This document shows positions 1 through 64,000 of a stretch of DNA of 64,000 nucleotides, one piece after another. The notes under the pieces were generated by a model. That model worked only from the letters and a program-made list of their open reading frames with translations, had not been told where the DNA came from and did not search any database. Source of the DNA: Dysidea avara (lineage: Eukaryota > Porifera > Demospongiae > Dictyoceratida > Dysideidae). Position 1 is the first letter of the stretch; each line of letters opens with the position of its first letter. The position numbers were made by a program, and so were the translations under genes. The stretch is from assembly GCF_963678975.1 (NCBI RefSeq), contig NC_089281.1:25090765-25154764 (forward strand). Reading direction: 5' to 3'.

Positions 1-365
1 CTTTAGTTTGTGCACAACATCTTGACAAGTCAACCCTGGAGCTCGACCAGCCATGTCGCGCATGCATTCCTTATACTTGGCAGCTACATTGGAGTACAGT
101 TCCTTAAAAGTTGTCCACTTGCAATCAACTAGTGCTTCAGCGGTTGCTATCTGCATTACCGTGTCGTCACTGACTGACCATTTCTTCGTGTCTACTACAA
201 TCTTCTCAACTCCACCGAGCTGCTCGAGTGCTTCGTGAATACGTCTTCCTGATCTACAGAATTCCCACTCTCCTCCCTTATAACCGAGAGCGTCTCCTGC
301 CCTCCGAGTATTAATGATGCTATGAAACGTTCCTCTTCAGGTATCAATGAAGTGGATGCAGCCAT
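1..365 (-). CDS. ADPRH: ADP-ribosylarginine hydrolase (ARH1-like), 5' part, frame-broken
   Basis: This is the N-terminal part of an ADP-ribosylglycohydrolase, the enzyme family that removes ADP-ribose from arginine side chains using a two-metal centre. Read on the minus strand, the frame from about 310 down to position 1 encodes AGDALGYKGGEWEF, then a G-G linker, then WSVSDDTVMQIATAEAL, then CMRDMAGRAPG. These match the start of ARH1-type enzymes in order and spacing; SDDT carries the first metal-binding Asp pair. The Met at 363-365 opens a different frame (MAASTSLIPEEERFIASLIL) that flows into the family match only if one base is gained near the CCC run at about 300-302 (GGG on the coding strand). 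So there is a one-base indel: a sequencing or assembly error, or a real lesion. The remaining two thirds of the gene lie beyond the left edge. Family assignment is strong; whether the gene works is open. Confidence 0.82.
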
Positions 366-895
366 TCCAAATCGTTGTCTTTGACAAGGTCCTTGAATGC
401 ACTTAATGCTCGACCTTAAATGCCTCGTTAAAAATCAGCTGACGTAATTGCAGTATTTTAGTCGATGACGTAACACAGAGGTGACCAAGTTGGAGGTGAC
501 TGTGCGTTAAAATAGCGAAGACAAGGGACGATTAAGGCAACCAAATGGTAGTTATTATTAGTAGAATAAACAAGCCACCAAATAGGTAAACAGCAACCTT
601 TAGGCTCCCTCCTTGTGCTTTCATCTAAACTAAACTCCATTATGGTCAATAAACTACAAGCCACATGACCAATTGGGCTGTCCAGACAATGGAGGTCCAA
701 TAGAGGTCTGGATAAGGGAGGTTCCACTGTACTGTGAACTTAGCGGTTTTGAGTAAATTCTATACAGTGTTATTTGTACTGGCATCATTATAGATAATAA
801 AAATAAACTGACAACATCATATGCAAACATCTATATTTGCTACGTCATATGCAATGAATTCTTACTATCCAATGTATTTCATTTGCCTCTGGTTA
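366..895. repeat. Intergenic, with a dispersed-repeat copy (about 460-730)
   Basis: No gene seen. The stretch around 530-730 shares blocks with 17780-18310 (the phrases on both sides of a TTATTATTAGTAGAATAAACAAGCCACC-like core, and the ending GGTTCCACTGTACT), in inverted orientation for part of it. It is a copy of an unnamed dispersed repeat. The promoter of the hydrolase gene would have to lie here, but no TATA box or other clear signal was recognised. Confidence 0.5.
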
Positions 896-1312
896 TATGT
901 ACTCTCATCATGTGCTCATCAAGATGGTGGCTTGTAGTAAGCCTCTTGTCACAGATGTAACACTGGTAAGGTCTCTCTCTTTAGTGAGAGTTTTCATGTG
1001 GAATTTCAGATGGGAAAACTTTCGGTATGGCTTTTCACCAGTAAGGATTCTCATGTGGTTTTTGAGGTATGCATTTTTAGCAAAGTATACTTCTGACAGA
1101 TGGTATGGCTTAGCTTTAGTATGTAACTCCATGTGTAACTTTAGGTAACTTAAATCTCTGAATCTTTTCTTGCAGGCATCGCATTGGTGCAGTTTTGAAT
1201 TCTGTGCACCATGGAACTTCATGTGGGCTGTTAGTATGTAACTCATGTATGTAATTACACCTTGAAATTTGGCTTGTTTGTAGCACTGCTTGACCCACCA
1301 AAAATATTTCAA
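896..1312 (-). pseudogene. Decayed C2H2 zinc-finger copy
   Basis: Minus-strand translation from about 1260 down is plainly a relative of fingers 8-11 of the intact protein at 9964-11832: TAHMKFHGAQNSKLHQC, then CKKRFRDLSYLKLHMELH, then LTGEKPY. The finger matching number 9 still has C-x2-C...H-x3-H. The next ones have lost their cysteines (YHLSEVYFAKNAYLKNHM) and a block is missing after TGEKPY, with the frame changing again near the 3' end. No start codon in a sensible place and no N-terminal region is present. It is a partial, non-functional paralogue fragment. The parent could be the intact gene or another member of its family. Confidence 0.82.
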
Positions 1313-1710
1313 ATCTTTTCATTCAAATTCCTGACACAATATATATACGGCCAATTAAAAATTTCACCATACATTTCTTATGAGTCATAAAATGCAGTGT
1401 TCATTACAACCCTTTCCCGAACTTGTAATGAAACCAAACCATACGTGTCTGATGTTAACACCTTTGCTGTCACCACTAATCATCTGGTTGGCTGAAATAT
1501 TAACTCTCTTGAGAAAAAAATCCACTTTTAATTTTTAGCTGTTTTTCAGGATCCAGTTCAACTTGTACATACTATAGAAAAGGAGTTGTGTATGTCTTGT
1601 AGACATCACATTAGTACAGCTACTTCACATCATGAATTCTCTGGTGGGTTGCAAATTTTCGAACTGACTCACATTTGTGCTTATCTTTGGAGTTAACTTT
1701 CATGTAGTTT

Positions 1711-1930
1711 GAAAGGCCAGAGGGCTAGGTGGTTATGGATTTTTACAGCCCAGGGGAGTAACCATGAATGTTCTGTAGTGACTTCCCCCTCTGCCCACTA
1801 AACTGCATACCACTAACTGATAGCAACAACAACGTTACTTGTATTTTTGTTAGTCATTTTAGCATAAATAGCATGTTATGATTCTTAGTTATGGACATTT
1901 CTGAGATACAGACAGTAGTATATATGTACC
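1711..1930 (+). repeat. Dispersed repeat copy
   Basis: The block beginning TTTTTACAGCCCAGGGGAGT and running through ACTTCCCCCTCTGCCCACTAAACTG to a GGACATTTCTGAGATACRGACAG end recurs at about 18130-18270 with small differences. Both copies are on the same strand here. No coding capacity seen. The flanks 1320-1710 and 1931-2300 show nothing recognised. Confidence 0.6.
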
Positions 1931-2376
1931 AGACCAGGAAGCTTCTGTGCCCACGGCGCTCTAAATCTCATATTGGTTTGGCTTTTGAGTGCATACATAG
2001 AGATGAAGTATAATAATACTCCACCAGTAATTTAGCCAGACCGTCTCCCCCCACCCAAATACAAAAGCAAAAAAGCGCATAAGTTTATTATCACAAACAG
2101 ATAAAAGTATTCTGATTTGGTCAAGTCAATCAGGGGCATGCTGAGGGGGATTTCAGGAAACCCCTACTGAAATTGTCAGTAGCAAGAAAAGCTCAGGCCA
2201 GTGTGTTGCTGCTGTTGTCAAACACAATATCAGCACTAGTACATCAATCTACATCATTACAGTGATGATATGTGGAGGCACAGCCTCCCTCCCCAAAACA
2301 CTATAAAAGATTGAGATACTCTAATAGAGCAGTCAGTGAAATACTCTAATAGAACAGTCACCATATTCTACAGTTA

Positions 2377-2680
2377 GGGGGCATCTCCAAACTGATTTTG
2401 GCACGCTTAACGTCATAATTACGTTAGGGGGGTTCATCCCGTGATGTTATAAATTTTTATTAAAGCAGTTATAGTGTAAACAGCTAGGAACAGAGAAACT
2501 GACGTGATTAATTAAGCAGTAATACTGTTTGTAGACTATGTTTTCAGGTGAAGAATATAATGTTTTGTGCTTCTATTGCCAATACATTATTTTCATAGTG
2601 TGACGCTAAGGGGGGGCTGGGGTCTGAAGTTAGCGTCACTATGACGTTAAGCATGCCAAAATCAGTTTGGAGATGCCCCC
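2377..2680. mobile_element. Harbinger-like MITE with TTA duplication, copy 1
   Basis: A 304-bp element whose ends are inverted repeats: GGGGGCATCTCCAAAC at the left and its complement at the right, with the match continuing inward through TGATTTTGGCAYGCTTAACGTCA. It is flanked by TTA on both sides (2374-2376 and 2681-2683). A 3-bp TWA duplication with G-rich termini is the habit of PIF/Harbinger transposons. There is no transposase reading frame, so it is non-autonomous. A second copy is at 38605-38907. Confidence 0.85.
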
Positions 2681-4190
2681 TTACTTTTAGTGTGAAAACT
2701 TGCATCTGCAGCACTATTCCATGGGTACACTTAGCTTGCAAGGAATTTCAGGTCCTCACTAGTGACCTTCACTGGTTTGTTTTTACTGTGTTTAGCATTC
2801 AGACTACAGGAATTTTGACAGTCTGCAAAAATTAAATCTTCTGGGAGCTTGCACTCCCAGACCCTACATCCTGAATCTATTTTTTGCTTATTAGTTGCAA
2901 TGTTTGGTCTACATTTTAATTGCTAGTTTCATTAGGAGATGAATGTATGGTCCAATCAAGCAAGCAATGACATATGGATTAATAATAACTTTTATTACCA
3001 TATCTAGAGTGCATAAAAATGTTTCTGCATAGGATGGTCTCATGAGGTGCCACTTTCCCACACAGGTTAGAGTGATGTATGATATAGGTAGTTAAAAGCT
3101 ATAAATACACAGAAATGCTGAAGCATTTCCTATGATTAACACACTTTTGTTATGTTGATAGCTAATGAAGTAGTCAATACTGTGTTGCTACGGTAATCAC
3201 AAAAAATCAATACAGTGTTGATTATCAAAGTGTCCTGATTTTTCAAGTTGTGTTACATGCTAAGGGATACTTTAGTAGGACCATTATCAAGTGTCCAGAT
3301 TATGTAGGTGTCCTCATTTTCAAGTGTCCTGATTAATATGTTCCACTATATGTGCATGTATACAAATCACGGCTTAGCCACATACAGCAGCAACAGAAAA
3401 TAGTTTTTGATACTATGACATCACACTTTTTTCTGCCTATGTTATTGGGCACAGTTATATACATACAGCTAATGGTACAAAAGAGTTTGTGTTTGCTAAT
3501 ACAGTAAGTCATTAGATGCTTCCTTGTGTATAAAATTAGTATGGTTAACCTTACAATTAAAGCATTAATTTAACATGATCTTTATTTGAAGGTGGTCTTA
3601 CTAAGAGGTGGTCTTATAAACAGGTGACCACTGGGTGAAATTATCTACTACACCATTCCATTCAAGTGAATCTAGATGCCTGCAAGCAAGCAACATGATT
3701 CCATCACAGTTATTCTCACATTGTGGGGCTCACGAAGTCTCACCCTAATTTATTTGTCACCAGATGAATATAGTAAAAATAGAAGACATGGCTGGTGCTC
3801 ATTAAATCTGTCACTGCAATATAGTTACTTCACAGAGTTGAAGGTTATGGTTATCTTATACTCACAACTTTGCAACTGCTTTATCATGATATATCTATGG
3901 TGAACATAAAACAGGTATAGCAAAGTGATGAATGGATAAGATTCAATATTCACATGCAGTTCAAGTGCTCAACACCCACATGTGTTGCTCATTATATTGG
4001 AAAGAACTGGATTTCCAATAGCTACTACATATTAACGCAGTTTGGAAAATATTGGAAGGCCTGACACCATTACAACTTGGTAAATTGAGAAAGAATTTAT
4101 TAACTTTAGATAAAATTGCAGCAGTTTTGAGAAACTCTTAGTGGCCTGACAGTCACCTTTACCAGCCTGATCGAGGTGCTGGTAACAAGT
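2681..4190. other. Intergenic, nothing recognised
   Basis: AT-rich sequence without a supportable gene. The longest frames here (60-90 codons) have no family resemblance and no codon pattern. Confidence 0.4.
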
Positions 4191-4199
4191 ACAGTTTGG

Positions 4200-4700
4200 C
4201 AGGTGGTTCACTGGTTGAGATGGAAGATATTCACAATTGATGATAAAGAAACTGTTGTGATGGATGATGCATTGAGCCTGGAGTTTGATAAAGACAGAAA
4301 ATAATTTTGTTGTCAATGTTCATATTGCTGATGCATCCTACTTCATTGAACCAGGATCATGCAGCTTTGGACACAGATGCTTTACAAAGAGGTAGGACAT
4401 TTTATGATAGAGAAAAGGCAATTTTCATGCTACCAGATGAGATATGCATAAACCATGGCAGCCTACAAGCTGGTAAAGATCGACTTGCGGTCACCACACA
4501 ATTTGTGTTCTCCAATACTGACCACAGTCTGCTTACTCCACTTAGTGATGTAGAGGTGCATAGGAGCATAGTTCATTCTGCCTGCAAGCTCACCAAAGAA
4601 CAAGTTGGGAAGTTTTTGTTGAAAATGTTTTGGAAGGAGTTATTACAGTATTTCATTGATATGCGCACGGTGAAACCAGTTAATCAGGACACTTGACTGA
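4200..4700 (+). pseudogene. RNB-family exoribonuclease fragment (DIS3/DIS3L2/RNase II-like), frameshifted
   Basis: Three consecutive pieces of the RNB catalytic domain can be read on the plus strand, each in a different frame. First, about 4226-4303: FTIDDKETVVMDDALSLEF, the catalytic-Asp segment, ending in a TAA. Second, about 4311-4360: VNVHIADASYFIEPGS. Third, about 4356-4600: AALDTDALQRGRTFY, then MLPDEICINHGSLQAG, then KDRLAV, then VHRSIVHSACKLT. The order and spacing fit RNB enzymes, which degrade RNA 3' to 5'. Two frameshifts and a Val where the family normally has the first Asp of the DxDD cluster mean this is not functional. No introns are seen inside the 500 bp, so it may be a processed copy or a single-exon remnant. 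Confidence 0.75.
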
Positions 4701-6129
4701 AAATGAGGACACCTGATCTGTAAACTTGGCCCAAAGTATCCCACAGTATGTAACATAACCTGGACATCTTGACAGTTTTGGTCAGTCCAAGGTGTCCCTT
4801 AATACACAGGTTTTGTTTCATACTTGACACTTGTAACCAGTTGTGTAGTTTCCAACGCAGCTTTGGGTTACATGCTTTTCCACCTCACAGCACTCAGATA
4901 CTATGCATGTTCACACTCTATATGACAGCCATAAAACATACCAACACATCAGTAAACCATCACTGGAAGTCTTAATTTAAAATTAATAAAACACACATAA
5001 CTTGACATTTTATAAACAGCCTAACTATTATGTGTACTGTAGGTAGTTAAGATACAGATACCATTAACTGATACATATTATGTACTTGGTATCCCAGCAT
5101 CTGGGAATGCCAGGATACCAGGTATTTGGGATGGTTGCGAATGGCACAGCTTGAATATAAGTTTCTCAGGATACCACCCCAGGACACTTAGTGTTCAAGG
5201 ACAGGGTGAATGTACCATTCAGGGCCATCTCAAGTATGTCAATACTGCTTGGACTCTTCTTCAACAAGATTAATAGTGTCAAAAAACTCTTTAGCGACAC
5301 CAGAATCTCTTCTGATTATTATCAACATGCAGTGAACCTGAAGAGATATCAACAGTATCACCATCATGATATTTCATGCATACCACAACACTGTTTTGAT
5401 TGTTTACCACACCATTGTACAATTTGGACAAGTTACCTGATCAAGTTTCCACAATTGTTTATTTAAGGGGACCCTATATATTGTATGCAGCTTCATGCAG
5501 TAACCTCCCACTTGTATTAGTGTATAAACGAAATCAGGAAAGGACATGTTAGGAACTTAAGATGGTCCTAACCTGACCGGAATGACAGAGAGTGGTTCAA
5601 ACTTTAAGGGGTGACAAACTACACACCACATACAATGGTTGCAAAAAATGAACATTATAATTTTGTATTTTAGCATTCATTATAATATTGATAGCTTAAA
5701 ATACAACAGCAACTATTAAAATGAGACACTGCGCAATATAGGAGCTGTGGTACAAAAACTTTCACATCAATGTGACTGTTCTATTAGAGTAGTTCATGGC
5801 AGCATACTGTAAGATACTTTAAGCTTGCTCCACTACATAATTAATATTGTTGTACAATATTATAATTATATGTATTAACATAACATTTGCTGTGTCCCGG
5901 CAAGAAAATTTGATAATAAGTTTCAGTGGCAGGGCAAGAATTTACACGGTTTAACATTGCAACACCTCTTTTGTATTTTTTTATTTTTACTATTAACTAC
6001 CACTATTATGTCATATTTCAATATCACTTTTTCTAATTTAAAACTTCAATATATAGCAATATTGTAGCTTTGCTGATACCTACATAACACAGTAGTATTG
6101 TACATGAGGGATCATGGAGGCGTTTGCAC
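4701..6129. other. Intergenic, nothing recognised except a motif copy
   Basis: No gene supported. One minus-oriented copy of the dispersed TACTCTAATAGARCAGTCA motif sits at about 5773-5791. Around 5090-5140 a short stretch repeats GGTATCCCAG/CCAGGATACC in opposite orientations, a small hairpin of unknown meaning. Confidence 0.4.
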
Positions 6130-6490
6130 TTTCTAATAAAAAGTATTGACCAAAACCAGCCTCACAATATCTTCATGGTGTATGGGCAGTATTGTTTACA
6201 TATACTGTGTAACAAAGCCCAAAAGTACCTTTAAATGCTTCCAATAGGTTGCTATGAAATTTTTTGAATTTTCTAACTGACAGTATGACTTTACTAACTT
6301 ACTAATGCCTTCAGGCAAGAACAACTAGGGCTACAGGTTTGATTTTTCCTGTTAGATGTCAACTGGTGCCTTTTGGCATACTGTAGTACATACAATGCAT
6401 GCATCATGGGCTTACCTTTGTCCTCCTTTGTCTTACATTTCTTTCGGTATGCATGGTTACAAAAAGAAAGCAAACAAATACAAGGAAAAA
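6130..6490 (-). repeat. Composite microsatellite-tailed repeat, copy on minus strand
   Basis: On the minus strand this contains, in order, the family's AAGAAATG..ACAAAGGAGGACAAAGGTAAG block, then degenerate CAGT-like units near 6283-6320, then the GAATTTTCT...CAATAGGTTGC...TACTTTTGGGCTT...GCCTC tail. The same succession occurs at 27380-28160, 50600-51660 and 62540-63280 on the plus strand. Heavily diverged. Confidence 0.65.
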
Positions 6491-6499
6491 ATTCAAATT

Positions 6500-7230
6500 T
6501 TATGTTTGATTAGGGATCATTGGGGCGAGCCTGAGCGAGCCCTACATTGGCAAGTTGATGGTACGTACGTCTTGTTTACAGACAGTTACAAGAAAACACG
6601 GATAACTTACAACTGCTTCCATATAAAGCTGATACATACGTTCATAACACGAGCAATAATGGGCATGTTTTCCTGGCGTATTCCTTATTTTTCGTGCATC
6701 TTAACAGATTGCTAATAGAAGGAGAAACATGTACAGAAGAAGCAGAGCATGCAAGAAGAAGGGAACACGACAGATATAAAAAGAACTGATGAATACCAGA
6801 ACAAGCGGAGCTATGAGACAGCAGCATGACAGGCACAGGAGGATATTACTCAACAAAGATACAGAATAAACATAAGCTAAATGTTAAACAGATAAGTCAA
6901 GGTGAACTCCTGCCACTGACTGCTCAGCAATAACTTGTCTAAGGGGATCTAAGTCATCTTACCATCATTTTTGTTCTTCTTTTAAGGACTCAGCAGTTGA
7001 CCTAGTGTGTGCTGAGAGTTGCTTGGACTAGACTGATTAATCTTGCTGTTTTGTTAAATATTTATTTGTGTTTGTGTCAAAAAAATGGGAGATCAATTAT
7101 CAACAGAACAACATCATTTTACAACAGTGATCATTCTTCTCCCTACAAAATACCAAAACACAACACAGTGTATCTTCCATGCATAAATATTCTATGCTAC
7201 TCATCTTACTCAGGTGTTAACATCTATTAT
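6500..7230. other. Intergenic, nothing recognised
   Basis: No gene or known repeat supported. Confidence 0.35.
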
Positions 7231-7234
7231 ATAG

Positions 7235-7400
7235 TAGAAAAAAGCAAGGAAGGTTGCAGATATACTAGTGGACCATTTCATTCCTTCTTCAGTCTTGGCT
7301 TTAGACTGAAGTAGGAATTAAATGTCCACTAGTATATCTGCAGATGTAGGTGACCTTTCTTGTTTCATTACTTCTTATTTCTAATCAAACTTAAAAATTC
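7235..7400. mobile_element. Hairpin MITE-like repeat (GCAGATATACTAGTGGA family)
   Basis: An inverted repeat: GCAGATATACTAGTGGAC on the left answers GTCCACTAGTATATCTGC on the right, around a TTCAGTCTTGGCTTTAGACTGAA mini-palindrome. The right half plus the trailing TTTCTAATCAAACTTAAAAATTC block recurs at 50360-50470, 60430-60600 and 62300-62475. No coding content. Confidence 0.75.
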
Positions 7401-9148
7401 TTTGTATACCTGTAAAAAAGGAGGAGCAATTTTGAAAATAGGAGCAAAGTAAATAGTTAATTTAGAAGGCTTATATATTAAGAATTCACACTACGTACTA
7501 ACCAAAATGTTCTAATAGAGTAGTCACACATTATAACAATGAATAATGATAATAATCTTCCCACCTGTACCAAATATATTGAAAACATCTGGATGGGAAA
7601 CTAATTAAGGTCTCATTCGGAGTGGAGACTCCAAGTTTTATGTCTGGGGAAGCATTAAAACAGATTGGGCTGCACTGGATTCTGGTCTATTTTGCATATA
7701 CTACGCTCTCCCATGTTTATATCATCGAAGCTTCTTGAAACACTCTAATTAAATGTTCAGAATTTTACATGCATTGGCACATTTGTAGAGTGGTCGGGTA
7801 ATCTTTGTGATTGTTTTATTGTGCTTTATGACTGGTCATACGTGTCAAAGACAGAAAGGTTCAAAGCCTAGACAAGGGTGCTTCCCAAATTTACACAAAG
7901 ATATTATTAATTTTAATAACATATTTCAAATGTTCTTCCACTTCTCAAAAAGTGATTGCTCTTTTGTTTGACAAGCATGAAAAATGCATTTGTCCTACAC
8001 TCCTAGATTTGAGAGATTTCAATGCTCCAAACTGCAGGTGTGTTAATTTTATAGAAGTACAATATCTGAACCCTCTTGGTATAAAGCATATAACGTCGAT
8101 TTGTGCCACACCCTCAAATAGTACCGCAGTTTTATCTAGGCAAAAAAAATATAGTACCCCTGGGGCACAAATCGAGTAAATATGGTACCTAGATAGCATG
8201 CAATGAACAGGCAGCAGTTTGGACAAGTACATGCAGTCGATATACATGCAGCTATTAGTATAGTAGTCTCATAAACTATACTCAGGCTCAGGACCCAGCT
8301 AATGTTATATGGATGGCAGTATAGTTATTATGTTCAATTGGAGAATTTTAATGATCAATTAAATAGCAATATGCCACAGAGACTAGCAACTGTTGTGAGC
8401 TATAATTATGTTGAAACATTTGGATAACAAAATAACAAATAGCTAGACTACAGTACAGTGATAATCCTGAATGTTCAAATTAGAGTGTCTTGAGAAACTT
8501 GTTGAACCTGGGAGAGCATACCTATAATATATGGAAATAGACTTTCTAATCCAGATTCCAGTCCATCCCAGCCCAGAATTCAGATTTTTAAAGCTTCCCC
8601 TGATGCCTGTTGCTTTTGTATAGTCATTGTATCTTTTGTCACAGTTCTGTTGTTAGTTTGTATGTGCTTTTGGGGAGCACATATGCAGGCCCAGCCTTAT
8701 GTGTAACCATTATGATTTGACAAAAATTGATAACCAAGTTTCCTTGGGCAGAAACTTCACTTCCATCGCTTCAGGGGAAACATATTGTATATTACAGGAC
8801 ACAGCTGAAATGCAACCTCTCATTGACTGATGCTGCAAATTAATAAAGGCAAATTAAATGTTATACGTTTCACAGATGTGGCGGGTCAGTGTTTGGCAAA
8901 CTCAATCATGTGATCATGAGTGCTATAAGATGGCTAGCAACTTTAGTGCAAGCAGTAATAGGTGTAGTAGCGAAGGGAAGGGAAATGTCGGTTGCTCTTT
9001 CACCACTTTATTTCAAAAGGGTTTTACCTGCAAGATAGAGAATAGAGCAGTCATACTTACAGGGACTTACACACTCTAATAAAACAGTTAGCTGTGAACT
9101 AACATTTTGATTTATTTTTTGACCTGCCAGGTCACTAGCTAAGTGTGC
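7401..9148. other. Intergenic, small inverted repeat only
   Basis: No gene supported. A short inverted repeat (TCGATTTGTGCC ... GGCACAAATCGA, about 8096-8177) encloses 55-60 bp. A motif copy of the TCTAATAGAGTAGTCA type lies near 7510. Confidence 0.4.
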
Positions 9149-9637
9149 CTAATTCCGCACAGTTCCTAACTCCGGACACTTCCAATGTTTGGCGTCATAT
9201 CTCCAACATTTATTTGAAATTTTAGGTGATTAATGCTTCATATACAATGATGCTGTGATCCTGAAATCAGCCTAAAAGTTCTGCTAGGTTTTCTAAACGA
9301 GGTGATTATTTATTGCTATGTGTGACAAAATTATCAAAAATTCTTCAATAATCGCTGCTTATTCCCAAACTCAAAGAGTTATCTGGCTGATTTTAATACA
9401 GTGCAGAGGGACAACTATGACTTACCACTGTACTAAGTTTCGCTTGCAAACAATCAGCCAAACACTTGCTATGGACGATTTTGTAATACACCTAGATTTG
9501 AACTCGGCAATGAAAGGTACTAGCTATGACTCACAAAATCTAGGCAATAGATGCAAGTTTAACGTGGCGGTGTTTAAAATTCGAAATCATCTTCGGAAGT
9601 ACTGTACCAGACGTGATAAAAAGTGTCCGGAGTTAGG
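9149..9637. mobile_element. Inverted-repeat element with CCTAACTCCGGACACT termini
   Basis: CCTAACTCCGGACACT at 9165-9180 is answered by its exact complement at 9622-9637. A second, degenerate copy of the same end (GCCTAATTCCGCACA) lies just outside at about 9147. The interior contains a 107-codon open frame without family resemblance or another coding sign; I treat it as chance. Target duplication could not be defined because of the doubled left end. Confidence 0.6.
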
Positions 9638-9963
9638 CTAAAATTCTGTGAAACATGTATATAGCTACAGTTGGTACTGAGCTATAGCTAGCTAGCTATG
9701 GCCAAAATGCAAAGACAAAAATATTAATGCTTGGTAACTATTAAAACTAACCTCATTTGGTGCGTCACCAGAGGTCACTGGAGATGCTCACTTAAGCTGT
9801 TCAACTTCTGTCAACTGTCTGCTTTTCAGACGATAATTTACTCCTATTGATGCACATTTACGGGAAGCACGCGCACGTGGGACTTTTGTTGTGCTAAACC
9901 CTAGGCTAAACCCGAGGCTAAACCGCATAAAGCAAGTAAAGCTTACTCTTACAGAATCATACG

Positions 9964-11832
9964 ATGGAAAACGGCGGTAGCGATATAAGTGATGCAGTTC
10001 TTGTCTCAGTGTCATCCGACCGGATGAAGCCTGCAATGTCCTCGGCGGGATCTTCTCAGAGCCCATCTTTCCAATTTGATGTCAATGCAGTGGAACGTGG
10101 TGAGCAGAGTGAAGAAACTATTAATGAACGTCACAACATACCTGATGCAGCTATTAATTCATTTGCTAATTGGTTCACGATTATTAAACCAGAACCGGAA
10201 GAATCCGAGGGGGCGTTTATCCCGGACAATGAGGAGGAGACCGCTTCAACCAGTGCTTCAACCATTGGTACATCACCCACTAAACCAACTAAGTTAATTT
10301 GTCAAGTGTGTGGGAAAGGATATGATAGCATTGCATCTCTGAATAGGCACCTATCCTTAAAGAAGGACAGGTTTCACAAACAATATCACTATAGCGTCTA
10401 CCAGCCTGCACCTTCATTAATGCCACAGACAACTTCAGCTGCTAATATGCCATCTGAAGCACACACATGGTATCTCTATCAAGTCCATAGCCCAGCACTT
10501 CCGTCAGTGCAGCAAACGGCTTCAGCTGCTAATATGTCTTCTGAAACTCACACACAGTCTCAAATCTACCAAATGCCAACACCAGCCTTCTATGTGAGTA
10601 GTGCCAATATTGGAGAGATACCAGACCACCAAAATGGCCACCAGGAGACTACCACCACAAACCACAACATAACTCAAAATGTTGAGGAATGTGATGTCCA
10701 CCTGCAAAGAGAAATTGTTCAACTGCCGTCCCAAAATGCAATGATATTGTATAAATGTGAGATCTGCCAACAAGTATTTACAACTCCCAATGACCTCGCG
10801 TGCCACATGCAGAAGCATAATGCTGGTCAGAGATTTATAATACCTGCTGTTCTCGCAGGGCACACTTTACAGAGCCAATCTGAACAAGAGCAATGCTACC
10901 AATGTAAAATTTGCCACAGAAAATTTGTGTTGTCTTCAGATCTTGAAACTCATATGCAGACCCACAAGCATAGTGAAGAGGAGCCCCCAAAATGTGATAT
11001 CTGCCAGAGAGAATTTGCAACATTTGCTTCCCTCAAAAGTCACATGCGGGCTCATAAGGCGGATAAGCACAGTGTGGAGGAATCTCACAAATGTGAGGTC
11101 TGCCAGAGAGAATTTACATCTTCTTCAGGCCTCTCAATCCACATGAGAGTTCACTCTCAACATCGGTGTAAAATCTGCCGGCAAGAATTTAAGACTACTT
11201 CAAGCCTTGCGATTCACATGCAAAGCCATGAGAATGGTGACTCTCCAGAAGTGGAACAGCACAAATGTGATATCTGCCACAAGGAGTTTGTATCGGTTAG
11301 TAAACTTGCAACTCACAAGAGACTTCAACACGAGGGACAATTGTATCGATGTGACATTTGCAAAAAGACATACACATCTCCTTCTTTTCTAACAGCCCAC
11401 ATGAAGTTCCATGATGCACAGGATTCTAAACTGCATCAGTGCACTGTCTGCAAGAAAAGATTCAGAGATTCAAGTTATCTGAAGTTGCACTTGGAGTCAC
11501 ACACTAAAGAGAAGCCATACCAGTGTACTGTCTGTCAGAAACGCTTTGCAAAAAATTCTTACCTGGGTGTCCATATGAGAACTCATACTGGTGAGAAGCC
11601 ATACCAATGTGATGTTTGTCAGAAAAGATTTAATAAGCTTTCCAATCTGATTGGCCATGTGAAAAGTCATAGTAAGGAGAAGCCATTCGATTGTCACATC
11701 TGTAACAAGAAGTTTTCTACAAAACGTCATCTTGATGTACATGTGTTAAGACATATGGCCAGGAATGAATTGAATTCACTGGATAGTGCTATAACGGATT
11801 CAGTTGGATGTGCCCCTGCTGTAACAGAATAG
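9964..11832 (+). CDS. C2H2 zinc-finger protein, 622 aa, single exon
   Basis: An intact open frame with twelve C2H2 fingers, so probably a nuclear DNA-binding regulator. One isolated finger (C-x2-C from residue 113, with a long Cys-to-His spacing) stands alone. Eleven standard C-x2-C-x12-H-x3-4-H fingers fill residues about 263-600. The last four are joined by TGEKP-type linkers (TKEKPY, TGEKPY, SKEKPF), typical of fingers that wrap DNA; the earlier ones have longer, variable linkers. The N-terminus is acidic and Ser-rich (PEPEESEGAF). Residues about 150-200 contain a repeated unit (TTSAANMPSEAHT / TASAANMSSETHT), a small internal duplication. The ATG at 9964 is chosen because it is the first in frame and no upstream exon is needed. 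No KRAB, BTB or SET domain is seen. Such genes multiply in many animals; the damaged copy at 896-1312 is a relative. The DNA target is unknown. Confidence 0.92.
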   Translation: MENGGSDISDAVLVSVSSDRMKPAMSSAGSSQSPSFQFDVNAVERGEQSEETINERHNIPDAAINSFANWFTIIKPEPEESEGAFIPDNEEETASTSASTIGTSPTKPTKLICQVCGKGYDSIASLNRHLSLKKDRFHKQYHYSVYQPAPSLMPQTTSAANMPSEAHTWYLYQVHSPALPSVQQTASAANMSSETHTQSQIYQMPTPAFYVSSANIGEIPDHQNGHQETTTTNHNITQNVEECDVHLQREIVQLPSQNAMILYKCEICQQVFTTPNDLACHMQKHNAGQRFIIPAVLAGHTLQSQSEQEQCYQCKICHRKFVLSSDLETHMQTHKHSEEEPPKCDICQREFATFASLKSHMRAHKADKHSVEESHKCEVCQREFTSSSGLSIHMRVHSQHRCKICRQEFKTTSSLAIHMQSHENGDSPEVEQHKCDICHKEFVSVSKLATHKRLQHEGQLYRCDICKKTYTSPSFLTAHMKFHDAQDSKLHQCTVCKKRFRDSSYLKLHLESHTKEKPYQCTVCQKRFAKNSYLGVHMRTHTGEKPYQCDVCQKRFNKLSNLIGHVKSHSKEKPFDCHICNKKFSTKRHLDVHVLRHMARNELNSLDSAITDSVGCAPAVTE

Positions 11833-14392
11833 TTTTATGCATGTTTGTATAATGAATGTTTACAGTGTTATCTATTGTTGATGTGTACTAACCACAGGTG
11901 AATTCCCTCAACATGTATACATGTGGTACTGATGACAGTGCCCATGTGCTCTTGATCTCAAGTTGTACAGTTATGAAGTATATACTACACTATCCATGGC
12001 TTCATTTATTGTATGATAGGCACTGGGGCAAGCTTACAGGAAAATTTACAGACTTTAAAAGCTCCGGTAGCTGGATTGTTAATGATAAATGTGACTGCAC
12101 TATTAGAGTATATTTTGTTACAAGCATTGAGCAATAGGGGCCTCCCCCATTTCCACTGCCTATGAAGTCATATGACATCTTGTCATACATGCATGTATGT
12201 GACATCATGATGTTAGGAGTTTTGTACTGTTGATACTATAATTATATTGTACTGAGAAAGTCAATGCAACTTTCTCCATTGTTCACTTGTGGTTATTAAG
12301 ATGTGGTTGAAGAACTTATAGCTGTGGGCTCCTATATCTATGTATTATACACACATACATATTGCCATTATATCGGTAAATTAACCATTGGATACAGCTT
12401 GCTACTAAAGCTGGCCACAAATATGGCCCCTCTCCTTTATCCCCGAAATAGTGTCCCATTAACACACCTTCTTACCTTATTATGTTTGTGTTATAAGCGG
12501 TGGTTAATCCACAATATGAGCTAAAGGAATCAAATCTCAATGAGTTGCATGCAATCATATACCTCACCACAGCCACACATGCCTGTAAACTGAAGTAATT
12601 TTGTATCATGCAATTTTATTATATTGTGTAACTTTGTGTTATAGCTAAAGAAGGCTTTTTGGCTTTTTGACAAAAAGGTTTTTGCAACAGGAAAAGAATG
12701 TACCTTATATTGAATAACAATAATTGTTTTATAACTATAGTTACATTCATCTATAGCACTGAGTGGTAGCTCACGAATCCTCTGCTATTGTTATTACTGC
12801 TTTACAGTGTCGAGCATGCACTGAGGGTCTACAGCAACTTGTGCTGCAGCCTTTGAGTTACCTAACCTAATTACTTAATATGCATGGTAACATGAAACAG
12901 AAAAGTGGGCCAAATAAAGGAAAAATATCCCTCCGACACCAGGATTTGAACTGCAGGCCACCCCGACAATGTCTAGTCAGGCGCCACGCTCAGTCTCCTC
13001 CAGAAGGGATGGATTTTAACATAAATATTTATTGTTGTTGCTGCTTTACAGTGTCCAGTACTGAACTGATTGCAAACACTAGGTATAATCGAGTATGTGT
13101 GAAATTGTTGGAAAAGCAATAAAGTACTCTAATAGAGCAACCAACTGTCCAATGATAAAGTCCAATAGAACACTGAATCATTTTACCATTTGTTCAGAAT
13201 GGAATTCCAATTTCTGAGCTTTACTGTAACATAATAGCAGTAAATAAAACATTGCAATAACACAACTATCACATTACTAAATGTCAAGTAAACCATAAAT
13301 AATTAACTCTATTAAACAGGAACCAATTGGCTGTAAATAGGGGTGCAAATGATCATGACTGCTGTATATCAAGTCATGCAGATGGTTGAGCAGGTTGACC
13401 AGTAATTTATGTAAAATATGCAATGGCAGGGGCAAATCTTTGTGGAGGAGCTAGCCATACTCTTTTGATTGAAATACTCGTCATGGAGTCCAAAATCAAT
13501 TTATATCTCATGAGTATATGTATTATAGTTAGTGGTAAGACCAGGCACCTTAGGGTCATTGATGCATCTATGGCATAAGTAATATAATGGAGGGTAGCTA
13601 GCTATACATAGCTCTTGATGGTTAGTTATGCCATATAAAATCACTGTATCTGTGAGACTTATCCAAAATCCTGGTATGTATATATGATATATTTCACAAG
13701 TCATGAAAGAAAATTAAGGGTCTTATAGCCTATAGTCTGTGAGTTCACCTGAGCCCTAGTTTCTTGTTAATAATTCTTGTTACAAGGACCAGCTGCTCAA
13801 ACATTTAGTAGGCTTTAAAAATATCCCATGCATTCAGGCACGCCAAACATGTTTACAACATGAAAACATGCTTGTTCCAGTACAAAACCATTGGGAGTGA
13901 ACACATGTTCACCTTTTTGATATTACCAAGAGTAAATTCCATTATTTACTCTTGATATTACTATATTTGGCAGGGGCTCAGGTGATCGTGTACCGACTAT
14001 AGTACAAAGCCCTAAAATACACCATGCAGAGGTATGTAACTGGAGGTATACCGGAAGAGAGAGAACCACCATGAGTAGTGATGAAAAATGTAGCTATAGC
14101 TATCAATCTGGATTATATTGTCAGATTGACTGCTCTATTGGAGTATGTCTATCTCGCGAAATTTCTATATAGTAAATTTTGGTCCTGTTGGTACTTTGGA
14201 GGTATTTGTGTACTCTTTTGTGGTAAAAATAAATTTAAAAAATACGCAAAATAAATAAAGTGCTCCGTTCCGTGCGCCGTTTTAAAGTCCTCATTCCGTT
14301 CCAGTTCTATGCATAGAGTAGACCCTAGCATAGATAATATACGCGTATTATCTATGACCCTAGTAAGCCACGTGAATCTCTTCGTGCACAGC
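11833..14392. other. Intergenic, with a tRNA-like block and motif copies
   Basis: Holds the 3' UTR of the zinc-finger gene and the region upstream of the CCCH exon. At about 12935-13000, minus strand, a tRNA-like stretch ends in AGTTCAAATCCTGG (a B-box-like sequence), preceded by GGCGCCTGACTAGACA. It does not fold as a full tRNA and is probably SINE debris. Copies of the TACTCTAATAGAGCA motif lie near 12095 (inverted), 13124 and 14128 (inverted). Nothing else recognised. Confidence 0.45.
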
Positions 14393-14635
14393 ATGGAAGA
14401 ACGTGATTGTGACAGTATGGTTGTTGAAATAGATGAGGATACTGGACGCAGCAATGCTAGGATGCCTACCCCTACTCCATCATGGCCTCCTAGGAGGGAC
14501 TGTGATACACCAACTCCTGATAAATTTGTGCCTCCTTGCAGTGAGGCACCTAAGGGAGTGTGCTCCATGTATTGGAAAACTAGGTCTTGTGTAAAGCGGA
14601 TGAAGTGTAGATTTCTACACGTGAGGAACCCAGAG
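14393..14635 (+). CDS. CCCH zinc-finger first exon of a TOPAZ1-like gene
   Basis: 81 codons from ATG 14393 to a CAGAG|GTGAGC donor, phase 0. After an acidic and Pro-rich start (PTPTPSWPP) it ends in one CCCH finger: C-x8-C-x5-C-x3-H (CSMYWKTRSC...CRFLH), a fold that usually binds RNA. The motif together with the flanking Y..(T/S)R.C.K...C.F.HV.NPE pattern resembles the finger of TOPAZ1, a germ-line protein of vertebrates. It lies upstream on the same strand as exons 21362-34359. The frame passes to them only through at least one small exon; a candidate is 20603-20651 (49 nt, phase 0 in and phase 1 out, but with a weak acceptor). It could instead be a separate short gene. Confidence 0.7.
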
Positions 14636-15904
14636 GTGAGCGGCGTATTAAACGTGTGTCTGTTTGTTTGTCAGTCCGCGTTGGTTCTGCATGATTGACT
14701 GTATAAGGCCAATAAAATTTGTCCACAACTAGTCCTTTAGGTATGGAACCTCCTTTGAAAAATCCTGGCTATGCCCAGCATGTTTTAATGAAAATGTCAA
14801 CAGTAAAATCTCTATTGCTAGCTATGTAAGTCTGGAGAGCAGTTAATTCTGGACACTTAGTTCCCAGAAGTGGTAGAATCACTGGCTGTGTAATTTGGTA
14901 CACTAATGTAGTGACTGACTATCTGCAAACCAAAATCGAAGTGAATCTGTTATTCTATCCTGAAAATTGTAACTAATTTTGCTAAAAACTTTGAAAAATG
15001 TTGATCTAACCAGGCAACCCAGGCTCATGTCGAGGAGATCACACCCTTGGCTAGAATATACCAAAACATAAGAATCCATGCAGCACAGGTGGAGTGACAG
15101 TAGATTTTCAGCAGCTGCTTGGTTGAAATACAAAGAAAATATTTGTAAATTGCATGAACTTTTTAAAATACACACTGCTGCTTAGGTATGAATTTCCTAC
15201 TTGATTTGTAAGATGCAGATGAGTGGTACTTAAGTTTCTATACCTGCAGTGGTAACCTGCTATTTGCTTGTTATTCAAAGTGTCTGGAAGTAGTTGTACG
15301 TTGCATTTTACACACAGGTAAACTGCAACCCATAACTCCATAGCAGTTCATTGCATTGCAACAAATTTGTGCTGCAAATGCACCATAAAATAGACTTTGT
15401 GACAATAGCTGGAATTTGTGTCAACTTGTTGTGAGTGCAGAGTTAGAGTGGTTTATTTAAAGTGTCCAGAAATAGAAGTGCTATTCCTTTCATGACTTAC
15501 TGTGAATTGCATTCATAGTGAATCATAGTAAGGAACAACACAAATGGAAGAACACCATGGAAGGTAGCTATGTACAGAGCAAAGCCATGCTTGTCAGCAA
15601 CCAAAGCCGAAAGCCAAGATGGGACACGCTTCTCACTGGACAGTGCTACAATTCTCTGTAATCCCTTGTCAGAGATTGGCACCAACTTTCAACTGTACAT
15701 GTCTACTATATAGACTCACAAAGTTTTTATGAACTGTAGTAGATATAGTTTCATGGTTGATGGTTCTCAGCCCCCAATATACAGTACTTTGAACTTTAAC
15801 AGTTTAAATTTCATGATACAACATATTGTCAGTTGTCATATTCTTGAGTGATTCATTTGTGTCAAACTTTTGACCACTTAGCTGTTGTCACATAGTAGAA
15901 CAAG

Positions 15905-16735
15905 TACACAAAAAAAAAATATTTGGAATTTTCATTAGAGTAGGGACCATAGCACACTGGTAAAAAGTACTGAAACAAGCTGGAGTAGTACACGATATTA
16001 AATCACAGTAAAACAGTAAGAAGTGTTATTTCCCTACTGTGCTCAAGATACCATAATGGAAATGCACAGTAGGGATATAACCAGAGTTGGGGGTAACGCG
16101 TTACGTAATAATATTACTTTTACAGCAACGAGTAATATAACACGTTACATGACAAAGTAGCGAGTAATATGTAGCGGATATTACATCTGGAAATTGTAAC
16201 AAATGTAACACGTTACTTCCTTTTAAGGTGCATTGTATCCAGGCACGTGATTGATCGCATTTTGGGTCCAGACAAGACTGGAGATAGCGTTGTAGGCATG
16301 GACAAAGAATGATAGTGTATGGGGAGTGCCCTTGAGGCCAAGATACAACAACAAAGTATGTATTTGTGGCTGAACTGCCACTTGTAGTTGTAGGCTGGTA
16401 GCTTATATTTAGAAGCTTTATAGTTTGTAACGAACAAATGTAATATGTAGTATTATTACTAGTTACAGCCCTCAGAGTAGTGAGTAATATGTAACTCGTT
16501 ACTTTTTTCAGTAGGTAAAATATAACTGTAGCGCGCTACATCGTGTAAAAGTAACGAGTAATATGTAACTAGTTACATTTTTAGTGTATCGACCCAACCC
16601 TGGATATAACACTTATTGTTTTACTGTGATTTAATATTGTGCACTACTCCAGCTTGTTTCAGTACTTTTTCGATGTGCTATGGTCCCTACTCTAATTGAA
16701 AATTTGTGTAGTTAATTATTTGCTAACTTTTTTTT
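15905..16735. mobile_element. Long hairpin element, interrupted by a hAT element
   Basis: The left arm (about 15905-16073) carries AGAGTAGGGACCATAGCAC, then AGTACTGAAACAAGCTGGAG, then AATCACAGTAAAACAGTAAG, then CCCTACTGTGC. The right arm (about 16611-16735) carries the same blocks reversed and complemented, down to CTATGGTCCCTACTCTAATT. The centre was split by the insertion at 16082-16602. A second hairpin of this family is at 26390-27365. Both are followed by the start of the composite repeat (ATTATGACTGGTGAACC), so hairpin and repeat may form one larger unit. Confidence 0.8.
16082..16602. mobile_element. Non-autonomous hAT-like element with 8-bp duplication GATATAAC
   Basis: 521 bp, starting CAGAGTTGGGGGTAACGCG and ending CGACCCAACCCTG, so the termini are inverted (CAGRGTTGGG). 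The target duplication GATATAAC is exact (16074-16081 and 16603-16610). The interior repeats GTAACGCGTTAC and AGTAATATGTAAC blocks in both orientations. The 8-bp duplication and CAG...CTG ends indicate hAT. No transposase frame. It sits in the loop of the hairpin element at 15905-16735. Confidence 0.92.
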
Positions 16736-16754
16736 TTTGTAAAATGAAATTATT

Positions 16755-17160
16755 ATGACTGGTGAACCGCATCAAAAGAAAGAGATGGTACTGTGTGCCC
16801 CACCTACCAATTATCATCTGAAAAGTGAAGTATCCATTACGTTTCGTTGTCATCTATGTTCAACCTATTACACAGCATTATGAATCAAGAACTGTTCAAA
16901 AAGCACCTCTGCAATCAAAGTAGTCACTATGAAAAATACGGGTGACTTCCGTTACAAAGGGAAGCCATCATGTGCTACTGCCAAATCGACACCTTTCGCT
17001 GTCAGCAAAGATGAATGGGACACAAAGAAGGACACTTGTGGTCCCTACTTTACAGTACTTAGTGTCGTACTGTATCAGTAGGGATCTCCTCGAAAAGTTT
17101 GTGCACTGCCCAAAATTCCACCTTTGACCCTTGTAGTTATGGCTTCAATAAAACAAAATG
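16755..17160 (+). repeat. Composite microsatellite-tailed repeat, truncated copy
   Basis: Begins near ATTATGACTGGTGAACC, has one internal monomer (AAAGTGAAGTATCCATTACG ... CACCTCTGCAATCA) and the AAGGGAAGCCATCA...GACACAAAGAAGGACACT block, then breaks off before the tetranucleotide array. 27490-27915 is the closest full relative. Confidence 0.75.
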
Positions 17161-19260
17161 TTTACACTTATATTTTACTGAATTACTTCATGCTATGCCT
17201 TTATTTATATTTATTAGGCTTTGTACAGATGTGCTAAAGTAGATCACTCTCCTTTCTTTTTTCGTAAAAGGCGGAAGTTTAGCATGACTAAAGTTTGGTG
17301 AATTTGACAGATTGAAGCAAATTTGCCAAGTTTTATTCATCAGTTAACTAGTTTACAATATTGAGTGCATGGTAAATTTGCTAAACGTTTATCCACCAAC
17401 CTGCTTTGCATGCTCATTTGCCAAAGTTTAAGTTGCACCAAACTTTTGTTTTATTAAATCTGTATTGATCACATTTTCAAAAAAAATTTCACTAATTTAA
17501 GTGTACATTAGTGGCATTAACATGTAATGTAGTATATACTGCTGACTTACAGCCAGATACCTGTGAAGAAACCTTGTAACCACTAGAATAGAAGTTATAA
17601 TTTACAGAAGGCTCCATCATTAGCTATGCAAACATGCTGCTGAACATCTTTTCAATGCAATTGTTCATTCTTGTTCTATTTAGTTGAGCAGCTCTCTGGG
17701 CTTATAACAGACACATTGCCCATTTCTGACCATAAATGGATTTGGCAGGACATCATGTCCTGTTAAAGGGAAGCCTACTGTCTGACTGTTTATTCTATTA
17801 ACAATAACTACTGGTTGGTTGCTAGGGGATGCTACATTCTTGCAAACCAAGGGAGGGGCCACAAGTATACCAATGTCAACCCCTCTGCTGTACTGAAACC
17901 CCACAAAAGTAGCTGTGACAAACAATACTCAGTCTACTGCAGTGGTACTTCCCTTATTGGGCACCTCCCTTGTCAGGACAGTCCAAAGCAATCATTTGTA
18001 GTCTGATGACAATAATGAAGTTTAGGTTAGATGAAAACACAAGGAGGGAGCCTAAAGGTTGCTGTTTACCTGTTGGGTGGCTTGTTTATTCTACTAATAA
18101 TAACTACCACTTGGTTGCTAAGTGATAAAACATTTTTACAGCCCAGGGGAGTGACCACAAATGCTCTGTAGTGACTTCTCCCTCTACCCACTAAACTGAT
18201 AGCAGTAAGAGTGTTTAAAACAGTTACTTCAGTACATTTCTTAGTTTTGGATGTTTCTGAGATACGGACAGCAAACTGTTCAGATAAGAGAGGTTCCACT
18301 GTACTTGAAAGCACAACCAACAAAGTGCAGTGTATTTGTGTCAATATAGTGTACTAGTGTGTCCATTCAACTTCATGTTTGTCCGACCAACTGCAAGTTT
18401 GTCAGGAAATTTGTCCTGACACACTTACTTAAATTCTTATCATAAGCCTTGGTAGCTATGATTGAGAGTGAAATTGATTGCTTTATTATAGTAACAAAAA
18501 TTCCATGCTCTTACCATAAGTAGTACTAGTGTAGCTATTAATTTAAAAATGAAGGAGGGATGAAAAGGAACATGATATGTGAATGATGGTATTATAACAT
18601 ATATAGCTCTGTGGGAAAATTCCCACATAGGCATGTCTTTACAATTGCATTGTTCAATGCCTAAAGTAGGAATTTTCCCTCTGAGCTATGTTTTAATACA
18701 ATTCTTACTTTTATTGCTTGGATCCCTACTATATTTTTAAAATTGATAATATTTTTTGTTATATTAAGCTATGTGATATACACATGTGACTTCTATTAGA
18801 ATATCGGACATGGCTGTTAAGGGTGGCTGCTTTATTAGAGTATCTTGAGTGGGTCTCAGCCAACTGGACTAATACGTATACATTGTGGTCTTTCATACCA
18901 CAAAAGGCATGTATATGTATAAGTACAGCTATTAAGGGGGCATGTCCCTCAATTGTTATGATCCAGCTAGATCGTAAAGCGGCATGCTGCTCGATTCTGC
19001 TAGCTTTTATCTTCAATCATGCTGGTGGTCTTCTTCATGCTAGGAAACCACATCGAGACATTAATTTTCCATATCGACGCTTTCCATATTTGTGTAAAGC
19101 ATTTAAGAGATATTGCTGAAAAGGAAAAGTGCAGTCATCAGAACCCCAAAAGGCACATTCCACTGGTGTGTTGTGGCTAAAATGTTGTTTGGCCTCTAGC
19201 CTTGTGACTATGGTTGAGCTAGCAAGGTAGCCAGGGGCAAGCAGGCAGATCAAAGATTGG
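17161..19260. other. Intronic or intergenic, dispersed-repeat copies
   Basis: If the CCCH exon belongs to the downstream gene, this is intron. A repeat related to 1711-1930 and 460-730 occupies about 17690-18310, partly as a head-to-head pair (CTTGGTTGCTA.GTGA at 18105 and GGTTGGTTGCTAGGGGATG at 17813). Tilted copies of the TATTAGAGTATC motif lie near 18789 and 18832. No coding sequence supported. Confidence 0.4.
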
Positions 19261-20602
19261 TTTCTTGGGCGATTAAAAATCTATATAGATTTTAATGTTA
19301 TATCTAAGATGTTTCTAGCTAGGTGGTTTTTAGAGGCAGCATTTTGGCAGGTATTGGGGTGATCCCTACTTGAACAGTACTACCATACTGTTTGATAGTG
19401 TAAGTAGGAGGTTCATTTGTTTTATGCATAATTCAACAGAGATGGTGGAATAGTAATGGATTCTTTGCTGAATTGGAACAATTGATAGTCCACAATGTTG
19501 GTAAGTGAATGAATGTTTGTATTTAATGTGTGTAGTGTGTGTGTATGCGTACGTGCGTGCGTGCGTGTGTGTGTGTGTGCGTGCATATTTTAGTGGGTAT
19601 GTCAGACTGGCCAAGTCATGGCTCCCCGTACTTGCTTTGAAAGTAGTTACAGTATGTATGCACATCATACATTCTAACACAGGTTTACTTCCAAACCAGT
19701 TCGTCGTCAGGTTATCTGTGGTCTGCCCTTCCTGCTGGGGTGCACTATTAAATTAAAAAGCTCGTAAATTAGGTTACTCAGTGGCCCTTAGCTAGATGGG
19801 TGGTTATTTTGACTGTGAACTTTAGCATTTATCAATAACCTGGTACACTGGTTATCTGGAGTTTTCATGAAAATAGTCTAAAAATAAATTTCAGGCTTTC
19901 TAGTGAGGATGACTTTTCAGTTTGCTTGATTTGATACTTATGGTCTATTTGATACTTATGGTCTAAGTTATTTTACAAATGAAGGCTTAATGAATATTTT
20001 AAAGCGAGCTAGTTACAATAATCCACTAAACATTTACAAAAACGGTGAATAATTGTCATACGGTTAACCAGTTACTTAATTTAAAACTGGAAGCTGAAAT
20101 TTTATAAATAATTGGTTAACTGTCTGGTTAACCAGTCAAGGTTCACAGCCTTAGTGGATATTTCCCATGGAGGGTTGGGGCAACCCTCAGACAGGCAATG
20201 TAGTGTTCAGATGTTCATGTTCCTCATGGCTATGAAGTATAATGTTGGGAAGGAACTACTATCTTTCCTGTCATGTCATTCAACAACTGTATTCAGGCTT
20301 GGGATAAAATACTTTGAAAAGTAAATACAAATACTCTGAAAATATGAAATACAAAATACTTATACCAAGGATGTATTTTAAATACTTCTTAAAGTACTTA
20401 AAAATGCTTCTGTACTTTGATCTGAACTACACAAGTTACATAACCACCCAATAGAACACATGTCTGTTAAAATAATTGATTTCAATTGTATGGTAAAACA
20501 ACTGACCACTCATATCTTAATAAATAGCTAGCTACTTAACTTATTGATTGCATCTCTTATACATAACTTCCTCCAGTTAAATGGCATTGATCTGGATGAA
20601 AG
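19261..20602. other. Intronic or intergenic, simple repeats
   Basis: A (GT)n-type microsatellite lies at about 19529-19580. Around 20290-20410 an AAGTACTTT/AAATACTT-rich inverted stretch looks like MITE debris (GGGATAAAATACTTTGAAAAGTA). No gene supported. Confidence 0.4.
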
Positions 20603-20651
20603 ACTTTACCTACTATGTTAAAAAAATTTCTTACGGGTGCTGAGGATGCAG
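20603..20651 (+). CDS. Candidate 49-nt linking exon of the TOPAZ1-like gene
   Basis: Found by asking for a piece that enters in phase 0 (from the CCCH exon) and leaves in phase 1 (into 21362). The frame ...LKKFLTGAEDA then G|GTATGC fits, giving a codon GAA across the join and the run AEDAETAWRF. The acceptor (GATGAAAG|ACT) lacks a pyrimidine tract and the piece is short, so it could be chance. Confidence 0.3.
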
Positions 20652-21361
20652 GTATGCAAAGAAATCTATTAACCATTTTAGCTAAAGGTGGGAATTTTTG
20701 TTTGATTTACTTGCCAAAAGACAAGTAGATTTTCTTGTGGTAAGCACGGTGAAAGTAAGTACTCTTCAACCATTGTGTTTATGTCCTTTGAACATTGCCT
20801 GCATGGTACAAGAAGAGACTTGGCCAGGTGTGGATAATATCCCAAGGGCTGTTGTTGGTAAAACGTGGAATTATGGAATTCTGGGGCAGAATTCCGCATC
20901 TGTCAATTCATCAGATTCATATAATTGAGTCTTAACACAATGCATTGACAGAGTGAATACATTATTTTGTATCTAGCAGTATCTTCATTCTAACATATGA
21001 CATTACAGTAAAACAGTGACCTGTGTGTGCGTGTGTGTGTACATGCGCTAATGTGCACATGCCAGCTATCCATTTCTCACATAATGAGTGAAGGGACTTT
21101 CAACCTGTGAGACATATGGTACATCCTCCAGTGGGTTACTAGTGCTGCCCCAGGAGGATTTGCCTGCACTGACTCTTATCACCTGAGTAGTGCACAGGTG
21201 TCACAGTGCTGGCTCACTGGGTAGGCTTGACCGTGCTAGCATGGTAGCTGAAAGCTTTATTTGTGTGTGTGCATGCAGTGATGTGTATGAATATACACAA
21301 GTTTAAGCTGCTGTGCTCTGTAAATGTGTGTCTCTTAGTTTCCTTTCTTTTGCTCGTATAG

Positions 21362-24300
21362 AAACAGCTTGGCGTTTCATCAAAGCAAGCCCTCCTGTAC
21401 CAACAGCTGTGCTAGAGACAATAATCCGGACATGTAACAATGAGGCCTCATCTCCACATGTGGTCCTACCCAATATCATCAAAATTGCTGAGGAGACGTT
21501 TAGCAGAATGTTATCCTCACAACGCTGTCCTCGAGAGCACTTTGTTCTGATGTTAAAGTTTTATGCCAAGAGCCACTGCAACACTCAGTAAGAAAACTTT
21601 GTTTTCTTTGTCATTTTTGCCTTTCAAATCAAATGTTTGTCAATTCCACATCTCTTTATATTTATTGTTACTTTCTCAGTATCAGTCTGTGAGTAGTTAG
21701 TACATTATTGTCTGTAGTTTACTATTTTTCTTCAAATCTGCAGAGCATTCTCGGTTGCTCAGGAGCTGACCAAATATGGCTATTTGTTGTCAATGGAGTT
21801 GGCAAGGATTTTATTAGGTTGTTACCATCCACCTGCTACTAGGTGAGTATACACAATCATGCAAACCTGTAAGATGTATGTGTATAAATAATGGTTTCTT
21901 TCATGTTTGTTTCTTTCTTCACAGACTTTATGACCTACTTGTGTGGCTGGACAATGCTGGTCTGTTCAATAGGTAATTGTTTAGTAGCTGTTATATAATC
22001 TATTATCAATGCTCTAGTATAACAGTCAAATTTATTGTGTTTTATGAAGTGGTTTTAGTTATCTGACATCAAGTGGATTAGATAATTATAATTCCATGTA
22101 TTTGTCAATTCATAAAATGCCAAGTTTTTTGGAAGTGCAGTTACTTTAAACCACAAACAATGTACAGGATTCTCTTCTCAACTGTTGATAATTTGTCTAG
22201 CATGTTTTCTTTTAGAAATTGTTGATAAAGCCTTGAGTTGGCACTTCATTTTTGTATGTGTATAAGACGGACATTCCCAAAGAGATATGCCATTTCTGGC
22301 ACCTACACTCTCATATTTAGTTGTTAAATTGCCTGTACAGCGCAACAGTTTACATGTTCAAAACCTGTTCTATCCTTATTGTGACTTAGTATCATAGGCG
22401 GTGGAGACGGGGGGCCATGGCCCCCCCACTTATATGGGACACTGTTTGCAAGAAAAGATTGAGATACTCTAATAGAACAGTCATGATCTGGATACTCTAA
22501 CTCTAATAGAGCAGTCACAGTATTCAGAGAAGCAGTGTAGCAAGCTACTTAGCTATGTATGTGTAGTTATAAATAATTGGTGGAGAGCAGCTATTGGCTG
22601 TGACCTTTTTTTTTTTTTTTTTTTGGTCTTCAACTTACAGCTGGCCTGGCCCCCCTACTCTTTGGTGTGCTCCACCACCCCTGCTTAGTATAAAGTAATC
22701 CCATGAAGCTTGCATACCTGAAAATTTTATACAGATCCTATACATGCAGCCTTCATTTCTCTCACAATGGTTGCTTGTAGCATATTGCTCAGACATGCAT
22801 ACAGACACTTTTCAAAACCAATTTCAGTAACCAGGCATACCCTTTGGCCAGCTGTGAGGGTGTACCTGGTTGACAAGTTTTTATTACCAGTAAGTTTTGC
22901 TCTCAGTATATGGTTGTTCTCCTTTCTGAAAAAGTGCCCTGAATAATAAATGGTACATGTCTCTCTCTTGGTAGTAAACAAAAACACTTGGGAACTTTAA
23001 TAGTGCTTTTATTTGTTGTTGTTGTGGTGTATGTGTAGTTTATACAATCGACTACCTCCATGCTTCACCATGGATACTCCAGTGCCAGAAGTTTGCAGTT
23101 ATCTGGAGATGTGTGCCCTTCATCAAGTGAAGATCTATCATTATAATACCATTACTCTAGTGAAGTGAGTGAATTATTCTGTGTGGCTAAAAAATAATGA
23201 AGAAAATAAAACTGGAAACTTTGGAATGGTTGAGACATGTGGTCTGCCCTGCCTGGTGGGAAGTTCCTCTAAAAAAATGTTACATTTGGATTAGGGCTGG
23301 GACAAATATTGAAATTTACATTCAAACATTTGCTAATAAAATGTTCGAACATTCGAAGCTTCAGTGTTAGCTTTCAAGTTACAGGTTTTCTTGTATTTAT
23401 GCACATCCTTCTTAAATTTTATCTTTCTAAGCCTATTTAATAAGTTTGTAAGCATTCAGAAAGTGCATAGCAGCAGTACTGAATGATGTGATCAATCGAT
23501 TGCAAATGGGCGTGTCTGCTATACTGCAATCATGCAAGCATAGGTAAACACCAAGTAATGGCTAAAAATGTTTTCCATGCATTATATATCACTTTATAAG
23601 GTGTTTTAAGGCTACAACTATGGTACCAAGCTGAACTACGATGTCTTTAAAGTGGGCGTGGCACACAAAGATTGATTGCGAAGAGACAAACATGGATCAT
23701 GCAAGAGGAATAAGCAGCTGCAATAAAGATAACGACATTTATTTGTAATTCTTTTGTAGACTATGAGTGCATTATGAAGCTTCGAAGGATACTTTATAAT
23801 TCAAAGTTTACTTAACCTTTGAACCCACGAAACGTTTGAAGCTTTGTTATGGATAAAGATTATGGATAAAGAAGTGTGGAGTTATGTATATGTGAAAATT
23901 CCATTTTCATTCTTTGTGTAAGTAACAGCGTGTCAGCTTCTTGGGGCATGCAACAAACAAGCATTTGTCATGATATATACCACTTGCACACTTCACTTCA
24001 AAGCAAGCTTCAAAGTGAAGGCGTACTGCTATAGTGCTCAGAAATGCACCAACCAGAGATAGAGGTGGTATATATATCAGAAATATTTGCTTTAGAGTGT
24101 ATTTTTGACATACTCTCTCTTAGTGCATCATTTCCAATGCTTGTGCTTACAGGTAGTGTTGCACCAATATCCAAATTAGCCAATTATCCCGATAACCGAT
24201 ATTAAGCAACAAAATTAGCCAATACCGATAACCGATCCGATATACACTAATAACACTAACACTCAACCTCATCATTATTAAATGACTCATATTAGTGACA

Positions 24301-27300
24301 TAACCATTGATATCTAGGCTACAATCAAGTTAGATGTATACCACAAGTAAAAGTTACTCATGGTAAACAGGTTTTAAGTACATTTTACTACTGCTATACA
24401 GCTGAGACAAGTGGCTGGTACTACATAGAAACCTAAAACCTCAGTTTACTGTTGGGCATGGCCTAAAACCTGACAGTTTATTATGGGCATGGCTTGTAGT
24501 CACTGCTAAACCATCAACACATAACTTAATCAAAATGCCAAATAACTGATGTCTAGCCTCCCCCACATAATTATACTACACAGCACAGTGGAGATTAACA
24601 TTGGCTTTGATTTAATCAAAACTGATTAATCAGCTAGTAACCAATATCAGCTGATACCAATTAAGTGAACCGATTATTGGTGCAACACTACTTACAGGGA
24701 ACAAAGCACTTTTGCCCATAGTGTATCTGTTAAATGTAGAACGGTTTTATAAAACACTCCATTAGGGAGGGCCCTGCAATCAACTATAAAATGGTCTGCA
24801 GCAAATTATAGAACCACATATTTTTGGCACGAGAATGTGCTAATTGGAATACTTAAGTACTTGATTTGTCTTGCTCTTGTTTGTGTATGTATGGAGTGCA
24901 GTAGTTATGTATTTTTCATTTTTTAAATATTTATACCTTCTTTGTCATGTCTGTGTTGTGCTTTTGCACATCAATATGGTCGTATATGTCCGAGTTTAAC
25001 CTAATTGTATGTGTGTTATTGGACATCTTTATGACGGCTTATTCTCTTATTAGTGTTTTAATATTTCATGTATGATTGGTAGCTTCTTCATGGCACACAC
25101 AAATTGTGAGGCAGTCATTAGAGTTCTGGAATTGTCAGACAATCCTTGTGTGATCTCTCCAGACCAAATGGAGTTCTTCATGTTAAATCATCCACCAGAA
25201 AAACTTGATCATGTCACCAACATTCTAGTCAACATGTTCCCAAATAATGATCTCTGTGTTGCTGTGTCTACTGCAACTTGGAACTACGTTCTAATGAAGT
25301 GCTGTACCCAGCAGCGATCTGCCAAGGCCATGGAGATATTTCATTTTATGTCAAAGTGTTCCAAGGTCATCAGAAAAAAGGTGGGTGAAGCTATTAGTGG
25401 GTGTGGCGTATATTCTGCCAATGCTGCTATGACTAAAACTGTTTAAAGTACTTTGCGTTGGCGAGATCAAAGCGAAAAGAATGCTCTATTTTCCATAACA
25501 CATTCAAGTGTGCTATATTTTCCATTTGCGTCACAATAAAGTACAGTTATGGAAAATAAAGAACAGTTACGCATTGATTGGAAAATAAATACGAAAACAA
25601 GATCACGTGCATAACATTTCTAATCGCCAAAAGTAGCCAAAAAGTTACTATTTGCTTGTATTACTACCACAACTGTACTACATAGATGCTTACCGATTGT
25701 CTGATGGCTGAAAACTGATGCGGTTCGAATTCACGAAACGAACGCTCCAAGCAAGACGACAAGAAAGCACTTTAAACCAGTTAAAGCACCGCTACGCTTG
25801 TGCAATATGAAAATAAAAGCATTCGGGCATGGTCTCGAGCCTAATATAGCACTCGGCTTTGCCTCGTGCTATATTAGTCTCTCGCCCACGCCCTCGTGCT
25901 TTTATTTTTTCCATATTGTACGCGCGGCGGTGCTTTAACTAGTATTTAAGACACATTCCACCAATAAACTTCATACATTGCAATACTTAGCTGTGCATTC
26001 AAATTTAATTGTTTTGAGGAGTGCATTGCTTTAGTAGCAATGACCACCTCATTATTATTATTATTATAGTGCTTGTCAAAGTAATAGCTAAGATCATGAA
26101 GTACATCTTTGGTACTTGACATGATCACTGTAAGGAGGTGGTCTTATTGATGAGGCCATCAAGTGCATGTCATATTAGACTACCACATTATAGTGACCAT
26201 GTCAAATAGGTTCCAACTTCCAAACATAGCTAAGTTATACTTAATGATGTCATTGCCATCTCATGATAGTGATAATGTCAAGTAGGTCCCAAAATCACCT
26301 ATTTATGATTTTTTGTTGTATAGGTGGCCCATTTGATGAAGTGATTTTATTATATAGATAAAAGCTTTCTTGTGTTTATATAATTACAAGTACACAAAAA
26401 AATTTGGAATTTTTATCTAGAGTAGGGACCATAGCATGGGTAGGTAAAAACAGTGGACCCGACCTGCAGAAATCCAACTCTTCTTGGAACTTTTTACACT
26501 TCACAGTATTCTATACTTGTACTAGGTACCTCTGCAAGCAGTCTTGCATGGTCAATCCACTTTTACCCTCCTCGCGGCATCTCGCACGATGTTTACACCA
26601 ATTAGAAATTATAAGCGCCTCTGAAGAAGTGTCTGAAGCTGACTGCATTAATTACAGGTCACTCGCTATTTTCCGCATTGGTTTGCACAATGTTTACTTT
26701 AGTAGCTAGGTGACATAATAGACTAGCATGCTCATTGTGCAGCAGGTGAACAATTACCAGCTAAGTCAAGCTAAGCAAGTTCCAATAGCTCTTCATACGT
26801 CATGATGCATTTGCACAATGTTCCTAAACTACTCTAGTAGCTAGGCGGCATAATAGACTAGTATGCTTACTGTGCAGCAGGCAGTGGCCTATAAATGCAG
26901 TCAGCTTCAGTCACTTTTTCAGAGGCGCTTATAATTTCTAATTGGTGTAAACATCGTGCGAGACGCCACGAGGGGAGAAAAAGTGGATTAGCCATGCAAG
27001 ACTACTTGTAAAGGTACCTAGTACAAGTATAGAATACTGTGAGGTGTATAAAATTCCAAGCAGAGTTGGATTTTCACGGGTCCTTGGTCCGCGGGTCCAC
27101 TGTTTTTACCTACCCCCATAGCACATCGATAAAAAGTACTGAAACAAGTTGGAGTAGTCCATGATATTAAATCACTGTAAAACAATAAGAAGTGTTATAT
27201 CCCTACTGTGCTCAAGATACCATAACGGGAATGCACAGTAGGGATATAACACTTCTTATTGTTTTACAATCATGGACTACTCCAACTTGTTTCAGTACTT

Positions 27301-30300
27301 TTTATCGATATACTATGGTCCCTACTCTAGTTGAAAATTCCAAATTTTTTCGTGTACTTGTTTGTTAACTTTTTTTTGTAAATAATTTTATTATGACTGG
27401 TGAACCCATGCATACCACATCTGAAAAGACACCGCGCACCCAAGCTATATCAATTATCATCTGAAAAGTGAAGTATCCGTTATGCTTCGTTGTCAGCTAT
27501 GTTCAACCCATTACACAGCATTTCGAATCTAGAACTGTTCGAAAAGCACCTCTACAATCCACGTATACCAAAAGAAAGAAATCGTGCTGTGCGCCCTAAT
27601 CATATTAATTATCGTCTGAAAAGTGAAGTATCCATTACACTTCGCTGTAGGCTATGTTCAACCCGTTACACAGCAGTACGAATCAAGAACTGTTTGAAAA
27701 GCACCTCTGCAATCAAAATAGGGACGATGAAAAATACGGACGATTTCTGTTTCGAAGGGAAGCCATCACATGCTCGTGCCAAATCGACACCTTTCCCTCT
27801 CAGCAAAGATGAATGGGACACAAAGGAGGACACTGGTAAGTCCATGAAGAATGCATTGTACGTATTGCGGTATGCCAAAAGGCACCTGTCGGGCCGAAGC
27901 GATGTCAAACAGTGAAAAACTCAAGCCCGTAACCTTAGCCATTATTGAATTACGCTTGTCTGAAGGCATCAGTCAGTCAGTTACTTACTCAGTCAGTAGA
28001 AAATTCCGTTGAATAAAAAAAAAATTAAAATTCCGTAGCAACTTGTTGAAAGCGTTTCGGGTTGATCTGAAAGCTTGTTTGGGCTTAGTTTTACCTCACC
28101 AATACTGCCTCATTGTCGTAAGGGAAAATTGAGGCTGGTTTTTTGGGTGATATTATTTTGTGGGCCACGCCTACTCCTATGTGGTCCCTACTATACAGTT
28201 ACTATCGTACTGTATGATAATTTTGTTTATTCCTCCCTTAGACATACTTGTCCCTGATGGTGTTACATTGTGATCAAAATCATCCCAGTGAAGTCCTGAT
28301 AGTGCTGGAACACCAGATACATCACCATGGTGATGTGTCTAGTGTGCCGAAGATTTGTCAGCTGCTACTGAAGCAACAGTCTTGGGAAACTGTCTGTCAT
28401 ATTGTAATGTGTGTGATCAATGCCAGTCATAAGGTTAGGATAATAACGGTACTTGTATTGTAGGTTATCACTGACAATTTCTAACCATGAATTAACAGTA
28501 CTCTGCCATCATTTAGATTACACTGAAGCTTTCCTACCACTTTAGGACATGGCTTTTTAAAGCTATATCTTTTCACAGCTTCTGTGTTTTCCATGTATAA
28601 TAAATTAGTACACTACATCTGTAGGTAGAGAATAGGAAATTAAGAGTCACCTTCTACAGAACAATGAAGCACAACGATGGAATTTGTTACTGGAAAAGGT
28701 ATGCAATTTTTCTTATATTTCTGTACACATACACACATGCTCACATGCATGCACACACACTATACTATATGCGCACATACTAGGCACACGATGTTCTCTT
28801 TTGTTACAGGCAAGAGAGATTGGTATTGACCTAGATCCAATTGACCTACCAGAGCCACTTCAATTTTCTGATGCTGCAGCTGACAATGCTGCTATAGAGA
28901 ATGTCTTAGCCTCACTCCCAGCTTTTTCACAAAACACTTCACCACCACATTGTGTGAACCAGCAGAATAATGATTACTACTCCCTTGTGAGGGTGAGTTG
29001 CAGTGAACTTTGCTTTGTGACTAAAACAATAGATAAGACCACCTCTTACAGTGACTATGTGTGGGGATGCCATCAATGATTTTGCCAGCAAAATTTTTAG
29101 AAATATAGGCTGGATGTGGTAAAAGCAGTGAGGCATAAAAGATCAACATACTGTAATAGAACAGTCACACACAGTACCATATAGCGGTCTTTGTAGTGTC
29201 CACAAAAGGCTGCATATTAAAATAATAGTGACATAAAATTTAGCGAATAAGGACAACCACTAAATTGAAATCCCGCGTATTATCAACTCTTGTAAAAATT
29301 AGTATCGTGTGTGTGCTGCAACAAGTAGGGACCCGCTGATTATGCTCATAATTTTACCTATTATGCTATGCTGCACTGCTCAAAAATTTACCTATTATGC
29401 TTAAATTTATGCTCAATACTTACCCATTATGCTCAAATTATGCCCAATTATTTATGCCTCAGTTCTCATGCTCTGCTAATAATTTCCAATTTATGGATAA
29501 ATAATAAGTGGCTGAAGCACAAACTTACTTGTCAAAATGCATATCACAGAAAAGATCGATATACTCTAATAGAACAGTCAGCTATGTGATTATTCTATTA
29601 AGAGTTGCTGACTGTTCTATTAGAATATATCGATCTTTCTGTGATAGCTATTTTGATAAGCAAGAATTCACAAATATTCTACCTATTATGCTAGCATTAT
29701 GCTCAATGCTTTCAGACACCTATTATGCTCATAATTATGCTAGCATAATTGGCGGGTCCCTAGCAACAAGTAACAAACAGCTGTGACCTCATAGTTTGTC
29801 GTCGTACACATTGTTCCATTTCTTGCACTTTCTATTTGTCTGAAGATTGTAATGGTACAGACTTGACTTCACAATTGGTTACGATGATTGCGCGTGAAGA
29901 GGTAGACGCCATAAGGGCTGGGCAACAGATCCTTCTTTTTTGTAAGTAATTGAGAATAGATGTCTGTCTTCAACTGACATGAAGTACCTTGCATAAATTT
30001 TATTTAGATCGCATGATAAATATTTATGACGTCTCAAAAACTGACACGAAATTTTAATTTAGCATTTGTTAAAATTTACTAAATTAAATTCCTCACTACT
30101 AAATCCCACTATACGGTATTAGAATATCAATATACGTAACCAGACTTTACAAAATTGTACATTGCACTACACTACCATACTATTGATTTTGACCCTCAGC
30201 ATTACTTAAACTGGTTTTAAAGGCTGGTATTAAAAGCTGTGTGGTGTTGCAAGCTTGAATGGCAATTTCTGGTTTTGTAAGGGACCTGGCTTGACAAGAA

Positions 30301-33104
30301 ATCAGTGTTATACTGGTGATATATTTAGCTAAACCTTGTTCTGTGTTGATTTTGCTGTATATTATCTACTAAGGAGCCAGCTAGCACAGCCCTGTAATCC
30401 CTTGCCTGGACTTCAATCGTGCATGGTCTACCTTTATTTTGAAGTCTATCTCTTGCCCACCCCTCCACCCCCACCCCTTTTTGAGCACTCATGATACTAC
30501 TTCGTTTGTCCACCTTGTCAGATTTTTGGTCTTATTTGATGGGAAACTCTGAGCAGTTACAAGTACTAAAAGTGGTCTTAAAGATAAGGCCACTCCAAAT
30601 AAATTTTCTGTTTCCCGTCCTGGACTCAGGCATATTTGCATGCGGGCAGGCGGTCCATTTCCATTATTTCATTATAAGATTGACAGATTTTCAAGCCATT
30701 ATTTGCCCTGGCACAACTATAAAAAGTTGCATAAAAGCATGCTTAAGCTTTGCATCTCTTTTTATGGTGCAAAAAATAACACTAACCTGAATTTGTGCCA
30801 ACTTGATAGCACTGTTGTCACATGAGCTGACACTCTTACAAGATAGCTTTTACTGAGCCTGTAAAGAATGCAAGAATAACCGGAAAATAATGGAAGAATA
30901 TGGAATAATAGAGTATTCAGAGCTGACAGTAATCAGATGCGGACGGTGGACGGGAAACAGAGAATTTATTTGGAGTGGCCTAATGCCTTTATTTGTATAC
31001 GTTTCATATATACGCATGCTCACTACCCTTGGCAACTCTTGAATTCTTTAAAACCATGTTTATCTTGAAACTTCTAATGTGTGATTTGGATTGTTTTTCT
31101 AAAATTCAGTTTATGTCACTGCTCTTATAGAACTATGAATTAGTGCTGCTAGTTTACTCACTAAGTGTGGCTGGTGAGAAGCCTAAGGACTATGTAATCT
31201 CAGTCATATACATTACAGAGATTATCATTACTTATCAACAAACTGATTGGAGACCATACCCATAGGGTTCTCTTCTTAGCCAACCCAGGTTTCAGTCTCC
31301 CCTTCTGCACCATTGCAAATTTAAAAAGTACGAGTCTCAAAAACTACTGTGGTGGCTTTATTAAAGAGGTCATGCATAAATACAGCTGCACCTCCCTTAA
31401 TAGCCACCTGAGATGGCCAGTCACCTCTGCATAGCAGCCACGTGACTCTGGCTTTTTTTTGTGTGACATAATTTTGCATACTGCATCAAAAAAGTATATA
31501 TCATAATGTGTGAACATGTGCCTTAAAAACAGTTGATGTCAAAAAGTGAAGTGGCCATTATGCTTCAAATTCAGCTATGTCCAGTCCATTACACAGTGTT
31601 ATATATGAAGAACAGCAAAAGTAAACTACCTGGTTTCAAGGTTTCCTCCCATGTATTAATTGGCACTGGGGGGGAAAGTTAGTTATCACCCAGTGATAGC
31701 CTTGGTAATAGTTATGACTCAGCTTGGCACTTTTATCATCTCATGCACTGCATGGGATATAAATATACTTTCTCAATCATTCTTGGTAACATTCCCTTTA
31801 TATAGCACTATTGTCATCTTTCAGTGATATTTCTCAACACTGTTTAGTGTAGTAGTCTTTCTGTATGTTGCTCCAAAACTCACCTATAAAACTAAGTTCC
31901 TTATCTAATTAATATCATGCCATAGGTGGCAGAAGGGGGGGGGGGGGGGGGGGGGGGGGGGTTGAAGCTGCCCCCAGAATAATATCTCACCAAAATTATC
32001 CTTTTGGGAGTGGGGCTGAAAATAGAATGCTCAAATACACTAATAGAGGAGTCAAAACTTCATAAAAACATGTTCCTAAAAGTAGTCTTAAAATTGCCTA
32101 CAGTGGGAATTGAACTGCTGACCTCTTACTTTAAAAGTTGCTTACCACTGGACCAAGCATTTCCAGGTGTCTAATGGCTGTTTTGTATTGCTTATAAATG
32201 TAGCTATGTTTATTAACCCTGTAGTCAACAGCAAAAACTTTTCCAAAGAGGTTTTTATGATCGCAAATAGCCTTTTTGACTAGATGTTTTAGTTGAAAAA
32301 CATTTCAAATTGTACCAAAATATAATTCTGGTGAGTTTTGAGACATCATGAAAGCTCACCTGTTTGCACATATGCAAATTTCAAACAGTACAAGAAGCAC
32401 CTCTGTAATCATTAAAACTCACTACAGAAATTACTGTCAATTCCTATTTTATCTTCAAAATGTGATAGCACAGGAAACCACAGACGTGCTACCCCGATGA
32501 ATCAACACCTATACACTATTGGAGAAAAATGGTACACAAAGTAGGACAAAGGTAAGTCCATTTTAGCTACTGTTATGGGTGAAAAGGCACGTCTCAGACA
32601 TAAGCAACCTTAAGCGTATAACATTATCCATAGTCAATTTGGTAAATTTATTTTGGGTCACTCTCTTGGTGCATATTTGGCCTTGATTATGTTAACCTAA
32701 TCAATCTGCAAAGTTATCATAGAAAGTTTACATTAACTTTTAGATGGGAAAACGCATATTTTTGGTTTTATTTTGTGATCCTTGCTATACAGTGTGTGGT
32801 GGTCAGAAACAAATTGTGTAGTTGGTTTTCATTATGGATGAACAGGCTTGCTAACTAGTCACTTATAAGCAAACTAGTAATTCTTTGCAGATGACTGTAT
32901 TTTGTGTTTGATACCAAGTGTATGTTTATTTATTGTCATATTGAGCCACTTTTGATTACCAACCACACTTAATATAACATCTTTAAACAGGCTGTAGGAC
33001 CAGGTGTCCTACAGACTTTCAGTACTTGTGCTGTAAAGCTTTAATGAATAAAATGTTTTGAGTCATAAGTGTAATTGTACTGTGTGTGTGCGTGTGTGTG
33101 TGTG

Positions 33105-33135
<31 letters not shown>

Positions 33136-34359
33136 AAGCATATGGTAATTGCTACATAATGACTATTTTAGAATACCATCATGGTCAAACAATGGGTTTC
33201 ATTAGCAGGCATTCTACAACTAGTACCAGTTAATCTACGCTTAGTACAGACCATATCATCAGCCATTCAGACACACCCTAACATTCAGGTTGCATTCAAT
33301 GCCCTGCTTGATGGCCTCAAGAAGTTTCATCAAGTTGATGACGGTGAAGCAATAGAAGGTGAACTGACATTACAGGAGCAAAGCCTAATCAGTCAAGTTG
33401 GAGTGCTGATTATGATGAATGCCATAGCAATGGAGAAATGGCAAATAGGTTTTCACATTCTCTCTCTATTACACAACCATGGTATTCACTACATAAGCAA
33501 TCAAGGAAAGTGGAGTCCTTGTGTCATCGCAATGGTGGCAGTAGAATGCTGTTTACATGTAGATACTCCATCTGATGCTATCAAAGTGATGCGTAGAGCA
33601 CAGTGGGTCTCAAGTAGTGTTCCTGCAGAGAAGGAGAAACGAGATTCTATTCTTGAGAAACTTGTTAGAGCTTGTTTAGCTAAGAAGGATGTAACCGGAG
33701 CACAGGAGACACTACAAGCACTAGGGAATACACCTAATAGTAGTGAACTACACCAACTAGTGTTGACAGCTGTAAAGGATGTTGGAAACTTGGAAGTGTT
33801 TAACAGACTGTCAAACAAAGACCAATCACCATCTAGTGAAGCCAACAAACCTACAGTGAACCTAGTAAGATTGTAACTTGTTTAATGGGTGTGTGCTGTT
33901 GGGAGGGGTTGTGAACACATAGTAGCATTTCTCTACGAATTTTAGAGTTATGCATTGAAGTGACGCATGTTTTGCATGATAGCTGGACCAGAGAGATCAA
34001 GTGAAGTCAAAGCGAGAAGTGAAAATGGAATTCCACCAGAATGTAGCCCACACATTTTGCCAGCACCTTAAACACTATCTTCATACTAAGAAGATAACTA
34101 GTCAGGTAAATTATATGGAATCATAATTCACGTTGTTTAATGTTTATTTTTCTGATTGCTTTTTTTTTTGTAGGAGGATTTTACCCACCTGGTTGTAGTT
34201 TTGTGCAAGACCTTTTGTGAGAAGGTAGAATCATTAAGTGATGGTCCCTGGCAAGTCACCCCAGAAATGGCCCAAGAAATACAGGAAAGAGTTGACAATA
34301 TGTTTTCACAATTTGCCATTTACTCAAAAGACTTGGATCCCGAACTCAATCTATTGTGA
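21362..34359 (+). CDS. TOPAZ1-like helical-repeat protein, main exon set
   Basis: Twelve exons joined in consistent phase: 21362-21587, 21744-21842, 21925-21972, 23039-23164, 25083-25380, 28242-28433, 28636-28698 (or from 28645), 28810-28992, 31131-31193, 33172-33864, 33983-34105, 34174-34359 with TGA. Donors and acceptors are GT/AG throughout. Together they encode about 765 residues. The protein reads as paired amphipathic helices, PPR/TPR-like, for example ETAWRFIKASPPVPTAVLET, TWNYVLMKCCTQQRSAKAME, QRWNLLLEKAREIG, VLIMMNAIAMEKWQIGFHIL and DAIKVMRRAQWV. There are no membrane segments. In vertebrates TOPAZ1 combines a CCCH finger with such a helical region and is needed for male meiosis; that identity is inferred from architecture and partial resemblance, not from a search. 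Introns of 2.7 kb, 1.9 kb and 2.0 kb hold transposons. The last two and a half exons exist again, damaged, at 54976-55850. Confidence 0.78.
22393..22683. mobile_element. Non-autonomous hAT-like element with 8-bp duplication CTTAGTAT
   Basis: 291 bp in an intron, starting CATAGGCGGTGGAG and ending CTCCACCACCCCTG. The 8-bp duplication CTTAGTAT is exact (22385-22392 and 22684-22691). The interior holds two copies of the TACTCTAATAGARCAGTCA motif and a poly-T stretch followed by GGTCTTCAACTTACAGC, which also occurs at 38580 and 52805. No coding content. Confidence 0.92.
23290..23860. repeat. Degenerate repeat with GGGCTGGGACAAATA start
   Basis: Intronic. GGGCTGGGACAAATATTGAA at the left and scattered CGAAGCTTC / GAAGCTTCG / GTTTGAAGC blocks resemble decayed hAT-type MITEs, but no right terminus or duplication could be placed. 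Confidence 0.4.
24154..24690. mobile_element. Non-autonomous hAT-like element with 8-bp duplication CTTACAGG
   Basis: 537 bp in an intron. Termini TAGTGTTGCACCAATA and TATTGGTGCAACACTA are inverted (one mismatch inward). The duplication CTTACAGG is exact (24146-24153 and 24691-24698). The subterminal part repeats CCGATAACCGATA / GATTATTGG. No transposase. Confidence 0.93.
25440..25960. mobile_element. Inverted-repeat element (AAAGCACCGCTACGC...) with palindromic core
   Basis: Outer arms AGTTAAAGCACCG (about 25777) and CGGTGCTTTAACTAGT (about 25928) enclose inner arms CAATATGAAAATAAAAGCA / TGCTTTTATTTTTTCCATATTG and a core CTAATATAGCACTCGG...CGTGCTATATTAG. The whole, about 25776-25943, can fold as a long hairpin. 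Intronic; no gene. Confidence 0.7.
26390..27365. mobile_element. Long hairpin element, copy 2, with nested insertion
   Basis: Termini ACAAGTACACAAAAAA and TTTTTTCGTGTACTTGT; arms carry AGAGTAGGGACCATAGCA, then AGTACTGAAACAAG, then TAAAACAATAAGAAGTGTTA, then CCCTACTGTGC on the left and their complements on the right, around a CTCAAGATACCATAACGGGA core. The left arm is split by the element at 26437-27115. The family's other copy is at 15905-16735. Confidence 0.85.
26437..27115. mobile_element. Long-TIR element nested in the hairpin, 7-8 bp duplication
   Basis: 679 bp with ends GGGTAGGTAAAAACAGTGGA / TCCACTGTTTTTACCTACCC. The inverted match resumes inward over long stretches (AAGTATAGAATACTGTGA..., AGGCGCTTATAATTTCTAAT, TGCAGTCAGC). 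CCATAGCA is found on both sides, as a 7-8 bp target duplication. The undisturbed sequence of the host is visible at about 15949-15962. Possibly hAT or a relative; no transposase. Confidence 0.85.
27380..28160 (+). repeat. Composite microsatellite-tailed repeat, near-complete copy
   Basis: Start ATTATGACTGGTGAACCCA; two tandem monomers of about 170 bp (27435 and 27600, each with ...AAAAGTGAAGTATCC... and ...AAAAGCACCTCTRCAATC); then the GGGAAGCCATCACATGCT...GTCCATGAAGAATGCATTGTACG block; CAGT units at about 27966-27996; A-rich stretch; TTTTGGGTGA tail. The 141-codon open frame at 27490-27915 runs through the monomers and is shared only as sequence drift, so no gene is called. Confidence 0.8.
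29175..30130. mobile_element. Inverted-terminal element ACCATATAGCGG...CTATACGGTA
   Basis: GTACCATATAGCGGTCTTTG on the left and CACTATACGGTATTAG on the right are imperfect complements, with inner AATTTAGCGAATAAG / AATTTACTAAATTAAATT similarity. It contains the smaller hAT element at 29324-29762. Intronic. Boundaries approximate. Confidence 0.5.
29324..29762. mobile_element. Non-autonomous hAT-like element with 8-bp duplication GCAACAAG
   Basis: 439 bp. Ends TAGGGACCCGC and GCGGGTCCCTA are exact complements; GCAACAAG flanks both sides (29316-29323 and 29763-29770). Near both ends the unit ACCTATTATGCTCA repeats several times. The middle (29528-29660) is a further hairpin whose arms hold two oppositely oriented copies of the TACTCTAATAGAACAGTCA motif. 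Confidence 0.93.
30588..30980. mobile_element. Harbinger-like MITE, TAA duplication, intact copy
   Basis: 393 bp. The termini GGCCACTCCAAATAAATT and its complement AATTTATTTGGAGTGGCC are followed inward by CTGTTTCCCGTCC/GGACGGGAAACAG. TAA is present on both sides (30585-30587 and 30981-30983). A left-truncated relative runs 37436-37749. No coding content. Confidence 0.88.
31545..32660 (+). repeat. Composite repeat copy, split, with poly-G and tRNA-like block inside
   Basis: The monomer start (AAAGTGAAGTGGCCATTATG...) at 31545-31625 and its continuation (ACAAGAAGCACCTCTGTAATC...GTAAGTCC) at 32385-32560 are separated by about 750 bp. That insert has a run of 27 G (31935-31961) and, at about 32100-32165 on the minus strand, a tRNA-like stretch with TGGTCCAGTGGTAAGCA and AGTTCAATTCC. 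Intronic. Confidence 0.6.
32985..33045 (+). repeat. Dispersed 3'-tail repeat (GCTGTAGGACCAGGTGTCC)
   Basis: AGGCTGTAGGACCAGGTGTC...CTTGTGCTGTAAAGCTTTAAT also occurs at 39895-39955 (+), 40215-40275 (-) and 56940-56985 (-). It always ends near a short A/T-rich tail, as a retroelement 3' end would. A (GT)n stretch follows at 33078-33136. Confidence 0.7.
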
Positions 34360-35559
34360 ATCAATAGTATGAGCTTACATACACATTTCACATACTCCCT
34401 CAAACAGGTGTGCATTAATTCTTTTATGTCTAATACCCTATATTTCTAATGTGTCTTACCCCATGATCCCTGTATTTATTTTAATGAATTATTTTAATAG
34501 TGAAGTATATTATTAAGCTGATATGTTGTATCAGAAATTTATTACTATTGTGCTAGTGCTATTATAGTGCATATTTATCAGCCTGCTGTACAGTTAACTT
34601 TGATGGTGAAAGTCAAAGCCCTGATAGCCATATATATATAATTATATAATATTAACCAAATTGATGTGATATGATTCATGATACATGAAAAGGTTTTGAA
34701 TTTAAGAGATGACAGGATGCTTGGCCCAATGGTGAGATATTAAGTCAGAAAGAAGTGTTCAATTTTAGCCGGGATACACACTGGCCTTTGTTCCATAGGA
34801 GAGTTTTATTGACAAATGATCTATTGGAGTAGTTGACTGTTCTATTAGAGTATTTAGATTTTTAGCAGAGTATTTCCTGTAGATTGATTGATTTATTATT
34901 GTCCTCTTGGTAATCGGCACAGTGGCGTAGCCAAGGGTGGGCATGGGCGGGCATTTGCCCAACCATCACAAACTTTTGCCCAACCATCACAAGTAGCTTA
35001 AGATTCACGCGAGGATTCACAGCAGCACACAAAACAACCCTACTTTAATACTGTAAAGCGTAAACGTGTACCTCATGTTGAACCATTGACTTCGAAGAAT
35101 GGATCGAGATAGATGGTGTATCACGTGATCCATTGTGTGGAAAATCCTTGGAAAGTCCCTATAATTACACTTCATGTAGACGCACGTGCCACGCTCCTTG
35201 GCGCGGTTTAAATTCGAAATTTAAAATGGAGTCGAAGCGTGGTACTGTACCTCTAAGTCACAGTTAGTGATAATCGTCAGTAGGATTAAGTGCGGATGGT
35301 GCTGACAACAAAAGATTTCGTTTCAGTGGACTTGTCCAGCGTATTTTTTGATAAGGAAAATACCATATAGCCTCACTTACTGCTGATGAAAGAAAATGGG
35401 AAAACGTACTCTTCTAGATAACAATAATGGCAGATGGAGCTGGAAATGGAGAAAAGGTCAAGTCCTTATAAAGTGTCACGTGCACAATTTGTACTGATTA
35501 ACCGAGTTGTGGTTTACATCAGATACATGCAAAATGTACATTGGCTGCTATAAGTCTGG

Positions 35560-36906
35560 GACGAAGCTTTCTTGGCATGCTGATATTTGTGATTATCTAT
35601 GGACTCATTGGGCTCTCGAGAATTTGCAGAGGGGTTTGTGGCCAAGAAGGTTTGTTCTTGGTCTAGTGAAGTGCTTGCTTTGGCTGAGATTGCTACAAAT
35701 CGTCCTCATGCGGCTTTTTGTGCTTTCACTCATGGGATGATAGGCCGGTGGGTATACATCATGAGGACCATCCCCAATGTTGGGCCCCTGTTTCAGCCTC
35801 TAGAGGATGCCATCCGTTTGAAGCTGATCCCTGCCCTCACTGGCCATGGTGCTTGTTCTGCCTTAGAGCGTGATGTGCTCTCTCTACCCTGCCGCCTAGG
35901 TGGCTTGGGTATTGTCAATCCTGTAGACATTGCTGATTCTCAGTTTACTGCATCTATCAAAATCACACACTCTCTGAGATCTTTGATTATTGCTCAGAAT
36001 CTACTAGCCCCTCTACCCGACGTTAGTTCTATCAAGGCTCAGATTCATCAGGATCGTCGCTCTACTTTGAGGGGAGGGCTTCTACGATCAAATCTAGTCT
36101 TTCGTCACAATCCCAAAGAGTTTTAGACCTGAACAGTGAACTGGGTGCTTCTGCCTGGCTGACAGCATTGCCTTTAGCAGAGCAGGGATTCCATCTGATG
36201 AAGCAAGAATTTTGGGATGCCTTGCATCTTAGATACGGCTGGAAGCTCCTGAACATACCCAGTCACTGTGTTTGTGGGGTCCCATTTTCTGCGGATCATG
36301 CTATGATTTACAGACATGGAGGCCTCACATTTGTTCGCCACAATGCTTTGCGAAACATCACTGCAGAGTGGCTTTCCAAGACATGTCATGATGTGGCCCT
36401 TGAGCCACCTTTACAGCCACTTACTGGGAGATCATTGCACCTAAGACTGCCAACCGTCAGGATGAGGCTAGGGCAGACATACATGCTAGGGGATTCTGGG
36501 GGCAGCGGCAAAGTGCCTTTTTGACGTAAGGGTGTTTCATCCTAATGCACCGAGCTACTGCAACACCAGTGTCCCCTCTTTGTATCGACGTCACGAGGCA
36601 CAGAAGAAACGTGAGTATGGTGACCGTGTCAGAGAGGTTGAGCAGGCCTCCTTCACTCCCCTTGTGTTTGCGACCACTGGAGGTATGGGAAGGGAGGCAA
36701 TAGTTTTCTACCGTCGTTTGGCTGACCATCTATCTCGCCGTGGCTCTACTAGTTACAGTCAGACTCTGGCTTTTATCCGATGCACATTGTCTTTTTCTCT
36801 ACTTCGGTCAGCTACAATGTGCATACGTGGAAGTAGGTCCATCTCGAATCGCCTCTCTGATGCCTCTCCTGAGATGGGCCGCATTGATGAGCACAGGGAC
36901 TTTTAA
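35560..36906 (+). pseudogene. Non-LTR-type retroelement 3' end, broken
   Basis: Three frames give one continuous protein. 35599-36126: CSALERDVLSLPCRLGGLGI, then NPVDIADSQFTAS. 36128-36524: ASAWLTALPLAEQGFHL, DALHLRYGW, CVCGVPFSADHAM, GGLTFVRHNALRN. 36527-36906: DVRVFHPNAPSY, YRRHEAQKKREYGDRVREVE, SFTPLVFATTGGMGREA, SFSLLRSATMCIRGSRS. This is the C-terminal part seen in many cnidarian and sponge retroelement proteins, after the reverse transcriptase. The CxC...H...RHN cluster followed by DVRVF suggests a zinc-binding, restriction-like endonuclease region; that function is inferred. A TAG at 36124-36126 and a frameshift near 36520 inactivate it. No reverse transcriptase domain is present upstream. 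Confidence 0.8.
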
Positions 36907-36989
36907 GCTTTTAGCAATCTGGTCCTTTTTATTCAGTTGTCCAGCACGTGCTTTCTTTGTGCTGGGGTGGTAGGCAAGGGCAGTCCATC

Positions 36990-37435
36990 CAGCCCGGGGA
37001 TCTATGGACTCATTATAGTTCATAAATTAGCGCCCCCCGGCCTTCATTTGGGGCTAGGTGGCGTTTACTTGAAAAGCATTGCATATCGCTGTGGTGGTTG
37101 GTCTGTAAGCTATACTGCCAGTTGATTGTAGTAAATATGTGATGAACTATTTACGTTCGTTGTAGGTTCAGTAGTTTGATGTCACGTGATGCTCAGCTAC
37201 GACGATCGTCAGCGGATGCATACCCTACAAGTAATAGAATAGCATAGCTATAGCTAGTAAAATGTTTGCATGCAAGTAACATTTGTTTACACTATAGCAT
37301 AGGTAGCTGTAGGCCTTGTGTGCATACACTTTTCATATTTTTCTTTGATAAAGTCTCACATGAAAGTGAGCGTGTTTCTTGTGTGTATAGTTAAGTTGAT
37401 GTTATGCCCAACCATCAAATATTGGCTGGCTACGC
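36990..37435. other. Non-coding stretch after the retroelement remnant
   Basis: No gene supported. Ends in the presumed right terminus of the element starting at 34921. Confidence 0.35.
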
Positions 37436-37749
37436 CCCTGATTTCATTATACGATCGGCAGCTTTTCAAGCCATTATTTTCCTGGCACAACCATAAAAGC
37501 TGCATACGAAAAGCATGTTTAAGCTTGTTCCTTCCTTTTTAAGTTGCAAAAATAGCACAAATGTGAAGTTTGTGCCGGCTTGATAGCGATGCTGACACGT
37601 GAGTTGACACTTTCAAAACTTTTACTGAGTCTGTCAGTATGCAAGAATAACCGTAAAATAATGAAAGAATACGGAATAATGGAACATTTAGAGCTGACAG
37701 TAACTAGATGCGGGCGGTGTACGGGAAACAGAATTTATTTGGAGTGGCC
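37436..37749. mobile_element. Harbinger-like MITE, left-truncated copy
   Basis: Matches 30665-30980 over its whole length (ATTTCATTATA...GCCATTATTT, CTGGCACAAC, ATGCAAGAATAACCG, CGGGAAACAG, AATTTATTTGGAGTGGCC). The left terminus is missing, replaced by the boundary at 37438. The right end is followed by T, the palindrome at 37751-37834 and a second GAGTGGCCTAA. Confidence 0.85.
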
Positions 37750-37750
37750 T

Positions 37751-37834
37751 TAGTCTCGTGCCCAGCCGGGCTCGCGCTAATGCGCAAACACCGGTGTTTG
37801 CGCATTAGCGCGAGCCCGGCTGGGCACGAGACTA
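37751..37834. mobile_element. Perfect 84-bp palindrome with 9-bp duplication
   Basis: TAGTCTCGTGCCCAGCCGGG begins the left arm and its exact complement ends the right; the two 42-bp arms meet at CACC|GGTG without a spacer or mismatch. GAGTGGCCT flanks both sides (37742-37750, 37835-37843). The duplication includes the end of the MITE before it, so the palindrome was inserted after the MITE. A 9-bp duplication is the habit of Mutator-like transposons. A diverged arm occurs at about 52597-52640. Confidence 0.93.
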
Positions 37835-37859
37835 GAGTGGCCTAAGCACGAGTTGTCAT

Positions 37860-38380
37860 TTTGTGCCAGGGTTCTATTGGGGAATATACGGAGAATTTTT
37901 TATTTAAAAATCTAGGATACTGGAATGTGTTGTCTTGCAACCATACCTGTTGCTTAGAGCTTCCCGGCCATCTTGTGTTCGTGACGTCATTGTAGATAAG
38001 GTAATTGGCGACGTCATGCACGGTTTACCATATAAAAGGGGTGTGTCGTGGAGTGTGGTCGAATGTTATGAAGGAGATGCGTCCGTGTAGTTCCGGACAA
38101 TATTACGTCAGTATCTTCAGCCGCGACGATTGCAGCCGAAACAGCCGAGGTGCATGGCGTGTTGCTATGTGTTAAGAAAATACCATCACAGTTTCTAGCG
38201 GGGCATCGTCGACAATTATATCGGTCAAATTAGCTACTAAAAGAAAGTCGGATCCAGAAAGTCTTTGTCTCGCTCAAACTGAGCAGAGAAGCAAACTGCC
38301 TGGTTCCCTGAAATTAAGCCGGTTTACTATACTTGTGCCATGTTTTCGTTACTACTATCGCAACTATAGCTACTCAGTGG
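37860..38380. other. Intergenic, nothing recognised
   Basis: Relatively GC-rich for this window, and 38030-38300 contains several CG dinucleotides, as a promoter might. No open frame or family match was found, so this is only a possibility. Confidence 0.3.
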
Positions 38381-38385
38381 CGGAT

Positions 38386-38974
38386 ACAGGGGGGTTGCAA
38401 TGGCTTCAGCTGAAACCCCCTCTGAGAATAGCGCGCGCCCCAGATTTATTAACGACTCGTCGTGTGGGTGATAAAACCACCACGAGTTATACGTAGTGTG
38501 TTATAGTAGGACTTTCTACTGGCGAAACTTTCACTTTTTCCTTTGAAATGGCGTTGAAGAGCAGGTTGTGACCTTTTTTTTTTTTTTTTTTGGTCTTCGG
38601 CTTAGGGGGCATCTCCAAACCGATTTTGGTACTAATGACGTTAAGGGGGGAGGGGGGACGTTTATTTATTATTTTATTTATCTATACTGTACAACTTCAG
38701 AAATGAAGAAAAATGTACAGACAAATCACAAAAAATAATTCAATACAATAAGTAAATTATAATTTAAATAATGTTTTGTGCTTCTATTGCCAATGCATTG
38801 TTTTCATAGTGTGACACTAAGGGAGGGGGGGGGGGGGGGGGGGGGGTGGTCTGAAGTTAGCGTCATTTTGACGTTAAGCGTACCAAAATCAGTTTGGAGA
38901 TGCCCCCTTACAGCTAGGCTGAAGTTGAGTGGAATCTGAAACCCCCTCTGAAAATTTCTAGATCCGCCACTGAT
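38386..38974. mobile_element. CAGTGGCGGAT...-ended element carrying a nested MITE
   Basis: Left end CAGTGGCGGATACAGGGGGG, right end AGATCCGCCACTG; CTGAAACCCCCTCTGA occurs just inside both ends. The interior has the poly-T/GGTCTTC block shared with 22600 and 52810. No 8-bp duplication found. The MITE at 38605-38907 lies within it. Confidence 0.75.
38605..38907. mobile_element. Harbinger-like MITE with TTA duplication, copy 2
   Basis: 303 bp, same termini and organisation as 2377-2680, TTA on both sides (38602-38604, 38908-38910). The uninterrupted target is visible elsewhere in the window: GGTCTTC..CTTACAGCT at 22625-22645 and 52820-52840 contains a single TTA exactly where this copy is inserted. 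A run of 22 G lies inside (38825-38846). Confidence 0.93.
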
Positions 38975-39409
38975 ACTGATATGATAACAGTAAGCTATAG
39001 CTATGCCGGCTTGGTTCTCAATCTACCAATCCTATTTGGACCACAACATAGATATATCATACACGTTGCAAGGACAGCTTTGTGCTAATCTACAAACTTG
39101 TCATCTCTCCACCAAAAACATTTTTCCAATTCATCTCTCTACCTATGCTATAGATATAAATTCATCATAATTACAAGTAGCTAACACGTGTGGCATCAGT
39201 GAGAGAATTCCACCAAGAAGTGCTATACATTCTCTCTCTGATACCATTATTATATGTGTAACATCAAATGATGGTTGTTTAGTGGTTGTGTTTATTGTTG
39301 TGCGTGTGCTCTGGTAGGGAAGAGCGACTTTGCCAACTACCGAGAGATTAAACACAACAATTGATATTGAATCAATCAACCTAAGGACAACAAGCCTGTT
39401 TTAGAAGGG

Positions 39410-42400
39410 ATGAAAATGATCGAGACAAAGTTAAACAAATTTTCTGGCAGGCAGTGGGGCCCATTTTCATCATTTGGGATCAGCGGGCTGGCAGCATTAT
39501 CGTCACATTTCATCCATCATCCGTTGTACACGCTAAAGAGCCATATGATGATGCACGGAGCAAAATTCCAGTTTCGTATCTTTATGAAGAACACAGTTCA
39601 TAGCCCGGTGCAATTTCTCTACAGTGGTGAGTTATGATGTAAAGCCAGTCCATAGATGTTTATGTGTACCATTGGACGTGTCAATTAAATGTTATTGGCA
39701 CTGATGAACATGCTGGGTTGGGTGAGCCAATGGCGAGGTAATTGTAATTTTTCAACACAGAATCCACTCAGTGAAACACTGATTTTCAGTGGAGCCCTGC
39801 ATACAAGTAACAAACACATTTGCTGCCTAGGTCCAGTCATGGATTTTTTCTCCTTTCTCCACCTTTTCAAACACACTTTCTGTAGTAACTTTAAACAGGC
39901 TGTAGGACCAGGTGTCCTACAGGCCTTCAGCACTTGTGCTGTAAAGCCTTAATACAAAAAATAATAAGGTTAACTATATACACACACACATACAATAATT
40001 ATTGTGACTAGATATTACATTATTGGAAGATATTGTATGGGCCTGACCCATTAACCACATAAATAAAAAAATCACATGAATGATGCTATGTCAATTTTTT
40101 CTGATCCTTGGTCTTGCTGATGCAGCAAATATGCATTGCAAAATTTACATTGGGTAGATCATATGGTTTCCTGCCACACCCCAAATTGATATTAATTTTA
40201 TTTATTTTTATTTATTAAGGCTTTACAGCACAAATCCTGAAGGTCTGTAGGATATCTGGTCTGTTATATAAGTGTGTTTGAAATGTAAAACTAGGTCGAA
40301 CAAACCCTGACATCTTGTGTCTAAACTGAATGGACATTAAATAGTCAATGGCTAAGTGCTCAATAACATACTCATTAGTGACATAATCCTTATTTCTAAT
40401 GTACTGTGTCATTTTATGGTGACCTTGACAATGATATTATTAGCCATGGTAACAATGCTACATGAGCTAGGCTAGTTAGTATGATTGAAAGTATATGCAC
40501 TCTGGTATAGCCACTAGTGAATTCCAACTTTTGTCAACAATGGGTTCAAAGTTTACATCTGAAAAAAGAAATACTTCTAAAGTTTCAACCTTTGGTTTGT
40601 GAAATAAATAAGGCGTAGCTCTATATGGTAAAGGGAATATGTATAATTTAATAATAATAAGTTATATTTTGTATAATGTCACTTAATTGTGCGATGCATA
40701 TCAGAATATCATGATGCTCTGCGATAGTGATACCATGCTCACGTATTTTGACTGCACAATCACAGAAATGTGAAGGTCTGATTTTGCATAATTTAACAGT
40801 GTAGATTATTTGTTTACCAGTTTCCTACACTCTTTAAGCTTGTCATATAATAGTGCAGTGGAGTAATAGCTGGTACTATACAATGAAAAATTATCAGCCA
40901 CCCATGCATGCATTTAATTAAATCAAGAGTCCATAATAAACCTAATATGGAAGATTTTTGTACAGTAACATTGTAGCTGGATTTCTAAATAGTATAGTGA
41001 CACAGCCAGACTTTTTGCCATATGGGCGGGAAAGCCATTCAGTCATGCAACACACATGGACCCCTATAACATTTTAAAATGTGTTATGCATCACTACGTA
41101 TATACTTTACCTGCACTACTATATGCAAGATGACTAATACAACCTTACTCGATGTGAAAACTATAACCAGCTATTGGTTTTCTTAATCCATACATACAAT
41201 AAATCTGCATGCACGCATGAGTCTTAATACCTGACCAGGAAGAAACTTACATGAGGCACTCAGCTATAGTGTGATGACTGCACTGGCCATTCAAGTTGTT
41301 AGCCTACAAAGAAAAGAGAAAACAACTGCTGACTGACAAGAGTGTCAGAGTAGGTGCGATCAGTGAGGTGGCCAGACTACATTTCTCTTGTCATTGAGTA
41401 TGGAAAAAAGAGTCTGGTCCAATTCGAATCCCACAATCATTTACAAGGTTACGTCACAAGCACGCAGTATTAATGACCCCGTACACTTAAATTACATTGT
41501 GATAAAGGAACAAAATCAAAGACTGAGAATCACTAAAACATTTATAACACATTCAATTGTTGGTAGATTCCAAAGCAGGATTGGATTGAAAATACGCGCT
41601 TGTGTCTGTCACAGATGCAAGCAGCTACTATTTGAAAATGCATCACCTTTCTTTGGTTAACACTACCCAATTATCCAGGTAGTGTCAATATGAGTGTGGG
41701 ATTCGAACCAGACCAGATCCTTTTTCTCCCTACCCAATGACAGATAGAAAAAAAAAGTGGTCTAGCCACATAAGACTAACTAGTGAGGCTAGAGCCTCAC
41801 CACTGTTTGAAAAAAAACTTATCAAAGTTGATGAAGCCAAAGCTAAAAGTAGTGAACATGCAATGCACTTAGCATTCATTTAATGGCAACAATCGATAGA
41901 AACAACACTTATCAAACCTGTCTTTCACACAGAACAACTTCATGTCCACTTTGTCCTGTATTAAGTGTCTCTAAAATTATTATCATTATATTTAGCTTTA
42001 TAGTTTTGTTCTCTTTGTGTATAGCTACTTTGGAAACAGTCCTTACAGATCTCTTAATTAATAAACTCAAATAGTAAGATTAAACAAGGTGCTTTTTGGT
42101 CAATGTCCATAACATTCAACATTGTCAATTTGTCATGCAGGTCAGTATCCATGGGTGCTTATGTCTCAAATAATTCTAAGCTGCTTCACACAATGATACA
42201 CAAAACTTAATCCAATTGTAAACAGTCCACCCCACTACTGTATGTCCTTCACTACTTGCCGCATCAATGCTGCATGTTAGCTGTACAGTCTTACAAGGTT
42301 TTTTTTCTGGCATCAGGCACTACAGTGGTGGAACAACTCACCTTCCCACTTTAATATCCACATTAGTAAAAACAAACTAGTGAAGGTCACTGCTATAATT

Positions 42401-45400
42401 CCTGCCACAATCCTCATTATTGTGCTGCAATAATTTCTGCCACAATACTCATTATTGTTATGTAGTGATGGTCACTACTAATTTTGTAGTAACTGTAACT
42501 GGCACTACATGGTAGTGACATTCACTACAAGAAGGTAGTGAATGTCACTGCAAAAGTAGTGAGTATTGTGGCAGAAATTAGTTGTGAAATTCACTACTAA
42601 TTTTTTACATGCAGTGCAATTAATATAAGCAGTTTTATAGTGATTACTATATACATGTGTTAGATAATTGTACTTTCCATTTTAGTAGTGTTGTTTTGTT
42701 TGTTAGTTTGTCAGACTTCTTTGCCTCACCCAGAGTAATTAAAGACGTTGGCTGAATGCACTGATAAAATTACTCAACTATATAACATCCACAACTGTAC
42801 AAGAATAACTAGCACAACTTACACAATAATAACTGTGTCACTTTTGCCAATGCCTTTCTTTCTGTCTAATCAATGGACAGAGGTGGGGTTTTCCTTACAA
42901 GTAAGTTGATTGTGGTACAAATAATATCAGGCAATAAATGAGCAAGATCATGTGATTGCAAAAAAAAAAAAACTTTATTGGATTGGCAAAGTGCTGCTTG
43001 ACTCATGTAAACTATTTCTGGTGGTTATTGCTAAAGTTAATTAATGGCTCCATGGGAATACCTTTATAGATTGATGATACTGGCTATACATTTTTTACAC
43101 ATTGAACAAAACCAACAACTTCATTCTAAAAAATGAAGTGTGCTTTGTGTATAAAAACAATGTCATGATGCACACTTTGGGGCCCAAAGTGTGCACCGTA
43201 ACACCGCTTTTGTGTGCAAAGTACACTTCATTTTTTATAATGTTGGCTACACATGCAAGTTGCCAGTACACTATAGCTATAATATGTTAAGAACAAAGAC
43301 TTGTGACCCTTATTTTCAAGAAACTAAGTGGTTTATATAAAACAGCACATCAGCATTCTAAGAAGGGATGTGGCGTAGCCACTGTGGTAAATTAAACAAA
43401 CTGGCAACTTAGTGGAGCAATCCACCCAAGTTGCCAGCACACTATATGCATACCTGTTAAGAACAAAGACTTGTGGTTCAGCCACACCCTTATTTCTAAG
43501 AAACTAAGTGGTTATATAAAACAACACATCAGCATTCTAAGAAGGGATGTGGCCTAGTTATGTATGTATAAGGATTAACTTTTTATGTCAGCCTCCTCAT
43601 AACTGCATGCAATGTTAGGTACAGTGGTGTAGCCAGACTTTTTGCCATGCCCAGGCACTGGGTGAGCAAGCCATTCAGTCATGCAACACACATACACATG
43701 TCCATCTTCATATGTACATACATATAACATTTTATGTGTTTTGCATCACTATGTGTATACTTATACACTACTGTATGCAAGATGACTAACTTAATGTGAA
43801 TGCTAGCCAGCTATTGACCTTCTTAATCCATGCATACCAGCAATAAATCTACATGCAATGAGTCTTAATACCCAACCAGGAAGAAACTTGAATTAAAGCA
43901 CAAGGTGCTTAGCTATAGTGTTCTATCACACGATCACTGCACTGGCCACTGAAGTTGTTAGCTTACAAAGAACAATGGCTGACTGAACAACTACTTCACT
44001 CATACCATTTGAACTGTCACTAAGTAATATCCACATGGCTAGATGGGTGCTAGGCTGCCTTGTACACTGATGCCAAATGTAAACTGTCCAGCCCACTACT
44101 GTATGAGTTAGTTCCAATCTTTTGTCCTTCACTCCTTGTCACATCAATGCTGTGATCGATGAATAAACTTTCCACACCACTAATATCTATGGAGTTCACA
44201 AACTGGATATATCCTTTAAAACATTGTATGAGTTACATTCCTGTGTTTAAACTCCTGTAGTGTGGTGATGGAATGTTGAAACATGTATACCATTTTGTTC
44301 TTCATGACATCAGCATAGTAAAATATCCATCTTATTAATAATTTTACCTCCAAAAGTTATTGTAACACTATCACCTCCTTTGGTATACTTCATGGCCTCA
44401 TTCATTAACAAGACCACCTCCTTATTGAGACCATGTTGTTGATCCTATAGGTGTCCCACATGTCGTAGTCACTATTAGCATGGCGCCAGTTGTTGAGCCT
44501 TGTTTCTTAGCAGCAGTAGCTAGGAAAGCAATGTATTGTGTTAGAGTAGCTACCATAAGCCACATCAAAGCCCCAAAGGTTATGTAAACATCGATTAATT
44601 GGTGAACATTAATGTCAGTGCGTGTGCTTTATTTTAAAAATTTTCAACACTGTTCCAATAACCACATTTCCATCAGCCAGGTATACATCTCAAGTAATTG
44701 TCCCCAGTGGTCCCTCCATAGCAGACATTTTGCATGGGACTCAGCATTTTAGGCCTATGTTTGTTGCAATATATAAGTTTTCCTCTTTCAGAGGTAGAAT
44801 ATGTCTGGAGTAAAATGTGTTGGGAGTCTTAGGACCAAATTCTTTGTCCTAATTGTGTCCTTAACTAAGCTAGAGAGTTGTCTCATTTTATGCCGTGCTG
44901 TTCTGTGTATCAGGTTTCTATGCTGGGTTGTAATGGTGTTTTGAATGTGTTACTCTAGGTCTTGTATCACGTTGTGTGGGAATTATGCCAGAGAAAGCAT
45001 TAAAGATGTTGGCGTGGGACATGGTAGGCAGAAGATTGGAGCACCACAATGTACAACCATTTCCCAAATATGTCATTGCTGGCAGTGTAGCTGGTGCAGC
45101 AACTACAGTATTTGGTTGTCCTTCAGAACGTATCATGGTATTGGCACAAATTAGAAAACAAGGATTCATACATGTAGCAAAGGCAGTTGGAATGAAGGGC
45201 ATTTATCATGGATGGCAAGTAACTTTATACAGAGATGTTTTTTTCAATGCTTTCTTCTTCACAACTCGTGACATGCTGGTTGATTTGCGATGCAGCTTAA
45301 CTGGGCATAAGTGTAGTGACTTTGAGAGATTTGTGGCTGGACTTCCAGCAGGTTTGTAATAACTCAGTGTACAGTGGTAACTCTTAAGACATTAAATACT

Positions 45401-45981
45401 AGATTGGCTTCTTAGTCCCAATAGAGTGGAACCTGTGAATGTCAGTGCTCAATATGGGGACACCATTCAATTGGTTTGAAGGTTTCAAGTACATTGTTCA
45501 TAACATTTTGGTAGTAGTACTGTTAAATTAAGTCTTCAATTGCAAGCAATTTCCAAAGGGGGAAATGCCCTCTTACAATATTAGATCCTGGGACTCCTAA
45601 GGTTTTTATGTTATACAGCGACTCTTAAAAAGACAGCTTTGTACAACAGTAAAAATGTATTTGTCTGTGTCTAAAGAGGTTCTAGTATGTAATTTATTTA
45701 CTGAAGTGTATTTACTTCTCACTGTAGGAATTCTAGCTGCCACTGTCACTTGTCCACTTGACGTGGCTAAGACCAAAGTACAAGGAGAACCAGTAGGTAG
45801 CAAGGAAGCCAAACAAGCTACCCTGACGATTCTTAGGAACATAGTCAAAAACGAAGGTCCTCGGTATCTGTTCAAAGGACTCCTACCTCGTATCTATGTG
45901 GTCCCTTCAATGATGTCACTATTTTACGTGTTTGATGAAAAGTTCAAACAATTTGCTGATGATAATTTTTGCAATAAATAA
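39410..45981 (+). CDS. SLC25-type mitochondrial carrier, three exons
   Basis: Exons 39410-39626, 44959-45351 and 45728-45981 (TAA) join in phase (phase 1 at both joins) into 287 residues, the normal carrier length. Three homologous repeats of two membrane helices are expected; the third has the full signature CPLDVAKTKVQ with KNEG..YLFKGLLPR after it. The second reads CPSERIMVLAQ and ends in LYRDVFFNAFFFTTRDML, the first HPLYTLKSHM. So the P-x-(D/E)-x-x-(K/R) charge pair is complete only in repeat three: Tyr stands for the acid in repeat one and Met for the base in repeat two. Carriers move metabolites across the inner mitochondrial membrane; the substrate cannot be named. Intron 1 is 5.3 kb and repeat-rich. 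An ATG at 39416 could also serve as start. Confidence 0.88.
39895..40275. repeat. Two inverted copies of the 3'-tail repeat
   Basis: 39895-39955 (+) and 40215-40275 (-) both carry the GCTGTARGAC...CTGTAAAGCCTTAAT block, so the tails point toward each other across 260 bp. Read as protein, both end in CAVKP then a stop. Located in intron 1 of the carrier gene. Confidence 0.65.
40860..41400. repeat. Dispersed repeat, paired with 43620-44140
   Basis: CAGCCAGACTTTTTGCCAT at 41004, GCCATTCAGTCATGCAACAC, CTATATGCAAGATGACTAA, CTTAATCCATACATAC and CCAGGAAGAAACTT recur in the same order and orientation at 43630-43990. The second copy starts CAGTGGTGTAGCCAGAC, a hAT-type terminus. Intronic. Confidence 0.7.
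41390..41740. mobile_element. Inverted-repeat element with AAAAAGAGTCTGGTCC ends
   Basis: GAGTCTGGTCCAATTCGAAT...CCACA near 41410 is the complement of TGTGGGATTCGAACCAGACC near 41695, enclosing about 260 bp. Intronic. The open frame of 90 codons inside shows no family resemblance. Confidence 0.6.
42380..42620. repeat. Tract of repeated GTAGTGA / ATTCACTAC blocks
   Basis: CACTACTAATTTTGTAGTA, GTAGTGACATTCACTAC, AAGTAGTGAGTATTGTGGCAG and TTCACTACTAATTTTTT mix direct and inverted copies of the same 8-12 bp words, as in the subterminal part of a MITE. Intronic; no clear termini. Confidence 0.45.
43123..43236. mobile_element. Hairpin (AAAAAATGAAGTGTGCTTTG)
   Basis: Arms AAAAAATGAAGTGTRCTTTG / CAAAGTACACTTCATTTTTT and GTGCACACTTTGGG-like / CCCAAAGTGTGCAC meet at TTTGGGGCCCAAAG. 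Intronic. Confidence 0.75.
43250..43556 (+). repeat. Tandem pair of about 125-bp units
   Basis: CAAGTTGCCAGYACACTATA ... GTTAAGAACAAAGACTTGTG ... AAGAAACTAAGTGGTT..ATATAAAACARCACATCAGCATT ... GAAGGGATGTGGC occurs at 43254-43377 and again at 43430-43553, about 176 bp apart. Intronic. Confidence 0.8.
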
Positions 45982-46196
45982 TTTTTTATGCATATATAAC
46001 TTATTTTACATCCCCCATTTTTTAAACTTTTGCTACAATGTATTATTATTATTGCTATATACCACTGCGCATAGTTTATGTAAGTGTATTTGTTTGCTGT
46101 GTAGTTATTTGATGTTGATTTGTATACTTGTGTAAATGTTTGTCGATATATACATACAGGAGAGACCTATACATCATTGCAGTACTAGCATTGGTA

Positions 46197-46965
46197 CCTG
46201 CCCTATGTGCAGGACCATTTTACATTTTCACCAACATGGAGTTAACTAAACAGCAGAATTGCATGTAAGCTAAACCAATAATTACTAAGACATATGCAAA
46301 TTATGTGGTGCTATCCTATCATGCAGGCACTGTAATAACGTGGTCAACAGTATTTAAAGCACTTGTAGCTATACCGCAAGCAAAGGTTTGAGCAAAATTA
46401 ACTTAATACACAGGTACACACTTCCTTACTATAATTTAGGCATTAACATCACAAAGAATTGGAGTTACAAAGAGAAGGCACTTACTGTGCATGGGACAAA
46501 CAAATAGATGACCAATTGGCTTGCCCATGCCTGTATATTCATGGTACCTGCCCTACGTGCACATTTTCACATTAACCACAATAACATGAATCGGTGCTTT
46601 AGGAATGAAGCATTAAAGATCATGTCCTAAGCTGAGTACCATGCATGGTGATATCATGAACCTTATTTCATCATCATGCAAACCTAATAGTTAAAGTGCA
46701 AACATGGAGTTAACTAAACAGCAGTATTGCGTGTAAGCTAAACCAATAATTGTCAAGGCATGTGCAAAATAATTATGTGGTACTATCCTATCATGCAGGC
46801 ACTGTAATAACGTGGTCAACAGTATTTACAGCAGTTGTATATAGCTATACTGCAAGCAGTAAAATTAACTTAATACACAGGTACACACTTCATCACATCA
46901 CAAAGAATTGGAGTTACAAAGAGAAGGCACTCGTACATGCACCTAATTGGCCTGCCCATGCCTGC
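46197..46965 (+). repeat. Tandem duplication, 468-bp offset
   Basis: TGGAGTTAACTAAACAGCAG, then GGCACTGTAATAACGTGGTC, then CACAGGTACACACTTC, then CAAAGAATTGGAGTTACAAA occur from 46234 and again from 46702. Located just downstream of the carrier gene. No coding content. Confidence 0.8.
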
Positions 46966-47059
46966 TCCATGTGCTACCGTATACTTTACCAACAGTCCAT
47001 ATGCAGTGTAGCAATACCTCTATGCTATGAAAAAGGTATATAAAATGAAAAAAAAGTTT

Positions 47060-47460
47060 TGTCACTGGTGGGATTCGAACCCACACCCTACACAGCAGTA
47101 GCTGCAACAACTTCAATACCAGCTGAGCTGTTTATCGTGTGGTTAGCAATGGAATGCAGCTGAGGTTTTCTCTACAACATGGCCTTCAACGTGCTGTAGC
47201 GGACGAAGGAACACATGTAGAAGCTTGCAATAAACTTTGTAACGTAGCCAGATGGTGAGCGTTTCACTTTGTGTGTGAATCGTGTCGATACATGCACAGG
47301 TTGCCGAGTAATCATCGTCAATAGCTGACACATGAAAAAGTGTGTCACGAAAAGGTGGCACTGAGAAGAAAAAAACGTTGTCATGGGGTGGAATCGAACC
47401 CTGGACCTGTGGGTGAACAGTTCTATGCGCTAACACAGCAAAAACTACTTTCTCATAATG
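47060..47460 (-). mobile_element. tRNA-derived SINE-like element
   Basis: Read on the minus strand, two tRNA-like stretches lie at about 47395-47445 (B box AGGGTTCGATTCC) and 47070-47125 (A box AGCTCAGCTGGTA; T arm GTGGGTTCGAATCCCAC, a perfect 5-bp stem). Between them is a body related to 51889-52045 (CTACA.CA.TGCCTTCAA, GTYGATA.GC, GGTTGCCGAGT). The acceptor stems do not pair, so these are not tRNA genes. The pattern is that of a tRNA-headed SINE, possibly two merged. Confidence 0.65.
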
Positions 47461-47479
47461 AGAGATAACATGCTTATAA

Positions 47480-48040
47480 TAGTGAATATGATAACAGCAG
47501 GATGGTTACAGGAAGTGTGTCATGATGTTACAGTTGAACCTCCATTACTGCCACTCAATGGGGAACTAATTACACCATCTTCAGCTAATTGCAGTAATAC
47601 TGCAAGAGCTGACATCCATGCAAGGGGCTTCTGGGGCAGACGACAAGGTGCATTGTTCGACGTCAGGGTTTTCCATCCCAACACACCAAGTTATCGTCAG
47701 ACCCGGGTTGCTTCCCTTTTTCGTCGACATGAGCTCGAGAAGAAGTGAGAATATGGGGATCGTATACGTAATGTTGACTGTGAATCTTTCACCCCACTTG
47801 TTTTTTCAACTTTTGGTGGTTTGGGCAAGGAGGCTACTATTTTCTACAACCGTCTGGCAGATCTTTTATCACAGAAGCACAGTACCTCTTACAACCAGAC
47901 ACTCTCCTGGATGCGCTGTGCTTTATCATTTTCATTATTATGTTCCGCTGTACTGGCCATTCGTGGGAGCAGAAAACTGCAGTCAACAGAGCTCCCCGCT
48001 GTCTCCACTGAGCTTCGTCTAGTGGAGAGCCATATTCTTA
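47480..48040 (+). pseudogene. Second retroelement 3' fragment, broken
   Basis: Same protein family as 35560-36906: QEVCHDVTVEPPLLPLNGEL, then ADIHARGFWGRRQGALFDVR, VFHPNTPSYRQTR, RRHELEKK, a TGA in frame at about 47746, then EYGDRIRNVD, SFTPLVFSTFGGLGKEA and LSFSLLCSAVLAIRGSRK. Here the ADIHARGFWG stretch that is frame-lost in the first copy is readable. It starts later in the protein; no upstream part is present. Confidence 0.8.
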
Positions 48041-48049
48041 TTGATAGAA

Positions 48050-50230
48050 CAATTGTGATTTTATTTCTATGTGTCGTAAAACATGTTCTTGAGTGCAAAC
48101 ATAACTTCTTATTTTAAGTGGTGTCAGACTAAAACAAGATTATGGGCTTTCTAAAATTTAGTATGCTTAGTTTACCATAAGTTTAAGCACTTAATTTAAG
48201 CTTTAAAATGTGATTAACATAAGATGATAAGTATGAAAATAAACTTCCATTACCTTATCATTAGAAGTTAGACTCGTTTGTGGAAATATTACTAATTGTT
48301 TTATGTCAACATACATTCTAAAAATTAGAACAACTCATCTAAATGATAGCACAATGACTTATGCCACAAAAGTCTGTGAGACACTGAATCCCATATGCAC
48401 CCCCGTTCTCCACTCTTTGAAAGAGGCCTTGCTATGTCACAGTAGCACTGAGTATATTATTATCTGGGGCATCTCTCCCAACAAGCTTTAATATCTATTG
48501 GGAGATGCATTTAAACAAACGTACATGGCTAGCTTGTCATTTTGGATGGCACTGTCCACACAGCAATGGGTCCACCTATGGGATACAAACCACCCACACA
48601 GGTGCCAACTTTTAAGGATGTCAATGATTAAGTTTGTGATGTGCTCAGTATACTTTAATGCAATGTGAATGTCACTGAATCATTACTGTAAAACTTTAGT
48701 ATAAACTGAAACCCACAATAAACTTAATGCTGCTTGATATAGCTAGGTTTCTTATACATTTTAGTAACAGAGGTTAGTAAGGACAGATGCAAGTACTGTA
48801 AGTTATTATCTCATACCAAAAATACTGTTAAATATTACATGTCTTAACATTCCTGTGGTTACATGCATTCCATAGTGTGATCAAATGGACACCCAGGGGC
48901 ATAATGGGGACACATAACAACAGACCAAATCCAAGAATGCCCTACTAGAAATAAGTATACTGTTACTAAAAAATAGAATTATTTATTAGGCCAGATACTC
49001 TAATTTTCAGTGCATTGCTCTTATTATTAGTATATACCACTTTGACACCTCAGATCAAAGGATACCACAGGGTTATATATCACATATTTCCCTAACCACA
49101 GGGCGATATCATGATACAGCCCTGACCACAACTGCCTTTGATACTGAGGCAGCTACAAAGCATCAGTTCCCTTTGATTATTTATATAGAGCTGCTTCAAG
49201 TTTTGCATTGTGGGTTTGAATTAGAGCTGCTTAAAGTTTTGCATTGTGGGTTTGAGTTAAACATGTTGGTTTAGTTAGGGGCATTGTTGTGAAGCAAAAA
49301 GAATTGAGTGAGTCAGCATTGCATAGTTCAGTTACTAAGCATCACTAAATAATCATTTTTGCAATGCGGATTGTTTTTCTACACAGTACATTTCAACTAC
49401 ATGAAAGATGACTCAAACATTCCCAACCTATGTGTCTAAGTGTTTATTTTAGCACCTTAGGTTACTTTATTCATCCACAAAGTGGTTATTTGGTTTAAAA
49501 TGGTATCACTACAACCAGTGAAACCCATGCACAATCCAGAGGAGGTTGGAAGCGTGCATGTGAGCCCAATGGTTTTGTATTGAAAAGCATACTGGGCCTC
49601 CTTGGGTGCTGAAATACCTCCTGATTGATGAAATATGACAAATAAATGGCATTGGCACAATAAGCCCCCCCCCCCCCCCCCATTAAGCCCCACCGAGTAA
49701 GTCAGTTTTTTACACTTGGGCTACATATAAATCACGCGAGATCTCGTGCCAGGCCACAGATGCAGTAAATGTCTTTGTTGACGAGCTAGAAAGATAAAGA
49801 GAGGAGTCCCACTCGAGAAATCAGTATGAATAAACACCCAAGAAATCATCCTATGCAGCGTACTTCACTAGGACTGTAGTGGCATGCGCCCTAGTCAGGG
49901 ATTACACGAAACTAGAAATATGAAGAAAGCTTCCAGATGAACGATAGCAACAATGTGCCACCACCAAGAAGGTTAAAAATGAGTATCACAGCCACCATTC
50001 AAAGTTGCTGCACCCCTTCAATGCTATACCCCACCTTACAATCTCAAAAATGCAATTAACACGAAAAATGTTGTAGCGCTTATTACGCTTCCAACCTCCT
50101 CTGTGCACAATCATTCCTTTTTGTGCCCACAATTTAAATCCACAATTGATGTTTGCAAACCTCTGTATAAAAGTAATGTGGTAAATGCAGGTTTGTCTTC
50201 CTTCACCTATTAGGTGAGCATACCAGAGTG
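48050..50230. other. Intergenic, nothing recognised
   Basis: No gene supported. A run of 17 C lies at 49665-49681. The glycine-rich frame over it on the minus strand is an artefact of that run. A 40-bp direct repeat (GAGCTGCTTMAAGTTTTGCATTGTGGGTTTGA) occurs at about 49190 and 49224. Confidence 0.4.
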
Positions 50231-50239
50231 GTATATATT

Positions 50240-50580
50240 ACTTATACCATGGCCACTTGGGATTTGCCCGAGGGCTTGGGCATATATATCAGGCAAATCC
50301 CTTGTGGCCATGGTATAACTATTAAATAATAGCTCTCGCTATTAGTATAACAAGTTTAAGCCAGATTAGGGATTAAATGTTCACTAGTGTATCTGCAGGT
50401 GTAGACGACCTCCCTTGTTTCCTTACTTTTTTTTCTATGATCCCTAATCAAACTTAAAATCTCTAATTTTTCCTTAAACTTGTTATACTAATAGCAAGAG
50501 CTATTATTTAATAGTTATACCATGGCCACAAGGATTTGCCTGATATATATATATATGCCCAAGTCCGACTTGTTTGCTTA
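50240..50580. mobile_element. Long hairpin (CCATGGCCACAAGG) with nested repeat
   Basis: The left arm 50290-50355 (AGGCAAATCCCTTGTGGCCA, then TATTAAATAATAGCTCTCGC, then TAGTATAACAAGTTTAA) is answered by 50470-50560. Between them lies a half-copy of the 7235-7400 repeat family. A further partial copy of the arm (CCATGGCCACTTGGGATTTG) stands at 50248. Confidence 0.85.
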
Positions 50581-50589
50581 CGATTTTTA

Positions 50590-51660
<1,071 letters not shown>

Positions 51661-51884
51661 TTTTTGGCTAGGAAAACCCAAATCTCCTAATATACAGTAC
51701 TACCGTGCTGTATATCTTCTAATATTTAGCATACCATTCCTTAATTCAAGAAAAAGTGTGCTTGCCCTAGGGAAACATAAAATCATCTAGTTTCAAGAGT
51801 AAAACACTGTTATTCCAAGAGCACCAGTTTTTGCTGTGAACGCTTTGGCTGTTTGGTCGTGGTTTTGACAGGAATGTAGCTCAA

Positions 51885-52082
51885 ATTTTTTTCTACACCA
51901 ATGCCTTCAATTCTCTGTAGAGAGCAAACGAAAGCATATAGCGATTTGTAACAACAAACTTGGAGTTGCTAGATGAGCACTTAATTTCGTTAAACTCTCG
52001 TGTTGATATGCGCTTTGGTTGCCGAGTTAGCGACATTACGAGGAAAGAATGCAGACAGACAGACAGCTTTATATATATAGAT
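51885..52082 (+). mobile_element. SINE-like body with CAGA tail
   Basis: Shares CTACAMCAATGCCTTCAA, GATATGCGC and GGTTGCCGAGT with the body of 47060-47460 in opposite orientation, and ends in CAGACAGACAGACAGC followed by TATATATATAG, as a SINE tail would. No tRNA-like head visible. Confidence 0.6.
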
Positions 52083-52596
52083 TGTATGTAGCAATACATT
52101 ATTGGCAACATCACCGAAGATGAAAATTATTCAGCTATGTAGCCAATATACAGCACAGTATCAACATCAATATAGAAGTCACTGGTAGCTAAATACGGTT
52201 GATCAGTGATGCAGTGATGTGGCAATGGTACAGTGATAGGAGATACACAATACAGGAGATACACAATACTGTATGCAAGCCAATAAAGGGAGACAGCCAA
52301 GCCATAAGCCAGGTGAAGGCAAAATGTACAATACAAGTAAGCGATATAAGAAAATATTAAAACATACCACGTTTTGTAAAGGCTTTACAGTACATTTACA
52401 ATACTAGAGGCAGCCAAGCCAACCAGAAGCCTACTGAGCAAGCCAGGTGCCGGAAGCGCGGCCGGAAGTATAAAATGTAAGTAAACAATACAAACATACC
52501 GCTATTAATCTTGTTCCTGGTCTTGTGCAGCTGGCATGGTGAACTTCCTTCGTGTTGGTGTTGGGCGTGGCCGCCTTAATTACCTGCCTTTACGTT

Positions 52597-52925
52597 AGTC
52601 TCGTGCCCAGCCTGGCCCACGCTAATGTGCAAACACCGTCTGGTGACAATGCTCGACTGAGTTTCTTGGGCCCGGAAGTGTGCTCCAGCCAAAATATATT
52701 GGCTGGCAATTGACTCACAGTATTCTTCAGAGGAGTAGTTTAGCAAGCTTATAAAGAAGGAGATATGGTTGGTGAGGGACAGCTATTGTCACATTGTCAG
52801 CATGTAATGACCTTTTTTTTGGTCTTCAACTTACAGCTTGGATGAAGTTGTGATTCAGAATGGAAACTTCCTTGCCCTTGGGGCCCCACTTTAACTCTTT
52901 GCCCTGGGCCCCTTAATTCCTCTGG
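52597..52925. mobile_element. Mixed transposon debris
   Basis: TAGTCTCGTGCCCAGCCTGG at 52597 is a diverged arm of the palindrome at 37751. It is followed by the GACCTTTTTTTTGGTCTTCAACTTACAGC block known from 22600 and 38580, and by CTCTGGGCAGCCCTGG at about 52920, a hAT-like terminus. No duplication found. Confidence 0.5.
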
Positions 52926-52929
52926 GCAG

Positions 52930-53640
52930 CCCTGGTTAGTAATCCAGTCAAAAGAATATACGTAGTCATTTTCTTGTTTGCATGCAATAGATTTGGTAGC
53001 TGACAAAGACACATCTATAAGTTTTCCCAGGAATTTCATGCCACCTTCAGTAATCAGTTTTGTGGTTCCTCCCAATAATGGTATTCCTTGTGACACATGT
53101 TTAGTGCCACTGATCAAAAAGAAATGAAATACATTTGGATGCCTTTCCAAGAATGGGTTTCCAAGTTGGTAGAAATCAAGGTAGCATCATCAGCATAGCC
53201 CTTCACTGAATTGGTAACCGAATCAATAAACTTAAGTAGCTAAAGATTTCCAACTGAGTGGCTGGTTTACCAATATTAGCTATACTGTGTGTTTTGGATA
53301 TACGTGTGTAGTGTTTCCCAAACCACCTGATGCACACAATATTAAACCTTAATGTTAAGGTAGCTGTCTAAGGCTGTTCCACTGGTACCTGCAAGGGTAG
53401 CTAGCTGCTACCAGATAACCTCTAGTGCAATTTGTGACACATCATAGTTAACTATCAAGGGGGTAATTTATTCTAATGTTGTAGCTACCATCACAACTAT
53501 AATTTCACTGCATATCCCTATTGAGATTTCATTTATGCGTTGATGCAATTACTATCCACACTATTAAATAACTTGAGTCTATGGTACCTTAAGAAATGGT
53601 CACAGCTTCCGAGAAATGCCACTCGAGTGATCTTATACTA
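52930..53640. other. Intergenic, repeat fragments
   Basis: Blocks at 53290-53340 and 53440-53510 recur at 57000-57050 (inverted) and 57440-57515. No gene supported. Confidence 0.4.
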
Positions 53641-53649
53641 TCCTGGAAT

Positions 53650-54690
53650 CTGTTGCCCTAGTGTTTCTCATGTGTCTAGAGAGGCAAAACTTTGTTTGCT
53701 TTCCTGTATTTGTGCATCATCTGATCCCCGGCTGCAGGAATTGGGCTTACATTTGCATCTTGGCAATGATTTCCTGCAGTTCCAGAATCAGGATTATTCC
53801 ATCTTGTCAGCTGCCCAAAGCCAATGTCTGATATGCCATCAGCATGGTCTCTGTACAAGAGACCAATTAACCAGTAACATTGTATCTTTCAACTAACTTA
53901 CTGTACAGTGCAATTTTTTGGATTCTGCTAGATTAGAGACTAGTTGTAGAACATGGAATAAGTTACTGGCTGTTTTCACCCTGGGAAACTTTCCTTCTTG
54001 TTAAGAGCATCCTCGGATACATTGCCTACTGCAGTTAACCTGTGTTGCTGGCACATCCAGTGTGATGCCAAGTATACCCTGTGTGATTCTAACCAACCAA
54101 CTACTGCTCATATTTTGGGTGGTTTCCCAGTAGCACTATCTCAGCAAAGGTACACCTATAGGCATAATCAAGTAGAGTTCACTCTCTATCCTCTTTACTG
54201 ATTGCCAAGTAGTCAGTGTCTATGCAGACCTGCAGAGATTTTGCTTTAATGATTCTCCTCCAGAAGCCATCCGCTCCACTGTTTTAATCACTCTTTTTCG
54301 ACCTGACGTTGTGATTTATAACAGACACTCTTCATCGATGGTATTATAGAGCTTGCATACCCACTTGACTCAATACAATATATTGAATCTGCACGCAGCT
54401 GGAAACAATTTAAACCTGACTATGTACAACTTTTGGCTGAGTTAGATCGTTTGAAGATTTCTCGCTGCTACAGAACTGTGGAAGTTAGTGCTTTGGGTCA
54501 TTTTCAACCTAATTCTATTCTCACAATTAAGAATGTGATTAATTTTACCCAGCAAGTATCCCTATTTTCTAAAGCAAGTGCTAAAGGACTTTTGAATGAA
54601 ATGGCCAGTGCCTCAATCTCTGCTTCACAGAGAATTTTCTATGGTAGAAACTCCAAAGAATGGACAATCAACCCAGACTGTTTTTAAATT
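53650..54690 (+). pseudogene. Third retroelement remnant, different family, heavily broken
   Basis: Recognisable pieces in changing frames: about 54040-54160, PTTAHILGGFPVALSQQRYT, then YRHNQVE (a zinc-binding, HAIL-C-like cluster before RHNQV); about 54210-54350, VSVYADLQRFCFND, LFRPDVVIYN; about 54380-54665, SARSWKQFKPDYVQLLAELD, then EVSALGHFQPNSI and ASASISASQRIFYGRNSKEW. This is the end of a retroelement protein family of aquatic invertebrates; after the zinc-binding cluster comes an endonuclease-like region with D..V. At least three stops or frameshifts. The family role is inferred. Confidence 0.7.
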
Positions 54691-54975
54691 GTATGTTAGC
54701 TGTAATAGTTTTATAATGTTTTTCTTATCATGTCCACAGCTGACCCAAGTTGGTCAGATATGTGGTCACACGTTGACTGAGGATCCATACACATGTACTT
54801 AATTACATTTTGTTCATCGTAATCATGATGGTGTTTAATAAAAATAGCTGGTGTGTTGTGAGGCCCAAGAAGAACCAGCGCATCAACCAGTATGTTACTG
54901 ACAAGAAGAACCTAGGGCATGCATAGCTACATAGCTCCGTGCTGCCTTTATGAAACAAGATAATTTTTCTATATA

Positions 54976-55850
54976 ACTGGAGCACATGCAGGAGACACTG
55001 CTAACACTTGGGAATACACCTAGTAGTACACCAACTAGCTAGTGCTAGCAGTTGCATAGAATGCTGCATGGAAACTTGGAAGTGTTTAACAAACTGTCTA
55101 ACAAAGACCAGCCACCATCTTTACCACCCGAAGCCAACAAAACAAGCCTACAGTGACCTACAGTATGTAGTAAGATTGTGACTTACAATTGTTTAATGGT
55201 TGTGTGTAGTTGGCATTGATACGTGTTTTGCAGTGATAGCTGGACCAGAGTAAGCAAGTGAAATCAGGGCGTGAAATGGAAATGGAATCCCATCAGAATG
55301 TAGCCCACAAATTCTGCCAGTATATTAAACACTATCTTCATGCAAGAAGACAACCAGTATGGAGTCATAAATCACATATACTATAACTTGCCTTGCGGTT
55401 TTAATAAAAGTTTATTACATCAACACTGTTTTTTTTTTGTAGGAGGATTTTACCCACCTGGTTGTAGTTTTGTGCAAGGCTTTTTGTGGGAAGGTAGAAT
55501 CATTAAGTAGCTATAATGGTCCCTGGCAAGTCACCCCAGAAATCGCACAAGAAATACAAGAAAATGTTGACAATAAATTTTCACTATTCACCGTTTACTC
55601 AAAAATTTGGATTCCAGTGAATCAATAGGATGAGTCAAGTTTACATACACATTCACACATGTATATTAAATTGTGTTATATGAATTTCACATGTCCCTAC
55701 AAACAAGTGTGCATTCACCTTTATGCCATGTAGTAGTTGTATTCTTGTAGTATCCTATATTTCTAATGTGTTTCACCTCATGATCCCTGTGCTTATTTTA
55801 ATGAATTATTTTAATAGTGCATGGAATATATTATTAAGCTGACATGTTTT
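54976..55850 (+). pseudogene. Damaged segmental copy of the TOPAZ1-like gene 3' end
   Basis: Parallel to 33690-34520, introns included: GGAGACACTGCTAACACTTG and AACTTGGAAGTGTTTAACAA match the end of exon 33172-33864, AGCTGGACCAGAG...GTAGCCCACA matches exon 33983-34105, and TAGGAGGATTTTACCCACCT...GTCACCCCAGAAAT matches 34174-34359 and its 3' flank. Stops and shifts abound (AGAGTAAGCAAG for AGAGAGATCAAG; TTAAGTAGC for TTAAGTGAT). Because introns are retained, it arose by DNA duplication, not reverse transcription. The distance is about 21 kb on the same strand. Confidence 0.93.
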
Positions 55851-57545
55851 TTTATTAGTATTGCAGTGGTGGTCCCCTCCAAAAATTCAAGATTGAGATA
55901 CTCTAGAGCAGTTAGTCAAATACTCTAGTCACCGTATGTAACACTATTAAGAATACAGAGTACGAAAACTTGCATCTGCAGTACCAACCCATAGGCACAC
56001 TTAGCTATATAAGCCTGCTAGGAATTTTTTTTTGGCAAACTTGGTCCTTTGCATTGTAGTTATGTCATCCTTAACAATAATTTACTTTAGGCTTATATCT
56101 AAATTCATGACTATCACTGATCTCTACATGCAGTTCTTTATCAATGTAAACTACTTAGAAAACATGATTTATTATATATATATATATATATATATGATTT
56201 GGGTATTTGTGCATAAAGCTACTCTACATCAAAAATTCTGTACTGAAGCATGTAAAATACCTAAAGTGTCTGTGCCCCAGTGTTGGTTTTCACGATGGTC
56301 TTTAACTTGATTTCACAAAATGATAGTAAACTTATCAAGTACCAATTTTTCTTTCCATAAGCGGTTAGCTACCCTGCAGGTGTGACGACATTGTTATTTT
56401 TGCAAGTAGCTAACCCTTGACGACTGTTTATTGTAATCCAGCAAACCAAAGTTGGTACCAAGATTTGCCTTTATATCCCACTTATGTGTGACACATTTCT
56501 AGGCAATCAGATAATGAATATGCATTTTATGGCAGTTTTGGTAAGGGATCATCCATTATTTTCAGCATTTTGCAAGAGTACAGAGAGTACGCTAGGGGGA
56601 GGGGGTAAAATTCACCTGTATGCTTTTAAAAAAATGTTGACCTTAGTAGTGTGGTACCACATAGAGAAAAAAATTCAAGCTAGTGCTAGTGTTTGGTGGT
56701 TAGAATCTGTAAGGAGGTGGAAATTGAGTTGCAGCTGGAGTCTGAATGACTGTTTCAGGAACTGATGGCTTTGCAGCCATGTAATGTACACAAGGCTCAG
56801 TATACATAAATAATCAGCATTCTTTCAATGCCTATGTTCTGACAAATCAGAGGATTAGCAGGCACTAAATAAAGGGTAACCGCTGCTCGGGTAACTGGTA
56901 GGTAACTACCCTTCAAATAACACTGAGACCATTTATTTATTTTATTAAAGCTTTACAACACAAGTGCTGAAGGTCTGTAGGACACATTAAGCTACCTATA
57001 GTTGTGTGTATCAGGTGGTTTGGGAAACACTATGCATGTATATCAAGTAGCTAAGATACACTGTATAATGTCGTGCGGCCCAAGAAGCCAGCATGCACCA
57101 GTATGTTATTGACAGAAAGAACCTAGGGCATGCATAGCTATGTAGCTCCATGCTGCCTTTATGAAGCAAGATGATTCAGTTACCAATAGCTACCCTCTAT
57201 CTTCAGTGGTCCACATACCAGTATCACTCCACAAGATAGCTAGCTATAAGCCTTCAAAAAAATTGGCTTAGTTGTTTTTATTTATTTTTTGACTTAGGGT
57301 TATCCATAATTTTCAGCATTTTTACAAACGTACAAAGAGTACCCTTTGCTTACCCCCTCCCTCCTACCCAAAAACTACTATAAAATTGTTGATGTGATAG
57401 CTATTGTATGATCATTGTTAATTTTTATGGTTTTCTTCAATACATCATCATAGTTAACTTCATATAGGGGGTAACTATTTATTCTGTACCATCACAACTG
57501 TAACATTGCACTATAAATGTTTGATCATACGGGACTCTAAATAAA
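55851..57545. other. Intergenic, motif and repeat copies
   Basis: 55889-55935 is a diverged double motif (AAGATTGAGATACTCTAGAG). 56167-56196 is an (AT)n run. 56940-56985 (-) is a 3'-tail repeat. 57065-57180 repeats 54865-54965 (AACCTAGGGCATGCATAGCT). No gene supported. Confidence 0.45.
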
Positions 57546-57549
57546 GCTC

Positions 57550-58605
57550 ATGCACCGCTACTCACGTGAATGGTTACATTTGGGCGTGACCCTGATTAGT
57601 GTCGGAAGCCCGGCGAAGAATAACTGTATGCGGAGTCCGTTGTTCAGCAAGTTGTATAGTATCATGATAGACGTGTTTATCAGTGAATCGCTACGAAATC
57701 TTACTCTTACAGGAGTTGTACCCGTTGGTAGAGATCTGGGGCGTGGAGCGTATGGAGAAGTCGTCGAAGTGAAATACCGTGAGAAGAACTATGCAGCCAA
57801 AGAAATTCACACGATATTACTTGAGGAAACTACTCCGGAAGAAAAACGAAAAGTGGAAGATAATTTTCTGCAGGAGTGTAGGATTTGTAGAAGTCTAAAT
57901 CACCCCAACATCGTTAGTTTTGTTGGGATTTATTACCCCAGGCGGGACTCGGTGCTACCTGCAATGGTTATGGAGTTGATGGATACCAGCCTAACAGAAT
58001 ATGTTAAGAGGCCAACTATCGGTGTGAAAACAAAGATTTCAATTCTGCATGATGTCTCATCTGGTCTTAGCTACCTTCATAATCACACTCCTCCAATAAT
58101 CCACCATAACTTGTCTCCCAATAATGTGTTGCTGTCGTGTGAGTCCATTGCTAAAATAGGTGACTTGGGTGTGGTTAAGGTGATAAAGGCCAATGGTAAA
58201 ATGTCGAACAAGCTCACCAAAGCTCCTGGTAGTGTAGATTTTATGTCACCTGAAGCAGTCGACAATAATCCAGTCTATAATACTAGTTTAGATGTTTTCT
58301 CATTTGGTGGCATAACACTTCATGTAATTAATCAAGAGTGGCCTTCACCAATGAGTAGCACAGCTTTTGATACTGAGTGCAGGAGATTTACTGAAGTAGA
58401 ACGTCGCCAAATTCATTTGGATAAGATAACTGGTAAAATTGTTGCATTGAAGCCTTTGATAATTGACTGTTTGGATAATGATCCAGTTAAACGCCCTGTA
58501 ATAACAACTATACTCTCGTGTTTAGAGTCATTGTCTCAACCCAGTCAGCCAAGCAACAATTTGTCTAGTCAGCAGGATGTACTGCATTACTATACAGGTA
58601 ATTAA
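57550..58605 (+). CDS. TKL-type kinase-like protein lacking the catalytic Asp, 351 aa
   Basis: A protein-kinase domain fills residues about 58-330. Present: glycine loop LGRGAYGEV (63-71), the AAK lysine (K84), the helix-C glutamate (E109, in FLQECRICRSLNHPNIV), DLG (D205) in place of DFG, MSPEA (232-236) in place of APE, DVFSFG (248-253) and an RP (about 317) near the end. The catalytic loop reads HHNLSPNN (185-192) instead of HRDLxxxN: Arg and, more importantly, the base Asp are replaced by His and Asn. ATP binding may persist while phosphotransfer is doubtful, so it may be a pseudokinase with a scaffold or switch role. The relation to TKL/tyrosine-like kinases is inferred from IGDLGVVK, SLNHPNIV and the DVFSFG segment. 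There is no transmembrane or extracellular part. ATG 57550 is the first in frame. The end at 58603-58605 is preceded by a possible donor (ACAG|GTAATT), so further exons cannot be excluded. Confidence 0.88.
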   Translation: MHRYSREWLHLGVTLISVGSPAKNNCMRSPLFSKLYSIMIDVFISESLRNLTLTGVVPVGRDLGRGAYGEVVEVKYREKNYAAKEIHTILLEETTPEEKRKVEDNFLQECRICRSLNHPNIVSFVGIYYPRRDSVLPAMVMELMDTSLTEYVKRPTIGVKTKISILHDVSSGLSYLHNHTPPIIHHNLSPNNVLLSCESIAKIGDLGVVKVIKANGKMSNKLTKAPGSVDFMSPEAVDNNPVYNTSLDVFSFGGITLHVINQEWPSPMSSTAFDTECRRFTEVERRQIHLDKITGKIVALKPLIIDCLDNDPVKRPVITTILSCLESLSQPSQPSNNLSSQQDVLHYYTGN

Positions 58606-59210
58606 ATCAGGTTGATATGAACAATGGACCTGGTAACCCAGGACCAGGACCTTTGGGATCTTTCTCAAGATAAAATGTTTACGTACTTAATAATTATACT
58701 AACTAACTTTGCAAGTCATGGTACTCGCATGGACAGATTACTTTTCAAACACAGGAAAAAATTCACAATTCCCATTGTGGGAATTATAGTAATAATGTGG
58801 GAAAATGGCCCCATATGGGAAAACCATATTCCCAAGATGGGATGCCAGCTTTGTGACCTATATTTACCTATTCTACAAGCGTACATTAAATACAGGTAAA
58901 TGAAGATAAATACAAGTAAATACAACTTCCAAAGCTGGCATCCTTTTAAAGTAATCACACTATTTTCCCATAATTATTGGAAATTGTTCCATTTTCCTGT
59001 TATAATTCCCATAAGGGATCACAAATTTTTTCCTGTGAAATCAGTTATGCACACAGTTGGCTGTGGATACACTCCTGCTTTACTGAGATAGTTTCCACTA
59101 GAACGTGTGGTTGGGGTGTACATATCTATCTATGTACATTCCAACCACACGTATGTATCATACAGCACAGTAGTAATGTATAGTAGGATTATGAAGGCTT
59201 GGGCTTTCTT
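58606..59210. other. Non-coding stretch with an inverted repeat
   Basis: 58760-58870 and 58925-59025 carry matching blocks in opposite orientation (AATTCCCATTGTGGGAATTAT / ATAATTCCCATAAGGG; GATGCCAGCTTTG / CAAAGCTGGCATC), so this is a hairpin element of about 270 bp. No gene. Confidence 0.6.
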
Positions 59211-59790
59211 GCACAGAACCGTTCTCCAAAAACCAGCCTCACTTTTCCTTCATGACAGCTTGGTGGTACAGTAGACCCTCATTCTGATCCTCATTTTTCT
59301 GTACCCTTGTTTATCTGAAATTGGAAATGACTGTTCTATTAGAGTATTTTGAGTAAATGTGTATGTTCTATTAGAATATTTCAACAAAGCTCTATATAAA
59401 TGTGTGGGCTTTCGTTATCCAAACAATTCACTTATCTTATCACCTTTACCATTCCCTGAGACACATTGGAGTTTGGATAACCAAGGGTCCACTGTAATGG
59501 TTAGGTGTAGCCAAGCCCATAAATGTCTTTAGAACAACCATAAACCCTTCCAACAGGTTTCTATGGTTATAATTTAACTGAATTTTGTAATGACAGACTG
59601 CCTGATGCCTCCATCCAAGCATAATTCAACTATGGTAAGGTTACGGACTTGCCACTGTTCAACGTCACTTTATCCCGATATGTGCTTTTATGCCAACCAT
59701 AGCAGCTACAGTGCATGCATCATGGACTTACTTTTGTCCTCCTTTGTGTCCCATTTCTTTCTCCACTACTGTGTAGATGTTGATTTGCTG
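59210..59790 (-). repeat. Composite microsatellite-tailed repeat, copy on minus strand
   Basis: AAAAACCAGCCTCAC at the left is the complement of the family's GAGGCTGGTTTTT tail, and GTCCATGATGCATGCA with ACAAAGGAGGACAAAAGTAAG is read on the minus strand at about 59715-59760. Degenerate. It contains a motif pair at 59328-59350 and 59367. Confidence 0.6.
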
Positions 59791-59799
59791 TAACATGCC

Positions 59800-62041
59800 A
59801 TGGCTTTAGTGCTTTAATTCCCTAGTGTGATTGGATTGATTGCAGAGACATTTCTTGTATACTGTTCTTCATTTGTAGCGATATAATGGATGGAACATAG
59901 TTGAATCTGTAGCAGAATGGTCTCTTTGTTTATAGTCAGGGCGCATGCAATTGTAATTTCTGTAGTCTTGGTGGCCAAACAGGCTTCTCACTTGAATATC
60001 TATAGAAACAGTACTATTTTTGACAAGCAGTACAACTATTAAGTGACAGTAGTTTGGGTGATATCATATGATGGTACATGCAAAATTTCATTGGTGCTGC
60101 AAATGTTCCAATACAGCTCAATTTTTTTTGTATTGGGGTTGGGCACCCATGAGGCACTAATGACTGGCAGAGATGCTTCTCATACTGTTCTTCATTTTAA
60201 ATGTTGTATAGTGGGTGGAAAATATACCTAAAAGCAAAGTGGAATAGCAATTGATGGCCAGAGGGTGTGTTCAGTTTGAGCCTGGTGCCATTCTTTTGTT
60301 TGATGCAGTATGTGATGGTTCATCAGTAATGTATTACAAATGAAGTAAACAAGCAAGTGTAAGGGAAAATTAGAAATGTCACTTTTGAGTTGGCATCATA
60401 GAGATAAAAGCAATGAAATATGGGAGGTCATCTATACCTATCTATAGCTATATTAGTGAGCATTTAATCCATACTTTAGTCATGGCTATGCCATTGACAG
60501 ACTGTATGTGACTGAAGTAGGAATTAAATGTGTACTATTGTAACTGCTGCAGATGTGGACCTCCTTTGTTTCATTGCTTTTTATTTCTAATTTTTAATTT
60601 TTTTCCTTAAACAGTAAACACAGCAGAGTTCTTCCCACAAAAATAAAGTAGAGCGATAAAACTGTTGATTTTGCTACCCATTGTCCCATCAACTAGAGGC
60701 TGTTCACCTTGGAGACCTGCTGTGGTTATGAGCATTGCCGGACACAATAATCATCTGCTCCCTCAGCTTTTAATGGGCAGAGCACTGTTCAGAAATCGCA
60801 CTGCACACCATCACTGGCCATCACAATGGCTGGTGACTGTTGGCCAATTTAGCAATGCATCCACTAGTCTGTATTTTGACTGGCTGCTTCAGACTAGAGC
60901 TATTTCACCTTTAAAACAAAGTCTACAGTCACAAGTGTTGTTCATTATTGCAAATTAAGCCATTTGTTGGTGCCATATTGTCTGGCTAACTACATGTATA
61001 AACAAACCTCAAGCTGACCAGAACTTGCTGGCAGCATTAAATTAGCTAAACTGTGACAACTTATGATTCTAACATTGGTATTGTCAAGAGCTCATAAACT
61101 TTTGGTGTTGTGAATGATGTGTTAACAAACTTAGAATTAGCTATAGTCTATTCCTATGTTTTAGGATATGCATACAGCAGTAGCTTTGTATTGTATGGTA
61201 TAAGTAGAATTCTAGGGAAATGGGATGGGAATGGTAGGCTGAAACAGGAATAACCAATCCGTCATGTCAATATACTGGTTGGATTTTACACCAAAATGAC
61301 TTTGCAGTATTGTTGGATCCTTCCGTTAAAATGATCGAAATACTGTGATAGAGCAGTTACTTACTCTGCACTAAAGTAGTCTTTTTATTAATGACCATCC
61401 CACTAGGGACCTGCATGGGTTGGTAGTGATTGTCATTATCGGCTAAGCTGCAAAAAAAAAAAAAAAAAAAAAATACGGTTATCAGTACACCCAATCTTTC
61501 CATATTGGTACACCTCTAATGTATACGATATTACTTTATTGATCAAGGTATTGATATATCGCAAGAGACAACATTGAAAAAGCTGTGTCTTCAACTATTT
61601 TAGAGATGGTTGGTTGCAGAATTCTTAGAACACTGATTGCAAGGGTGAGATTCCATATCTAACCGTCTATCATGGGGATTTAGTTTATCACCTGTCCTAA
61701 GTCACCAACAATATGCTGTACAAAATACTTATTTTGTTCTTAGTGTTAAAACATTCATTTTTAACCCCATTGTTATGCATACTGTGATAAAATCTCTTTG
61801 AAGCATGGGGACCATGTATATATCAGTACCTCTTGTAAATTGTTACCAATATTTGAAGTAAGAAAGCATTGAATTTTAAATGTATATGCTAACCGTTTTG
61901 GTTTAAACATAAGAATATCTGTGTCTTGAGGTTTACTGTCTCAATAGCTTAGTTGGTGCCTGTGTACAAATGAGCTCATCTAACTAAATTCATTACATTG
62001 TAAATTATGATTGATGTCAATGTTGTCAATTTTAATTACAG
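59800..62041. other. Intergenic or intron of the F-box gene, nothing firm
   Basis: The missing 5' exons of the beta-TrCP-like gene should lie here or further upstream, but I could not find the conserved D-domain piece that precedes the F-box. 60430-60600 is a copy of the 7235-7400 hairpin family. 61451-61472 is an A run. One motif copy lies near 61330. Confidence 0.4.
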
Positions 62042-62228
62042 ATCGAGAGCTACATCATATTGCTGACTACATTTTGTCCTTTCTTGATGCGAAATCACTT
62101 TGCCAGGCAGAGCTTGTCTGTGTTGGATGGAAAAGTAGAATTGCAGATGGAATGTTGTGGAAAAAGTTAATAGAAAAGAAAGCAAAAACGAATTCACTGT
62201 GGAAAGGTCTTTCTGTTAGAAGAGGCTG
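62042..62228 (+). CDS. BTRC: F-box exon of a beta-TrCP (BTRC/FBXW11)-like gene
   Basis: One internal exon between ATTACAG|ATCGAG and GGCTG|GTATGT, reading [20 protein letters not shown], then [20 protein letters not shown], then [20 protein letters not shown]. It is the F-box of beta-TrCP, which docks on SKP1 so that the WD40 part can bring phosphodegron substrates (beta-catenin, IkB) to the SCF ubiquitin ligase. The exon breaks inside the Trp codon of RRGW, as expected for this family. The WD40 exons would be beyond the right edge; the upstream ones were not found. It is most similar to beta-TrCP among F-box proteins by AKSL.AAELVC and [10 protein letters not shown]. Confidence 0.9.
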
Positions 62229-62299
62229 GTATGTGCTGTATGTTGTAATGATAAATACAAGGAGTTTTAAGTTTGATTAGCCTAAGGGTTCATAGAAAA

Positions 62300-62475
62300 A
62301 AGTAGTGAAACAAGGATGGTCGCCTATACCTGAACTACACCTGAAGGATATTTAATCCCTATACCCATGACTGAATTAGGGATAAAATGTCCACTAGTAT
62401 ATCTTCAGGTGTAGGCGACCACCATTGCTTCACTATTTTTTCTATGGTCCCTAATTAAACTTAAAATTCCTATTT
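62300..62475. mobile_element. Hairpin MITE-like repeat, best-preserved copy
   Basis: GGTCGCCTATACCTGA on the left and TCAGGTGTAGGCGACC on the right, with GTGAAACAAGGATGG / CCATTGCTTCAC outside and TTAATCCCTA / TAGGGATAAA inside. It lies in the intron after the F-box exon. Copies: 7235-7400, 50360-50470 (half), 60430-60600. Confidence 0.85.
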
Positions 62476-62539
62476 TTTCCTTACAATTGGAGACTTTACT
62501 GACACAACTAATGTTGATCCTTTTGTAGTCAACCACTTA

Positions 62540-63280
62540 ATAGGAAGCCATTTACTGGTGAACCTACACATACGACATCAAAAGAAAAAAAATGGCACCA
62601 GACTTAGCTAACATGCTTTTGCCTGAATGCGTGTCCCAACTTTTAATTACATGAAGTGGCAGTTACATGAAGGAGCCATTGCACTTCATTTCAGCATCCC
62701 TTTACACAGCAGTACAAGTGAAGAGTAGTACGAGAAGCGCCTCTGCAGTCAATCCAACCAATAAATGTTTTTGTCTGAATGCGTGTCCCAGCTTTCAATT
62801 ATGTGAAGTGGCCATTACACTGTATTTTCAGCTATGTTCATCCTGTTACACAGCGGTATAAGAGAAGAGTAGTAAAAGAAGTGCCTCTGCAATCAATCCA
62901 TAATTATGGAAAATATGGATGATTTCAGATACAAATGTAGGGAAGCCATCACACACTACCATCAATCGACACCTTGTGCTGTCAGCTAATGCAAATGGGA
63001 GTGCATACATTGTATGTGCTGTAGTATGTCAAAAGGCACCTGTCGGGCTGAAGTTAACAGATCAAGCCCATAGCCCTGGCCGTTTATCAAGTTAGCCTGA
63101 GGGCATCAGTCAGTCAGTCAGTCAGTCAGTCAGAAAATTCCACTGAACAAAAAAAATTAAATTTTATAACAACCTATTGGAAGCATCTAAGGTTATACTG
63201 AAGTTACTTTTGGGCTTGATTATACCTAACCAACACTGCCAAGGTGCCATAAAGAAATTGTGAGGCTGGTTTCTCTTTTT
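62540..63280 (+). repeat. Composite microsatellite-tailed repeat, copy with CAGT array
   Basis: Start GGTGAACCTACACATACGAC; two monomers (about 62640 and 62790); GGGAAGCCATCACACAC block; CAGT units at 63107-63133; TATACCTAACCAACACTGCC; GAGGCTGGTTTCT. Lies in the intron after the F-box exon. Confidence 0.8.
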
Positions 63281-63894
63281 TGTGAGAAGTGCGCCATGTA
63301 CTACTGTGTGAATGCAATGTAAAAATGTTGTGTGTGCTGTTGTCATTATTTGTGTGTATGTGTACATAAAACAAATACACAATGTATGTACATGTTGTAT
63401 GTGTTTGCATGCAAGTATGCTTACATGTGTGCACACACTCTGAAGGAGAAATCGAAGCAATAACTGTTTTCTCTGAGATTGCCTTTTTTGCTACTTGGTG
63501 GTCAGAAAATGCTTCATTTAACACAGAGTGGATCAGAATTGCTAACATACATAGAGTGCATAATTGTTATCACTCTTTAAAGATATTATATAGGATATCA
63601 GTTGTAGGGTCTGGAAATACCATAGATACCACAATCTTAAACAAGTGGTTTTCTTAACATAGTTGAGTCATGGATTCTTTGCTGTTGCCAGTGATCAAAC
63701 AGATTGAAGTTTTCATGTTTACAGTATTGCATAGTTTAATAGTCTTCTATGGATGATGTCATTATTAGGAATCATATAAGTTTGGATTTTTCTAACCACT
63801 GAATGAAGCTTGCTATTTTACCAAATCTTATCTAGAGTTGTTGTTAAAGAAGTATGCATAGTAATAAACAAATAATGGGCTGGATTCCCAGCAC
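63281..63894. other. Intron, nothing recognised
   Basis: GT/CA-rich stretch at about 63320-63440, otherwise no structure. Confidence 0.4.
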
Positions 63895-64000
63895 CAAAGA
63901 TATAACCCCAAAAACCAGCCTCACAATACCTCATGTCACCTTGGCAGTATTGGTGAGGTATAAGCAAACCCAAAAGTATCTACAGAATGGCCAAAAATGC
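63895..64000 (-). repeat. Composite repeat, tail of a further copy
   Basis: AAAAACCAGCCTCACAATAC and CAGTATTGGTGAGGTATAAGC are the complement of the family's tail. Cut by the window edge. Confidence 0.7.

Follow-up and report, generated by a model that had tools for sequence, protein, structure and literature searches.

A perfect 84-bp palindrome as a probable excision scar of a MITE family with long terminal inverted repeats

The Drosophila P element is cleaved by its transposase at a position 17 nt from the element edge on the 5' strand (PMC7776569, PMC10983969), and its target site duplication (TSD) is 8 bp long (PMC7776569). Excision junctions from Rad51-deficient flies, as tabulated in PMC2895639 (Table 1), consist of the 8-bp TSD and up to 17 nt of each element end, joined through short overlaps or filler; one short-overlap junction recurred 14 times in independent events, and 20 isolates were joined via overlaps of 5-10 nt, with the element ends lost wholly or almost so. 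TSDs of 8-10 bp together with long terminal inverted repeats (TIRs) serve as the criterion for Mutator-like elements in the account of Muta1, a MULE of Aedes aegypti (PMC5225508). According to the excision assays presented there, Muta1 was excised precisely in yeast in ~90% of cases from donors with TSDs and left TIR remnants of up to 13 bp from donors without them; the cut at or just outside the TIR and the small remnants are described for Muta1 and not shown for all MULEs. Tetris of Drosophila virilis, a nonautonomous element of the Foldback type, is portrayed with long TIRs and TSDs of 8-10 bp (PMC4079207).

Here, we describe a natural set of short palindromes that share their ends with a MITE family and that, with a probability of roughly 0.7, are scars that arose by end joining after a transposase had excised the element with one of its cuts ~42-44 nt inside the TIR. 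Like the tabulated Drosophila P footprints, they are composed of TSD, outer TIR, inverted outer TIR and TSD, each thus keeping part of both TIR ends, and they show short overlaps, short fillers, variable junctions and one arm that is often near full length (PMC2895639). Unlike those footprints, their arms reach ~44 nt instead of 17 and their TSD is 9 bp instead of 8, and they stem from one natural genome, whereas the Drosophila data come from Rad51-deficient flies and include long-overlap joins; the class of 5-10 nt overlaps is absent from the short copies analyzed here, which were not gathered for it. Long TIRs, TSDs of 8-9 bp and many internally altered relatives are shared with Muta1, yet the remnants reach 44 nt as compared to at most 13 bp, and the Muta1 excision reported from donors with TSDs was mostly precise (PMC5225508). 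The likeness to Tetris extends to long TIRs, TSD length and the nonautonomous state, but the Tetris TIRs as depicted hold tandem repeats of ~220 bp that are longer than a whole TIR here (PMC4079207), and unlike in Foldback-type elements the palindromes would be derivatives and not the element. The 9-bp TSD and the TIRs of ~134 bp of the family fall within the ranges of the Mutator-like definition, and TSD length alone would suit Mutator-like elements, to which the family may or may not belong.

The window, i.e., the whole stretch of 64 kb that was analyzed (G000:C10:25090765-25154764), is part of a 550.8-Mb assembly of 108 contigs. As originally predicted, positions 37751-37834 form a perfect 84-bp palindrome of 42 + 42 nt, with arms that are 100% complementary and a spacer of 0; the runner-up perfect palindrome arm in the window measures 11 nt and lies within a TA run. 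The predicted 9-bp target duplication is likewise present, with GAGTGGCCT directly on both flanks (Table 1). The 17-base end of the palindrome has three matches in the window, two of which are its own arms, as compared to 0.06 on average after shuffling. On the left side, the flank (37476-37750) can be aligned with 30701-30981, where a relative of the older MITE lacks the palindrome, in agreement with the earlier view that the insertion lies over an older MITE's end. This relative runs on into GGAGTGGCCTAA, matching the window sequence 3' of the palindrome, which supports the 9-bp duplication; judging from the alignment, it is what the unoccupied form of the site would look like. The diverged arm that had been placed at 52597 does belong to the family, but starts at 52596 and has four mismatches in 42 nt. 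This remnant runs on into the inner TIR (extent past the first 42 nt by eye), and its right end was not found within the 64-kb window.

The 301 bases around the palindrome gave no match to plasmids, and an Rfam search of the window had no match. Prokaryotic or viral relatives were rejected, as seven GTDB and two IMG/VR matches to the 17-mer are due to chance: only 1-9 of the following 25 bases agree and the opposite end is absent within 1 kb. Neither the 17-mer nor six related strings occurred in the literature searched.

Table 1. Coordinates of the palindrome, its site and other repeat features in the 64-kb window
Feature	Positions	Strand	Remark
Left TSD copy GAGTGGCCT, 9 bp	37742..37750	+	putative unoccupied relative of the site at 30972-30983
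Left arm	37751..37792	+	terminal 42-43 nt of the left TIR in the family
Right arm	37793..37834	-	terminal 42-43 nt of the right TIR in the family
Right arm junction	37793..37834	-	joined to left arm, 2-nt overlap (CG), filler 0
Right TSD copy GAGTGGCCT, 9 bp	37835..37843	+	direct flank of palindrome
Older MITE, with the parent element presumably inserted in its end	37476..37750	+	aligned part only, versus 30701-30981
One-ended long-form remnant	52596..52707	+	TIR start, 4 mismatches in first 42 nt
TIR element	24154-24690		8-bp duplication CTTACAGG, TAG...CTA ends
TIR element	29326-29762		8-bp duplication GCAACAAG, TAG...CTA ends
TIR element	49537-50103		9-bp duplication TGCACAATC

The host genome holds a MITE family, mostly 468-540 bp in length, that has the same ends as the palindrome (termini TAG...CTA, end sequence TAGTCTCGTGCCC), 9-bp TSDs and, in its long form, TIRs of ~134 bp. 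Searching the genome with the 84-mer yielded at least 42 places (84 rows over both strands; 40 of 340 candidates scored), which are represented by 39 fetched stretches and the window. The expectation of a family with 9-bp duplications was borne out by this search, as further copies with 9-bp TSDs lie at unrelated sites. Short palindromic copies, many with a 9-bp TSD, make up 35 of the 39 fetched stretches (L014-L048; ends truncated in L037 and L042, L048 composite), and L049-L052 are longer copies of 317, 518, 529 and 529 bp with the same ends and 9-bp TSDs (one mismatch in L052). Because the long copies share these ends and have TIRs of ~134 bp, the 84-mer corresponds to the two outermost 42-43 nt of the TIR joined to each other. 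The parent family is short, has TIRs and TSDs, occurs in many similar copies and, judged from the short frames seen, is without a transposase. It is ordinary as a MITE family and unusual as a natural set of probable palindromic excision scars, with an apparent stagger longer than described for P. While the parent of ~530 bp is like other MITEs, we read the 84-bp palindrome as a remnant and not as a MITE copy. In L035, L036 and L046 the same base change stands at mirrored positions in both arms (by eye), which might reflect homogenisation between the arms or a change that both parent TIRs already had.

The exact 17-base end TAGTCTCGTGCCCAGCC occurs 116 times per strand in the genome, and the same pattern read backwards has 0 occurrences. 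Of the 232 places so obtained, the leading 100, which run from contig C1 into part of C7, comprise 73 elements, 63 of which could be sized; the ten unsized ones are eight without a right end found (searched within ~5.5 kb, or 0.8 kb for later ones), the divergent 125-bp L077, and L064. Two size classes are apparent among the 63: 28 copies measure 46-79 bp and 29 measure 453-540 bp, with only two at 86-300 bp (L057, 109 bp; L056, 190 bp) and four longer. The upper class consists of 28 MITE-like copies of 468-540 bp and the filler copy L055 of 453 bp. Sampling by one end should not favour any internal length, so the size gap was not made by the search.

In the process that we propose, a MITE of ~530 bp with long TIRs would have inserted at the window site with a 9-bp TSD, and a transposase would subsequently have excised it by staggered cuts, one strand at the element edge and the other ~42-44 nt inside each TIR. 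Each donor end would be left with up to ~44 nt of TIR as a 3' overhang, and end joining via 1-2 nt of matching bases could then fuse the overhangs to give TSD, outer TIR, inverted outer TIR and TSD. As such overhangs would derive from inverted repeats, a near-perfect palindrome without interior is the expected product. It is the short-overlap anatomy, as in P scars, combined with arms of up to 44 nt that suggests a scar and a stagger of ~42-44 nt; the latter is inferred from arm lengths in the sequence and would be more than twice the 17 nt of Drosophila P. The more specific proposal that a cut-and-paste transposase with a 9-bp TSD cuts the 5' strand ~42-44 nt inside the TIR, with arm length reporting the cut position, is tentative, and we hold it at slightly below even odds; the same applies to its corollary that the genome thereby keeps the palindromes as a readable archive of excision. 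No stagger of 42-44 nt was found in print in a limited literature search that was not a full review.

Arms were scored in 45 of 55 rows, all of at most 100 bp. The ten rows that were dropped had an indel near the end (L017), truncated ends (L037, L042), an arm called at <20 nt (L085, L093, L096) or a length >100 bp (L049, L055, L056, L057). The 21 rows that are known from the 84-mer search alone or are the window copy are biased toward arms near 42 nt, whereas the 24 end-sampled rows are free of this length bias. The longer arm measures 40-44 nt in 31 of the 45 copies (12 of the 24 end-sampled ones) and exceeds 44 nt in none of the 45 (0/24); the shorter arm ranges from 20 to 43 nt. The junctions of the 45 rows fall into 37 distinct forms, and 20 of the rows carry filler of 1-11 nt. 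Among the 25 filler-free junctions, 19 overlap by at least 1 nt, as compared to 43% expected for random junctions with arms of 20-44 nt. Four copies have the junction 34/41, three have 41/44, another three have 32/41, and one duplicated pair has 23/31. L100 and L101 are duplicates of one scar, as are L022 and L027, so not all of the 45 rows are independent events; that L022 and L027 are two scars at one site was rejected on account of their common junction (by eye). L028 and L059 (74 and 65 bp) lie at one site and could be one scar with a later 9-bp deletion. The limit of 44 nt coincides with the centre of a 12-bp inverted repeat, CACCGTCTGGTG (by eye), and DNA structure could therefore set the limit; the folding energy of this region is unexceptional (z -1.5 and -1.3).

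A fixed stagger would lead one to expect such a ceiling, outside of which lie L057, with arms 50/50 and 9 nt of filler, and L056, with arms 105/105. These two copies bear on the alternative that the interior was deleted in place without a staggered cut, by gap repair that was aborted after excision or because a long inverted repeat was broken and trimmed, which we regard as unlikely. It would account equally well for an origin in place; L056 resembles a deletion of this type, located at an inner palindrome, and as an internal deletion differs in kind from the short copies, L057 might be another, and L049 (TSD 9/9), in which a 42-nt right arm is joined to a left part of far greater length, has the appearance of an element partly resynthesized from one of its ends. 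However, breakpoints distributed uniformly over 18-134 nt would leave both arms at ≤44 nt in only 5% of cases, and this was observed in 24 of 24 end-sampled short copies (≤100 bp; L056 and L057 lie outside this class). The 105-nt arms of L056 (G000:C3:23406952-23407141) fold onto each other at the inner palindrome, and its TSD matches at 9/9 positions; it has a flank in common with L098, for the other side of which no match was found. In L055, arms of 40 + 42 nt surround 371 bp (TSD 9/9), and this interior has no resemblance to the MITE above the shuffled level.

A direct comparison of full and scar states is offered by one duplicated site. L045 is a 76-bp palindrome and L069 a full 528-bp element, and both have the TSD TATTTAGCC in common. 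Their flanks are identical beside the junction (60/60 and 59/59), agree at 220/229 and 220/223 positions over 230 bp, and lose similarity on the left side beyond ~260 bp. A third state is seen in L032, a paralogue that shares this TSD but is more diverged; it holds a 73-bp palindrome, and its flanks match those of L045 at 52/60 and 53/56 positions. The occurrence of the full element and of palindromes with the same TSD in paralogues indicates that palindromes form in place, and the occurrence of one insertion both as a full element and as a scar is also what P-type footprints lead one to expect. Going by these alignments, the simplest reading would be that the full element was lost in two of the duplicates, with a different junction left in each. 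No second same-site case is clean; L066 and L067 both carry the full element.

The original prediction of an inserted element made of its termini only is difficult to reconcile with this site, where one duplicate has a full 528-bp MITE at the insertion for which another has a palindrome, or with 45 short copies that have 37 junction forms; the palindrome is probably not an element made of termini alone, and the repair product that had been named as an alternative is supported. That the palindromes are mobile miniature elements of two TIR ends, which insert with a 9-bp TSD, is in our view quite improbable. TSDs at unrelated sites and the junctions shared by three or four copies would be in accordance with mobility, but identical junctions recur independently in the tabulated Drosophila P excisions as well (14 isolates, PMC2895639), and both the diversity of junctions and the two states of one insertion speak against mobile palindromes. 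The scar reading itself has to accommodate L056 and L057 above the proposed limit, recurrent junctions that mobile palindromes would also give, a TSD of 9 bp versus 7-8 bp in P elements, a TSD match of 8/9 or 9/9 in just 25 of 45 short copies, a single clean same-site case, and a family to which no transposase is tied. Perfect palindromes are difficult to assemble, but an assembly or sequencing artefact is extremely improbable, given that at least 14 contigs carry short copies that differ in junction and in flanks, that many of these copies have TSDs, and that they lie at unrelated sites of the assembly.

CA termini and 7-bp TSDs are typical of the P superfamily. With its 9-bp TSD and TAG...CTA ends, the family shows neither CA termini nor a TSD of 7-8 bp; by analogy, it appears to work like P excision yet fails the P hallmarks of TSD length and CA ends. 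A search for PF21787, which covers the RNase H portion of P-type transposases, gave at least 151 matches in the host genome as compared to none in 14 control genomes, and P-type elements are thus abundant in the host. Several sets of PF21787 matches have identical scores and frame lengths at several places (e.g., L111-L121), which suggests recent activity. The original prediction had called for a search for a full-length element with a transposase; a long MITE with the same ends does exist, but no transposase could be tied to the family. None of the 150 listed PF21787 matches lies inside any of the 99 listed family copies. The closest listed match (C2:54345517) is 8.2 kb beyond L053, a complete copy of 1,764 bp, and the L014 site is 37 kb away from another (C14:7543879). 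As for L049, its 138-bp inner stretch is single-copy in the genome, and a 26-aa reading from this stretch had no Pfam match. L053, L075 and L088 are copies of 1,638-2,086 bp whose open frames were inspected by eye; at this level, the first two contain other repeat-like sequence. In eight 3.4-kb P-type loci (L111-L118), the family's 20-base end is absent at <7 mismatches. Three longer loci with P-type matches were rejected as the family's autonomous partner since its ends are absent from them, the best match having 6 mismatches in 20: in L119, the ends measure 31 bp, start with CATAGATATTC (CA termini) and are accompanied by a 7-bp TSD, L120 has TIRs starting TCATAGATCG without an exact TSD, and L121 has no inverted repeat >13 nt.

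If the scar reading is true, natural genomes record transposase cut sites, the stagger can be read from the arm lengths of scars with no need for biochemistry, and the scar junctions reveal by which pathway the break was repaired. At 42-44 nt, the stagger would then be far beyond the 17 nt that is termed unusually long in a review of the P element (PMC7776569). Tiny perfect palindromes with TSDs, which are easily filed as minimal MITEs, would on this reading be capable of arising by excision, a point of relevance to annotation and to inferring transposon activity.

A 28-bp hairpin at 14329-14356 (CATAGATAATATAC/GCGTATTATCTATG) lies between the two copies of a 7-bp duplication, ACCCTAG, and begins CATAGATA, like the ends of the P-type element L119. 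Possibly, this hairpin is a P-type scar with the ordinary short stagger, at a distance of 23 kb from the long one. At 13927-13954, 400 bp from it, lies another 28-bp hairpin, CAAGAG...CTCTTG, with the 7-bp duplication ATATTAC. A scan of 285,586 bases found a TSD at 10 of 131 short hairpins, as compared to 0.75 in a displaced-flank control; nine of the ten belong to the palindrome family and the tenth is the hairpin at 13927-13954. The scan used an AT filter and a loop limit, and the hairpin at 14329-14356 is absent from its list. It is possible that the TSD-flanked 28-bp hairpins are due to chance. The window also carries genes of the protein kinase, mitochondrial carrier and C2H2 zinc-finger types, which mark the host as a eukaryote and most likely as an animal, and, at 51202-51507, an AGGC tandem array of 76.5 copies with 100% match that is open in several frames.
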